Assembly: GCF_001561915.1 (NCBI RefSeq)
Contig: NZ_LSKU01000001.1
Location: 408,311-464,345 of the forward strand
Reading direction: 5' to 3'
DNA length: 56,035 bases
Origin: Tepidibacillus decaturensis
GTDB taxonomy: Bacteria > Bacillota > Bacilli > Tepidibacillales > Tepidibacillaceae
Under the pieces are notes generated by a model. The model was given only the letters and a program-made list of their open reading frames with translations. It made no database searches and was not told where the DNA came from. Below are positions 1-56,035 of the stretch, piece by piece; within the stretch, counting starts at the first letter, position 1, and every line of letters begins with the position of its first letter. Position numbers and translations under genes: made by a program.

Positions 1-1
1 G

Positions 2-268
2 TTAAAAAATACCACAAAAAGAGATCTATTTCAATGGAATACGAATTTCATTTTTTCTTCATATCTACAGACTATCCTTTTAGTAAAAGATGAGAAATGG
101 ATAGTAGGAGTGAGGGATTTGCAAGCGCAGTTAAATGTTTTAAATGGTCAGGTAACACCACTTAAAATGAAAACAATTCAGAATGATTTTACTTCTATAA
201 AGCCAAAGGGAGGACTCTGGATCTACTTCATAAAAACTTCATATTTATACTTTATAATATACCCATAG
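2..268 (+). CDS. 3' end of an unidentified gene (partial)
   Basis: An open frame enters from the left edge and ends at TAG 266-268, giving 88 codons with no start in view. The translation has an ordinary soluble character in its middle (LLVKDEKWIVGVRDLQAQL) and ends in a hydrophobic, aromatic tail. I do not recognise a family. The next gene follows 56 bases later on the same strand with its own ribosome binding site. Part of the frame, especially the tail, could be chance readthrough past an indel, since several genes in this window are frameshifted. Confidence 0.35.
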   Translation, partial: LKNTTKRDLFQWNTNFIFSSYLQTILLVKDEKWIVGVRDLQAQLNVLNGQVTPLKMKTIQNDFTSIKPKGGLWIYFIKTSYLYFIIYP

Positions 269-324
269 TGGTATTAGTATTAATAAAAATGTAAAAAATA
301 TTTTTGCAAAGAGGAGAGATAAGT

Positions 325-708
325 ATGGTACATTATACAGTAACGACACGAAAAGATATGGATCAACTTTTAATAGATATAGAAGCTGCTTTAAAAGAGA
401 TCCAATTTGGCATCCTATGGAAGTTTGATCTTCATGAGAAATTAGAGGAAAAAGGATTTTCTTCAGAAAAAGAACATACAGTCTTAGAAGTATGTAATCC
501 AAAAGAAGCTTCTGAGGTGTTAGCAATTGCCCCACTTTCTAGTTACTTTCTTCCATGCAAAATTGTGATTTCTAGAGATGAAAAAGAAACACAAATCGGC
601 TTCATTCGTCCAAGCGTTTTGATTGGAATCATGGAGAATGAAGAACTAATTAAAAAAGGCAAAGAGATTGAAGAAAAACTTACCCTTGCGATTAACCAAG
701 CAAAATAA
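325..708 (+). CDS. DUF302 domain protein
   Basis: A 127-residue cytosolic protein with the DUF302 pattern: an N-terminal beta strand and helix (ALKEIQFGILWKFDLHEKL), then the EVCNPKEASEVL and LPCKIVISRD stretches typical of the family. The function of DUF302 is unknown. The ATG at 325 is chosen over an in-frame TTG at 304 because AGAGGAGA (310-317) lies about 8 bases before it. A hairpin terminator follows. The gene appears to be transcribed alone. Confidence 0.85.
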   Translation: MVHYTVTTRKDMDQLLIDIEAALKEIQFGILWKFDLHEKLEEKGFSSEKEHTVLEVCNPKEASEVLAIAPLSSYFLPCKIVISRDEKETQIGFIRPSVLIGIMENEELIKKGKEIEEKLTLAINQAK

Positions 709-732
709 TCAAGTTAATAAAAAATAGATTAG

Positions 733-758
733 AACGCCGAGACTCTCGGCGTTTTTTG
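733..758 (+). terminator. Rho-independent terminator after DUF302 gene
   Basis: AACGCCGA (733-740) pairs with TCGGCGTT (746-753) around a five-base loop and runs into T's, 25 bases after the DUF302 stop. Confidence 0.9.
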
Positions 759-847
759 TTTGGTTTCATCAAATTTTCATTTTAATCTGGTACACTAATC
801 ACTATTCGAGATAATTTCAATAAAATAAACACCGAGAGGAGATCAAA

Positions 848-1738
848 ATGGATAAAAAAAGGCAACGGAAGAAAATCTATCTCTTTACACTATTTATTCT
901 ATTAGGTGCGATTACATTATTTGCTGCAGGATGTTCTGTTCAAGAGGCTGTTGGCAGTGTAAATGGAGAACCGATTACCAAAGAAGAGTTATATGACCAA
1001 ATGGTTAAACAATATGGGCAAGAAACATTCGATTATTTAACGACACAAAAAATCATTGAACTAGAATCCAAAAATCAAAAGATTACAATTTCTGATTCAG
1101 ATATTGAAAAAGAACTGCAAAAAATGATGGAATCTTATGGTGGAGAAGAATCATTTAATCAAGCATTACAAATGAGTGGTATTACATTAGATGAAATAAA
1201 AGAAAATGTAAAAATAAACGTGCAATTAAAAAAGCTGCTTGAACCGCAGATTTCTATATCCGAAGAAGAAATGAAAAAATATTTTGATGAAAACAAAGAA
1301 TCATTTGCTGAGCAAGAGCAAGTTAAAGCACGTCATATTTTAGTCGACAGTGAAGAGAAAGCAAAAGAAGTAAAAGGGCAACTAGAAAATGGTGGAGATT
1401 TTGCCGAATTAGCAAAAAAATACTCGACTGATACAGGGACGAAGGACCAAGGAGGAGAGTTAGGTTATTTTGGAAAAGGAGAAATGGTTGCGGAATTTGA
1501 CCAAGTTGCATTCTCTCTTGAAGTAGGTAAGATCAGTGATCCTGTCAAAACAGATTATGGCTATCACATCATTGAAGTTGAGGACAAAAAAGAAGCCAAA
1601 CCAGCAAACTATGAAGAGAGTAAAAATGAGATTAAAGATATACTATCTGACCAAAAAATGCAAGACCTTTATCCAACATGGTTAGAAGACCAGAAAACGA
1701 AGTATAAGATTGAGAATTTTCTTGAGAAAAAGGAGTAA
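848..1738 (+). CDS. prsA: PrsA-like foldase lipoprotein (parvulin peptidyl-prolyl isomerase)
   Basis: A 296-residue extracytoplasmic folding catalyst for secreted proteins. After a basic N-terminus comes a hydrophobic signal with lipobox FAAGC; Cys29 is the likely lipidated residue. A SurA/PrsA N-terminal helical domain (VGSVNGEPITKEELYDQM) precedes a parvulin domain at about residues 150-245 (VKARHILVDSEEKAKEV, GGELGYFGKGEMV, GYHIIEVEDKK) and a charged C-terminal helix. Length matches the Bacillus family. The start is supported by GAGAGGAGATC just upstream. It faces sqhC convergently, with a perfect hairpin between them. Other SurA-like lipoproteins are possible, but the architecture is classical PrsA. 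Confidence 0.93.
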   Translation: MDKKRQRKKIYLFTLFILLGAITLFAAGCSVQEAVGSVNGEPITKEELYDQMVKQYGQETFDYLTTQKIIELESKNQKITISDSDIEKELQKMMESYGGEESFNQALQMSGITLDEIKENVKINVQLKKLLEPQISISEEEMKKYFDENKESFAEQEQVKARHILVDSEEKAKEVKGQLENGGDFAELAKKYSTDTGTKDQGGELGYFGKGEMVAEFDQVAFSLEVGKISDPVKTDYGYHIIEVEDKKEAKPANYEESKNEIKDILSDQKMQDLYPTWLEDQKTKYKIENFLEKKE

Positions 1739-1758
1739 AAATAGGATAGTTTAGATTA

Positions 1759-1785
1759 GAGGTAGCTTATATTTTAAGCTACCTC
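1759..1785. terminator. Perfect 11-bp hairpin between convergent genes
   Basis: GAGGTAGCTTA (1759-1769) pairs perfectly with TAAGCTACCTC (1775-1785) around a TATTT loop. It lies 20 bases after prsA and 12 bases beyond the end of sqhC. There is no strong T-tract on either side, so a terminator or 3'-end stabiliser role is inferred from position. Confidence 0.55.
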
Positions 1786-1796
1786 AATGGTTCTTA

Positions 1797-3661
1797 TCAC
1801 AAAAATTTTGATCGATAATGGCTTAATGCAAGCAGTGGCCAAATGTAGCGATAACTATGGTAAAGAATATAAAAATTTCCTGGGAAACCTGCTCCAGTAG
1901 GATAGGTCGTCCGCCAATCCTTTTCTTTTCCTAAATCAATTAAACATTGAATCCCGCGTTGAATGGTTGGAGTCGGACGATTATAAACAGCGATTAAGGC
2001 ATCGACAGCCCATGCTGTTTGCGATGGGGTGCTTGCCTGAAGAGGTACGTATTGTTTCTTGGCATCACTAATACAAGACTCCCCCCAACCACCATCTTCT
2101 TTTTGGATGCTTAATAACCATTGAATTGCTTTTTGAATCCTAGGATGGTTAGAGGGAATACCTACTGCTTTTAACCCGGTAATCGCTGCCCAAGTACCAT
2201 AAATATAATTAATCCCCCAACGCCCATACCAAGACCCATTTCTCTCTTGATTGAAGAATAACCAGCGAATCCCTTTTTGGACCGAAGGATGATAAGCATT
2301 TAAGCCTGCGTAATTTCCGAGGAATTCTAACGTTCTTCCCGTTAAATCGGCATGACTTGGATCAATCGTCACCGACTCAACCCCTTTAATTGGTAGTAAA
2401 GAGGTGTATTTTTTATTAGTGTTTTTCTCAAAGGCGGGCCAACCCCCGTCTTGATTTTGCATGGAAAGCGTCCAGATTGTCCCTTTTTGCCAAGCATAAA
2501 GATAGGAAGGATCATAGAATGCATTTGTTTGAATTGCTCGTAATGCAACAGTGGTATCATCTATATCTGGGTTAATGGTGTTACTTGGGGAAAAGCCCCA
2601 CCCTCCGGGAATGGCTCTTGGATTGTGAAGTCGCCAATCCCCATATTTTGTATGCTGTTTCGCTAATAGGTATTGGTTAGCTTTTACAATCATCGGATCA
2701 GAAGGAGGAACACCTGCTTCTTGAAGCGCATAGCTGATGAGAGCAGTATCCCAAATGGTTGGAGGGGAGTTTTGAATCGTTGTATATCTATCCGTTTTAC
2801 ATGCATAAGATTTTAAACCATTCACTGCTTTTGTGATCGTTTTTGAATCTTTTGAATAGCCTAGTGCTAATAAGGCGAAGATCATGACAAACGTCGCAGT
2901 GAAATAACTATAAAGTGTACCGTCATTTTCTATTCGATTCAATAAGAACTCTTCTGCTTTTTGAAAGGCAAGTTCACGTGGATTTTTCAGGTCAGAAAGT
3001 TGGTTTAAGGCATTCTCAATCATTTTCTCTTGCCAAGCCATTAGTTTGAAAGTTGACTCATTCGACTTTTCTGCAAGATATAACTCAGATAAGTTAGGCG
3101 ATCTTAATGTCTTTAAGAAAAATTTTTTATTTGCTCCAATCATGATGGGGACAAAGTGAACCCTCGCATACCCGACAAAATCAAAGATATTAAAGGGGAT
3201 AGGTGGAGGAAGTAGAATCAATTCAATCGGTAAACTTAAATTTCCTGGCCAATGATACTGACCGGTAAAGGCTAGCATCACTTTTGTGAATAGGCTTACT
3301 TGAGACAAACCACCTTTTTCGATGATAAATTGTTTTGCTGCGATCATTTTCGGTTCCTCTGGATTCACATATCCTGAATAAAGCAAAGAATAGTAAGCTT
3401 CCACTGTAGCTGATAAATCTCCCTCTTCTTGATCATGATAAATCTTCCATGTGCCACTCGATGTTTGTTTTTCTTTTATTCGACGAACTAATGTTTGGAT
3501 TAAAGCTTCATCATCTATCTCCAATGATCTTAGAAGAATAATCAGATAGGCATCAGCAATGATTCCATTTTCAAAGCAAAAATACCAAGCTCCATCACTC
3601 GCTTGTTTTTCCTCTAAAAGGCCATCAAACGGTTGATTTCATCATTAACCCTATTTATCAT
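1797..3661 (-). pseudogene. sqhC: Squalene-hopene / sporulenol cyclase, frameshifted near its start
   Basis: A terpene cyclase that makes hopanoid- or sporulenol-type polycyclic lipids at the membrane. The intact frame (3524-1797) carries the acid motif DIDDTT at about residue 366 and several QW repeats (QNQDGGWPAF, QKEDGGWGES). That frame begins at an implausible TTG, and reading further upstream in the same frame gives EKQASDGAWYFCFENG and ADAYLIILLRS, which is genuine cyclase sequence. The proper start is ATG 3661-3659 with AGAGG 10 bases ahead. That frame reads MINRVNDEINRLMAF and is then thrown out at a four-base run (3616-3619). Adding one base gives 621 residues, the family length. Either a sequencing indel or a recent null mutation. 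Squalene-hopene cyclase and sporulenol synthase cannot be separated from sequence alone. Confidence 0.85.
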
Positions 3662-3845
3662 TTATTTTCATCCTCTGTTAATAGTAAAGAAAGTTTAACT
3701 TTCTTCCGCTTATCGTTTAAGTTTTATATTCATAGAAATACACGGACAACGGAGCGCGTTGGAATATACAAACTTATGTAATTGCCTATCTTATGTTATT
3801 CAAATGATAAAAGAAAGGTTAATTTGAATTGATTTCATTTACATC
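3662..3845. other. Intergenic stretch with no identified gene
   Basis: Between the restored sqhC start and the methyltransferase remnant I see the sqhC ribosome binding site (3672-3676, minus strand) and AT-rich sequence that presumably contains its promoter. There is no convincing coding frame. Confidence 0.4.
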
Positions 3846-4011
3846 AAATTTTCACATTTTCCGATTACACTCGATTTACAATCCAATCACCGTTCGCATC
3901 TCAGGGGCTAATATCAATCGAAGAACTCTAGAAAATATTGAAAAATCCGGATTTGTGATTGAGGAAAATGGGTGGATATCCGCCGTTGCAGAAATGCCTT
4001 CCTTTCAATAG
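3846..4011 (+). pseudogene. C-terminal remnant of a class I SAM methyltransferase
   Basis: The frame reads IYNPITVRISGANINRRT, then LENIEKSGF, then ends at TAG 4009-4011. The pattern NP..VR..GANINRRT.ENI.KSG is typical of the last third of UbiE/phosphatidylethanolamine-type methyltransferases. The SAM-binding N-terminal two thirds is absent: upstream sequence has no glycine-rich motif in any frame I could follow. No start codon with a ribosome binding site precedes it. I read it as a 5'-truncated relic, possibly of a lipid methyltransferase near sqhC. Confidence 0.55.
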
Positions 4012-4058
4012 GATAGTTTATGAGCTTCATTCCACTTTTTTTGAAAGGAGAGCTAAAC

Positions 4059-4226
4059 TTGTTTAAATTTCTTAAATTTTTACCTTTTATAACAAATATC
4101 TCTAAAATTGCAGTGCTATATTGGGGATTAAAAACACCATTGCGTCTATTTAAACGAATGTTTCTTCCTAAAGGGAAAGGATTTGCGTCACTCTTCAGCT
4201 TTTTTCCAAAAATAATAAGATTATAA
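4059..4226 (+). CDS. Small basic membrane-type hypothetical protein
   Basis: A 55-residue frame starting at TTG 4059 with GAAAGGAG (4043-4050) about 8 bases ahead. The product is rich in Phe, Leu, Lys and Arg (LFKFLKFLPFITNISKIAVL, then KRMFLPKGKGFASLF) with one moderately hydrophobic helix, so a small membrane-associated peptide is possible. I recognise no family. It follows the methyltransferase relic by 47 bases and may itself be a relic of the same locus. Confidence 0.4.
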   Translation: MFKFLKFLPFITNISKIAVLYWGLKTPLRLFKRMFLPKGKGFASLFSFFPKIIRL

Positions 4227-4246
4227 ATTTGTGATAGGTAAACAAA

Positions 4247-4276
4247 AAACCGTCTACAACATCACGTAGGCGGTTT
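4247..4276 (-). terminator. Terminator of the SDR / SPL / nucleosidase cluster
   Basis: AAACCGTCTAC (4247-4257) pairs with GTAGGCGGTTT (4266-4276) with one G-T pair. Read on the minus strand the stem runs into a T-rich tail, five bases beyond the end of the SDR gene. It may also stop the plus-strand small ORF. Confidence 0.8.
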
Positions 4277-4281
4277 GATCC

Positions 4282-4992
4282 TTATTTTTTCATTTGTTTT
4301 TTCCTATTAATCATATGTCGCTGTGGTTGAATGGTAAGCTCTGTCAGCACCGTACCTTCTCGTTGAGAAAGGATCGTTTCAACCGCATTTGCTACACATT
4401 CAGGTGTTAGATAGCTCTCAGGTACGTCACCTTCTTGAAAATCCAAATGATCATAGAAGGACGTTTGCGTCATGTCTGGATGAATAGTGACAACTTTTAC
4501 TCCTGATTTCCGAATTTCATCAAATAGGCTGATCCCAAAATGCGTAAGTCCTGCCTTTGTTGCTGCATATGCACAACCAAAGGTACTGGACTTTTTTGCT
4601 GTGATCGAAGAAATGTTAATCATATATCCTTTTGTCTGGCGAAGTTCTCGCAAAAGCAAATTACTGAGAATCAATGGTGCTTTAAGATTTGTTGCAATCA
4701 TCGTTTCAATCTGTTTCGGACTCAAGGTCTCGTGTGGGCCAAAATAGCCTATACCTGCATTATTCACAAGGATATAGACTTCATTCTCTTCGTCTTTGAT
4801 TTGTTTTGTCACTTCAACGAGTTGTTTTGTGTTGGTAATATCGCAAACAATTTTTTGAAAGTGTTCGTGTTGATAGTCCGTTTTTGAAAAATCTCTTGCT
4901 AACCCATACACTAGAACATTCATTTGATTCAATTTTTTCGTAATGGCTAAGCCAATCCCAGTGGATGCTCCTGTTACAATTGCCGATTTCAT
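4282..4992 (-). CDS. Short-chain dehydrogenase/reductase
   Basis: A 236-residue classical SDR oxidoreductase, presumably NAD(P)-dependent with a Rossmann fold. Visible motifs are TGASTGIG at residues 7-14 (cofactor loop), NNAGIG near residue 84, catalytic Ser in MINISSI, and the YAATKAG active-site Tyr/Lys near residue 145. Substrate cannot be deduced. It begins 20 bases after the SPL-family gene on the same strand and is the last gene of that cluster. A terminator follows immediately. Confidence 0.9.
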   Translation of the reverse strand: MKSAIVTGASTGIGLAITKKLNQMNVLVYGLARDFSKTDYQHEHFQKIVCDITNTKQLVEVTKQIKDEENEVYILVNNAGIGYFGPHETLSPKQIETMIATNLKAPLILSNLLLRELRQTKGYMINISSITAKKSSTFGCAYAATKAGLTHFGISLFDEIRKSGVKVVTIHPDMTQTSFYDHLDFQEGDVPESYLTPECVANAVETILSQREGTVLTELTIQPQRHMINRKKQMKK

Positions 4993-5012
4993 TGTAGACT
5001 CCTTTTTTGATA

Positions 5013-6025
5013 TTATGATGTATAAATTTTCTCTTTTGGTACATACTTTTCGATCATCTGAGTTACTTCTTGAATCAGTTGATTACGAATTTCTTTTGGA
5101 TAGGTATAAACACCTTCCATATGTTCATAAGGGTAGTAAATCAGATCAGAATTATTTCGATATTTACGAATATTTTTCAGATAATCTTTGGGCATCCGAA
5201 AAACTCCTACACTGATATCCAGAATCTTCTCAACAGGTATGGTCATAAACGTTTGGTCCACACATTCCTGATAGTGTTCGCGCCAATCATCAATGTGTAA
5301 AAGAGGATCAAAACTTAATCGAACCTTCCATCCGTCATTGATCGCTTGTCTGATATTCGCAAGCCTTGCTTCTAAAGAAGAGGTGCCTCGTTCATAATGT
5401 TTCACGATAAAATCAGGGGATACCGTCCATCCCAAGATCACATTGTTCAAGGGTTCAAAATGACGAATTGCTCGATAATTGACACTTTTCGTTCGAATCT
5501 CAATCGTTACATTCGCATGATTTTTGGCATAGTGAATCCATTCCGCTGTAAAGGGAGCGATATTTTCAAATGCTAGTAGATCGGTATCATAAGAGATAGG
5601 AAGATAGACAGAATGTTTTTCTAACATCTGATCTAATTCGGCAAAATAATCTTCTATATTCACAAACATCACGACATGAGCAGAAGAAAACATGCCTTGT
5701 AGATAGCAATAATCACAATGATAAATACAATTTAAGATATTCGTCGAGTAGTAAAAATGTGGGTTCCCGAAATCATGACAAACTTCTGCACCAGGATAAA
5801 AATAATGATCTTTTTTTCCGCTAAAATAAGCTTTTGTGAATTTTTTTGAACGAAAAAGTTTTGTTTTGGACGATGGAAAACTTCTTGATACTGATCGATT
5901 TCAATTACTCTAGCATTGGGAAAACGCTGAAGAATTTTTTGCGCCATCGGATGATCTTTCATATTTTCCTCAACATAGATATGAGAGAACCTAGGTGTAT
6001 AAAAGTTGTTTGCGGATTTGTTCAA
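5013..6025 (-). pseudogene. splB: Spore photoproduct lyase-family radical SAM protein, frameshifted
   Basis: Two adjoining frames encode one SPL-family protein. The 5' part (6025 downward) reads FYTPRFSHIYVEE ... RPKQNFFVQKN. The 3' part (frame ending at 5013) continues HYFYPGAEVCHDFGNPHFYY, then NCIYHCDYCYLQGMFSS. That segment holds the radical SAM cysteines as Cx3Cx2C. The frames are separated at a seven-base T run on the plus strand (5811-5817); one more base joins them into 337 residues, the usual SPL length. The family reverses the thymine dimer spore photoproduct during germination, using SAM and a 4Fe-4S cluster. The TTG start at 6025 has AAGGGAAG 7 bases ahead and overlaps the upstream gene by 35 bases. 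The sequence is a divergent SPL-like branch, so its substrate is less certain than that of B. subtilis SplB. Confidence 0.8.
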
Positions 6026-6821
6026 AATAGGTCTTCCCTTCAGACTTTGTTTTTACCTCAACATGAAGATATGATTGTAAAAGATCTAAAGGTTCTTTGG
6101 TACGAATTTTATATTGTTTTGTAAGATGAATCAATTGATGATACATGGTAATGGTTAGACGAAGGTGATCTCGAAGTTGCTGTAAAAGTTGCAGATCCTC
6201 TTCTGTTAGTACCTCAGGATCGGTAAAAGAAACCTCTTGCAAATTCTTAATAAATGCAGCAATCGACTCAAGTTGATTCTTTATCAATTGCGAAATATCA
6301 TAAGATGTAACGACAGTAGGCTTCAATTGGTCAGAAACAATTTTTAGCACATGAATTTGGTGGGGTGGCAAGAAAGTAGAAGCAGCTTCAAAAAATCCAG
6401 CCCCTTCCATATCGACGAGATCCCCTATCACTTCCTTGCTCATTGATAGATCAACGATTGTAGAGAACGTCTCTAACACCCCTTCAGAAAAAGAATGTTC
6501 TACCAAGATGTCTGGATAGTAGTTATGCTTTGTATCATGATGAATGATTTTGTGACAGTAGATGAGATCGCCTTGTAACTTTTGGCTCTTAGCTCCCGCA
6601 ACCCCAATATTCAGAATGGTATCTGTGGCCTTTACTTCATATTTTGTTAATAGATAAGTTGTAGCAATCGCAGAAGAAGTGATACCCACACCACTTACTG
6701 CGAGAACAATCCCGTTATTTTCATAGAGTTGAATCCTAGAGACTTTCAAAACTTTTTTTAGTTGAAAATACTCAATCAACGGTTTTGCTTCAGGGTATAA
6801 TGCACTTATGATGAAGATCAT
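5991..6821 (-). CDS. Nucleoside phosphorylase/nucleosidase-like protein (PNP/MTAN superfamily)
   Basis: A 276-residue protein resembling 5'-methylthioadenosine/S-adenosylhomocysteine nucleosidases and purine phosphorylases: ISALYPEAKPLIEYF at the N-terminus, VSGVGITSSAIATTYLL, NIGVAGAK, and the DMEGAGFFEAA signature that positions the nucleoside ribose. The last 100 residues are helical and not part of the core fold. It starts the minus-strand cluster and overlaps the SPL-family gene by 35 bases, implying coupling. I infer a role linked to that radical SAM enzyme, such as clearing 5'-deoxyadenosine or a related nucleoside; this is not shown by sequence. Confidence 0.75.
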   Translation of the reverse strand: MIFIISALYPEAKPLIEYFQLKKVLKVSRIQLYENNGIVLAVSGVGITSSAIATTYLLTKYEVKATDTILNIGVAGAKSQKLQGDLIYCHKIIHHDTKHNYYPDILVEHSFSEGVLETFSTIVDLSMSKEVIGDLVDMEGAGFFEAASTFLPPHQIHVLKIVSDQLKPTVVTSYDISQLIKNQLESIAAFIKNLQEVSFTDPEVLTEEDLQLLQQLRDHLRLTITMYHQLIHLTKQYKIRTKEPLDLLQSYLHVEVKTKSEGKTYFEQIRKQLLYT

Positions 6822-6928
6822 TCACATCACCTGTCTTTTTAAAAGAAATATCTTTTCTTATTATAAATGAATGGTTGAAGGTAAGCATAATATAAGGAAA
6901 TATTTTTTAAATAGAAGGGTTATTAATC

Positions 6929-6994
6929 ATGTGGAAGAAAAATAATGATGAGATTGTAGAAATTTACAAGGAATTAGTAGAAATCATTAATTAA
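6929..6994 (+). CDS. Possible 21-residue leader peptide
   Basis: ATG 6929 is preceded by AGAAGGG (6913-6919) and encodes a short charged peptide, MWKKNNDEIVEIYKELVEII plus one Asn, ending at TAA 6992-6994, 14 bases before the MazG-like gene. The peptide would be an amphipathic helix. It could be a leader for translational coupling or simply chance. Confidence 0.25.
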   Translation: MWKKNNDEIVEIYKELVEIIN

Positions 6995-7008
6995 AAAGGG
7001 GAAAGGAA

Positions 7009-8039
7009 ATGACAAAAACGATCCGAGATTATCAACAAAAGGTAGATCAAACTGTACGTGTATTAGGTGGATATTGGCGACCACTTTCAGGGTTGGCAAG
7101 AGTGATCGAAGAGTTAGGAGAACTAGCAGAACTATTCATGCAGGAAGAGATGGATAGAGAAGACCTGGGAGGGGAACTGGCAGATCTTTTTGTGATCACA
7201 GCATCAGTTGGAAACCAATATTGTATGGATTTGAATGAGGAATTTTCTTTAATGGCTTACCCAATAGAAATTGAAGAGCTTTATAAGCAGGCTCAACCTG
7301 TGTCCAGTAAAGTGGATGGGGTAATGAGTCTTCTTACGAGAGCTGGACAGATCGCTAGAATTCTCAATCATTATGAGGGAGATAAGAAAAAGAAACCGAC
7401 AGAGAAGAAACGAAGATTGGGTGAAGAGATTGCTAAATTCAACATTGATCTGATTGCGCTGGCAAATCTCAATAATATCCCGCTTTTCACCTATGTAAAT
7501 CAAATATTAGACCGTGATGTTGTGCGAGATAAGAATCGGTTTGACATCACTCACGATCCAACGACTGAACCTTCCCTCGATCATTTTCGTGAACTGACGA
7601 AAGGAACACCTTATGAATCGTTGAAGAAAGTTTGGGGTTCCTATGAATGGGATGAATCACTCTCATTAGAAAAGAACTTACAAAATACGCTTCCTACCTT
7701 TCAGCGTTTTGGGAAAGTAGGAGAAAATGAAGGACTTGAGGCGCTAGTTCTAGAAATTGTAGGAGAGGAATTTATCTCTGATGAAGAAAATCGCAATAAA
7801 ACGATTCAAAGGACATTACAGTTCTTCCATCAATTTGATCCATACATTGGACAAGATCCATACGTAAATGATCTCGGTCTTCATGAGTTAACCTTTCGTT
7901 ACCATTTTTATGGAGTAGAGTTTGACTGGGTTCCTATGGTTCATAGGCAATCATTGTTCCTCTTATTTATACGGTCAATGAGCTGACATCGAAGATTATT
8001 GCCATGGAAGCATGGATAAGAAGAATGGAAAAAGGTTAA
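7009..8039 (+). pseudogene. MazG-like protein with uncharacterised C-terminal domain, frameshifted at the 3' end
   Basis: The N-terminal 95 residues look like a MazG-type all-alpha NTP pyrophosphohydrolase: EELGELAELFMQEE and GGELADLFVITASV supply the paired acidic motifs that bind metal. A second helical, MazG-like segment follows (residues about 100-170). Residues 190-343 form a domain I cannot name (FFHQFDPYIGQDPYVNDLG). The open frame stops at 7986 with an unlikely tail, while the adjacent frame gives AIIVPLIYTVNELTSK and ends EAWIRRMEKG at TAA 8037-8039. One missing base near 7944-7947 explains this and gives 343 residues. AAAGGGGAAAGGAA precedes ATG 7009. Role inferred: nucleotide pool clean-up. 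Confidence 0.7.
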
Positions 8040-8094
8040 GAAGTATATAGTGCCAGTCCTCTTGGTTATCCTAAAGAGGAAAGGAGTGGAGTGA

Positions 8095-9534
8095 ATGATA
8101 GTACAATTAACCATTATCCAACAAAATGATAGCCATAGTCATATTGAACCACATTGGGAAGGTTTTTATGGCCGTGAAATCCGTTATGATATGACAGGTG
8201 GTTTTGCACGGATTGCCCAATATGTGAAACAACAAAGAGAAAAAAACCCCAATCTTCTCTTTATCGATAATGGAGATCTGTTTCATGGAACAGGCCCAGC
8301 ATTGTTATCGAAAGGTGAGACTTTGATTCCTGTAGTATCCAATCTTGGTCTTGATGCATGGGTTCCCGGGAACTGGGATTATGCCTATGGTCCTAAACAA
8401 TTGCAAAATTTAGCGAACCGTCTCCCATTTTCCACGATCGCTTGTAATGTATTTGATTCGGTACATGGAATCCCTCTTTTTCTACCATATATTGTGAAAG
8501 AGATGCAAGGATTAAAGGTAGGAATGATTGGTCTCACCTTTCCATATGAAGATCAGACGATGCCCCCGTCTTTTTCGGAAGGTCTCTCATTCACTTTAGG
8601 ATTAGAGGTGTTGCCTAAATATATCGAGCATCTACGTACAAAAGAGAAAGTAGACTTGGTTATTTTAATCGAGCATATTGGCCTACCATTATCTCAAAAA
8701 TTAGCGACACTAGTAACTGGTATTGATGTGATCTTAAGTGGTCATAGCCATGACCGGATTAAACGGCCAATGAAAATTAACAATACATTAATTATCCAAT
8801 CTGGTTCTCATGCATCTTTCCTAGGGCAATTGGATTTGAAAATTTCAAATGGGAAAATCATCGACTATACTCATCAACTTATTCCCTTGCTTACAGATCA
8901 ATTTGAGGAAGATCCTCTTATAAAAGAGCTGGTTGATCAAGCTATCATTCCTTATCAAAACCTGCAAGAGAATGTCGTTGGCAAGACAACCATACCACTT
9001 CATCGAATGTTCTTATTAGAGACTCCGATGGACCACTTCATTACAGATGCCTATATGCATCACATTAATGCAGATATTTCTTTTTCTCATGGATGGCGTT
9101 ATGGTGTTCCAGTTCTTCCAGGATCGATTACTATGAAAGACATCTGGCAAATTATTCCTTCGAATCCCGAACTATTTACAGTAGAAGTTGAGGGAAGAGA
9201 ACTCATGCAAATCTTAGAAAAAAATCTAACTTCCGTCTATGCTAGTGATCCATTTCAACAGATGGGCGGTTATATTTTGCGATCAACAGGACTCTATATA
9301 GCATTCAAACCATATAACGGGGAAGGTAATCGGATCGAATATGTGGAAGTAAATGGAGAACCCCTTAAACTTGATAAGTCCTATAAAATTATTGGAGCAG
9401 GCCAGCAGGACTTTAGGGAACTTGGAAGTCGAAGAAAGTTCTTAGGGATTAAATCCCATGATGCGATTGTTCAATATCTAAAGGAAATTAAAGAGTATAA
9501 GGGGAGAAACAGCAATTATGTAACTAGTATTTAA
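8095..9534 (+). CDS. yunD: 5'-nucleotidase/2',3'-cyclic phosphodiesterase family metallophosphatase (YunD-like)
   Basis: A 479-residue member of the UshA-type family. Metal-binding motifs of the calcineurin-like domain are in order: QNDSHSH near residue 10, DNGDLFHG near 59, GNWDYAYG (Asn general acid) near 93, EHIG and GHSHD near 218. The C-terminal 5'-nucleotidase domain follows from about residue 290 (LETPMDHFITDAY, FSHGWRYGV). No signal peptide is visible, so it is probably cytosolic like B. subtilis YunD, not periplasmic like UshA. AAAGGAGTGGAGTGA precedes ATG 8095. It follows the MazG-like gene by 55 bases, so both may serve nucleotide metabolism. Confidence 0.88.
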   Translation: MIVQLTIIQQNDSHSHIEPHWEGFYGREIRYDMTGGFARIAQYVKQQREKNPNLLFIDNGDLFHGTGPALLSKGETLIPVVSNLGLDAWVPGNWDYAYGPKQLQNLANRLPFSTIACNVFDSVHGIPLFLPYIVKEMQGLKVGMIGLTFPYEDQTMPPSFSEGLSFTLGLEVLPKYIEHLRTKEKVDLVILIEHIGLPLSQKLATLVTGIDVILSGHSHDRIKRPMKINNTLIIQSGSHASFLGQLDLKISNGKIIDYTHQLIPLLTDQFEEDPLIKELVDQAIIPYQNLQENVVGKTTIPLHRMFLLETPMDHFITDAYMHHINADISFSHGWRYGVPVLPGSITMKDIWQIIPSNPELFTVEVEGRELMQILEKNLTSVYASDPFQQMGGYILRSTGLYIAFKPYNGEGNRIEYVEVNGEPLKLDKSYKIIGAGQQDFRELGSRRKFLGIKSHDAIVQYLKEIKEYKGRNSNYVTSI

Positions 9535-9544
9535 GTTCCGTTGA

Positions 9545-9574
9545 AAAACTCTTCTGTAGTGGAAGGGTTTTTTT
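9545..9574 (+). terminator. Terminator after YunD-like gene
   Basis: AAAAACTCTTC and GAAGGGTTTTT pair around a short loop, with one G-T pair, and continue into a T run. Confidence 0.85.
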
Positions 9575-9677
9575 ACGGAATAAGTCACTCTTTTATGCGT
9601 ATCTTAAAAGGTATCTAAATCCTGTAGGTCTGTCTTTCTTTTAAATAAGCAATTATGAAATTGTTTTAAATAAAAAA

Positions 9678-9707
9678 TTGACTTACTCTACTACATTAAA
9701 GCATAAT
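9678..9707 (+). promoter_or_regulatory. Likely sigma-A promoter of the UPF0237-UPF0210 operon
   Basis: TTGACT (9678-9683) and CATAAT (9702-9707) are separated by 18 bases and lie 70 bases before the UPF0237 start. Assigned by match to consensus only. Confidence 0.5.
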
Positions 9708-9776
9708 AATATCAATATTCTTTTTTTAGTTTATTAGGAAAGGGTATCATTAAAATTTTAGATTGAGGTGAAATAA

Positions 9777-10055
9777 ATGAATGAGAAAAAAGCCGTAGTA
9801 AGTGTCATTGGAAAAGATCAAATAGGTATTATTGCTCAAGTAACAAGTATTTTAGCAGAATATCGAATTAATATTTTGGATATTAGTCAAACGATTCTCC
9901 AAGATTTTTTTACAATGATGATGATTGTCGATTTGTCTAATGTAGAGGGAAAAGTGGATCAAGTGAGGGAAGATCTAAATAAACTTGGAGAAGCCCTTGG
10001 CCTAAAAATTAATGTACAGTTAGACGAAATCTTTAAAGCGATGCATCGCATATAA
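9777..10055 (+). CDS. ACT domain protein, UPF0237 family
   Basis: A 92-residue protein made of a single ACT-type regulatory domain with the N-terminal signature [20 protein letters not shown], followed by [23 protein letters not shown] domains bind small ligands, often amino acids. No catalytic domain is present, so it probably acts as a ligand sensor or partner. It is 16 bases ahead of the UPF0210 gene, an arrangement conserved in many Firmicutes. GAGGTGA precedes ATG 9777. The ligand is unknown; the nearby 5-oxoprolinase genes make an amino-acid-derived ligand a guess worth testing. Confidence 0.9.
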
Positions 10056-10071
10056 GATAGGAGGGACAAGA

Positions 10072-11433
10072 GTGACTTTAGCATTAACTGAAATGATGGA
10101 AACCATCCGGATGGTTCAAATGGAAAACCTCGATATTCGTACTGTAACTCTAGGAATCAACCTTCGTGATTGTTATGATACGGATTTTGAAAAAATGAAA
10201 GAGAAAATTTATAAAAAAATAACTACCTTTGCAACAGATTTAACCAAAGTGGCACAAGAAGTTGAAAAGGAATTTGGCATACCTATTATAAATAAACGAA
10301 TTTCAGTCACCCCTATAGCAGAAATATTAGGAAGTTGTACAAAAGAACAGGCAGTTGAAATAGCAAAGACTCTTGATAAAGTAGCAATCGATTTAGAGGT
10401 TGATTTTATTGGTGGTTTTTCAGCCTTGGTACATAAAGGTATGACTAAAAGCGACCAAACCTTAATAGAATCTATACCTGTCGCTTTGTCAACTACACAA
10501 AGGGTTTGTGGCTCAGTATCAGTTGCAACGACAAAAACCGGAATTAATATGGATGCTGTGAAGTTGATGGGACACGTAATAAAGCAGGCTGCTGAACTTA
10601 CTGCAGACCAGGATGGGATTGCTTGTGCGAAATTAGTTGTTTTCTGTAACCCAGTTGAAGATAACCCTTTTATGGCCGGAGCTTTTCATGGTTCGGGAGA
10701 AGGCGAAGCGGTACTCAATGTTGGCGTTAGTGGGCCTGGGGTGGTTTTAAATGCTTTAAAACGTTATCCAAATGCTGATCTTGGAGAGATAGCAGAAGTG
10801 ATTAAAAAAACAGCATTCAAAATTACAAGAGCAGGAGAACTAATTGGTAGGGTCGTAGCAAAAAAATTAAATGTTCCTTTTGGAATTATGGATTTATCTT
10901 TAGCTCCAACGAATGCTATTAATGATAGCGTAGCTGAGATTTTGGAAGAAATCGGACTTGAACGTACTGGAACCCATGGTACGATTGCTGCATTAGCTTT
11001 AATGAATGATGCGGTAAAAAAAGGTGGTGCAATGGCTAGTTCTTATGTAGGGGGACTAAGTGGTGCATTTATTCCTGTAAGTGAAGATAACGGAATGATT
11101 CGAGCAGTAGAAGAAGGTGCATTAAGTTTAGAAAAATTAGAAGCGATGACAAGTGTTTGTTCGGTAGGATTAGATATGATCGCTTTACCAGGCGATGTCA
11201 CTGCTTCAACACTATCATCTATTATTGCTGATGAAGCTGCTATAGGGGTAATTAACAAAAAAACAACTGCTGTACGCGTTATCCCTGTTCCAGGAAAATC
11301 TGAAGGTGAACTTGTGGAATTTGGAGGTTTATTAGGTCGTGCCCCAATTATGAAAATCAATCATTTTTCTTCTGAAAAACTTATTAACCGTGGTGGACGA
11401 ATCCCAGCACCTCTTCAAGCATTAAGTAATTAA
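10072..11433 (+). CDS. UPF0210 family protein (DUF711, PFL-like fold)
   Basis: A 453-residue conserved protein of unknown function, full length for UPF0210. Recognisable stretches are [16 protein letters not shown] near the start, [36 protein letters not shown] in the middle and [16 protein letters not shown] near residue 360. The fold resembles pyruvate formate-lyase, but I see no glycyl-radical motif. The GTG start at 10072 follows AGGAGGGACAAGA. It is co-transcribed with the ACT-domain gene upstream; ycsG begins 63 bases downstream with its own strong ribosome binding site. Confidence 0.9.
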
Positions 11434-11496
11434 AAATATTCTTTTACAAGGAACATATATATTTTTAAAAAGTAAGATTTGAAAAGGAGGATATTT

Positions 11497-12724
11497 ATGA
11501 GTAATGGTCCATTACTGCCAAACACATCTATGGGTTCAAAAAAAATATTAGTGTAATATTAGGAGCCATTTTTATTATGGCTACATCAGCAATCGGCCCC
11601 GGGTTTTTAACTCAGACTGCTGTTTTCACTGAAAAATTTATGGCTAATTTTGCCTTTGCAATTTTAGCCTCGATTATCATTGATATCGGGGCTCAAGTAA
11701 ATATTTGGAGAATCATCGCAGTATCTAGAAAGCGTGGGCAAGATGTTGCTAATATGGTCTTGCCAGGACTAGGAAGTTTAATCGCCATCTTAATCGTTAT
11801 AGGCGGTTTAGCATTTAATATAGGAAACGTTGCTGGGGCAGGTTTAGGATTAAATGTTATCTTTGGTGTTAGTCCAACTACTGGAGCGATAATTTCAGCC
11901 ATCTTTGCTATCATTGTTTTTAGCTTAAAAGAAGCAGGCAAAGCAATGGATATTATTGCTCAAATTCTTGGCGGAATTATGATTTTAATGGTAGGATATG
12001 TGATGTTCATCTCCAACCCACCTGTAGGAGATGCACTTGTTAAGAGTATTTTTCCTGATGATTATAGTATATTATTTCTGCCAATGATCACCTTAATTGG
12101 TGGTACAGTAGGGGGATATATTACTTTTGCTGGAGGACACCGTTTGCTAGATGCTGGGATTACTGGGGAAAAAAATCTGCCATATATAAACAGGGCTTCG
12201 ATATATGGAATCTTAGTAACTGGATTAATGAGAATTTTGCTGTTTTTAGCTGTTTTAGGAGTGGTATATGCTGGGAATAAGTTGGATCCTTCCAACCCGC
12301 CTGCATCAGTCTTTCAAATCGCTTTAGGTGACTATGGCTATAAGTTTTTTGGTATTGTTCTTTGGTCTGCAGCGATTACTTCCGTAATTGGTGCAGCTTA
12401 CACAAGCGTATCATTTTTACGTTCTTTCCACGCACTTTTTGATAAATATACTAATTTTATCATCATGGGATTTATCATTTTCTCAACGTTAGTTTTTGTG
12501 TTAGTTGGTAAGCCAGTAACAATATTGGTAATCGTTGGTTCTTTAAATGGATTAATTTTACCTTTAACATTAGGATCTATATTAGTAGCTTCTAGAAATA
12601 AAAAATTGTTGGAGAAACCTATCGCCATCCAACTTGGATGATCATTTTTGGAGCAATTGCCGTATTGATTACATCCTATATCGGGTGGGTATCTCTTCAA
12701 GGAATCGCTGAATTGTGGAAATAG
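11497..12724 (+). pseudogene. ycsG: Nramp-like transporter YcsG, broken by two frameshifts
   Basis: A polytopic membrane protein of the Nramp superfamily, in the place occupied by ycsG beside the pxp genes in Bacillus. The central frame (11577-12641) contains ATSAIGPGFLTQTAVFT, the helix-1 region corresponding to the metal-binding motif of true Nramps, and about ten hydrophobic segments. The natural start, ATG 11497 with AAAGGAGG, reads MSNGPLLPNTSMGSKK and stops early; one extra A in the run 11538-11545 joins it to NISVILGAIFIMA. At the other end, one extra base near 12618-12619 turns the spurious IAIQLG ending into HPTWMIIFGAIAVLITSYIG, ending at TAG 12724. The restored protein is 409 residues. 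A role in uptake linked to 5-oxoproline metabolism is inferred from context only. Confidence 0.82.
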
Positions 12725-12732
12725 TAACTCTT

Positions 12733-12776
12733 TTACACAGGGAATAATAAAAATGTTATCTCCTGTGTAATTTATT
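12733..12776 (+). terminator. Hairpin after ycsG
   Basis: TTACACAGG (12733-12741) pairs with CCTGTGTAA (12762-12770) across a 20-base loop, followed by TTTATT. A long loop makes it a modest terminator. Confidence 0.5.
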
Positions 12777-12904
12777 TAATACTTTCATTAAATTATATGA
12801 AGCAAATTATTCAATGTCTTCTTATCAATGTTTTGCTTTTTTATGATCTTTATGTTAATTTTGTAAAATAAAAATATGTAGACTTTTTTTGGAGGAAGGA
12901 GTAT

Positions 12905-13651
12905 ATGAACCTAGATTTTCAGCCACTAGGGGATACAGCAATTCGAGTATCTTTTGGAAATGAAATTTCTAAAGAAATTAATCAGGCGATTCGTTTATTC
13001 ACAAATGGTTTAAGTCAAAACCCAATCTATGGGGTTATTGAATGGATTCCAACTTATGCTTCCCTAACTATTTTTTATAATCCTGCATTAATTGCATATA
13101 AAGAAATGTTGAATAAGTTAATAGAGATTAAAGACCATATTAAAGAAACTAATTTACCTTCAGCAAAGATATATGAAATCCCGACCTATTATGGCGGAGA
13201 AACAGGACCAGATTTAGCTTATGTTGCAAAATATAATAATCTTACTGAAGATGAAGTGATTTCCATCCATACGGGTACTGATTATTTAATTTATATGATC
13301 GGGTTTGTACCTGGTTTTCCATATTTGGGTGGTATGTCAAATAAGATTGCTACTCCGCGTCAAGAGAAGCCAAGAACCCGTATTCCAGCGGGATCCGTTG
13401 GTATTGCTGGTGAACAGACTGGTATTTATCCGTTAGAGACACCTGGAGGCTGGCAAATCATCGGAATCACTCCACTTAAGCTATATGATCAAACAAAGGA
13501 ACGTCCCATTCTCCTATCAGTAGGACATTACTTAAGATTTGTAAGCGTTTCATATCATGAATATTTAGAAATAAAGAAAGCAGTTGAAAACGGGAACTAT
13601 CAAGTAAAAACTTACAAAAAGGAAGAGGGGATGGATTATGTATTCAATTGA
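12905..13651 (+). CDS. pxpB: 5-oxoprolinase subunit PxpB (KipI)
   Basis: A 248-residue protein with the KipI/allophanate hydrolase subunit 1 fold. Motifs include GDTAIRVSFGNEI at the start, PTYYGGETGPDLAYVAK near residue 97 and GFVPGFPYLGGM near 140. With PxpA and PxpC it forms the ATP-dependent prokaryotic 5-oxoprolinase that converts pyroglutamate to glutamate. KipI was first described in B. subtilis as an inhibitor of the sporulation kinase KinA. ATG 12905 has GGAGGAAGGAG ahead. Its 3' end overlaps pxpA by 14 bases. Confidence 0.93.
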   Translation: MNLDFQPLGDTAIRVSFGNEISKEINQAIRLFTNGLSQNPIYGVIEWIPTYASLTIFYNPALIAYKEMLNKLIEIKDHIKETNLPSAKIYEIPTYYGGETGPDLAYVAKYNNLTEDEVISIHTGTDYLIYMIGFVPGFPYLGGMSNKIATPRQEKPRTRIPAGSVGIAGEQTGIYPLETPGGWQIIGITPLKLYDQTKERPILLSVGHYLRFVSVSYHEYLEIKKAVENGNYQVKTYKKEEGMDYVFN

Positions 13652-14411
13652 TTTAAATAGTGACTTAGGAGAAAGTTATGGAAATTATCGTATTGGTAAT
13701 GATGACGAGGTGCTAAAATATATTACTTCTGCTAATATTGCGTGTGGATATCATGCTGGGGATCATAATGTTATGATGAAAACAGTAAAAAAAGCGAAAG
13801 AATTAGGAGTAGGGGTAGGAGCACACCCAGGGTTCCCTGATTTAAGTGGTTTTGGACGAAGAGAAATAAGAATGTCCCCTGAAGAAATTTACAATATGAT
13901 GATTTATCAGATAGGCGCATTATTGGGTGTAGCTAATTCACAAAAAGTAAGTGTTCAACATGTAAAACCACATGGTGCATTATATAATATGGCATCAAAA
14001 AATAAAGAAATGGCTATGGCGATTGCTAAAGCAGTGAAGGATTTAGATAAAGAGTTGGTTTTATTTGCTTTAGCTGGTAGTGAACTTTATAAAGCAGGGG
14101 TAGAACATGGACTGAAAGTAGCCCAAGAAGTTTTTGCCGATCGTACCTATCAGCCAGATGGCACATTAACTTCTCGTTTACAACCAAATGCGATAATTCA
14201 TGATCTTGATTTTGCTGTTGAACGTGTGATTCGAATGGTTAAAGAGGGAAAAGTAAGAGCAGTAAATGGAGAAGATATTGATATTCAAGCAGACACCATT
14301 TGTGTACATGGGGATGAACCACAAGCTCTTTCATTTGTTAAGACACTAAGAGAAAAATTGAAACAAGAAAAGATCATGATTAAAAATTTTGGAGTGTCCT
14401 CGAATGTCTAA
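13638..14411 (+). CDS. pxpA: 5-oxoprolinase subunit PxpA (LamB/YcsF family)
   Basis: A 257-residue LamB/YcsF family protein. The N-terminus IDLNSDLGESYGNYRIGND is the family hallmark, followed by NIACGYHAGDHNVM, GVGAHPGFPDLSGFGRR, VKPHGALYNMA and EVFADRTYQPDGTLTSR; the acidic and histidine residues line the active-site cavity. It works in the PxpABC 5-oxoprolinase complex. GAGGGGATGGATT precedes ATG 13638. It overlaps pxpB by 14 bases and pxpC by 8, so the three genes are translationally coupled. Confidence 0.94.
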   Translation: MYSIDLNSDLGESYGNYRIGNDDEVLKYITSANIACGYHAGDHNVMMKTVKKAKELGVGVGAHPGFPDLSGFGRREIRMSPEEIYNMMIYQIGALLGVANSQKVSVQHVKPHGALYNMASKNKEMAMAIAKAVKDLDKELVLFALAGSELYKAGVEHGLKVAQEVFADRTYQPDGTLTSRLQPNAIIHDLDFAVERVIRMVKEGKVRAVNGEDIDIQADTICVHGDEPQALSFVKTLREKLKQEKIMIKNFGVSSNV

Positions 14412-15351
14412 ACCTTTATTAAAGGTAATCAAACCTGGGTTACTCACCACTGTTCAAGATTTAGGGCGGTTAGGCTATCAACAGTATGGAATTGTCGCTG
14501 CAGGTGTAATGGATGCTTTTTCAATGCAAATAGGCAATTTACTGGTTGGCAATCCAAGAAATGAAGCAGTCTTAGAAATTTCAATAATTGGACCCACTTT
14601 GCAGGCGTTAGATGATATGTTGCTTGCTATCTGTGGTGGTAATCTTTTTCCTACAGTTGATGGGAAAAAAATAGACATGTGGAAGAGTTTTATATTAAAG
14701 AAAGGACAAATTCTTTCTTTTGGTGCCCCAGTTGAAGGTGCAAGAGCCTATTTGAGTATTGCAGGCGGGTTTGATATTCCTATCGTAATGGGAAGCAAAT
14801 CAACTTATATAAAAGCCGGAATTGGTGGATATAAAGGTCGTGCTTTACAAAAAGATGATATTCTATTTGGTAAAGGAATTCTAGAAAAAAGATATGTTGG
14901 ACGGTTACTTCATTATGATGAAATTCCGACATATAAAAGTGAGATTCATGCTAGGGTTATTTTAGGGCCACACCTTAATTATTTTACTGAAGAAGGAATT
15001 CAGATCTTTTTAACCCAAACTTTTGAAATTTCATCTCAATCGGATCGAATGGGATACCGTTTAAATGGTCCCCAAATTACACATCTTTCTACTGCTGATA
15101 TTATTTCAGATGCTATCCCCTTTGGCGGAATTCAGGTTCCATCAAACGGTCATCCAATCGTTTTAATGGCAGACCGACAAACAACAGGTGGATATACTAG
15201 AATTGCTACCGTTATTTCAGTTGATTTACCTTTATTAGCGCAAGCATTACCAGGCCATACCATTCGTTTTTCAAGTATTTCTGTAGAAGAAGCCCAGGTT
15301 TTATATAAAAAAAGAGAGAATTTGTTTTATACTCTATCATTACTAGCTTAA
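14404..15351 (+). CDS. pxpC: 5-oxoprolinase subunit PxpC (KipA)
   Basis: A biotin-dependent-carboxylase-like, KipA/allophanate hydrolase subunit 2 family protein of 315 residues. Motifs include VIKPGLLTTVQDLGRLGYQ at the N-terminus, GVMDAFSMQIGNLLVGN, GARAYLSIAGGFDIP and MGYRLNGPQI. ATG 14404 is preferred over an in-frame TTG at 14389 because GGAG lies at a normal distance and the family starts just before KPGLLTTVQDLGR. It is the last gene of pxpBAC; a terminator lies 130 bases downstream. Confidence 0.93.
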   Translation: MSKPLLKVIKPGLLTTVQDLGRLGYQQYGIVAAGVMDAFSMQIGNLLVGNPRNEAVLEISIIGPTLQALDDMLLAICGGNLFPTVDGKKIDMWKSFILKKGQILSFGAPVEGARAYLSIAGGFDIPIVMGSKSTYIKAGIGGYKGRALQKDDILFGKGILEKRYVGRLLHYDEIPTYKSEIHARVILGPHLNYFTEEGIQIFLTQTFEISSQSDRMGYRLNGPQITHLSTADIISDAIPFGGIQVPSNGHPIVLMADRQTTGGYTRIATVISVDLPLLAQALPGHTIRFSSISVEEAQVLYKKRENLFYTLSLLA

Positions 15352-15483
15352 ATTTTAAAAAACACTAACCGTAAAAACAATACCTATAAAAAAAGCTCTT
15401 TACCATAGAAAAGCAAGAATGGAGCAATTTCAAAAAAATAATCGCAAAAAGGTTTTTATAATAGGTAAAAAGTGAAATTAGTA

Positions 15484-15519
15484 AAAACATCCCTCTTGGA
15501 ATAATGGGGATGTTTTTTT
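15484..15519 (+). terminator. Terminator between pxpC and the Wadjet operon
   Basis: AAACATCCC (from 15485) pairs with GGGATGTTT around a loop of about 13 bases and is followed by a T run. It isolates jetA from pxp transcription. Confidence 0.85.
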
Positions 15520-15573
15520 ATGTTTGTTTGATATACTGTAACTGAGAAAATTTTTAAAAATGTGAGGAAATCT

Positions 15574-17085
15574 ATGAATGATCAAATGTTAAGAGCGATA
15601 TCAGAGGTTACCTATTTAACGACAGATAATGCATGGCGATACCGTTCAATCCTACGTTATTTTTATCAACAGCATGAACGATTACGTCATTATCTATTCC
15701 CAGAGGAAATCTATGAATATTTGAAACAAAACTTTCACTTTCAAGAATATACAGAAGAACAATTACAAAATGACTTGAACCAATTAGTTCAGTGGAAAAA
15801 TATCATTCCCCGTCAAGAGACAGGAAGAGTTAATTCAATTGAGGATTTTAAGAAAAAGAAGTTTCGCTATCAGGCGACTCCCTACACCATTGAAATTGAA
15901 CGGATGGTTCAAGGGTTAGAGAAATTAGGGGATTCTTTCGGTGGATCATTGGAAAAGACCTTATTTGATCGATTGCTTGAATCCTTATATCAACTCACTG
16001 CTTATCACGAAAATCCCTTTCATAAAGGCAAACGTGAATATGATGTGGACAAGCTAGATAATGAGGCATTATATCGTTTGTGGGAAGATATGTTTGATCA
16101 ATTTCGGAAAATGGCGGAAAACGCTACAGATTATATTGCCTATCTTAAAAGTGAGAAGGTTGAAGAGGTCATGATGACTGAAACATTTCTCGCCTTTAAG
16201 GATGCTTTAACCGAATATCTACGGAATTTTATGTCTGCGTTACAACGGTCTTCCTTTAAAATCGAATCCGTTTTGCATGATACTAAGACTGATTTTATTG
16301 AGCATGTGGCTAATCGTATTGCAACCTATCAACTATCGATTCCTCGTTTAATAAATCTACCAAATGAACAGGATCTAATTCAGCAATCGATTGATCAATG
16401 GCAAAGCTTACAAAAGTGGTTTCTTGGTGAAAATGGTCGTGAAAGTGAACTTTCCTTTTTGCAAAATGAGACGAACGAGACTATTCGACGGATGACTCGA
16501 TTTGCACAGCGAATCGGAGAAAGAAGTCAAAATTTCCGTAGTCGCCGAAAGGATTATCTTCATTTAGCGAAATGGTTCGCTGAGATGCAGGATATACAAG
16601 AAGCGCATAAACTATCGTCTGTTGTCTTTGGTGTTTTTCATACGAGGCATTTTCAAACAGATGGCATAGAGACAGAAGATATCTATTCCGAGGTTTGGGA
16701 CCAACCCCCTACGATCTTTACTTTAAAACCAAGGATTAAACAATACAAGGAAAAAACCAGACCTGGAATCATTGTGAACAAAGAACGAGAGAAAAAAGAG
16801 ACACTTCAACAATATTTGCTAGAAAAAGAGGCAGAACAGAAAATGATGGAACAAATAATGAATCAAGATCGAATTGTACTTAGTCAATTAACGATAGTAG
16901 ATCCATACGTACGTAAAACCCTTTTGAATTGGATTGCAAAAGCGATGGGAAATAAAGAACAAATCGGTAAAACAGAAACGGGTAGACGATTTAAATTATT
17001 ACAATTGAATGATTCTATGATTCAGCTTGAGTCAGAAGATGGATGGTTAAGAATGCCCAATTATGTTTTCTATTTCATAGATTAG
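15574..17085 (+). CDS. jetA: Wadjet type I subunit JetA (DUF2397 / TIGR02677)
   Basis: A 503-residue protein, first gene of the Wadjet anti-plasmid operon. The N-terminus (AISEVTYLTTDNAWRYRSIL) and a winged-helix-like segment followed by long helices match the DUF2397 family. In Wadjet, JetA is the kleisin-like subunit that bridges the SMC-like JetC heads. ATG 15574 is chosen because GAGGAA stands 5 bases upstream; an in-frame GTG at 15562 overlaps that site. jetB starts 9 bases after the stop. Function follows from the conserved jetABCD order and the established Wadjet work. Confidence 0.93.
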   Translation: MNDQMLRAISEVTYLTTDNAWRYRSILRYFYQQHERLRHYLFPEEIYEYLKQNFHFQEYTEEQLQNDLNQLVQWKNIIPRQETGRVNSIEDFKKKKFRYQATPYTIEIERMVQGLEKLGDSFGGSLEKTLFDRLLESLYQLTAYHENPFHKGKREYDVDKLDNEALYRLWEDMFDQFRKMAENATDYIAYLKSEKVEEVMMTETFLAFKDALTEYLRNFMSALQRSSFKIESVLHDTKTDFIEHVANRIATYQLSIPRLINLPNEQDLIQQSIDQWQSLQKWFLGENGRESELSFLQNETNETIRRMTRFAQRIGERSQNFRSRRKDYLHLAKWFAEMQDIQEAHKLSSVVFGVFHTRHFQTDGIETEDIYSEVWDQPPTIFTLKPRIKQYKEKTRPGIIVNKEREKKETLQQYLLEKEAEQKMMEQIMNQDRIVLSQLTIVDPYVRKTLLNWIAKAMGNKEQIGKTETGRRFKLLQLNDSMIQLESEDGWLRMPNYVFYFID

Positions 17086-17094
17086 GTGGAAAAA

Positions 17095-18291
17095 ATGGAG
17101 AAACAAAATTTGATATTTGATGAAGTGGCACAAGAGGTTTTAGAGGATTTATTTGAACAATTTTGGATTCTACGTGAGAAGGATCCAGAGAAATACCAGA
17201 TGATTCGGGAGAGAGAACATGCATTAAGGGATTATTTTCAGGAAAAATTTGGTTACCGTTTCATTGTGCATCGCCATTTTGCGAAATTAGAAAAAATTCC
17301 AGTTGATCCAGAACCATGGATGGGAATTCAAATGTTTATACATCCACGTGATTATGCCTTGTTTGCATGTGTATTAGCCTTTTTAGAGGGGAAAGCCGTT
17401 GATGAGCAATTTCTATTAATGGAAATTGTCGAAGACCTGTTAAGTATTTATCCAAGAGAGGAAGGAATCGATTGGACCAATTATGAACATCGTAAGTCTC
17501 TTGTTCGTGTACTCAAGTTTTCTGAAGAGATAGGAATTGTAAAGGCTGTAGATGGAGATATTGAAGGTTTCTCGCAAACAGAAAACCATGAAGTACTTTA
17601 TGAAGTTCCGCTCATCTCTCGTTATTTTATGCGATCCTATCCAAAGGACCTATTTCAGTTTGAGTCTATGGAAGAGATTTTGAAAGTAGAGTGGATGGGA
17701 GAAGAAGCGAATACAGGAGCGATGAGGAGATATCGAATCTATCGAAAGCTATTCTTGTCACCTGTACTCTACAGTGAAGGAGTACAAGATCCTGACTTTC
17801 AATATCTACGGAATTATCGGAATCGATTACGGGAAGATATTGAGTCTCATACACCCTTTCAATTGGAATTATATAAAAATACAGCAATGCTCACATTACC
17901 TGAACGAAAAGCACGCTTTCATTTATATCCAGATAATAAGGGAATTATGGACGTTGCTTTGCAATTTTCGAGTATTGTACGGGAACAACAAGTTGAAGAT
18001 GAGATCCCAATTCAATGGGATGGTTCTTTATTATTGACTTGGTTAGATTTTGAACGATGGGTAGGATTTTGCAAAGAAAAATATGGGATAGGTTGGAGCA
18101 AGGAACACCGTGAAGCCTCTATTCAAGAAACCACAATAAAATTATTTCAGCTTTTAGAGGATTGGAAATTGGCTAGAAGAGAATTGGATACAGGGGCAGT
18201 CATACTTTTACCAGCATTAGTGCGAATGATTGGGCGTTATCCAGATGATTTTAACGGAAATGAGGAGGTAGGAGAAAGTGAAGGGGAATAA
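17095..18291 (+). CDS. jetB: Wadjet type I subunit JetB (DUF2398 / TIGR02678)
   Basis: A 398-residue protein of the DUF2398 family with the characteristic EVLEDLFEQFWILREKDPE start, a YRFIVHRHFAKLEK segment and C-terminal winged-helix-like repeats. In the Wadjet complex JetB is the KITE-type accessory subunit on the kleisin. ATG 17095 has AGGTGG 5 bases upstream; the in-frame GTG at 17086 abuts the jetA stop and has no site. Its end overlaps jetC by 14 bases. Confidence 0.93.
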   Translation: MEKQNLIFDEVAQEVLEDLFEQFWILREKDPEKYQMIREREHALRDYFQEKFGYRFIVHRHFAKLEKIPVDPEPWMGIQMFIHPRDYALFACVLAFLEGKAVDEQFLLMEIVEDLLSIYPREEGIDWTNYEHRKSLVRVLKFSEEIGIVKAVDGDIEGFSQTENHEVLYEVPLISRYFMRSYPKDLFQFESMEEILKVEWMGEEANTGAMRRYRIYRKLFLSPVLYSEGVQDPDFQYLRNYRNRLREDIESHTPFQLELYKNTAMLTLPERKARFHLYPDNKGIMDVALQFSSIVREQQVEDEIPIQWDGSLLLTWLDFERWVGFCKEKYGIGWSKEHREASIQETTIKLFQLLEDWKLARRELDTGAVILLPALVRMIGRYPDDFNGNEEVGESEGE

Positions 18292-21200
18292 ATGGCAACT
18301 TCATCGTGCAGGTTTACTTAATTTTTGGTATTACGACGAGGAAGAGTTTCAATTTTCGGGAGGTAGATTACTTTTAAGAGGAAGTAATGGATCTGGGAAA
18401 TCCGTCACCATGCAAAGTTTACTCCCTGTATTATTAGACGGAAAGAAAAGTCCCGACCGTTTAGACCCATTTGGCTCGAAAGCAAGAAAGATGGAGGATT
18501 ACCTTCTTGGTGAAAAAGGGATCGTTGATCGCGATGAGAGAACAGGATACTTATATCTTGAATATAAGCGTCAGGATACGGAGCAATACTTGACAACTGG
18601 AATTGGCTTACGGGCTAAAAGACAAAGTAACATGGAATTCTGGGGATTTGTGATCTATGATAACCGCCGAATCGGACAGGATATACTCCTGTATAAGCTA
18701 GAAGCTGGAGAGAAGATTCCACTGACAAGAAGAGAATTAGAAAATAGATTAGAGAACGGTGGTAAGGTGGTTCGTACACAAAGAGAATATATGGAGTTGG
18801 TAAATAAATATATATTTGGTTTTGAAACATTAGATGCGTATGATGAATTGATTAAGTTACTCATTCAATTGCGTAGTCCCAAATTATCCAAAGAATTTAA
18901 GCCAACTGTCATTTATGATATCTTGAATGAATCTTTACCAGCCCTATCTGATGAAGAATTACGTCCATTATCTGATACAATCGAAAATATGGATCAAACC
19001 AAGCAACAATTAGATCAACTAATTCGAGACCAAAGATCCTTGAAACGCTTATGTAAAGAATATGATCAATATAACCAATTTGTTCTAGTAGAAAAAGCAA
19101 ATGGCGTATTGGTGGCTCATCGAGAGCAGGAAAATGTACGCAAAAAGAAAGCAGAATTGCAGCGTAGAATGAGTGAGTTAAAAGCTGAATTGGATTTGCA
19201 GAGTAGGAATTTGGAACAACTTGAGCGAGAAGAAGAAGTTCTAAAGGATGAAGAAAAGCAATTACGAGATCATGATGTATTTAAAGCTGAAGAGAAAAAA
19301 CAAGAATTACTAATAGCAGAAAAACAGATAGAATTCAAAAGAAAGCAAAAGGAACAAACCCTAGAAGAAAAAAAGCGTAAAGAAAGAGAGTTAAAAGATA
19401 AAATACGGATAGAAGCAGAAAAAGAGGAAAAAGCAGATCGCCTGATCCAGGAATCGCTTGAGGAATTGGAGTTTCTGGCGGAAGAGGCAGCCTTTTTCAA
19501 TCATCAGATTGCCGCTCCAGAATTTAAACGAAATTACCAAGGGGTTTATCAATTTGATTTATGGAAGAAAGAAGTTCATGATTATCAAGGAAAACTAGAT
19601 GAAATTCTTAAAATTCTTAGGGAGCATTCGATCATCAAAAAACGTTATCAAGAATTAGAAAAAGAGTTAGGAGAGGTTAATAAAGATCTTGATGATCAGC
19701 GGAGTAATGAACGGAAATGGGAGCAATATTTTGAAGAGGAGAGAGAGCGTTATTTAGAAGCTTTCCATATATGGCAACAGCAAAATAAACAGCTGGATTT
19801 GTCAGATAAGGATGTGCAAATGGTGGCCTCTCGAATTGGCCAAATCTATGACGAATATCCTTTAGAAGAAATTAAGGCTCCTATTGAAAAACGATATCGT
19901 GAAGTCTATCAAGTTCTCCAAAAAGAGAGCATTCAATTACAACAAAGAATCGAAACAAAGCAAAAAGAAATAGAACAGAAGAAAATAGAATTAAAAGAAT
20001 GGAAGGAAAAGAAAGATCCAGAACCAGAAAGACATTACGAAACAGTAGAAGCTAGACAACAACTTATGAAACAAAATATCCCTCACCTTCCTTTTTACTC
20101 GGCGGTAGAGTTTCATGACGAGGTGTCAATAACGCAACGAGAACGAATTGAAGCAGCGATTACAGAGATGGGTCTATTGGATGCATTGATTATTCCTGAA
20201 TCTTATTCAGTAGAACTCGTTCATGATCGAATCATTCGGCCAAACCCACAATTTTTTGGCTATACGTTAGCAGATCTTCTTTATCCAACACCGGTTGAGG
20301 GAATTGAGGTAACAGGAAAGGATATTGATCATGTATTAAGAAGTATTGTTATCGATGAAAAGGCTGATTCTCTCATTTCGATTAATGAAGAGGGTCGTTA
20401 TCAGATTGGACTGATTGAAGGACATGCCCCTGATCAGTCACAGGCAATCTATATTGGCAAAGAAGCTCGAAAACAATATCGGTTACAAGTGATTCAACGA
20501 ATTGAAGAGAAAATCAGTGCACTAGAAGAAGAGAAAATTCGAATGATACAGGAATCCCAACGATGGGAAATGAAACTTGCAACCTTAGAACGAGAATTTC
20601 TAGATTTTCCAGAAGATAAGGATGTAAAACATGTTTATGAAGAATTAGTAGAAACTAGACAAAAGATCAAATTACTTGCAGAGGAAGCAAAACGTAAGAA
20701 TGATCGTGTAAAACAAGAGCTTGAACAATTACAGAGGATCAAAAATCAATTACGAGAATTAACAGAGGAAATCAGCTTGCCTATTCAGGAAGAAGCATAT
20801 GAAACGGCAAGAACATCAATACTGAATTATCAACAGGAACTACGAGATTTAGAAAGTAATTATAAGGACTATCAACATAGTAAACAAAGCATCTTGCTAT
20901 ATCAACAAAACTTGGAAGAAATTCAGTTTGATATTGATGAATTAAAAGGAGAATTGAATCAAATTGAAGGAGAGATAAAGAAATATCATCTTCAGTTACA
21001 ACAAATTGAAGAACGTTTAGCAGAGTTAGGAGCCGAAGAAATACGGCAACTGATTGAAAATATTGTTCAACGATTAAAGCAAATTCCAATTCAGATCAAA
21101 GAATTGATCGCAAACATACAAGATATACGCAATCAAATCAATCATACTGAAGCAGAGATCAACAAAAAGGAATCAGAGGTTTTATTTGCAGAACAGCTCT

Positions 21201-22444
21201 TTCAAAAATGGTTAACCATTTTCACAGAGGATGATCGATTACAACTGGTGAATGTGATCGAGGATTCGTCTATTCGGTTAGAAGAAGAGCATATTGTGAG
21301 TCGTGCTAAACAAGTCTTAAATCAATATGGTACACTACTCCAAAACCTAGATCGCGAAAAAGTGAATCAACGATTAACAAACGTTTATTATCAAGAACAG
21401 AGTGTGCTCGTAGAATATCGTCTTACCCAAGATACGATCTTTGAGATCAATGAAGAGATAAGTATTGATGATGAAAACATCATCATGAAATGGGATCAAT
21501 TAAAACAGAAGGCAAGACGAATTCAACTGCTTATGGAGTATAATGGTAATCGTGTCAGTCCTTATTATGTTTTAACTCAAATCGATAAAGATATTGAATT
21601 GCAAAAAGTAATATTAAGTGAAAAAGATCGCGAATTATACGAAGAAATTATTTTAAATAGTGTAGGGAGAATCATTCGCGCTAGAATTAATCGGGCAGAA
21701 CAATGGGTGGAGAAAATTAACCGTTTAATGTCTGAAAGGGATACATCAAGTGGGTTGACCTTTTCCATTCGATGGAAACCTAAGACTGCGGATATAGAAG
21801 AAGAATTGGATACTAAAGATTTAGTTGATCTTCTTCGTCTTGATTCTAGACTATTAAAAGCAGAAGATATGAATCGTATCACCACCCATTTTCAATCTAA
21901 GATCACTCGTGCCAAAGAAGTACTTGAAGAAAAAGGTTATGGAGAAACCTTGCACCAAATGATTAAGGAGATGTTGGATTACCGCAAATGGTTTTCATTC
22001 ACTCTTTATTACAAAAGGGAAGGAGAACCAAAAAGAGAACTTACAAACAATGTCTTTTATACGTTTAGTGGAGGCGAAAAAGCTATGGCGATGTATATTC
22101 CGCTATTTTCTGCAGCTTATTCTAGGTATCTGGAAGCCCGTGATGACGCACCATATATCATCTCTTTAGATGAAGCCTTTGCAGGTGTGGATGAGAATAA
22201 TATTCGTGATATGTTTGATCTAGTAGAGAAACTAGGGTTTAATTATATCTTTAATTCACAAGCCTTATGGGGAGATTATGACACAGTATCTCAATTATCG
22301 ATCTGTGAATTAGTTAGACCGAAGAATGCATCTTATGTTACAGTTGTTCGCTACCACTGGGATGGTAGAAGATTGCAACTTTTGAAAAGCGAAGGGATTG
22401 AAGAAAATCGTCTGGATCAAGAAAAGATAAAGTATATGGTATAA
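18278..22444 (+). CDS. jetC: Wadjet type I SMC-like ATPase JetC (TIGR02680)
   Basis: A 1388-residue MukB/SbcC-like ATPase. Walker A is GSNGSGKS at residues 35-42. Long coiled-coil arms rich in Glu, Lys, Gln and Leu occupy roughly residues 260-620 and 740-1080, separated by a hinge-like globular part (MGLLDALIIPESYS near 635). The ABC signature FSGGEKAMAM lies near 1262 and Walker B IISLDEAFAGVDE near 1294. As in other SMC proteins the two nucleotide-binding halves meet to extrude DNA; Wadjet uses this to recognise small circular DNA. GTG 18278 follows GAGGAGGTAGGAG. The frame is intact over 4.2 kb, in contrast to many neighbours. Confidence 0.96.
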   Translation: MKGNKWQLHRAGLLNFWYYDEEEFQFSGGRLLLRGSNGSGKSVTMQSLLPVLLDGKKSPDRLDPFGSKARKMEDYLLGEKGIVDRDERTGYLYLEYKRQDTEQYLTTGIGLRAKRQSNMEFWGFVIYDNRRIGQDILLYKLEAGEKIPLTRRELENRLENGGKVVRTQREYMELVNKYIFGFETLDAYDELIKLLIQLRSPKLSKEFKPTVIYDILNESLPALSDEELRPLSDTIENMDQTKQQLDQLIRDQRSLKRLCKEYDQYNQFVLVEKANGVLVAHREQENVRKKKAELQRRMSELKAELDLQSRNLEQLEREEEVLKDEEKQLRDHDVFKAEEKKQELLIAEKQIEFKRKQKEQTLEEKKRKERELKDKIRIEAEKEEKADRLIQESLEELEFLAEEAAFFNHQIAAPEFKRNYQGVYQFDLWKKEVHDYQGKLDEILKILREHSIIKKRYQELEKELGEVNKDLDDQRSNERKWEQYFEEERERYLEAFHIWQQQNKQLDLSDKDVQMVASRIGQIYDEYPLEEIKAPIEKRYREVYQVLQKESIQLQQRIETKQKEIEQKKIELKEWKEKKDPEPERHYETVEARQQLMKQNIPHLPFYSAVEFHDEVSITQRERIEAAITEMGLLDALIIPESYSVELVHDRIIRPNPQFFGYTLADLLYPTPVEGIEVTGKDIDHVLRSIVIDEKADSLISINEEGRYQIGLIEGHAPDQSQAIYIGKEARKQYRLQVIQRIEEKISALEEEKIRMIQESQRWEMKLATLEREFLDFPEDKDVKHVYEELVETRQKIKLLAEEAKRKNDRVKQELEQLQRIKNQLRELTEEISLPIQEEAYETARTSILNYQQELRDLESNYKDYQHSKQSILLYQQNLEEIQFDIDELKGELNQIEGEIKKYHLQLQQIEERLAELGAEEIRQLIENIVQRLKQIPIQIKELIANIQDIRNQINHTEAEINKKESEVLFAEQLFQKWLTIFTEDDRLQLVNVIEDSSIRLEEEHIVSRAKQVLNQYGTLLQNLDREKVNQRLTNVYYQEQSVLVEYRLTQDTIFEINEEISIDDENIIMKWDQLKQKARRIQLLMEYNGNRVSPYYVLTQIDKDIELQKVILSEKDRELYEEIILNSVGRIIRARINRAEQWVEKINRLMSERDTSSGLTFSIRWKPKTADIEEELDTKDLVDLLRLDSRLLKAEDMNRITTHFQSKITRAKEVLEEKGYGETLHQMIKEMLDYRKWFSFTLYYKREGEPKRELTNNVFYTFSGGEKAMAMYIPLFSAAYSRYLEARDDAPYIISLDEAFAGVDENNIRDMFDLVEKLGFNYIFNSQALWGDYDTVSQLSICELVRPKNASYVTVVRYHWDGRRLQLLKSEGIEENRLDQEKIKYMV

Positions 22445-22471
22445 AAAGAAGTTTAAAAGGGGAAGTAATGC

Positions 22472-23842
22472 ATGGATAAGCTAAATCATTTAACCAGTGA
22501 AGCGGTAAAATACTTCAAACAGGAGAAAGGTTTTCAAACACTTTTTCAACTATTGATCAACAAATATAAGAGCCTAGGAAGAATTGGGGGAAAAGTTACC
22601 ATCGTCAATGTGAATGAACAGGAAAAAGAGGTACTTTCCTCTTTTTTTCGTAAGGACTTTTCCAAAGAGAAATCAATCACCATCGCATTTTCACAGTTTG
22701 AAAAGGCACTTGAAAGGACAAAGTTTGCAGGAGTTGATGTTAAGGATTTATTAGATGGTTACATTGGACATCCAATCATATCGCAGGCAGAAGAAAAAGA
22801 ACGCTATGAACGACTTAAAGCTAATTTTTTTGAGGAATTTAAACAACGATACAACGACCCACTTGCTCTAGGCTTTCTTCAACATATTCAAGAAAAGGGG
22901 AATGGCGTAAGAGGATTTCATCTTGCTTATGATAAAGATCGGGATTTATTTAAGAGTCAGTTGGAACAAGTGATAAAAGCCATTTCTATTTTAACGTTTC
23001 GTTTAGAGACAGATACTAGAACAAAAGACTATATTCGATTGCCTATCTTTGCCTACCAAGTGACACAAGATCCTCATGGTTTTGACCTGGATACAGATCA
23101 AGGTCGGTTTCTTATTGTGGCTTTACAATGGATTCGACAGTTGGAAGACCAAGATTATGAGATGGTAAGTTCGTTGACGGCTGAAGATGTTAGTGAATTG
23201 ATGCAATATTTTAGAATCATTCGCGATGATATATTGAATTTTGTCACTTGCACTGGTATTTTAGGTTTTTGCGATGATGGGACGCCAGAATCGTTATGGT
23301 GGGAGGCATTTAAGGGGAATCATGTTATGAATGTTGCATTAAGGGAATTGATTAAACTCCATTTCTTTATACCCGGTGTTACGTATCATTCAAGAAAAGC
23401 CAATGTTGTTTTTGTTGTTGAAAATTCTGGTGTTTTTTCGGCAATCATCGACCAATTACAATTACAAGAGTCTCCACCAATCATATGCACTCATGGGCAA
23501 TTTAAACTCGCTACCTTGATTTTACTAGATTACCTTGTTCAGAATGATGCTATTATTTATTACTCTGGAGATTATGACCCTGAGGGCCTTCAAATGGCTG
23601 AGAGATTAAAAAACCGGTACCCCGAACATGTCCAACTTTGGCATTATGAAGTTGATGAATATATGAAAGCAAAGTCAACCGTTGAATTATCTGATACGCG
23701 GCTTAAAAAATTAGAGACAATAACACTAAGTGAATTACTACCATTAAAAGAACAAATAAAGATAGAACGTAAAGCAGGGTATCAGGAAAAGTTAATTCCT
23801 AAACTAATAGAAGATATAGAAAAGATGATGGAAGAGTGTTAA
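22472..23842 (+). CDS. jetD: Wadjet type I nuclease JetD (TIGR02679, Toprim-like)
   Basis: A 456-residue protein with a C-terminal Toprim-like DUF2399 domain: FVVENSGVFSAI (metal-binding Glu) near residue 310 and YYSGDYDPEGLQMA (paired Asp) near 367. JetD cleaves the plasmid after JetABC has looped it. GGGGAAG precedes ATG 22472, 27 bases after jetC. It completes the four-gene system; no transposase or integrase adjoins it. Confidence 0.94.
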   Translation: MDKLNHLTSEAVKYFKQEKGFQTLFQLLINKYKSLGRIGGKVTIVNVNEQEKEVLSSFFRKDFSKEKSITIAFSQFEKALERTKFAGVDVKDLLDGYIGHPIISQAEEKERYERLKANFFEEFKQRYNDPLALGFLQHIQEKGNGVRGFHLAYDKDRDLFKSQLEQVIKAISILTFRLETDTRTKDYIRLPIFAYQVTQDPHGFDLDTDQGRFLIVALQWIRQLEDQDYEMVSSLTAEDVSELMQYFRIIRDDILNFVTCTGILGFCDDGTPESLWWEAFKGNHVMNVALRELIKLHFFIPGVTYHSRKANVVFVVENSGVFSAIIDQLQLQESPPIICTHGQFKLATLILLDYLVQNDAIIYYSGDYDPEGLQMAERLKNRYPEHVQLWHYEVDEYMKAKSTVELSDTRLKKLETITLSELLPLKEQIKIERKAGYQEKLIPKLIEDIEKMMEEC

Positions 23843-23878
23843 TACTAGTGGAGATTTTGTGTGTAGGAAATATTTAAG

Positions 23879-24034
23879 GAGATACTCAATCGCTTTGATC
23901 ACATTGAGAACCAACTGAATGGTTTTGACGTGGAACTAACGTTTTAAGAGGATATTATGAATTTCCTCTCCAAAAATAGTTAACTATTTAGACACAATAT
24001 TGACATAGACATGACTAAATTAGAAAGATTATAA
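23879..24034 (+). pseudogene. Decayed coding remnant downstream of jetD
   Basis: One frame reads EILNRFDHIENQLNGFDVEL, a stop, then EDIMNFLSKNS, a stop, then LFRHNIDIDMTKLERL. The composition is that of a helical or coiled-coil protein, but two in-frame stops and no start argue that it is dead. Identity unknown. The rest of 23843-24165 holds the copper-operon promoter region and no other gene I can support. Confidence 0.25.
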
Positions 24035-24065
24035 TTTATAATATACTACACGGGGGTATGGGTAT
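24006..24065 (+). promoter_or_regulatory. Promoter and CsoR-type operator ahead of the glutaredoxin gene
   Basis: TAGACA (24006-24011) and TATAAT (24030-24035) are 18 bases apart; a second TATAAT lies at 24037-24042. Directly after the -10 lies ATACTACACGGGGGTATG (24043-24060), continuing GGTAT. It closely resembles the G-rich pseudo-palindrome that B. subtilis CsoR binds upstream of copZA. Its position would block the promoter when copper is low. Confidence 0.65.
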
Positions 24066-24165
24066 AATTTGTGATGGATTTTTGTTTAGAGAAAATATTG
24101 ATTTGGACAAATTAAAAAAGAATTAAAATTGAATTAGGATTTATGGGTTTGAGGGGGTGATATGG

Positions 24166-24441
24166 ATGGAAAATATTACATTAGAACTATTTACAAGGCC
24201 AACATGAATAGATTGTCAAGCGGCGAAAGAGTTTCTTTCCCAACACAATATTGACTATGTAGAACATGATCTTAGTATTCATCCTGAAAGGGAGGATCTA
24301 CTAAAAGAGGTTTCTGGTACAAGAATTGTTCCTACCTTTGTTTTTCAACAACCCGGTTTATTTGGCCTTTTTAAAAAGAAAAAAATACTTATTGGTTTTG
24401 AAGTGAACGAAAAAGAAATAAAGAAATTACTTTTAGGATAG
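24166..24441 (+). CDS. Glutaredoxin-like protein with in-frame TGA at the catalytic position (candidate selenoprotein)
   Basis: A 91-codon thioredoxin-fold protein. Reading from ATG 24166 (GAGGGGG site 8 bases ahead) gives MENITLELFTRPT, then TGA at 24205-24207, then IDCQAAKEFLSQHNIDYVEH and, later, GTRIVPTFVF with the cis-proline. In the related NrdH/YruB-like glutaredoxins the motif reads TRPTCxDCQAAK, so the TGA replaces exactly the nucleophilic first Cys of CxxC. A hairpin begins 14 bases after the TGA. Coding character continues undisturbed to TAG 24439-24441. I infer selenocysteine: a UxxC redox protein. Alternatives are a point mutation or base-call error at a TGC/TGT codon. It is transcribed from a CsoR-type promoter and precedes csoR, copA and copZ, suggesting a role in copper-linked thiol redox. 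Confidence 0.7.
24222..24241 (+). promoter_or_regulatory. Candidate bacterial SECIS hairpin
   Basis: GG, a bulged C, then GAAAGA pair with TCTTTC and CC around a GTT loop (24231-24233). There are 23 bases between the TGA and the loop G. Bacterial SECIS elements lie within the coding sequence just 3' of the UGA with a G in the first loop positions at about this distance, so geometry fits. A hairpin this small can also occur by chance. Confidence 0.5.
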
Positions 24442-24460
24442 ATTTTCCATTTGAGTTAAC

Positions 24461-24517
24461 TTTACACCCTTCAATAGATACGGTATAATTTAATACATAA
24501 AGGGGGTAGGGGTATGG
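24461..24517 (+). promoter_or_regulatory. csoR promoter with second CsoR-type operator
   Basis: TTTACA (24461-24466) and TATAAT (24484-24489) are exactly 17 bases apart. ATACATAAAGGGGGTAGGGG (24493-24512) follows and overlaps the csoR ribosome binding site, with GTATGG reaching the start codon. It resembles the upstream operator, implying autoregulation. Confidence 0.65.
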
Positions 24518-24804
24518 AAAACTTAAATGAGCATATGCACCCAAATGAGATGAATCAAAAAATTCTTCAACGTTTAAAACGAATCGAGGGACAAGTGCGT
24601 GGTATTCACAAGATGGTAGAAGATGATCGTTATTGTGTAGATGTCTTAATTCAAATTGCAGCTGTACGTGCTGCTTTAGACAAAGTTGGATTATCCTTAT
24701 TAGAGAGACATACACACGGATGCGTCCAAAAGGCAATTAAATCTGGTAATGGTGATCCTGCGATTGATGAATTGATGGATGTTATTAAATTGTTTATTAA
24801 ATAG
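24514..24804 (+). CDS. csoR: Copper-sensing transcriptional repressor CsoR
   Basis: A 96-residue all-helical DUF156 repressor. The Cu(I) ligands Cys-His-Cys are present: Cys in DDRYCVDVL near residue 46, then His and Cys in [12 protein letters not shown] near residues 71 and 75. The [15 protein letters not shown] helix carries the conserved DNA-binding basic residues. CsoR represses copper efflux genes and releases DNA on binding Cu(I). The start at 24514 is set by AAAGGGGGTAGGGG, which also forms part of the operator. It is transcribed with copA 28 bases downstream. Confidence 0.95.
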
Positions 24805-24832
24805 ATAGATAGTCATCAAAGGAGTGAGTAAA

Positions 24833-27043
24833 ATGGTGACGGAAGCAAAGGATCTTGGCTATGGTGTAGCAAAGGAAAAAGTAGAATTAGATCTAATTGG
24901 AATGACTTGTGCTGCATGTTCCTCACGAATCGAAAAGGGATTAAATAAAATACCAGGTGTTTACTCTGCTACAGTCAACCTGGCGCTGGAAAGAGCAGTT
25001 GTCGAATACAATGCTGAAGAAGTAGATGTGGATGATTTTATAAAGAAAGTTAGGGACTTAGGATATGATGGAAAAGTTCATGAGGATGAAGTGGATCAAC
25101 AATCTGCTAAGGATAAAGAATTAAGTAAAAAGAGAACCAAGTTGATCATTTCTTCTCTCTTATCCCTTCCCCTATTATGGAGTATGTTGGGTCATTTTGG
25201 GGTTATGTATTTGGTGCCAGAAATCATCATGAACCCATGGTTTCAACTTCTTTTAGCAACACCAGTTCAATTCTATATTGGTTATCAATTCTATCATGGT
25301 GCTTATTCTGCTTTGAAAAATGGTAGTGCTAATATGGATGTCCTTGTTGCATTAGGAACATCTGCTGCTTACTTTTATAGTATTTATGGAATAATTATAG
25401 GCACTCATCAACTTTATTTTGAAACGAGTGCAGTCCTGATTACGCTCGTTTTATTTGGTAAATATTTAGAAGCCTTAGCGAAAGGTCGAACATCTGATGC
25501 GATTAAAAAATTGATGAGCTTACAAGCAAAGACTGCGATGGTTGAAAGAAACGGAGAACCGATTGAAGTTCCAATTAAAGAAGTGGTAAAAGGAGATATC
25601 ATCATTGTTCGCCCTGGGGAAAAAATCCCTGTTGATGGTGAAATTATCGAGGGCTATTCGTCTGTTGATGAATCCATGATTACAGGGGAAAGTATTCCAG
25701 TCGATAAGAAAGTTGGCGATATTGTCATTGGGGCTACAATCAATAAGCATGGTTCTTTTAAGTTTAAAGCGATAAAGGTTGGGAAAGATACAGCCTTAGC
25801 ACAAATTATTAAAGCGGTAGAACAAGCCAATAGTACGAAAGCACCCATTCAACGGATGGCTGATGTGATTTCGGGGATATTCGTGCCGATTGTTGTGGCC
25901 ATCGCTATTTTAACCTTCTTAGGTTATTACTTCTGGCTAGATCCTAACAATTTTGAACATGCCTTAGTGAATGCGATAGCCGTTCTCGTTATTGCTTGTC
26001 CATGTGCATTAGGTTTAGCAACACCAACTTCTATTATGGTTGGGACCGGTAAAGCAGCTGAACATGGGATTCTTTTCAAAGGTGGAGAACACTTAGAAAA
26101 CACTAAAAAAATCAATGCGATTGTATTAGATAAAACAGGCACCATTACCAAAGGGGAGCCTGAATTAACAGATTATATTGCGATTGATGCAAGTGAACAG
26201 GAATTATTACAATATGCTGGTTCCATTGAAAAAACGTCTGAACATCCGATTGGTAAGGCAATTGCTAAAGGCGTAGAAGAAAAAGGAATCGACTTGCTTC
26301 AAGTCAAAGATTTTGAGATTCTTCCTGGCAAAGGTTTAAAAGCAAAAGTGAACGATACGATGGTTTATGTGGGAACACGTAAATTAGTAAGAGAAATTGG
26401 ACTTGATCCAGCAGCTATTGAAGAAAAAATGGCTCAATTAGAAGCACAAGGGAAAACAGTTGTTTTAGTTGCTACTCCTGATAAATTATTAGGAATCCTT
26501 GCAGTGGCTGATACGGTAAAAGCTGACTCAAAAGAAGCCATTGCCAAATTAAAAGAAATGGGTATCAAAGTCGTGATGATTACCGGGGATAATCAACGTA
26601 CCGCAAAAAGTATAGCTCAAGAAGTGGGTGTTGATGAAGTTCGTGCAGAAGTAATGCCTGAAGATAAGGCAAAAGAAGTTGAATCCTTAAAAACTCAAGG
26701 ATATACAGTTGCCATGGTTGGCGATGGCATCAATGATGCTCCAGCATTAGCTACTGCAGATGTAGGGATGGCAATTGGAACTGGAACAGATATTGCGATT
26801 GAAGCAGCCGATGTTACCTTAATTGGTGGGAGCTTAAAAGGGGTTGCAGATGCAATCTATATTAGTAAACAGACCTTAAAAAATATTAAGCAGAATCTAT
26901 TTGCTTCTTTATTCTACAATTCAATTAGTATTCCAGTAGCAATGGCAGGTCTATTAGCACCTTGGATTGCAGGAGCTGCGATGGCAATGAGTTCTGTCTC
27001 AGTCGTTCTTAACTCCTTACGATTAAAAAATATTAAATTTTAA
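24833..27043 (+). CDS. copA: Copper-exporting P1B-type ATPase CopA
   Basis: A 736-residue Cu(I) efflux pump of the cytoplasmic membrane. In order: one heavy-metal-associated domain with [15 protein letters not shown] (residues about 23-37), the membrane region with [12 protein letters not shown] near 390, phosphorylation site [11 protein letters not shown] near 433, nucleotide-binding SEHPIGKAI, hinge [16 protein letters not shown], and the C-terminal [14 protein letters not shown] that completes the copper site. ATG 24833 follows AAAGGAG by 8 bases; an upstream GTG (24824) overlaps that site. The N-terminus [18 protein letters not shown] resembles the tail of a lost first HMA domain, since B. 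subtilis CopA has two. Confidence 0.95.
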
Positions 27044-27123
27044 AAAAACAAAGTTATTGACTATTGTTTGTTACCCTAACAAGGGTTTCATATAATCATT
27101 CATCTATAATGGAGGGATTTTAA

Positions 27124-27330
27124 ATGGAAAAAGTAATTAAAGTAGAAGGTATGACATGTAATCATTGCAAAATGGCGGTAGAAGGGGCACTAAAAAAATT
27201 AGCAGGTGTCTCCAATGCGGTTGTTAGTCTTGAGAACAAAAATGTAACGGTTTCTTTCGATGAGGGAAAAGTAACTTTTGAACAAATGAAAGAAGCGATC
27301 GAAGACCAAGGCTATGATGTTGTTGCATAA
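27124..27330 (+). CDS. copZ: Copper chaperone CopZ
   Basis: A 68-residue soluble ferredoxin-fold HMA protein, VEGMTCNHCKMAVEGAL, in which the two Cys bind Cu(I) for delivery to CopA. GGAGGG stands 9 bases before ATG 27124. It follows copA by 80 bases; in B. subtilis copZ precedes copA, so the order is reversed here. Confidence 0.95.
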   Translation: MEKVIKVEGMTCNHCKMAVEGALKKLAGVSNAVVSLENKNVTVSFDEGKVTFEQMKEAIEDQGYDVVA

Positions 27331-27424
27331 TTAGAATAATCATGAAAAAACTTTTTGATTGTAGCACATTAATGGATTGACGATTTTCTATGAATCACAG
27401 TATGATCAATTACATATTATCACG

Positions 27425-27566
27425 TTCTTATCCAGAGTGGTGGAGGGACTGGCCCAATGAAACCCGGCAACCGATTTGTATGATACGGTGCTAATTCCAG
27501 CAGAACAATTTGTTCTGAAAGATAAGAAGAGTTATCTTAACACCTCTTCTTATGAGGTGTTTTTTC
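27425..27566 (+). promoter_or_regulatory. SAM-I (S-box) riboswitch with terminator
   Basis: The aptamer starts TTCTTATCCAGAGTGGTGGA and carries the invariant core GGGACTGGCCCAATGAAACC plus CGGCAACC, then GGTGCTAATTCCAGC and the closing strand AGATAAGAAGAG (to 27531). The expression platform is AACACCTC (27539-27546) pairing with GAGGTGTT (27554-27561) and a T tail to 27566. SAM binding should terminate transcription, so the operon is induced when methionine/SAM is scarce. It controls the ABC transporter and YeeE genes that follow. Confidence 0.96.
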
Positions 27567-27631
27567 TTGCAATATGCAAGGACAATCCTGACTAAATTAG
27601 TCAAGTTTATACGTTAAAGGGGGAAATGGAA

Positions 27632-28669
27632 TTGGTAAAAATTTTAGGGGCACGCCGATTACGGTGGGTAGGGATGTTTGTAATGATCATTTCTTTATTT
27701 TTAACCGCCTGTGGAGCAAACAAGGAGCAGCAAGCAAATACAAATCCACAAACAAAAGAAAAGCTACGTATTGGTTATTTAAACGTGATGGATGATGCTC
27801 AAGTGATGCTTGCTTATGATGCAGGTTTTTATGAAAAGAATGGGTTAGAAGTGGAAGTTCAAATCTTTAATAGTGGGCCTGAAATGATTAAAGCGATTGT
27901 TGGAGGACAATTAGACGCAGGGGTGCTTGGATTTACAAATGCTGTTACATGGGCTGATAAAGGTGCTGATTTAAAAGTAATCAGCGGTGCGCAAATGGGT
28001 TATCACAGTCTATTAGTGCGAAGTGATCGTAATATTAAGACGATACCAGATTTGAAAGGAAAGCAACTAGCTACACAGAAACAAGGGAGCACAGCAGACA
28101 TCGTGCTAAATGGTGTTGTACTGAAAGAGGGTAATCTTACACGTAATGATGTGAATATGGTTTATGTTTCACCAAGTGTGGCGATCCAATCCTTAACAGC
28201 TGGGAAAGTAGATGCTGCTTTTCTCTTTGAACCATATGATCGAATTGCTCGTAAAACCATTCCTGTAACGCCACTTTATGATGTTGGAGAAGAATGGCCT
28301 TTCCCATGTATGGTGGCAATAACCTCAGGAAAAATTCTTCAAGAAAAACAGATTGCGATAAATAAGATGTTAGATGCTCAAAAAGAAGCGATTGAGATGT
28401 TAGAAAATCAACCAAAAGAAGCAGCAAAAATATTGGCAAAACGTTTTATTGAAACAGAAACCATCGATACAACAAATGGGAGAATCAATTCAGTAGACTT
28501 AATCGCTGAAGCAATTGAAGCTCAAACCTTTAATTGGGAAATTACTCAAGAGAATATTCAACAAATGAAAGATATTGTACAAATGATGGTAGATCAACAA
28601 ATGCTATCAAAACCTCTAAATGTAGAGGATATTCTTGATTTATCTTGGCAAAACAAAAAACAATCTTAA
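27632..28669 (+). CDS. ABC transporter substrate-binding lipoprotein (SsuA/TauA/NMT1 type)
   Basis: A 345-residue lipoprotein with signal FVMIISLFLTACG; the Cys is lipidated. The mature part has the NMT1/SsuA pattern: LRIGYLNVMDDAQVMLAYD, VGGQLDAGVLGFTNAV, KGKQLATQKQGSTADIV and AGKVDAAFLFEPYD. TTG 27632 is preferred because AAAGGGGG lies 8 bases ahead; ATG 27626 is only 2 bases from it. Being under an S-box, its ligand is probably a sulfur compound (sulfonate, taurine or a methionine precursor); the exact ligand cannot be read. Confidence 0.85.
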   Translation: MVKILGARRLRWVGMFVMIISLFLTACGANKEQQANTNPQTKEKLRIGYLNVMDDAQVMLAYDAGFYEKNGLEVEVQIFNSGPEMIKAIVGGQLDAGVLGFTNAVTWADKGADLKVISGAQMGYHSLLVRSDRNIKTIPDLKGKQLATQKQGSTADIVLNGVVLKEGNLTRNDVNMVYVSPSVAIQSLTAGKVDAAFLFEPYDRIARKTIPVTPLYDVGEEWPFPCMVAITSGKILQEKQIAINKMLDAQKEAIEMLENQPKEAAKILAKRFIETETIDTTNGRINSVDLIAEAIEAQTFNWEITQENIQQMKDIVQMMVDQQMLSKPLNVEDILDLSWQNKKQS

Positions 28670-28683
28670 GATGGTGACTTCAA

Positions 28684-29532
28684 GTGAAAAAAGAATCACA
28701 AATCATCAAGTCTATTGCTAATCAAACCATATTAAAACCGAATAAAAAGGTCAAGCGTCTAAGTATAAAATCGACACTTCCATATGTTTATGCGATTGTT
28801 ACACTACTCGCTATATGGCAAATTACCGCATGGTTTTTACCAAACTTTTTATTACCAGATGTAGTTAATGTCTTTCAGCGATTTCTTAGTGAAGTAAAAG
28901 ATCCAGCATTTTTAGACAGCATTCAAAGTAGTCTAATTCGATTAATCATTGGGTATCCTTTAGCTTGTCTTCTAGGTTCTTTATTTGGCTTATTGTCTGG
29001 TTTATCGAAGGGATTTAAAATCTATCTAAAAAATGTAATTTCAATATTGCAATCAATCCCTCCAATAACGTGGATTCCATTTTTAGTTATTTTATTTGGG
29101 TTTGGCGATCTTCCTATTATCATCGTGATCACGATTGCCAGTTTCTTTCCTATGGCTTTAGCGATGATTAATGCGACAGAAAATATAAATCGCACTCATC
29201 TCGAACTAGCAAAGGTATTAGGTGCGAATAAAAAACAATTAGTAACAAAAGTTTTTCTGCCTGAAACCTTTCCATCTTTTTTAACAGGTGCTCAAGTTGC
29301 TTTTGGCAATGCTTGGAGATCGCTTGTGGCTAGTGAAATGGTTGGAGGAGCAGCAGTTGGTCTTGGTTGGTCGATTAGTTATGCAGGGGAAATTGCCGAT
29401 ATGGAAGGAGTTCTTCTTAATATTGTAGTGATTGGTGGGATCGCCCTCATTCTAGATCATCTTGTTCTTGAGCAGTTAAAAAGGAAATTTCTTCGGTGGC
29501 GTGATCTGACAGGAGGAGGGGGTTCAGTATAA
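28684..29532 (+). CDS. ABC transporter permease (SsuC/TauC type)
   Basis: A 282-residue inner-membrane permease with six predicted helices and a binding-protein-dependent transport signature (TENINRTHLELAKVLGANKK; EAA-like loop near residue 165-185) that contacts the ATPase. GTG 28684 is 14 bases after the lipoprotein gene; the ribosome binding site is weak, so coupling is likely. Its stop overlaps the ATPase start by one base. Confidence 0.9.
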   Translation: MKKESQIIKSIANQTILKPNKKVKRLSIKSTLPYVYAIVTLLAIWQITAWFLPNFLLPDVVNVFQRFLSEVKDPAFLDSIQSSLIRLIIGYPLACLLGSLFGLLSGLSKGFKIYLKNVISILQSIPPITWIPFLVILFGFGDLPIIIVITIASFFPMALAMINATENINRTHLELAKVLGANKKQLVTKVFLPETFPSFLTGAQVAFGNAWRSLVASEMVGGAAVGLGWSISYAGEIADMEGVLLNIVVIGGIALILDHLVLEQLKRKFLRWRDLTGGGGSV

Positions 29533-30272
29533 TGCAAACAATCAAGTTGGAGAATGTTAGTAAATCTTTTGGCGATTTAAAGGTATTATCTAATGTGAAC
29601 TTTTCTGTTGAAAGTGGTGAATTTGTTGCCATCGTCGGTCCTTCAGGTTGTGGAAAGAGCACAGCATTAAGAATGATTGCTGGTTTAGAAAAACCAACCA
29701 CAGGGAAGGTAATGGCTAATGAACAGATCATTGATCAGCCTGATCCAGAGCGGACTTTAATTTTCCAAGAGCACGCTCTATTTCCTTGGCGTACAGTTGG
29801 TGAAAATGTAGAGTTTGGTTTAGAGCTAGCAAATGTTGCTAAAGAAGAAAGGGAAGCACGTATTCAAGCGATTCTTATCAAAGTTGGATTAACAGATTTT
29901 AAAGATTACTATCCAGGACAGTTATCTGGAGGAATGCGTCAACGTGCTTCCATAGCCCGTGCATTGGTTATGGATCCAGATGTGTTATTGCTTGATGAAC
30001 CTTACGGTGCCTTAGATGCCATAACTAAATTAAAAATGCAAAATGAACTGATGAATTTATGGTTGGGTTCTCAGAAAACGATGATTCTGATTACCCATGA
30101 TATTGATGAAGCGATTTACTTGGCCGATAAAATTTTTGTGATGAGTCCAAGGCCTGGTTATATCAAAGATATGATTATTGTTGATCTTCCAAGACCTCGT
30201 AATCGAAATGGAACTGAATTTATCAAGATAAGAGAAAGAATCATGAATGAACTTGATCTAACTACTAACTAA
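29532..30272 (+). CDS. ABC transporter ATP-binding protein (SsuB/TauB type)
   Basis: A 246-residue ATPase: Walker A GPSGCGKST near residue 36, Q-loop LIFQEHALFPW, signature LSGGMRQRASIARAL near 136, Walker B VLLLDEPYGALD near 156 and switch His in LITHDIDEA. The FPWR-T-EN pattern after the Q-loop is typical of the nitrate/sulfonate/taurine group. ATG overlaps the permease stop (TAATG). Confidence 0.93.
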   Translation: MQTIKLENVSKSFGDLKVLSNVNFSVESGEFVAIVGPSGCGKSTALRMIAGLEKPTTGKVMANEQIIDQPDPERTLIFQEHALFPWRTVGENVEFGLELANVAKEEREARIQAILIKVGLTDFKDYYPGQLSGGMRQRASIARALVMDPDVLLLDEPYGALDAITKLKMQNELMNLWLGSQKTMILITHDIDEAIYLADKIFVMSPRPGYIKDMIIVDLPRPRNRNGTEFIKIRERIMNELDLTTN

Positions 30273-30284
30273 GAGGTGATTTGA

Positions 30285-31502
30285 ATGCAAACAAACGTAA
30301 CCGTTGCTAATCCTGCCCCTTCACGGGTAGGATATAATCGTTCTATTATAATTGCTACGATATTTGTGGCTTTCATCGGTGTTGTTTACTTATATCAAGC
30401 CGTTTCTTTACGCCAGGCTTCACTATATTTTGTAGGAATCATTGCAGGAATTGCTTTATATCATGCTCATTTTGGTTTTACCTCTGCATGGAGACACTTT
30501 ATTTTAAATCGCCGTGGTGAAGGGATTCGCGTGCAAATGCTTTTAATGATGCTGGGGAGCTTTCTTTTCTTACCCTTATTAATTCAAGGTTCCTTTTTTG
30601 GCCAAACGGTTAATGGGTATATAAGTTCTGTTGGGATCTCTCTTTTATTCGGAGCATTCATTTTTGGGATTGGCATGCAATTAGGAGATGGATGTGCATC
30701 AGGAACACTATACCACTTAGGTGGTGGTGATCTTCGTGCTCTGAACACATTAATTTTCTTTATCATTGGTTCTGTACTTGGAGCAAAAGATTTTCAATGG
30801 TGGATGGATACACCAAATATTGGCCCAGTTTCTTTTCTGAATAATTTCGGAATTTGGCAAGGGATTGTTATACAAATGATTCTAGCGGTCATCGTTGTTG
30901 CCATTTCCATGTATTTGGAACGTAAACGACATGGTAAGTTGTTGAAAAGTAATCAACGGCCAAACAAGGATTGGAAAGTCATCTACCAAGGTCCTTGGTC
31001 ATTAGTCACTGGAGTTATTATTTTAGCATTGGTTCAATTTGCTATTTTCGTTCTCTCTGGAAAACCATGGGGAATTACCTCTGCTTTTGCTTTATGGGGT
31101 TCAAAAATAGTGAGGGCACTCGGCGTACCAGTGGAAAGTTGGGGATATTGGCAAACACCAGCAAGGGTTAATGAATTGAATGGGAGTATTTTTGCTGATG
31201 TTACCTCTGTACTTGATATAGGAATCATATTGGGCGCATTACTCGCTGCTGCACTTGCTATACGTTTTACCAAACCCGTTCAATGGAAATTTTCGACTCG
31301 TTCAATCATAGGAACTGCAATCGGTGGAATGTTAATGGGATATGGTGCTCGAATTGCCTTTGGGTGCAACATCGGTGCTTTCTTTAGTGGAATTGTTTCT
31401 TTTAGCTTACATGGCTGGTTATGGTTTGTAGCAGCCTTTATCGGTTCAATCATTGGGGTTAAACTTAGACCATTATTTGATCTTCAAAATCATGTAAAGT
31501 AA
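30285..31502 (+). CDS. YeeE/YedE family sulfur transporter
   Basis: A 405-residue integral membrane protein with about ten helices and the two family motifs FGIGMQLGDGCASGTLYHLG near residue 125-145 and YGARIAFGCNIGAFFSG near 350-366. The Cys residues in these motifs form the relay that passes thiosulfate in characterised YeeE (TsuA). Placement at the end of an S-box operon supports a thiosulfate or related sulfur substrate. GAGGTGATTTGA precedes ATG 30285. No TusA-like YeeD gene follows, though one often does. Confidence 0.9.
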   Translation: MQTNVTVANPAPSRVGYNRSIIIATIFVAFIGVVYLYQAVSLRQASLYFVGIIAGIALYHAHFGFTSAWRHFILNRRGEGIRVQMLLMMLGSFLFLPLLIQGSFFGQTVNGYISSVGISLLFGAFIFGIGMQLGDGCASGTLYHLGGGDLRALNTLIFFIIGSVLGAKDFQWWMDTPNIGPVSFLNNFGIWQGIVIQMILAVIVVAISMYLERKRHGKLLKSNQRPNKDWKVIYQGPWSLVTGVIILALVQFAIFVLSGKPWGITSAFALWGSKIVRALGVPVESWGYWQTPARVNELNGSIFADVTSVLDIGIILGALLAAALAIRFTKPVQWKFSTRSIIGTAIGGMLMGYGARIAFGCNIGAFFSGIVSFSLHGWLWFVAAFIGSIIGVKLRPLFDLQNHVK

Positions 31503-31519
31503 AGAAGACTTTTTTTAAA

Positions 31520-31557
31520 AAACGCTCCTGTATTTAAACAAGGGGCGTTTCTTATTG
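31520..31557 (+). terminator. Terminator of the S-box operon
   Basis: AAACGCTCC (31520-31528) pairs with GGGGCGTTT (31542-31550) with one G-T pair, 18 bases after the YeeE stop. Confidence 0.75.
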
Positions 31558-31655
31558 AAAAAGCCCCCAAATAACTCCATAAGCTTGTATAATAAAAGTA
31601 ATGATTTTTACAAAATAAACGAATGGACAGAGTTAACAAGTAGGGGGAGAAGCTT

Positions 31656-32360
31656 GTGAGCAAAACAAATAAAGAAAAAATACTGATTGTCGATGATGAT
31701 TATAACTTATGCCAATTGATCAAATCATACCTTGTTCAAGAAAATTTTGAAGTAGCGATTGCTGATAATGGACAAGCTGCTCTAGAGAAATTTAAAGAGT
31801 TCGCCCCTCATCTTGTATTACTTGATATCATGTTACCTCAATTGGATGGTTGGAATGTATGTAAGGAAATTCGTCGGGTGAGCAATATCCCAATTGTAAT
31901 GCTGACTGCTAGAGGGGAACAGTTTGATAAGGTTCTTGGTTTAGAATTAGGGGCTGATGATTATATCGTAAAGCCATTCGATTTCCGAGAATTGATTGCT
32001 AGAATAAGGGCTGTCCTTCGCCGTTATGCTCCAAAAGGGGTAGAAGTCAAACAAATTGTGTACCCAAACCTAATGATAGATATCAACGAATACCATGTTC
32101 GCTTAAATGGTGAGCATTTAAAATTAAAACCGAAAGAATTAGAATTACTTTACTTTTTAGCTAGTCATCCTAATCAAGTATTTACAAGACAACAACTGCT
32201 TGAAGAAGTTTGGGGATTTGATTTTTCCGGAAGTACACGAACGATTGATGTACATGTTGATCGCTTACGTAAAAAAGTACATGATGATAAAGAATTATGG
32301 CAAATTAAAACTCTTTGGGGTGTAGGGTATAAATTTGAGGTGAAAAAACAGTATGTTTAA
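31656..32360 (+). CDS. OmpR/PhoB-family response regulator
   Basis: A 234-residue regulator. The receiver has IVDDDYN (acidic pocket), phospho-acceptor Asp in LVLLDIMLPQLDG, Thr in MLTARGE and Lys in IVKPFDF. A winged-helix DNA-binding domain occupies residues about 135-230 (LKLKPKELELLYFLASHPN, RTIDVHVDRLRKK). GTG 31656 follows GTAGGGGGAGAAGC. Its 3' end overlaps the kinase by 8 bases. ResD- or PhoP-like function is possible; cytochrome b and its repeat-bearing promoter lie just downstream. Confidence 0.93.
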   Translation: MSKTNKEKILIVDDDYNLCQLIKSYLVQENFEVAIADNGQAALEKFKEFAPHLVLLDIMLPQLDGWNVCKEIRRVSNIPIVMLTARGEQFDKVLGLELGADDYIVKPFDFRELIARIRAVLRRYAPKGVEVKQIVYPNLMIDINEYHVRLNGEHLKLKPKELELLYFLASHPNQVFTRQQLLEEVWGFDFSGSTRTIDVHVDRLRKKVHDDKELWQIKTLWGVGYKFEVKKQYV

Positions 32361-33774
32361 AAAACTGGCTAGGCGTTTAATGTTTAGTTACTTAACCGTT
32401 ATCTTTATTGCACTCGTTGTTTTGGGAGGGTTATTATCTTATTTATTTGAAAACTATTATTTTATAGAAAAAGAACGGCGATTGAAAACTCATGGGGAAG
32501 AGGTTAGTAGAGTCGTTGAATCCTATTTTGAAGGAAAGCTAGATATATACGGAATGAATAAGGCATTAGAAAATTATGAACATCATTTAAATGCACAATT
32601 AGTCTTGTTTGATCGGAATGGAGAGAAATTTGAAAAACTTCGTTTATATGAACATGCCCAGAAGGAAGATCCTTTTACAAAAGAGGAGTGGAATCAAGTC
32701 CTTGATGATAAAACAGTGGCTAGAAAAGATATAGGTTATCTTAATTTTTATAAAGATACCGTTTTATCTGTTGCTGTACCAATTAAGAATAATGGTCAAG
32801 TAACAGGTGCCGTATCTCTTCATTCAACGATTTATGATATACGTGAAACGATGTTGCAAGTTCGAAAGTTTATTATTCTTGCAGGGCTGATTGCAATGGC
32901 AATTGCTACTTTGTTAACCTATTGGCTTTCTAAGCGAATTAGTCAACCATTAAAACAGATGAGTAAAGCTGCCAGTGAGCTTGCTGTTGGTAAGTCAACG
33001 GATCCCATACATGTTGATGGAAATGATGAAATTGCTCAGTTAGCACATACCTTTAATACAATGGCCAAAGAATTAGCGACCACTGAACAAGTACGTCGTG
33101 ATTTTATTGCTAATGTTTCCCATGAATTACGCTCACCACTTACTTATATTTGCGGAGTTTTACAAGGAATTAATGATAGGAAATTTACTGAGGATCCAAT
33201 CGCTATGGAGAATTATGTATCTGCGGCACTAACCAAAACAAAAGGAATGTCTCGACTCATACAAGATCTATTAGATCTTTCTAGAATGGAAGCCAAAACA
33301 TTTCAACTGTTTAAAACGAAAATGGATTTAAATGAAACGATAAGAAGGTTATTAGCCCAACTAGATCCAATATTAGATAAAAAATCACTTTCTCTCAAAG
33401 TTCAGTTAAAGGATCGTCCTATTTGGATTAATGCGGATATAGATCGAATCGAGCAAGTCCTTACGAATCTATTAGACAATGCGATAAAATTTACTCCGGT
33501 AGCAGGAATAATTAAAGTAAAAACAACAATAGAGAAGAATTATGCTAGAGTTGAGATTACAGATTCTGGTCCTGGAATCCCAAAAGAAGAGCTACCTTTT
33601 ATTTGGGAAAGATTTTATAAAGTGGATAAAGTGCGTACACCTGGCAGTGAAGGAACAGGACTCGGTTTAGCCATTGTGAAAAGGTTAATTCTTGCACATG
33701 AAGGTCAAATTGAGGTTCAAAGTGAAGTGAATAAAGGAACTACATTTATATTTACGCTACCAGTCATAGATTGA
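32353..33774 (+). CDS. Membrane sensor histidine kinase
   Basis: A 473-residue kinase: TM1 about residues 10-30, an extracytoplasmic sensor of about 140 residues, TM2 near 173-195, HAMP (KRISQPLKQMSKAASEL), dimerisation domain with phospho-acceptor His in ANVSHELRSPLTYICG, then HATPase N-box NLLDNAIKFTP and G-boxes DSGPGIP and GSEGTGLGLAIVK. Partner of the preceding regulator. Signal unknown. No conserved Cys or haem motif is obvious in the sensor domain. Confidence 0.93.
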   Translation: MFKKLARRLMFSYLTVIFIALVVLGGLLSYLFENYYFIEKERRLKTHGEEVSRVVESYFEGKLDIYGMNKALENYEHHLNAQLVLFDRNGEKFEKLRLYEHAQKEDPFTKEEWNQVLDDKTVARKDIGYLNFYKDTVLSVAVPIKNNGQVTGAVSLHSTIYDIRETMLQVRKFIILAGLIAMAIATLLTYWLSKRISQPLKQMSKAASELAVGKSTDPIHVDGNDEIAQLAHTFNTMAKELATTEQVRRDFIANVSHELRSPLTYICGVLQGINDRKFTEDPIAMENYVSAALTKTKGMSRLIQDLLDLSRMEAKTFQLFKTKMDLNETIRRLLAQLDPILDKKSLSLKVQLKDRPIWINADIDRIEQVLTNLLDNAIKFTPVAGIIKVKTTIEKNYARVEITDSGPGIPKEELPFIWERFYKVDKVRTPGSEGTGLGLAIVKRLILAHEGQIEVQSEVNKGTTFIFTLPVID

Positions 33775-33883
33775 TAACTCAAAAAAGAAGATCATCACAG
33801 AAGTTTTTTATTCCCATCTGATCAAATCATTTATGCCTTTCCTAAATGAAAGGTTATTTTTTTTCATATTTCTTGAGAAAAAG

Positions 33884-33913
33884 TTCACAAATTGTTCACA
33901 AGGTTGTTTACAA
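33884..33913 (+). repeat. Three tandem TT(C/T)ACAA boxes upstream of the cytochrome b operon
   Basis: TTCACAA at 33884, TTCACAA at 33895 and TTTACAA at 33907, spaced 11 and 12 bases, lie on one helical face. The spacing matches binding sites of OmpR-type regulators: PhoP boxes in the direction shown, or ResD-like TTGTGAA on the opposite strand. The adjacent response regulator is the obvious candidate. Confidence 0.55.
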
Positions 33914-33955
33914 TTTGGTGATATTTCAGTGATAACCCTCTGTTACTTTATTGAA

Positions 33956-33971
33956 TGTAAACGATTTTACA
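33956..33971 (+). promoter_or_regulatory. Inverted repeat TGTAAA-N4-TTTACA in the leader
   Basis: Perfect 6-base arms with a CGAT centre, ending 6 bases before the AAAGGGGG ribosome binding site (from 33977) of the next gene. It resembles a catabolite-repression (cre-like) or other dimeric repressor site. Confidence 0.4.
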
Positions 33972-33991
33972 TTCTAAAGGGGGTTATTCTG

Positions 33992-34447
33992 TTGCACAAA
34001 AAGTTTACTGTTTTTATTGTTGTATTATTGTTAATATTTGTAAGTGCTCTACCTGTATTTGCTCATGGGGGAGAGGAAGAGGGCGCTGTAGATGTACCAA
34101 CTCTAGTCCGACAATCTATTGCTTTTATTGAAGGGATTAATGACATGGAAATGGCAAAAGATAAATTAAATGAAGCCATTGAAGTGAATCAGGAGACCCA
34201 ATTAGCTGATGGACAAAAACTTGAACAAGCTAAACTAGCAATGGATGAAATGAAAATGGAAGAAGCAAAAACATTGATGGTTGAAGCAATCGGTGGTAAT
34301 CCAGAAAATGATTTGGAATATGAACCAAAGGTATCCTTTGGAGCAGGAAGTATTTTCTTTATGATTCTTGCTATTATCTCTGTCATATTAGGGGCATTCA
34401 TACTTAAAAAACAACATGCTAATAAAGGGGAAATGAGTCATGAGTAA
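33992..34447 (+). CDS. Small exported membrane-anchored protein
   Basis: A 151-residue protein starting at TTG 33992, with AAAGGGGG 8 bases upstream. A signal peptide ends at PVFAHGG, an acidic helical domain follows (IEGINDMEMAKDKLNEAIEV, LDEMK-like repeats) and one C-terminal TM segment (residues about 118-138) leads into a short basic cytoplasmic tail. No CXXCH haem site or known family. It overlaps the cytochrome b start by 8 bases, so it is probably a subunit or assembly partner of that cytochrome. Confidence 0.7.
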   Translation: MHKKFTVFIVVLLLIFVSALPVFAHGGEEEGAVDVPTLVRQSIAFIEGINDMEMAKDKLNEAIEVNQETQLADGQKLEQAKLAMDEMKMEEAKTLMVEAIGGNPENDLEYEPKVSFGAGSIFFMILAIISVILGAFILKKQHANKGEMSHE

Positions 34448-35899
34448 TGGATTTACAAATTGGTGGAAGGAAAGGGTTCCAACTGGCGGATTGAATTATC
34501 CTGTACCCAAACATGCAAACACCTTTTTATATACTTTAGGTGGAATTACCTTAGTAAGTACACTGCTTACAATCCTTACAGGTATTATTCTAGCTCAGCT
34601 TTATTCCCCTACACCGGAACAGGCAAATGAAAGTATTCGCTTTTTATTAAACAACTATGAACTTGGTAATTTTATTCGTGGGCTCCATTATTGGGCAGCA
34701 CAAGTTACGATCACTGCGATTATTTTACATCTATTACGTGTATTCTTCTATGGTTCCTATAAGAAACCTCGTGAAGCGAACTGGCTTTTAGGTGTTATCT
34801 TATTCTTAGTTATGGTTGGTCTTTACTATACAGGTACGATCTTAAAGTGGGACCAAGAGGCATTTGAAGCATTAGAACATGCTCAAGCAGGCGGAGAACT
34901 GCTAGGCGGACCATTGGCTGCATACTTTGCAGAAAATCCAACTGTATCTATGTTAAGTAAATTCTTTAGCTTACACACAAGTATATTACCATTAGTCTTA
35001 CTAGGATTAATTCCTTTACATTTATTATTGATTAAAGCCTTAAAAATTTCTCCACTACCATTTAAGTCAAAAGCAGAAAAAGAAGCAAACGCAGCAAAAA
35101 ATCTGCACATGCTAATCATCAAGATGATTCAGAGGGACAAAGCACATTCTTGGTTCATATCAAACATCTAACAGGTTATGGATTGATCATTTTTGGGGTA
35201 TTGATCTTTTTAGCGTTAGTGTTCCCGCCTGCACTTGGGGCACCACCTGTAGAGGGAATCGAAGCTACAAAGCCACCATGGATCTTTATGAGTATCTTTA
35301 CCATTGAAAACTGGTTTGGCTTACAAGGGTTAATTGTTACATCCATCTTATTAGTGATTGGATTAGTTTTAGTTCCTTTTATTGATCGGAAACCAACACC
35401 TCATTTTGCGAATCGAAAAGCCTTGGTCAGTGTTGGAACTCTTGTAGTTTTACTATTTATTGGGTTCACAGTCAATGCTTATTTTACAAAGCCAGAACAA
35501 CATATTGGTATGGGTGGTTCTGAACCTGCTGCTGCACAAGAAGAAACAAAAGCAGAAACAGATTCAACTATTCCAACTGAGGAACCTATACAACAAGAAC
35601 AAAGCAAAGAACTACAAGCACTTGATCAAGCAATCGTAGTAGCAGGTGAATTGAAAGAAGCCGTGGCAGTAAAAGATTTCAAGCTAGCCGCTACAAAAGC
35701 TGGAGAATTAGATGAAACAGTGGATGATATTGGTGATCAAATTAAGGTAAAAGACGCCCAATTGCGCGAAGCGATTGGTGAACCGATTCATGAACTAGGT
35801 AAATTAACAAAAGAAACTAACCCTAATGTAGAAGAAATCAATAAATTAGTAGATACAGCAGTCCAGAATATTACTAAAGCAAAATCCTTATTTAACTAA
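34440..35899 (+). pseudogene. Cytochrome b (b6/subunit IV-type fusion) with C-terminal extension, frameshifted
   Basis: Frames 34440-35171 and 35150-35899 belong together: one extra A in the six-base run 35096-35101 joins KEANAAK to SAHANHQDDSEGQSTFLVHI, giving 486 residues. The N-terminal b6-like part has the bis-haem ligands in RGLHYWAAQVTITAIILHLL and SLHTSILPLVLLGLIPLHLL, the second pair separated by 14 residues as in b6. The C-terminal part has three helices like subunit IV, but the usual PEWY quinol-site motif is replaced by KPPWIF. Residues from about 365 form a soluble, acidic helical extension (QALDQAIVVAGELKEAV). No Rieske or cytochrome c gene adjoins. Function inferred: quinol oxidation or electron transfer to an unidentified partner. 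Confidence 0.82.
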
Positions 35900-35904
35900 T
35901 AGAA

Positions 35905-35935
35905 ATAGCCAAAGGTTTTCCCCTCCTTTGGCTAT
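35905..35935 (+). terminator. Terminator after cytochrome b
   Basis: ATAGCCAAAGG (35905-35915) pairs perfectly with CCTTTGGCTAT (35925-35935) around TTTTCCCCT. There is no long T tract afterwards. Confidence 0.75.
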
Positions 35936-36042
35936 CATTCTTTTATGAATAATCATTCTAAATCTCTTCATCCTTTCTCCATATTTTAAGGGTAGGTTTA
36001 AAGTAACTTGTCTTAATCTATGTCAAAAAAAGGGAGGCTGTC

Positions 36043-37560
36043 ATGAAGAAGTTCAATCTGTTTGAATTTACCACCTTTAAAGGTAAATTCCAAGAGGGAT
36101 TCACCCAGTTCAAATTATGGGGAAATCAACAACTTCAAAAAACTAAGCAGTACATATGGGAAAATAAAAGAAAATCTATCATAATCGGTTCTATTTCAGG
36201 AATAGTTATTGCTGTGGCAACCTTTGGTTTATTCTATTATCAGGCAAATATGGAAAAATTATACCATGTATATGTAGACGAAAAACAAATAGGTGTTGTT
36301 AATGATATTGCAGTTGTAGAAGATTGGAAGAATCAACAGCTAAAGAAAGCCCAAATCACGTATGGGTTAGAAATGGTTCCAGGTAATGATATCACCTATC
36401 ATGAACAAAAGATCTTTAAAGGCAAATACGATAACGCGCTTGCATTGGATGCCCTTCAATCTAAATTTGTCATTCAGGGCAAAGGGGTAGAAGTAGTTAT
36501 AAATGGCAAAGGCGTAGGCTATGTAAAAGATCATGCAACTGCTGAACGAGTATTGAATCAAATAAAAAATACCTATTTACCAATTAAGAATAAAACAAAG
36601 GTTACTGCTGCCTCTATGGATTATAACCCACAACCAAGCATTCAAGTTCAAAGTATTGATTTAAAAGAAGAAATATCAATGAAAGAAGTAAAGGTTTCAC
36701 CGAATCAAGTTCTTACTGAAAATGAAATGATTACTTTACTACAAAAAGGAACGCTAGAGGAACAAAAATACATTGTAAAATCCGGCGATACAATTTCAGA
36801 GATTGCTGAGAAGTATGGGTTAACAACAAAACAGGTTTACGATCTAAATCCAAAACTGCAAGGGGAATATATCAATATTGGTGATGAACTTAAAGTGACG
36901 AATGTAAAGCCATTGGTAACCGTTCAAGTAAAGGAAATAGTGATTGAAGAACAAAGAATACCCTATCAAGTGGTTTATGAAAAGGATAATACTCTTTACC
37001 AAAACCAAACAAAAGTTGTAAAACAAGGTGAAGAAGGAAAGAAAAAGGTGGAATATGCGGTTGTAAAGGAAAATGGAACAACGATTCAGAAAAGTATTTT
37101 GAATGAAGAAGTGATAAAAAAACCAATAAATAAGATTGTAAAAAAAGGAACAAAAATCTCTACATCAAGTATTTCTTCAAGAGGTTCTGGGAACTTTAAG
37201 TGGCCGGTAATGGGGGGAATCATCACAAGTCCATTTGGCCAAAGATGGGGTAGAGCTCATACAGGAATTGATATTTCAGGAACGAATGGTCTTACAGTAA
37301 AGGCTGCAGATGGTGGGAAGGTCACTTTTGTAGGCTGGAAAAGTGGATATGGCAAAACGATCATCGTTAGTCATGGTAATAATGTAGAAACGTGGTACAA
37401 TCACCTTAGTGAGTATTATGTTTCTGAGGGAGACAATGTTGTTCAAGGTCAAAAGATAGGGAAAATGGGGAATACAGGAAATGCGACAGGGACCGTTCTT
37501 CATTTTGAAGTAAGGATAAACGGAGTACCCAAGAATCCAATTAACTACATTAGTAGATAG
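36043..37560 (+). CDS. Cell-wall endopeptidase with LysM, G5 and M23 domains
   Basis: A 505-residue membrane-anchored peptidoglycan hydrolase. One TM segment (IIIGSISGIVIAVATFGLF) follows a 45-residue cytoplasmic part. Then come a region of unknown fold, a LysM domain near residues 247-287 (YIVKSGDTISEIAEKYGL), a G5-like domain near 290-370 (IPYQVVYEKDNTLYQNQTKV) and a C-terminal M23 domain with metal ligands HTGIDIS and LHFEV plus the NHLSEY histidine. All zinc ligands are present, so it should be an active DD-endopeptidase in cell-wall turnover or sporulation. GGGAGG precedes ATG 36043. Monocistronic. Confidence 0.92.
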   Translation: MKKFNLFEFTTFKGKFQEGFTQFKLWGNQQLQKTKQYIWENKRKSIIIGSISGIVIAVATFGLFYYQANMEKLYHVYVDEKQIGVVNDIAVVEDWKNQQLKKAQITYGLEMVPGNDITYHEQKIFKGKYDNALALDALQSKFVIQGKGVEVVINGKGVGYVKDHATAERVLNQIKNTYLPIKNKTKVTAASMDYNPQPSIQVQSIDLKEEISMKEVKVSPNQVLTENEMITLLQKGTLEEQKYIVKSGDTISEIAEKYGLTTKQVYDLNPKLQGEYINIGDELKVTNVKPLVTVQVKEIVIEEQRIPYQVVYEKDNTLYQNQTKVVKQGEEGKKKVEYAVVKENGTTIQKSILNEEVIKKPINKIVKKGTKISTSSISSRGSGNFKWPVMGGIITSPFGQRWGRAHTGIDISGTNGLTVKAADGGKVTFVGWKSGYGKTIIVSHGNNVETWYNHLSEYYVSEGDNVVQGQKIGKMGNTGNATGTVLHFEVRINGVPKNPINYISR

Positions 37561-37616
37561 TAAATGGTACTAACACTTTAAAAGATAACTCACAAATAAA
37601 TATATTGTTAAATAAT

Positions 37617-37663
37617 AAAAGGAGCTTACCCTCAATCATTTTTATGACTTATGGGAAAGCTCC
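37617..37663 (-). terminator. Terminator of the cysteine synthase gene
   Basis: On the minus strand GGAGCTTTCCC pairs with GGGTAAGCTCC across a long loop and is followed by a T-rich run. It starts 12 bases beyond the gene end. Confidence 0.75.
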
Positions 37664-37674
37664 ACTTTTGTGGG

Positions 37675-38604
37675 TTATAATTGAAACAAGTCACTAGATA
37701 AATACCGTTCTCCTGTGTCAGGTGCAATGCAAACGACTACTTCTTCAGGTGAGAAGCGTTTTGCTACCTGTATTGCAGCAAAACATGAAGCACCTGAGGA
37801 CGGGCCAACAAGAATTCCTTCTTCTCTTGCTAGGCGTCGAGTGATTTCATACGCTTGTTCATCGGTGACTTGGATAATTTCATCATAGACGTTTTGATTG
37901 AGAATCGGTGGGATAAACCCTGGGCTTGTACCTACGAGTTTGTGTTTTCCTGGTTGTCCACCAGATAGTACTGGAGAACCAGCTGGTTCTACCACATGCA
38001 CAGTTAAATGAGGACAATATTTTTTTAATTCTTCCCCTGTTCCCGTAATCGTTCCCCCTGTTCCTGCTGTTGCAACAAAGGCTGCAAACGTTTTTCCGGT
38101 TTGCTCAACAGCCTCAATTATTTCAACTGCAGTGGTTGTTCGATGGGCATCAGGATTTGCCATGTTTTCAAATTGCATGGGAATAAAGCTATCAGGAATT
38201 TGTTTTGCTAGTTCCTGTGCCTTACGTATCGCTCCAGGCATTCTTTCTTCCCCAGGGGTTAATACAACCTCTGCCCCATATGCTTTTAATAAATTGATTC
38301 GTTCGACAGTCATTGTATCAGGCATTACAAGAATCGCTCGATATCCACGGGCTGCTGCATTCATTGCTAAACCAATCCCTGTATTTCCACTAGTCGGTTC
38401 AATAATCGTGGATCCTTTTTTAAGTAATCCTTCTTTTTCTGCTTGGATGATCATATTGTAGGCTGCCCGATCTTTCACACTACGACTTGGATTAAACATT
38501 TCTAACTTTATGTAAACGTCCGCCCCTTCAGGATCTGCCAAACGGTTAATTTTTACAAGGGGAGTTTGGCCAATCAGTTCAGACATATTGTTCACTACTC
38601 GCAT
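37675..38604 (-). CDS. cysK: Cysteine synthase (O-acetylserine sulfhydrylase family)
   Basis: A 309-residue PLP enzyme that makes cysteine from O-acetylserine and sulfide. Motifs: NNMSELIGQTPLVKINRL at the N-terminus, PLP Lys in SRSVKDRAAYNMI near residue 43, substrate loop EPTSGNTGIGLAM near 69, phosphate loop ATAGTGGTITGTGEEL near 176 and GPSSGAS near 264. ATG 38604 has AGGAG 8 bases upstream; a GTG at 38613 overlaps that site. It is divergent from the downstream two-component genes. A CysM- or cystathionine-forming relative is possible. Confidence 0.93.
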   Translation of the reverse strand: MRVVNNMSELIGQTPLVKINRLADPEGADVYIKLEMFNPSRSVKDRAAYNMIIQAEKEGLLKKGSTIIEPTSGNTGIGLAMNAAARGYRAILVMPDTMTVERINLLKAYGAEVVLTPGEERMPGAIRKAQELAKQIPDSFIPMQFENMANPDAHRTTTAVEIIEAVEQTGKTFAAFVATAGTGGTITGTGEELKKYCPHLTVHVVEPAGSPVLSGGQPGKHKLVGTSPGFIPPILNQNVYDEIIQVTDEQAYEITRRLAREEGILVGPSSGASCFAAIQVAKRFSPEEVVVCIAPDTGERYLSSDLFQL

Positions 38605-38771
38605 ATAGATCACTCCTAGTAACTTTTAATTTTAATCTAATATACCACTTTTACCCTCATTTGTATTCAGTTCAATATGCTCTGGAAGCAAGTTTTTGTT
38701 TTTTTCTTCATTATTTCTTCATTGATTGTTGATAAACTATATTTTCAAATGATATAAACAATAGATTCAGA

Positions 38772-38789
38772 TATACCCTTTTAGGTATA
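38772..38789 (+). promoter_or_regulatory. Dyad TATACC-N6-GGTATA upstream of the second two-component operon
   Basis: Perfect 6-base arms around CTTTTA, about 75 bases before the response regulator start and overlapping a possible TATAAT (from 38786). The ATACC...GGTAT form recalls operators of the CsoR/CstR repressor family. The divergent cysK start lies 170 bases away, so either gene could be the target. Confidence 0.4.
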
Positions 38790-38862
38790 ATAAAGAATAG
38801 CAAAATTTTCTTTTCAAATCAGATGAAAACGTCAATAATGAATGTGATAGGAGATGAATAAG

Positions 38863-39543
38863 ATGTCTGCAAAAATTTTGATCGTCGATGATGAAGCACC
38901 AATGCGACAATTATTACAACTTTATTTAAAGTATTATTCATATCAACTAGATGAAGCTAGTGACGGAAAAGAAGCTTATGAAAAGGTGTTTAAAAACGAT
39001 GATTATGATCTAGTCATTTTAGATGTCATGATGCCTGTGATGGATGGTTGGGAAGCATTAGAGAAAATTCGCAAAATCTCTGATGTTCCTATTCTAATGC
39101 TTACGGCGAAAGGAAATACAGAGGATAAAGTCGTTGGGTTAACAACTGGTGCTGACGATTATTTAGTTAAACCATTTGAAGAAGCTGAACTAGCTGCACG
39201 AGTTCAGGCTTTACTTAGAAGAACTCAGAAAAATAAGGAAGAGGATGAGGTCTTAAAGTATAAAGGAATCATTCTTAATTTATCTTCTAGAGATGCATTT
39301 TTTGAAGAGAAACTTATTCCTTTGACACAAACTGAATTTGACCTACTCCGCGTTTTAATTGATCATAAAGGAAAAGTACTTTCTCGTGAACAGTTAGTTG
39401 AATTGGTTTGGGGCATCGATTTTATGGGAGAAGATCGAACCGTGGACTCTCATATTAAAAACCTCCGAGAAAAGTTAAGAGAAGCTAATATTGAAGAACA
39501 AATCATTCAAACGGTGTGGGGAATTGGGTATAAGGCTCCATGA
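38863..39543 (+). CDS. OmpR/PhoB-family response regulator
   Basis: A 226-residue regulator: IVDDEAPM acidic pocket, phospho-acceptor Asp in LVILDVMMPVMDGW, MLTAKGN, LVKPFEE, then a winged-helix domain (LIPLTQTEFDLLRVLIDHKG, DRTVDSHIKNLREKL). ATG 38863 has TAGGAG at a normal distance; an in-frame ATG at 38854 abuts that site. Its stop overlaps the kinase start (ATGATGA). First gene of a five-gene run through ResA-like and Lgt-like proteins. Confidence 0.93.
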   Translation: MSAKILIVDDEAPMRQLLQLYLKYYSYQLDEASDGKEAYEKVFKNDDYDLVILDVMMPVMDGWEALEKIRKISDVPILMLTAKGNTEDKVVGLTTGADDYLVKPFEEAELAARVQALLRRTQKNKEEDEVLKYKGIILNLSSRDAFFEEKLIPLTQTEFDLLRVLIDHKGKVLSREQLVELVWGIDFMGEDRTVDSHIKNLREKLREANIEEQIIQTVWGIGYKAP

Positions 39544-40937
39544 TGAAGATGATTTTGAAACGTTTTAATGGAATTTCTTTTAAGTTAGGGTTATTATTTA
39601 GCAGTATTTTTTTAGTTTTATTACTATTACTTGGTTTCACACTATTTGAGCTATTCTCTCACTTGTTTGTTGATTATATTACTCAAGACTTGCTAAAACG
39701 TGGAGAAAATCATGCTAAAGTTTTGGAGGAAAACTTTAATGAGACAACGTTAACCCATGTTGCATTAATGGAACAAAACGTCATTACAAATGTTGTTGTC
39801 ACGAATCAAGAAGGACAAATCTTGGTTGAGTCTGATCCAACCGATAAAGAAATGAAAGAGTATATAAATTTAGGAAATGCAATCAAAATAAGCCGAGTGC
39901 TAAACCAAAACTGGGATCAATTAAATTATATTGCTACAGTCTCACCCATTCGTAACGGAAATTTGGGATATGTTTATATGTACTATCCAACGAGCATTTT
40001 AAAAGAGATGGTTTTTGTATTAAAATTATTTATTAGTTTAGCGAGTATTGGGATTGTTTTGATCGCTGTAGGTATGATTGTCATCCTCTCTAAAAAGATG
40101 ACGAAGCCGTTACTAGAAATGAAAGAAGCAACAAATGAAATGGCTAAAGGGGACTACAAGCAACACTTAGATGTAAAGGGAAAAGATGAATTAGCACAAC
40201 TTGCTGACTCGATTCAATCGTTAGGTGAACAGCTACAATATTATGAAGATACAAGGAATGAATTTTTAGCTAGTGTTTCCCATGAGTTGCGCACACCATT
40301 AACTTATTTAACAGGGTATAGTGATATTTTAATCAAAGGTCGAATAGTGGATAAACAGGAACAGCAAACCTACTTAAAAATTATCAATGAAGAAGCAAAA
40401 CGTGTAACACATCTTGTTAATGATTTATTCGATATGAGTAAAATACAAACAGGACAATTTCAACTAAAAAAGGAATATGTTAATCTCATTAAACTAGTTG
40501 AGAAAGTTATCCAGAACCTTAAACCTGTTGCTGAGGGAAAAGGACTTTCTATTCTATTTAATCCGATGATTGATCTTCCTGTGCTTTATCTTGATCCTAA
40601 TCGAATGGAACAGGTGATTTATAATTTGATTGAAAATGCGATTAAGTATTCGGATCAAGGAGAGATAAGAGTATCTTTAGAGGGAGATAAAGAATTTATC
40701 TTCATTAAAATTGAGGATCAGGGAATAGGAGTCCCAGAAAAGGAATTGTCCAGAATTTGGGAACGTTTCTACCGTGTAGAAAAATCAAGAGCAAGGAAGA
40801 CAGGTGGGACAGGTTTAGGGCTTTACGTTGTTAAGGAAATTGTGCAATTACATGGTGGCCAGATTGAAGCAAAAAGTGTGGAAGGAAAAGGAACAACGAT
40901 GATCATCAAATTTAAAAGAAAAGATGTGGTTTTATGA
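39540..40937 (+). CDS. Membrane sensor histidine kinase
   Basis: A 465-residue kinase with TM1 near residues 15-37, an extracytoplasmic domain of about 125 residues, TM2 near 160-182, HAMP (KKMTKPLLEMKEATNEM), phospho-acceptor His in ASVSHELRTPLTYLTGY, N-box NLIENAIKYSD and G-boxes DQGIGVP and GGTGLGLYVVKE. Partner of the preceding regulator; its end overlaps the next small gene by 4 bases. The sensor domain shows no obvious metal motif, but the downstream Met/His-rich protein hints at a metal or envelope-redox signal. Confidence 0.93.
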   Translation: MMKMILKRFNGISFKLGLLFSSIFLVLLLLLGFTLFELFSHLFVDYITQDLLKRGENHAKVLEENFNETTLTHVALMEQNVITNVVVTNQEGQILVESDPTDKEMKEYINLGNAIKISRVLNQNWDQLNYIATVSPIRNGNLGYVYMYYPTSILKEMVFVLKLFISLASIGIVLIAVGMIVILSKKMTKPLLEMKEATNEMAKGDYKQHLDVKGKDELAQLADSIQSLGEQLQYYEDTRNEFLASVSHELRTPLTYLTGYSDILIKGRIVDKQEQQTYLKIINEEAKRVTHLVNDLFDMSKIQTGQFQLKKEYVNLIKLVEKVIQNLKPVAEGKGLSILFNPMIDLPVLYLDPNRMEQVIYNLIENAIKYSDQGEIRVSLEGDKEFIFIKIEDQGIGVPEKELSRIWERFYRVEKSRARKTGGTGLGLYVVKEIVQLHGGQIEAKSVEGKGTTMIIKFKRKDVVL

Positions 40938-41173
40938 ATAAATTCCTCGAGACTATTCTTATCATCTTTTTGATGATTATTGGTATATCATTTATCTTAT
41001 TTGTATTTAGAATGATCTGGCTACCTCCTAGCTCGATGGGAATGATGATGGGAAGAACGATGATGGTTCACCATATGAACTTATGGCTGAGAGGAACATT
41101 TTTTATTTTTCTCATTTTTGTTATCTTATTTGTAATTGCTTGGTTTATTGAAAAAAATAAAAGAGATAAATAG
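40934..41173 (+). CDS. Small two-helix membrane protein with a Met/His-rich loop
   Basis: A 79-residue protein with TM segments at about residues 7-27 and 52-70. The loop between them reads SSMGMMMGRTMMVHHMNLWL. Six to seven Met and two His in so short a loop suggest soft-metal (Cu(I)/Ag(I)) binding on one membrane face. Family not recognised. It overlaps the kinase by 4 bases and is followed closely by a ResA-like thioredoxin, so it belongs to that operon. Confidence 0.7.
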   Translation: MNKFLETILIIFLMIIGISFILFVFRMIWLPPSSMGMMMGRTMMVHHMNLWLRGTFFIFLIFVILFVIAWFIEKNKRDK

Positions 41174-41207
41174 ATGAGCATAAATATGAAAAGGTAAGGT
41201 GTTAAAT

Positions 41208-41741
41208 GTGAAAAAAGGATGGATCAGTATTGCTATTGCGGTCTTAGTTGTTGGAGTGATTATTTTCATGAATCAATCGAATACAGGTAATCGAGATACA
41301 AGGCCTGAAGCTGGATTTACGGCTCCAGATTTTACGTTATTGAATGAAGAAGGGAAAGAGGTTACATTAAGTCAGTTAAAAGGAAAACCTGTATTTATCA
41401 ATTTCTGGGCCTCTTGGTGTCCACCATGTAAAGAAGAGATGCCACTGATCCAGGAAGCCTATGAAAAATATGGGAATCAGGTGGTTTTCTTAGGTGTGAA
41501 TCTCACATTTCAGGATTCAAGAGAAGAAGCGATTTCTTTCATGAAATCGAATGGATATGAAATGCCTATTTTATTTGATGATAATCCCGATGTTAAAAAG
41601 ACAGTGGCCAAGCTTTACCGAGCTGAAAGTATTCCAACTAGCTTCTTTATCGACAAGAATGGCGTGATTCAGGTCAAAAAAATTGGAGCGATGAATTACG
41701 ATGAAATTGAATCAAATATCAATAAAATAATAGGAGATTAA
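41208..41741 (+). CDS. resA: Membrane-anchored thiol-disulfide oxidoreductase (ResA/TlpA-like)
   Basis: A 177-residue extracytoplasmic thioredoxin with an uncleaved N-terminal anchor (GWISIAIAVLVVGVIIF), TAPDFTLLNEEGKEVTL, active site FWASWCPPCKEEMPLIQ near residue 75 and cis-Pro in ESIPTSFFID. ResA reduces apocytochrome c haem-binding cysteines during maturation; TlpA-type relatives serve other envelope thiols, so the symbol is tentative. GTG 41208 has AAGG about 8 bases ahead. Its stop overlaps the next gene (TAATG). Confidence 0.85.
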   Translation: MKKGWISIAIAVLVVGVIIFMNQSNTGNRDTRPEAGFTAPDFTLLNEEGKEVTLSQLKGKPVFINFWASWCPPCKEEMPLIQEAYEKYGNQVVFLGVNLTFQDSREEAISFMKSNGYEMPILFDDNPDVKKTVAKLYRAESIPTSFFIDKNGVIQVKKIGAMNYDEIESNINKIIGD

Positions 41742-42463
41742 TGATGGATGCAAATCAAATTTTAAGTTTGGGACCTTTACAAATCCCCGTCAATTGGCTG
41801 ATTTTGTTTGCGGGGTTACTTATTGCAGTTTTTATCACCGAAAAAATAGCTCGAAAAAGAAATTGGGAGAAGGAAAAATGGTCTGACTTACTATTGATTC
41901 TTTTTCTTTCCTTTTTGATCGTCTACAAATTCGGATGGATTTTATTTGATTTAAAAAGAGTGATTCAAAACCCAGGGATCATCATCTGGACATCTGGTTC
42001 AACCGCTAGTCTATGGCTGGCATTTATTTTGTCAGCACTCGTTTTAATTTATAAAATAAAAAAGGAACGTTACCCCATTTATGATTTTTTTGAACTAAGT
42101 TGGCTTACATTAACGATTACATTGTTTCTTTATTACCTTTTCATTATGGATTATGGAAAAGTGACTAGCTTTATTTTTGGGGTTTCATTGGAAGGTGAAT
42201 CAAGCTACCTATACCATCCTGTAAACTGGTATAAGGCCTTTTGGCTTGGACTTTTATTAATCATTCGTTTTGGAATTTGGTCTAAATTAGATGAAAACCA
42301 TTTAATGCTACTATACGTTGCTTTTGGTATGGGGCTTCTAATTATTTCTATCTTTGATGTCTCTATGCAACTATATTTTGGCTTAACAGTGGAACAATGG
42401 TTTTTCTTAATCATCGCCTTAATTGGCGGAATAGGTTTGCTAAGAAAAAAACGTAATGAGTGA
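41741..42463 (+). CDS. Polytopic membrane protein, Lgt-like
   Basis: A 240-residue protein with about seven TM helices. The start LSLGPLQIPVNWLILFAGLL and the later YHPVNWYKAFWLGLLLI recall prolipoprotein diacylglyceryl transferase (FSLGP...; YHPTQLYE), but the catalytic Arg-rich motif of Lgt is not visible, so it is probably a paralogue without that activity. ATG overlaps the ResA-like stop, suggesting the two act together, for example in electron or thiol transfer across the membrane. Function unknown. Confidence 0.65.
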   Translation: MMDANQILSLGPLQIPVNWLILFAGLLIAVFITEKIARKRNWEKEKWSDLLLILFLSFLIVYKFGWILFDLKRVIQNPGIIIWTSGSTASLWLAFILSALVLIYKIKKERYPIYDFFELSWLTLTITLFLYYLFIMDYGKVTSFIFGVSLEGESSYLYHPVNWYKAFWLGLLLIIRFGIWSKLDENHLMLLYVAFGMGLLIISIFDVSMQLYFGLTVEQWFFLIIALIGGIGLLRKKRNE

Positions 42464-42489
42464 AAGAAAAAAACATAATGGTAAATAAG

Positions 42490-42521
42490 ATAAAGCCCGC
42501 TGTATAAAACGGGCTTTATCT
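42490..42521. terminator. Terminator after the Lgt-like gene
   Basis: ATAAAGCCCG pairs perfectly with CGGGCTTTAT around CTGTATAAAA. It can serve both the plus-strand operon and the minus-strand DUF1657 gene. Confidence 0.85.
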
Positions 42522-42549
42522 CTTTAATCATTCCCCTATGGGGTTTTCT

Positions 42550-42756
42550 TTACTGTTGTTTATATTGTGGCTCTTCAGTTGATACATAATTTAGACGAGC
42601 TTGTAGTGCAGAGATTGTATTATCCATATTCTGAGCCAACTGGTTAAACATTTGTTTTGCTTGTTGATCTTGTGTTTCTAGTGCAAATGTTTTTAGACTT
42701 GCGGAAACACTTTGAGCACTTGCAATGGCTTGTTGTAATTGAGTTCCAATGGTCAT
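42550..42756 (-). CDS. DUF1657 domain protein
   Basis: A 68-residue helical protein of the DUF1657 family (TIGTQLQQAIASAQSVSASL, LETQDQQAKQMFNQLAQNMD). These small proteins occur only in spore formers and are common in mobile spoVA-type operons; function unknown. ATG 42756 follows GAGGTGAT by 5 bases; an upstream GTG overlaps that site. It stands alone here. Confidence 0.88.
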   Translation of the reverse strand: MTIGTQLQQAIASAQSVSASLKTFALETQDQQAKQMFNQLAQNMDNTISALQARLNYVSTEEPQYKQQ

Positions 42757-42830
42757 TCTAATCACCTCACTTTCCCACAGTGAATAGAATGTCCCAAATT
42801 CTTATTTCATATGATGTAAATTTTTGTAAT

Positions 42831-43184
42831 TTAGTCTCGATCTTTGCCAGTAAATTTGGCCTTGATAGGAACAAACAAATCGATAATTCCAATGACTAGT
42901 GCTGCGATTAAAGCACCCAGAATCGTAACTCGAACGCCTGGAATAAAGAACTGGGTAAGATAAATGACTAAAGCACTAACCAGAAATCCAACGACTCCTC
43001 GACTATAAGGTGAAACATCTTTACCGAAGAATGCTTCAATCACCCAACCTAATACTGCGATCACTAAAGCAGCTAATAAGGCATTCCAAAACCCATTAAC
43101 AGCAAAGTTAGGGACAAGGAAGCCAACAAACATCAAAACAAATGCAGCAACAACAAAACGGACAATGTGTCTTAAAATTGTCAT
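42831..43184 (-). CDS. YvlD-like / phage holin-family IV membrane protein
   Basis: A 117-residue protein with four hydrophobic helices (FVVAAFVLMFVGFLVPNFAV, ALLAALVIAVLGWVIEAFFG, GFLVSALVIYLTQFFIPGV, ILGALIAALVIGIIDLFVP), the pattern of the mycobacterial/Bacillus YvlD family. The holin name reflects fold similarity and there is no phage context here. GGAGGTAAT precedes ATG 43184. Function unknown, possibly envelope stress. Confidence 0.85.
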   Translation of the reverse strand: MTILRHIVRFVVAAFVLMFVGFLVPNFAVNGFWNALLAALVIAVLGWVIEAFFGKDVSPYSRGVVGFLVSALVIYLTQFFIPGVRVTILGALIAALVIGIIDLFVPIKAKFTGKDRD

Positions 43185-43327
43185 GATTCATTACCTCCAT
43201 ATTCCATATAGAAAAAATTTTATCTCCTATTATCATTTCCATTTCACATGATTTTATAACCTACAATGGTATAATAACTTGTATATGATATTATAAATTT
43301 TTTAAATTGCTGAAGGAGGACATATTT

Positions 43328-45679
43328 GTGGATATCCGGGGATTAAGAACATTAGAATTCCCTAAAGTGATAGAGATGTTAATAAAAAAAGCTTCAACGA
43401 CCATGGGAAAGGAATGGGCCGAAGGACTAACACCTAATAACGATTTTCAGATGGTTGAAGTTGCTCAACAAGAGACAAAGGAAGCAATGGATGCCATTCG
43501 GCTAAAGGGTGGAATTTCTTTTGGCGGTGTTAGAGATATTCGCGTTTCGATTAAAAGAGCAAAAATTGGTGGAGATCTAACAACTGAACAATTATTAGAA
43601 GTAGCTAGTACGGTTTATGCAGGGAGAAAAATAAAACGTTTCATCTCCAAATTAACAGAAGATACTTCTCTTCCGATTCTCCTCTCTCATTCAGAACAAA
43701 TCACTGAATTAGGCTTTCTTGAAGATAAAATTAACGCTTGTATCAACGAGTATGGAGAAGTTGTAGATTCGGCAAGTCCTGAGTTAAGAACAATAAGGCA
43801 ACAAATTCGAATGTTTGAGGGTAGGGTAAAGGAAAAATTAGAACAGATTTTACGTAATGCTAGTTATCAAAAAATGCTTCAAGAAAATATTGTAACGATT
43901 CGCAATTCCCGTTATGTCATTCCCGTAAAACAAGAATATCGCTCTGTTTTTGGTGGGATCGTACATGACCAGTCTGCTTCAGGGGCTACACTCTTTATTG
44001 AGCCTGAAGTTGTTGTCCAAATTAACAACCAATTAAAAGAACAGCTATTAAAAGAAGAAAAAGAGATCGAACGGATTCTAAAAATGTTAAGTGATGAAGT
44101 TCGCAATGTAGCAGATTCCTTGGAAATCAATATTCTGCATCTTGGTCAGCTTGACTTTATTCAGGCAAAAGCTGAGCTTGCAAAAGAAATGAAGGCCATC
44201 CAACCTAAATTAAACCAAAATGGTTTTCTCAACTTTAAAAAAGCAAGACATCCGTTGATCCCAGCAGATCAAGTGGTCCCAATCGATGTACAGTTAGGTA
44301 AGGATTACCGAGCGATTGTCATTACCGGGCCGAATACGGGTGGAAAAACGGTTACATTAAAAACCATTGGCTTATTAACTTTAATGGCGATGTCTGGGCT
44401 ACACATCCCTGCAGAAGAGGGAAGTGAAATTGCAGTATTTTCTTCTGTATTTGCTGATATTGGCGATGAGCAAAGTATTGAGCAAAGTTTGAGTACCTTT
44501 TCAGGGCATTTAACCAATATCATTAAAATTCTAAACCATATGGATAAAGGAAGCCTCATTTTACTTGATGAATTAGGTGCAGGAACAGATCCAACAGAAG
44601 GTGCCGCTTTAGCGATTGCTATTCTTGAAAAAATCCGTAGCATCAATGCTAGGGTGGTCGCAACAACCCATTATAGTGAATTAAAAGCATATGCATACAA
44701 CTCTAAAGATGTGATGAATGCTAGCGTGGAATTTGATGTACAGACCTTAAGGCCAACCTATCGACTACTCATTGGTGTTCCTGGTCGAAGTAATGCTTTT
44801 GCGATTGCAAAACGACTAGGATTATCTGAAGAGATTATCGACTTTGCAAAAGGACAAATCAGTGAGGATAATCTCCAAGTTGAATCAATGATTGCATCGC
44901 TTGAGGTGAATAAAAAAACGGCTGAGCTTGAGCGATTGGAAGCTGAAAAATTAAGAATAGAAGTAGAAGAACTACGGCTTAAATTAGATAAACAGGTTGA
45001 AAGACTTGAGGAAGAAAGGATGAAGCTTTTACAAAAAGCTAAACATGATGCAGAAGAAATAGTGAAAAAGGCTAGAAGAGAAGCAGATGAAGTGATTTCT
45101 GAATTAAGGAAAATGGCTAAAGAAGAACAAGCAGGAATCAAAGAACATCGCCTGATTGAAATGAAAAAACGCTTAGAAGAAACGATACCAGAAGTAAAAA
45201 AATCGAAAATGATTAAGACGAATAAAAATCAAATCATTGAACCAGGTGATGAAGTAAAAGTTCAAAGCTTTGGTCAAAAAGGGATCGTAGTAGAAAAAAT
45301 AGATGAAAATGAATATCTGGTACAAATTGGAATATTAAAAATGAAAGTAAACAAATCAGACCTTGTTCTTATCACAGAAAAAAGTAAAGAAAGTAAAGAA
45401 GTGGTGATGACAGGGATTAAAAGAAATACGGATTTTGTTAAGCCTGAGCTGGATTTACGGGGAAGCACGGTAGAAGATGCCATCATGGAGATTGATCGTT
45501 ATCTAGATGAGGCGTTTATCGCTGGATATGGTCAAGTATCCATTATTCATGGGAAAGGTACCGGTGCATTAAGAACAGGAATTCAAGATTTTTTGCGAAA
45601 GCATCCCCATGTAAAACAAACGAGAATGGGTCAATTTGGTGAAGGTGGATCAGGCGTAACCGTAGTGGAATTAAAGTAA
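43328..45679 (+). CDS. mutS2: MutS2 (endonuclease MutS2 / ribosome rescue factor RqcU)
   Basis: A 783-residue protein: DIRGLRTLEFPKVIEML at the N-terminus, core and lever helices, ABC ATPase with Walker A ITGPNTGGKTVTLKT near residue 330 and Walker B ILLDELGAGTDPTEG near 412, a long coiled coil (about 520-640), a KOW-like segment and a C-terminal Smr nuclease domain (DLRGSTVEDAIMEIDRYLD, IHGKGTGALRTGI). B. subtilis MutS2 detects collided ribosomes; a role in recombination suppression is also reported. GTG 43328 follows AAGGAGGA by 7 bases; the TTG at 43307 is upstream of that site. Confidence 0.95.
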   Translation: MDIRGLRTLEFPKVIEMLIKKASTTMGKEWAEGLTPNNDFQMVEVAQQETKEAMDAIRLKGGISFGGVRDIRVSIKRAKIGGDLTTEQLLEVASTVYAGRKIKRFISKLTEDTSLPILLSHSEQITELGFLEDKINACINEYGEVVDSASPELRTIRQQIRMFEGRVKEKLEQILRNASYQKMLQENIVTIRNSRYVIPVKQEYRSVFGGIVHDQSASGATLFIEPEVVVQINNQLKEQLLKEEKEIERILKMLSDEVRNVADSLEINILHLGQLDFIQAKAELAKEMKAIQPKLNQNGFLNFKKARHPLIPADQVVPIDVQLGKDYRAIVITGPNTGGKTVTLKTIGLLTLMAMSGLHIPAEEGSEIAVFSSVFADIGDEQSIEQSLSTFSGHLTNIIKILNHMDKGSLILLDELGAGTDPTEGAALAIAILEKIRSINARVVATTHYSELKAYAYNSKDVMNASVEFDVQTLRPTYRLLIGVPGRSNAFAIAKRLGLSEEIIDFAKGQISEDNLQVESMIASLEVNKKTAELERLEAEKLRIEVEELRLKLDKQVERLEEERMKLLQKAKHDAEEIVKKARREADEVISELRKMAKEEQAGIKEHRLIEMKKRLEETIPEVKKSKMIKTNKNQIIEPGDEVKVQSFGQKGIVVEKIDENEYLVQIGILKMKVNKSDLVLITEKSKESKEVVMTGIKRNTDFVKPELDLRGSTVEDAIMEIDRYLDEAFIAGYGQVSIIHGKGTGALRTGIQDFLRKHPHVKQTRMGQFGEGGSGVTVVELK

Positions 45680-45731
45680 ATTTGAATGAAAGCATACTCT
45701 GTAGAAAAATAAAAAGGAAGAGGTGTTTGAT

Positions 45732-45941
45732 TTGTCAGTTTGGGAGAATATGTACGTATTAACTGCTGCTTATTTTATTCTAGCAGTCGTCTCCATTATC
45801 ATCTTTTTAGCCATCTTTGAAGTAGTTACCAAATATGATGATTGGCAAGAAATAAAAAATGGGAATCTATCTGTAGCGATGGCAATAGGAGGGAAAATTG
45901 TAGCTATTGCGATTATTTCTTGCGTTTTCTATTTATCATAA
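45732..45941 (+). CDS. yshE: DUF350-type membrane protein YshE
   Basis: A 69-residue protein with two TM helices (YVLTAAYFILAVVSIIIFLA and AIGGKIVAIAIISCVFYLS) and the conserved EVVTKYDDWQEIKNGNLSVAMA linker of the DUF350/YshE family. It follows mutS2, as yshE does in B. subtilis. TTG 45732 is preferred because AGGAAGAGG lies 8 bases ahead; GTG 45723 overlaps it. Function unknown. Confidence 0.85.
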   Translation: MSVWENMYVLTAAYFILAVVSIIIFLAIFEVVTKYDDWQEIKNGNLSVAMAIGGKIVAIAIISCVFYLS

Positions 45942-45979
45942 TGATTCCCTTTGGGGAGCCTGTTGATATTCGTTTAAAA

Positions 45980-46015
45980 AACATTGTTGGTACGTTTAAC
46001 CAGCAATGTTTTTTT
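45980..46015 (+). terminator. Terminator after yshE
   Basis: AACATTGTTGG (45980-45990) pairs with CCAGCAATGTT (46000-46010) with one G-T pair, followed by a T run. Confidence 0.9.
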
Positions 46016-46052
46016 GTGCTTTTGGGAATAGTAATAGGAGGATTTTTATGGA

Positions 46053-47257
46053 GTGATGTCATTGTTAAATAAAGATGCAAAGTTACTACTTTTAGTCAGC
46101 ACCTTATTTACCATTGCTGTGGCTTTATCCAATACTTTCGTGAATGTATATCTGTGGAAAATAGTAAAAAATTATTTTGTCATTGGCTGGTTTAACTTTT
46201 TTCATTTTACTGGGATGATGATTACCTTCATTCTTGCAGGGAAAATGGCAAAAACCATGGATCGAATTTTCTTGTTACGATTGGGTGTTGGCATGTTATC
46301 GGTCTTTTTTCTAGTGGTGCTTCTATTAGGAGATAAAGCGGCCAATCATTATATCCTTGTAGGACTCTTGATCGGAATCGGCCAAGGATTCTATTGGTTT
46401 TCTTTTAACCTTCTATATTTTGAAATTACTGATCCTGATAACAGGGATATTTTTAATGGAATGAATGGACTATTTACTTCTGTTGGTGGTATGATTGCCC
46501 CATTTCTTTCTGGTTGGTTTTTATCCCACCAAAAGGGTGTTACAGGCTATAAAACCATTTTTTTTATCTCTCTTTTAGTTTTTTTATTAGCGGTAATCGT
46601 TAGTTTCTTTTTTTATAAAAGAAAATCGATTGGTCAGTACCGATTAAAACAAGTCATCAAGCAAACCCTACATCAAAAAGCTTGGAGCCATGTCTTTTTG
46701 GCGATGATGGCACAGGGTGGTCGAGAAGGTGTAATTACCTTTCTGATTGGTTTATTGGTTTATATCTATACGAAAAATGAGTTTTCTTTAGGTACCTATT
46801 CAATGGTCATTTCAGGAGTATCACTGGTTACTTATTTTTTGGTTGGAAAATGGTTAAAAAAACATGGAGGAATCATTCAATGCTGATTGGTTCAATCATG
46901 ATGTCTGTGGCTGTGATACCTATGTTTTTAGATACAAATTATACCACGCTTTTAATTTATGGAATTGGTACAAGTATTTTTGCCCCTTTATATTTTATCC
47001 CGCTAACATCGGTTGTTTTTGATTTAATTGGAATAAATGAAGATTCGGCTAATCTAAGGGATGAGTATATCGTAATTAGAGAAATTGGGCTTAACCTAGG
47101 TAGAATGTTTAGTGTTTTGATATTTATTTTTTTAATAGCAACAGTGGGTGAAAAGAGTTTGCGTTTCCTTCTATTAGTAACGGGTAGCTTACCTATTTTA
47201 ACATGGTTTTTTATGAAAACGTTGGCAGTGAAGGGGTATGAGCTTGAAGGAGAGTGA
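46053..47257 (+). pseudogene. Major facilitator superfamily transporter, frameshifted
   Basis: Frames 46053-46886 and 46850-47257 together make a 12-helix MFS protein: LLLLVSTLFTIAVALSNTFV, the FTGMMITFILAG helix, GQGFYWFSFNLLYFEIT, FNGMNGLFTSVGGMIAPFLSG, then SMLIGSIMMSVAVIPMF in the second frame. One extra base in the AA at 46871-46872 joins HGG to NHSMLIG, giving 401 residues. Start uncertain: GTG 46053 or ATG 46056, with GGAGGA 10 or more bases upstream; a better-spaced ATG (46048) is in another frame. Substrate unknown. It ends 6 bases before spoVAF, so the two may be co-transcribed. Confidence 0.8.
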
Positions 47258-47263
47258 AAATAC

Positions 47264-48742
47264 GTGGCAGTTAACCAATTGGAAGGGAAAAAATTAACGA
47301 AGCATCTAGATGAAAATGTAAAGTTAATCAATGAAATCCTTGGAGTTGGAAAAAGCTTCGATGTCATTCATCGAGAACTTCATTATGCTGGCTTAGATTT
47401 TGCTCTATACTTTGTCGATGGCTTTGCCAAGGATGACATTATGAACCGAATCATGCAATATTTAGGTAAACTTGAACACGAAAAACTCGTTCCTAATACC
47501 GTGAAAAAATTATTAGAACAACATATTGGTTATTTAGAAGTTGAATTAACAGATGATGTGAAAAAAATTGTAACTCAGGTTTTATCTGGGCCGTTAGCTT
47601 TACTAGTTGAAGGAGAAGAAAAAGCCATTTTAATAGATGCTAGAACATATCCTGCAAGAGGACCAGAAGAACCAGATATTGAACGAGTGGTAAGAGGATC
47701 GAGAGATGGTTTTGTGGAAACGTTAATTTTCAATACAGCATTGACCAGAAGGCGATTACGAGATCCCTCTTTAAGAATGGAATATATGCAAATAGGAGAA
47801 CGTTCAAAAACGGATATGGCAATTGCTTACTTAGAAGATGTGGCCAATCCAGATTTAGTAGAACTGATTAAAGAAAAGCTTTCTAACATTGAGATCGACG
47901 GTCTTCCTATGGCAGAAAAAACCTTAGAAGAATATTTGTTTAAAAATCATTGGAATCCCTACCCTATGGTGAGATATACAGAAAGACCTGACGTAGCTAC
48001 AGTTCATTTATTAGAAGGGCATGTCTTGATTTATGTCGATACATCGCCAAGTGTCATGATTACTCCAACTACTCTATTCCATCATGTGCAACATGCAGAA
48101 GAGTATCGACAAAAGCCGATTTTGGGTGCTTATTTAAGATGGGTTCGTTTTTTTGCAATGGTCGTTTCTGTGTTTTTGTTACCTTTATGGTACCTAGTGG
48201 TTAATAATCCTTCTCTTTTACCAAAAGAATTACAATTTATTGAACCAAATAAGGTTGGGGAAATTTCAATTTTCTGGCAGTTTATGATTGCCGAATTGGG
48301 ACTAGATATTTTAAGAATGGCAGCCGTACATACCCCTTCAGCGTTGGCAACGGCGATGGGCTTAATTGCAGCAATCGTGATTGGGCAAATGGCTGTTGAT
48401 GTAGGACTCTTTACAAAAGAAGTGATCCTTTATATATCAATTGCAGGAATCGGAACCTTTGCAACACCAAGTTATGAATTGAGTTTGGCGAACCGGGTCG
48501 TCCGAATTGGTTTGTTGATCATCATTTATTTATTTGGAACTGTTGGTTTCATTATTGGTATCGTACTATGGTTCCTTTTATTAGTTTTTTCCAAGTCTCT
48601 AGATACACCTTATCTTTGGCCACTTATTCCCTTTAATGGAAAGGCATTATTAGATGTGTTAGTTCGCTCACCCATGCCTTATAAAAATAAAAGGCCAAAG
48701 ATATTGTCACCCGATGATCCTGATCGAAGCCCAGGAACTTAA
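47264..48742 (+). CDS. spoVAF: Stage V sporulation protein AF (GerA-family)
   Basis: A 492-residue GerA/SpoVAF-family spore inner-membrane protein. The N-terminal soluble half has DLNVKLINEILGVG-like and VDGFAKDDIMNRIMQYL segments and the PARGPEEPDIERVVRGSRDG motif shared by all GerA-type receptors. The second half has about five TM helices (WVRFFAMVVSVFLLPLWYLV onward). SpoVAF normally sits in the spoVA operon and forms a germination-associated channel complex; here it stands apart, after the MFS gene. GTG 47264 has GAAGGAGAGTG ahead. Confidence 0.93.
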   Translation: MAVNQLEGKKLTKHLDENVKLINEILGVGKSFDVIHRELHYAGLDFALYFVDGFAKDDIMNRIMQYLGKLEHEKLVPNTVKKLLEQHIGYLEVELTDDVKKIVTQVLSGPLALLVEGEEKAILIDARTYPARGPEEPDIERVVRGSRDGFVETLIFNTALTRRRLRDPSLRMEYMQIGERSKTDMAIAYLEDVANPDLVELIKEKLSNIEIDGLPMAEKTLEEYLFKNHWNPYPMVRYTERPDVATVHLLEGHVLIYVDTSPSVMITPTTLFHHVQHAEEYRQKPILGAYLRWVRFFAMVVSVFLLPLWYLVVNNPSLLPKELQFIEPNKVGEISIFWQFMIAELGLDILRMAAVHTPSALATAMGLIAAIVIGQMAVDVGLFTKEVILYISIAGIGTFATPSYELSLANRVVRIGLLIIIYLFGTVGFIIGIVLWFLLLVFSKSLDTPYLWPLIPFNGKALLDVLVRSPMPYKNKRPKILSPDDPDRSPGT

Positions 48743-48861
48743 GTATTAGTTTCTTCTTTGATTTTTTGGGTATTGGATATTTTGGTTCTGACATGATATA
48801 CTGTATACTGTATCTCATTATTAGAAGATTTCTTTTTTGAGGAAGAAGGAGGATTTTTAAA

Positions 48862-49179
48862 ATGGCAATTGTTCATGTAACTGATCAATCTTTTGCAACT
48901 GATGTAGAAAGCACAGGCACAGTGCTTGTAGATTTCTGGGCACCATGGTGTGGCCCATGTAAAATGATCGCACCTGTATTAGAAGAAATTGATCAGGAAA
49001 TTGGAAATAAGCTTACCATTGCGAAATTAAATGTTGATGATAACCCATCCTCTGCTGCAAAATATGGCATTATGGGAATCCCAACATTATTGTTATTCCA
49101 AAATGGTAAACCAGTAGAAAAAATTGTAGGTTTTCAACCAAAAGAACAATTAATGGCAACCATTAGCAAACATCTATAA
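48862..49179 (+). CDS. trxA: Thioredoxin
   Basis: A 105-residue cytosolic disulfide reductase: [20 protein letters not shown] with the classical WCGPC, then [16 protein letters not shown] with the cis-Pro. It lacks a signal or membrane segment. AGGAGG precedes ATG 48862. Transcribed alone; a terminator follows. Confidence 0.97.
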
Positions 49180-49195
49180 TAGCTAAAATATGTAG

Positions 49196-49222
49196 AACCC
49201 CCTAAAGTTTTAGGGGGTTTTT
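49196..49222. terminator. Bidirectional terminator between trxA and yesN-like gene
   Basis: AACCCCCTAAA (49196-49206) pairs perfectly with TTTAGGGGGTT (49209-49219) and ends in T's on the plus strand. The stop codon of the minus-strand regulator (49204-49202) lies inside the stem. Confidence 0.93.
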
Positions 49223-50809
49223 GATTATTTTGCTTTTTCTATAATCGTTTGGCGTAAACCCTGTATATTTTTTAAAAACCTTACTGAAATATTTTTCATC
49301 CTGGTAACCAACCAGACTGGCAATTTCACGGATAGGTAGATTGGAGTAGGTGAGTAATTCTTTTGCTTTGTCCATTCGAATCTTTACCATATAATCAGTG
49401 ATATTCTCATTGTATTCTTGTTTAAATTTGCGGGAAATATATTCACGGCTAAGAAAAAAACGTTCTGAAATATGGTGAAGTTTAATATCTGTTTGGTAAT
49501 TATTTTCTAGAAACTGTTTGATTTCATAGATGATATTACTTTCTTTTTTCACCTTTTCTTTATGATAAACAGAAAATAATGCAATAAACTGTTTGCGTTT
49601 TTCTTCCTTGAATTTTTCTATAGCTATACTTCCGCGCTCATCCCAAAAAATAATTCTTTCATCCCGAAAGTCACTTGACTTTATCTCGATTTCATCTAAC
49701 CATTGGTTCTTAAGGATTTGATATTCTCTCTCCCAAATTTCTAATTGTTCCAAAGATAGATGTTGGTTGGTTTCTAATGTCGTAAATATTTCATTTAAAA
49801 TATCTAACATGTGTTTTTCATTGCCGCTATACATTGCAAGACCGATTTCTTTAGAATAATCAAGAAGGTGTATGATTTTTCCGGCAGATACATCATTCTC
49901 ATTGAAAATGGGCAGCATCCCGTTTATGCGGATTAGATTCACTTTGTTTAAAACATGTAATGCAGCTTTATAGGATCGGTGTAAATTGGAGAATTCAACA
50001 CTGGTCCCCATAGCGAAGATACATGATAATTTTAAAGTATCCAATACGGCTCGATATATTTTTTTGATGACATCTTCAAAACGGTCTAAATTCTTCCATA
50101 CCAGCAGAATAATTTCACTTTCTTTATTTAGATTGCGAAAGGCAATTCCTATATCATTTTTCCGTAAGTATTCATTAAAAATATTAAGCAGAGAAAAATA
50201 AAACAAATCCATATTTCCGTGATATTTTTCTTTAGCACGGGTATTCAGGTAAACAATCACTGCTTGGCATTCCGTTTGGCTGTCAAGTTTAAATTCCTCA
50301 TTTACTTTTTTATACATATAAGAATGATTAGAAGAAGATTCTCCAAGCAGGTGAGTAAATAAATGATCCAAATAGATATGTTTTGCTTCATTTAAATCCA
50401 TGCTGTTTTTAAGTTTAATCTTACGTTCATGTTCATCTTGATGCCAATCATTTACAGCATTCCCTAAGGTTTGATTTAATATTTTTTCGTCAATCGGCTT
50501 TAAAATATAATCATAACTGCTGTAGTGAATCGCGGTTCGCATCAATTGATAATCATCAAATCCGCTGATCACAATAATCTTGCTCTTAAAGCCTTGCTCT
50601 TGAATCCATTGCAAAAGAGCAACCCCATCTTTTTTTGGCATCATCATATCGGTAATAATAATCTCAGGACGATGCTTTATAATGAGCTCCATGGCTTCTT
50701 CTCCGTCACCGGCTTCAAATATACTGTCAATTCCAAGCTGCTTCCATCTGGCTAATAATTGAACTGCTTCGCGTACATGTGCTTCATCATCAATAATTAT
50801 GGCTTTCAA
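49202..50809 (-). CDS. YesN-like response regulator with AraC-type DNA-binding domain
   Basis: A 535-residue regulator. The receiver has IIDDEAHVREAV and phospho-acceptor Asp in IIITDMMMPKKDG. A long middle region follows, then a C-terminal AraC/XylS domain with two helix-turn-helix units (HHISERFFLSREYISRKFKQ and LPIREIASLVGYQDEKYFSK). Such proteins with YesM-type kinases switch on carbohydrate uptake genes. Its start overlaps the kinase end by 4 bases. The adjacent glucosidase and sugar-binding lipoprotein are the probable targets. Confidence 0.92.
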   Translation of the reverse strand: MKAIIIDDEAHVREAVQLLARWKQLGIDSIFEAGDGEEAMELIIKHRPEIIITDMMMPKKDGVALLQWIQEQGFKSKIIVISGFDDYQLMRTAIHYSSYDYILKPIDEKILNQTLGNAVNDWHQDEHERKIKLKNSMDLNEAKHIYLDHLFTHLLGESSSNHSYMYKKVNEEFKLDSQTECQAVIVYLNTRAKEKYHGNMDLFYFSLLNIFNEYLRKNDIGIAFRNLNKESEIILLVWKNLDRFEDVIKKIYRAVLDTLKLSCIFAMGTSVEFSNLHRSYKAALHVLNKVNLIRINGMLPIFNENDVSAGKIIHLLDYSKEIGLAMYSGNEKHMLDILNEIFTTLETNQHLSLEQLEIWEREYQILKNQWLDEIEIKSSDFRDERIIFWDERGSIAIEKFKEEKRKQFIALFSVYHKEKVKKESNIIYEIKQFLENNYQTDIKLHHISERFFLSREYISRKFKQEYNENITDYMVKIRMDKAKELLTYSNLPIREIASLVGYQDEKYFSKVFKKYTGFTPNDYRKSKIIKNPLKL

Positions 50810-52609
50810 TGAATCACCCTCTCAAAAGCTATCGGTATTATCAATTCTATGCCAAAACCACTGTCTTGAAGATTGTAAATTTTTATACTCGCTTGATTTC
50901 CGTAGTATAGCTTAAGTCTTTGGTAAACATTTTTCAGGCCTATGCTTTCACCCTCGATTCTCTCAAATCCGTTATCTGTCTCTATCATGGATTGAAGCAT
51001 ATGAAGTTTCTCTACTAGAATTCCCTTACCGTTATCCTCAATCACAATCTGAAATTGTTGATCATTTAATACTTTACAAATAATATTTAACCTTCCAACT
51101 ATTTTGCTGTAGTCAAATCCGTGCTTGAAGTAATTCTCCAATAAGGGTTGAAAGATCATTTTTGGAACTAGTGTCGTATAAAGTGCTTGATCAATATCGA
51201 TGTAATAATCAAATTTTTCATCAAAGCGCTGCTTTTGGAGTACAAGATAGGACTCAGCATATCCGATTTCCCTATGAAGCGGAACCAAATTTTCCTCAAT
51301 ATTCATTCCATATCTCATGATTTGCGAGAGAGAAGTTATTAGGGAATATACCTGAGCACCTTGATTTTTTAAAGCTAAGGTTCCGATAGATTGTAGCGAG
51401 TTATATAAAAAATGCGGGTTGATTTGAGATTGCAAGGCTTTCAGCTGATTTATTTTATTTTCAATTTCTAATCGGTATTCTTGATCAATTAAATGATTAA
51501 TTCTCTCAACCATCGATTTAAAATGTTTCCCCAGCAAACCAAACTCATCATTGCCCAATGAATCAAAATCGGTCTCCAATCTTCCGGATTCGATCTTTTT
51601 AATCGTATTGATTAAAATATTAATCGGAGAAGTAATTCTAAATGAGATAAACAAAGTGGCTAAGACAACGATACCTAGAAACAACAGACCGATGAGGATA
51701 TTCATGACAGCGATTTCACGCGCCCTTTTATACAGGTGCTCATAAGGTATTCGCTTTACAATAAGCCAATTGTCGTAAGGTGCAGATAATTTATCATAAA
51801 CAAGGACACCGGAAAACCGATCATCTGCCCATTCAAAGCTTTGCTGCTGTTTCTGTCCTGTTATGATTTGATCGTACCACTTTTCATGATTCATCTTACC
51901 GATTAAGGACTGATCGGAAGAGTAAACGATATGTCCTGTCTGATCCATTAAATAAAAATCTTCTGTTCCCAATGTGTAAAGACGATTTCCAATGGATTCT
52001 ATTTTCTCTAAATCCACATCAATCGAAAGAAAACCAAGAAATTGTGAAGATGGTATCTGTTTTAAGCTATGGTGAAAGCTGACTACATTGATTGATGGGT
52101 TTTTAGGGATCAGCAAAAATCCATAATCGTTAATCTTATGTGTTGGTTCAATGGTAAAATATGATTGACTCTCCATTAATTTTTCGATAAGGGTGTTCTT
52201 CTAATCCCTTTTCATTTTTTCGGCTAAGAATATTATCATTGAAAACGATTAAATCGTTTTTACTCTTATCGATATAAAGATAGATTTGTTTTATATCATC
52301 CCTGGTACTGTAAAGATTAAAGAGTGCTCTCTTAAGCTCCTGATACCGCTCTAAATCATCGTTTATTCCGAATTCAAGGATATTCATAAAATTACGGTTT
52401 AGATAAAGAGTTAAAGGAATCTGGTTAATACTCTGAAAATAATCGGATAAATCATATTTTGCCTGATGAATCAGCTTATAATTTTCAGTTATAAACTGAT
52501 CTTTTAATGACTCCTTTGTATAATAATAAGTGATTGCAATAGAGGTGCCAAAAGGTATGACTGTGACCAGCATAAGAAACAGGATTAATTTATTTCTTAT
52601 TTTATACAA
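50806..52609 (-). pseudogene. YesM-like sensor histidine kinase, frameshifted
   Basis: Two frames make one kinase. The 5' frame begins at TTG 52609 (GAGGAGG ahead) with LYKIRNKLILFLMLVTVIPF as TM1 and an extracytoplasmic sensor domain; the 3' frame continues ESQSYFTIEPTHKINDYGFL. Removing one base from the five-base run 52180-52184 joins them into 600 residues. TM2 is near AVMNILIGLLFLGIVVLATL, followed by HAMP, His-kinase motif LQSQINPHFLYNSLQSIG and HATPase motif EDNGKGIL. The break lies inside the sensor domain. It probably senses an oligosaccharide and pairs with the YesN-like regulator. Confidence 0.85.
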
Positions 52610-52637
52610 AGGTAAACTCCTCCTCTTATGCATTGAT

Positions 52638-52833
52638 GGGAATTGGTATATTGTATTCTGGCTCCGACGTCCGCTGTCTTTGAAGCACAGGATGTGCAAA
52701 TGTCGACGTTGTCACAGGAGGTGACGTTTTTTAGTCAACCTTCCATCCGAAGGTAGCCATAGGCCACAAGTGACGCTATAGCACTACGTGCTAAGTCGTC
52801 CTATGTCGCTTTCATACAATATACCAAATTCCC
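52638..52833. mobile_element. 196-bp inverted-repeat-bounded multi-hairpin element (MITE-like or structured RNA)
   Basis: GGGAATTGGTATATTGTAT (52638-52656) is repeated in inverted orientation as ATACAATATACCAAATTCCC (52814-52833); arms differ by a single extra T. Between them lie four consecutive small hairpins: GCACAGGATGTGC, GTCACAGGAGGTGAC, ACCTTCCATCCGAAGGT and TAGCACTACGTGCTA, the last enclosed by CATAGG/CCTATG. The interior is visibly richer in G and C than the flanks and has no coding frame. It lies between the glucosidase gene and the YesM-like start, ending about 10 bases before that kinase's ribosome binding site. I see no clear target-site duplication. It could be a non-autonomous transposon or a structured leader RNA. 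Confidence 0.6.
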
Positions 52834-52933
52834 TTTATGAGATCTATTTGATAAAACATAAAGTTAATATCTTTTCTCGTAAAAATATGATGTAAATGAA
52901 TTCAACTTAAAATGATCGTTTTCCTTCCTCCTC
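52834..52933. other. AT-rich spacer after the glucosidase gene
   Basis: No gene or convincing terminator is visible; the sequence contains possible promoter elements for the minus-strand kinase but none is decisive. Confidence 0.3.
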
Positions 52934-54710
<1,777 letters not shown>

Positions 54711-54722
54711 TTATCCCATTTA

Positions 54723-56035
54723 TTATTTCTTTAAATTATCCCAAGCTGTTTGCAAGTCGTTTAAGAATTGATCCTTCGACTTTTGCCCGCCGACATAAGC
54801 TTGCATAATTGAACCAAATTCATTGATGACTCCGTCAGGGTATTTAAACCAGTTCCAAGAAAGAGTCTTGTTTTCATTGGAATATTTAATAATATCATCG
54901 GCAAGAGCTCCTAAACCGGTAGCTTCTATGTTATCAAAGGCAGGGATAAATTTAAACTTCTGAACGATGTAGGATTTTCCGACATCGGAGCTTACCATCC
55001 AATTTAAGAATTTCTTCGCTTCTTCCTTGTTAGGTGAATTTTTATTAACTACCCAGTTGTTTGGAACACCTACCGGAAGTTTATCCATCGCTTCAGCATC
55101 ATTATTGATTGGAATTGGCAAGAAACCCATATTAATATTCGGATTAATTTCCAATATCATATTGGTTGTCCAGTTACCTTGTTGCATCATCGCTGTTTGA
55201 CCGCTGGCGAATTGAGTAACCTGAGTATTGTAATCGGTTGTTAACGGATTTTTATTGCCGTATTTTATTGTTAAATCAAAAAGGTTCATAAATTCTTCGA
55301 ATTTTTCATTGCCCGGGATTTTGGCTGTTCCGCTGTTCAGGCCTTGAATAAATTCATCAGGATTCGGTTGTTGTGCAAACGGAATATTCAGCAAATGAAT
55401 ACCCAATACCCACCATTCGCCATAGCCGACGGAAAAAGGTGTAATACCTGCATCGTTTAGTTTTTTTGCAGCTGCTTCTAACTCATCCAACGTTTTAGGT
55501 AAGTTTGTAATGCCTGCTTTGGCAAATAAATCTTTATTGTAGATAAATCCGTATCCCTCTAGATTCAAAGGCTGACCATAAATCTTTCCGTCAATAGTCA
55601 TAGGAACTTTTGCAGATGGATAAACATGGCTGACCCAAGGTTGATCAGATAAATCTTCTAATTTATTTAACCATGTTTGAGCCTCGGCAAATCCGCCGTT
55701 ATTAAATATATCAGGCTCATTTCCTGATGCAAACTGTGCTTTTAATGCAGCACCGTAATCAGCGCCGCCGCCTACAGTCTGAACATTGACCTTAACATTG
55801 GGGTTTTCTTTTTCATATTCCTTTGCTAATTGTTCCAGATCCTCCGCAATTTCAACCTTGAATTGGAAGATGCTTAAGGTAATGTTTTCCTTTTCAGCTG
55901 GTTGTGCCGGTGTTGTGCTGCTGTTGGCTTGATCGGCTTCGGTCTTTGCCGGTGCTTCAGTGGTTGTCGAACAAGCAGATAAAGATAATAGCATGATGAT
56001 AGAAATAATAAGAGTGACTACAGTAAGCCTTTTCA
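54723..56035 (-). CDS. Sugar ABC transporter substrate-binding lipoprotein (start codon cut by window edge)
   Basis: A UgpB/MalE-type extracellular solute-binding lipoprotein of about 437 residues. Only the first base of the start codon is missing: the frame opens (x)TG AAA AGG at the edge, then LTVVTLIISIIMLLSLSAC, a lipoprotein signal whose Cys is the modification site. The mature part has a Thr/Pro/Ala-rich linker, ITLSIFQFKVEIAEDLEQL, GQPLNLEGYGFIYNKDLFAK and SGQTAMMQQGNWTTNMI, all typical of family 1 solute-binding proteins. It lies ahead of an alpha-glucosidase. No permease gene lies between them; permeases, if any, are outside the window. Confidence 0.92.
   Translation of the reverse strand, partial: KRLTVVTLIISIIMLLSLSACSTTTEAPAKTEADQANSSTTPAQPAEKENITLSIFQFKVEIAEDLEQLAKEYEKENPNVKVNVQTVGGGADYGAALKAQFASGNEPDIFNNGGFAEAQTWLNKLEDLSDQPWVSHVYPSAKVPMTIDGKIYGQPLNLEGYGFIYNKDLFAKAGITNLPKTLDELEAAAKKLNDAGITPFSVGYGEWWVLGIHLLNIPFAQQPNPDEFIQGLNSGTAKIPGNEKFEEFMNLFDLTIKYGNKNPLTTDYNTQVTQFASGQTAMMQQGNWTTNMILEINPNINMGFLPIPINNDAEAMDKLPVGVPNNWVVNKNSPNKEEAKKFLNWMVSSDVGKSYIVQKFKFIPAFDNIEATGLGALADDIIKYSNENKTLSWNWFKYPDGVINEFGSIMQAYVGGQKSKDQFLNDLQTAWDNLKK

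Follow-up and report, generated by a model that had tools for sequence, protein, structure and literature searches.

The DNA analysed here is a stretch of 56,035 nucleotides from Tepidibacillus decaturensis, referred to below as the window. It contains a copper locus in which a short glutaredoxin-like gene, called grx here, is followed by genes for a repressor, a copper-translocating P-type ATPase and a copper chaperone (Table 1). Since the best model for the repressor, RicR, scores below its cut-off, the protein is assigned to the CsoR family only. The grx frame is open except for a single in-frame TGA, and it comprises 91 codons if this TGA is read through. An earlier note on this DNA had described a glutaredoxin-like frame of that length with an intact ribosome binding site and with TGA in place of the first Cys of the CxxC motif. 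It had inferred from this a UxxC selenoprotein controlled by CsoR-type operators, which would link selenium to copper stress.

Table 1. Features of the grx copper locus, with positions counted from the first nucleotide of the window.
Feature	Position	Strand	Basis
grx promoter-like site, TAGACA, 18 nt, TATAAT (11/12)	24006-24035	+	consensus match only
Predicted CsoR-type operator 1, TACTACACGGGGGTA, just downstream of the grx -10	24044-24058	+	TAC-N9-GTA rule; no binding data
grx ribosome binding site, GAGGGGGTG	24151-24159	+	sequence
grx, predicted 91-aa Sec-containing glutaredoxin (UxxC), read through TGA (ATG 24166, TAG 24439-24441)	24166-24441	+	sequence, Pfam, homologues, AlphaFold
Predicted selenocysteine codon TGA (codon 14), first active-site Cys position	24205-24207	+	TGA shared by six relatives of the clade and four plasmid genes; Cys homologues have TGC/TGT
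Predicted bacterial SECIS hairpin, loop GUU 24231-24233	24222-24241	+	conservation, covariation, bSECIS loop, stem and spacing rules
csoR promoter-like site, TTTACA, 17 nt, TATAAT (11/12)	24461-24489	+	consensus match only
Predicted CsoR-type operator 2, TACATAAAGGGGGTA, between the -10 and the csoR start	24494-24508	+	TAC-N9-GTA rule; no binding data
csoR, 96-aa CsoR-family repressor, Cys...His..Cys ligand pattern (YCVDV...ERHTHGC)	24514-24804	+	best model RicR, 85 bits, below cut-off 175
copA, copper-translocating P-type ATPase	24833-27043	+	TIGR01511, 629 bits, cut-off 397
copZ, copper chaperone	27124-27330	+	NF033795, 107.5 bits, cut-off 91

Around codon 14 the grx product reads MENITLELFTRPT-U-IDCQAAKEF..., with the TGA at the position of the first active-site Cys. 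The Pfam glutaredoxin model PF00462 matches the product with 51.8 bits against a gathering score of 22.9 (E 9e-14), which together with the sequence confirms the frame as it was first described; the ribosome binding site is likewise intact. The VP motif, which holds the cis-Pro of glutaredoxins, is conserved across the aligned homologues. An AlphaFold model (pLDDT 92) has the glutaredoxin/thioredoxin fold, and the best Foldseek matches are glutaredoxin and thioredoxin folds. The top one is 7c10, 'Dithiol cGrx1', which is also the second-best PDB match by sequence and which we take to be Grx1 of Clostridium (Alkaliphilus) oremlandii. The C-terminal half of the product is longer, with GFExN replacing the usual glutaredoxin C-terminal motif, and because of this difference we infer that its reductant may be something other than glutathione. 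As for bacillithiol, the BshA-like matches in the T. decaturensis genome stay below the cut-off (143 versus 273.7 bits). In the NCBIfam search the product did not exceed the cut-off of any family, and membership of the UXX-star family NF041212 was rejected (42.4 bits, cut-off 66).

The genome (2.96 Mb, 99% complete) contains the machinery for selenocysteine insertion. Profile searches find selA (611.8 bits), selB (351 bits, or 370.6 when a neighbouring match in frame is counted) and the tRNA-Sec gene selC (67.8 bits, anticodon TCA); a selD gene close to selA was identified by eye. The lack of selB or selC, named beforehand as an outcome that would refute the selenoprotein, is thus not met. The selD frame has an in-frame TGA of its own, reading ...NKSG-U-GCKIG..., and read through it would be a second UGA-containing selenoprotein gene in this organism. 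It lies at L043:12829-13902 on the minus strand (about 792.8-793.9 kb of contig C1 of the genome, G000), and a GGTCC-TGA-GGACC hairpin is found downstream of the TGA of NKSG-U-GCK. An open reading frame resembling tRNA selenouridine synthase was also seen near selB, by eye only.

We now consider the hairpin behind the TGA. It begins 14 bases after this codon and has a stem of six base pairs with two outer pairs, and its loop G stands 23 bases downstream; the geometry first noted, including the GTT loop, is correct in every respect. The published bSECIS model calls for a loop of 3-9 nt with G within the first two positions, a stem of 4-16 bp, a distance of 16-37 nt from the UGA and a minimum free energy of -7.5 kcal/mol or lower (PMC13188914). 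Folding under this model, which the earlier note had suggested as a check, gives a divided answer. The loop, stem and spacing rules are met, but the energy is borderline, the core being just short of the cut-off at -7.1 kcal/mol and reaching -9.1 kcal/mol with the flanking helix included. Depending on the span that is folded, the single-sequence z-score is between -0.7 and -2.1. Folding alone is weak evidence for a SECIS element, and the weight rests on conservation.

Because the folding energy by itself is unremarkable, the conservation of the hairpin was examined. The sequence GAAAGAGTTTCTTTC is retained, together with the TGA, in relatives of only about 50% protein identity. All 18 TGA genes scored keep at least five of the six core stem pairs in register with the TGA, whereas only 5 of the 91 Cys genes do so (Fisher p 2e-16). 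In a set of 19 TGA sequences, substitutions affect both members of the outer pairs (C-G, U-A, G-C), with a covariation score above those of all 500 shuffles and of all versions in which the hairpin was slid along.

The codon itself is conserved in the same manner. Two relatives with 50-52% protein identity to grx carry TGA at the equivalent position, and a class-wide profile search added four more, giving six clade relatives in all (G004, G023, G288, G292, G254 and G095). Four Sec copies were found on Bacillaceae plasmids (Mesobacillus foraminis Bac44, Cytobacillus pseudoceanisediminis BNO1, C. firmus M7 and C. oceanisediminis 2691), and TGA at the Cys position occurs in more distant glutaredoxins as well; no further Sec copies were found in the family of G292. 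Most homologues in the class have TGC or TGT here, as do all 80 loci from named genomes that represent the Cys members of the clade. It is important to bear in mind that the scan giving these 80 loci, some of which are near-duplicates, was queried with a Cys-containing peptide pattern and could return only Cys homologues; the Sec forms come from separate whole-genome and plasmid searches. The codon, whose state in homologues had been proposed as a further check, is thus either TGA followed by the hairpin or TGC/TGT mostly without it, and the homologues do not terminate there. All 10 genomes with TGA copies have selA, compared to 1 of 12 with Cys copies (p 3e-5), although this p-value and that of the hairpin contrast are optimistic since the sequences are related. 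The machinery, the conserved TGA and the hairpin together support the proposed UxxC selenoprotein, in the absence of any selenium or protein data.

In the tree, the grx product falls within the copper-linked Cys clade and G292 within another part of it, and in this tree Sec and Cys have been exchanged more than once. The Sec rows branch off close to the base, with support too weak to order Sec and Cys, and the direction remains unresolved. One Cys glutaredoxin (TGT; L175, genome G694) keeps all six SECIS-like stem pairs and has an internal TAG, and it is possibly a recent change from Sec to Cys.

Gene finders take the selenocysteine codon for a stop, and the Sec form is therefore easily missed. 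The plasmid loci L213:5043-5282, L208:4076-4270 and L211:14001-14267 are annotated as truncated proteins (WP_081757328.1, WP_257535868.1) or carry no listed feature. The annotated C. oceanisediminis gene starts directly after the TGA, those of M. foraminis and C. firmus start deeper in the frame, and for the C. pseudoceanisediminis gene no feature is listed. Other in-frame TGAs were noticed close to TGA-glutaredoxins. In G016 (L158:8087-8437, minus strand), a lipoprotein with a heavy-metal-associated domain, located directly before the glutaredoxin, has its GMTCxxC motif as GMT-TGA-ASC and is likely a second Sec protein in a metal cluster. In G081 (L159:6190-6470, minus strand), the frame downstream of the Sec-glutaredoxin has zinc-ribbon-like CPVC motifs and seemingly more in-frame TGAs.

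The link to copper can be judged from the operators and from gene order. Type 2 CsoR sites follow the pattern TAC-N9-GTA with a G-tract (PMC3902906), and the window contains exactly two such sites, against 0.23 expected by simulation. These are the predicted operators before grx and csoR, and the CsoR-type operators of the original proposal are thus found, with the regulation still a prediction. A strict form, TAC-N5-GGGGGTA, occurs four times in 2.96 Mb, and three of the occurrences precede grx, csoR and a second copA; this form was picked after the sites had been seen, while the looser literature rule returns the same two in the window. As no forward-strand terminator was found between grx and csoR, the two genes may also share a transcript.

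A CopA match lies no more than 6 kb from the gene in 78 of 80 Cys homologues, in many cases adjoining it, and in Sporosarcina the order is grx-csoR-copZ-copA with the Cys form. The other Sec copies are divided, with two in copper loci and at least five outside. In G292, csoR-copZ-copA lies about 3 kb away on the same strand and an operator-like site is present about 145 nt upstream of the Sec gene. In M. foraminis, the plasmid copy shares a cluster with copZ and with genes for a CsoR-type regulator, a multicopper oxidase and a P-type ATPase. In G288, csoR and copZ are about 7.5 kb away, and no copper genes were seen near the Sec copies of G004, G023, G254, G095 and the Cytobacillus plasmids. 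Copies of this last kind indicate that the association of the Sec form with copper is not universal. The two operators, the synteny in Bacilli and the two further Sec copies in copper loci nevertheless support the suggested copper link, whose function is predicted.

Two other observations concern the copper loci. Directly after copZ, positions 27626-31502 encode an SsuA/SaoX-like ABC transporter and a YeeE/YedE-family membrane protein (159.7 bits with the selenium YedE model, cut-off 350), families that are linked to sulfur or selenium and to metal resistance. In addition, the copper loci of contigs L146 and L130, filed under Cuspidothrix issatschenkoi and Segetibacter koreensis, match Staphylococcus entries of the same scan and are probably contamination.

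On the basis of these results, we propose that grx encodes a selenoprotein glutaredoxin within the CsoR copper regulon, a reading to which we assign a probability of about 0.8. The UGA at codon 14 would be decoded as selenocysteine by SelA, SelB, SelC and SelD, directed by the downstream hairpin; we regard this part as practically certain, even without protein or selenium-labelling data. Apo-CsoR would occupy the TAC-N9-GTA operators, which overlap the regions where grx and csoR-copA-copZ start, and would be released by Cu(I), such that excess copper induces the Sec-glutaredoxin alongside the exporter and the chaperone. Control of both units by CsoR and Cu(I) is very probable, but it is deduced from sequence, with neither CsoR-binding nor transcript data at hand. 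The selenolate/thiol pair could then reduce copper-oxidised disulfides, or mixed disulfides, at Cu(I)-binding Cys sites of CopZ, of the CopA N-terminal domains and of CsoR, whose cysteines must be reduced for Cu(I) binding. Selenocysteine would here give a faster enzyme that is more easily regenerated after oxidation, and the protein might possibly carry Cu(I) as well. This reductase role is inferred and remains tentative, with somewhat less than even odds. A direct role of the Sec-Cys pair in binding Cu(I) and handing it on, which would make the protein a CsoR-induced copper chaperone or buffer based on selenium, is in our view unlikely; were it true, selenium supply would set copper tolerance.

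A number of other explanations have to be weighed. A point mutation or sequencing error that turned TGC or TGT into TGA has in its favour only that most class homologues carry those codons, and it cannot account for a TGA and hairpin kept in independent genomes and plasmids, for the otherwise intact frame or for the full Sec machinery; raw reads aside, it is effectively excluded. A reassigned code, in which UGA would be read as Trp or Cys, is rejected just as firmly. No support for it was found, tRNA-Sec, SelA and SelB are present, the UGA stands at a Cys position together with a hairpin, and the neighbouring genes are ordinary table 11 frames. The UGA could also act as a selenium- or stress-dependent stop, with a short peptide as the main product and the hairpin only setting read-through into the operon. 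UGA decoding in bacteria is generally incomplete, and grx is possibly co-transcribed with csoR, given that no forward-strand terminator was found between them. However, the residues after the TGA are conserved as protein and in loci of this kind the Cys homologues yield a full-length protein, which leaves very little room for such a switch.

The decoding being accepted, the copper neighbourhood could still be incidental, with grx a real Sec-glutaredoxin that serves as a general thiol reductase and has no role in copper. The at least five Sec copies without close copper genes (G004, G023, G254/G095 and the Cytobacillus plasmids) fit this well. On the other hand, it leaves unexplained the CopA match near almost all Cys homologues, the CsoR-type operator of grx itself and the two more Sec copies in copper loci, and we consider it improbable, the assignment of grx to the copper regulon being preferred.

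It is useful to compare grx with known systems. Sec glutaredoxins as such have been described (PMC1794560, PMC13188914), and like the grx product they consist of a glutaredoxin domain with UxxC. One of them, C. oremlandii Grx1, is described as the reductant of a selenoprotein methionine sulfoxide reductase (Kim et al. 2011, cited in PMC13188914) and not as a copper protein, unlike our reading of grx. The grx product differs from the clostridial Sec-glutaredoxins in its longer C-terminal half and GFExN, and it stands apart in the tree from those sampled. The UXX-star proteins (NCBIfam NF041212, NF041211) are also small glutaredoxin-like selenoproteins with Sec at the same place, and they have been linked to metal or metalloid handling (review PMC13188914). 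In Bordetella, the copper-induced PrxGrx of copZ-prxgrx-gorB (PMC7794356) is likewise a glutaredoxin activity that a copper sensor controls jointly with a copper chaperone, but it is a peroxiredoxin fusion, depends on glutathione, is controlled by CueR/OxyR and involves no selenium. Human glutaredoxin-1 passes Cu(I) to Atox1 and ATP7B (PMC7057996), its targets being a copper chaperone and the metal-binding domains of a P1B ATPase, as proposed for the grx product; being eukaryotic, Cys-based and without a copper-responsive operon, it is an analogy of mechanism only. Closest are the Cys glutaredoxins beside copA/csoR in Sporosarcina, Staphylococcus, Planococcus, Rossellomorea and others, which share clade and locus type with grx, but have Cys for Sec and, few exceptions aside, no SECIS-like hairpin.

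Sec-glutaredoxins and copper-induced glutaredoxins are thus known separately, whereas a search for selenium with CsoR or with copper-operon glutaredoxins, from which subscription papers were mostly absent, returned no account of a Sec glutaredoxin belonging to a CsoR copper regulon. The present reading would tie the use of selenocysteine to copper-stress control in Bacilli. It also draws attention to a conserved glutaredoxin, apparently not described so far, that many bacilli and staphylococci encode in their copper loci and whose Sec form annotation pipelines truncate or miss. Occurring naturally both with Sec and with Cys in loci of one type, this family would offer a clean test of what selenium contributes under copper stress.
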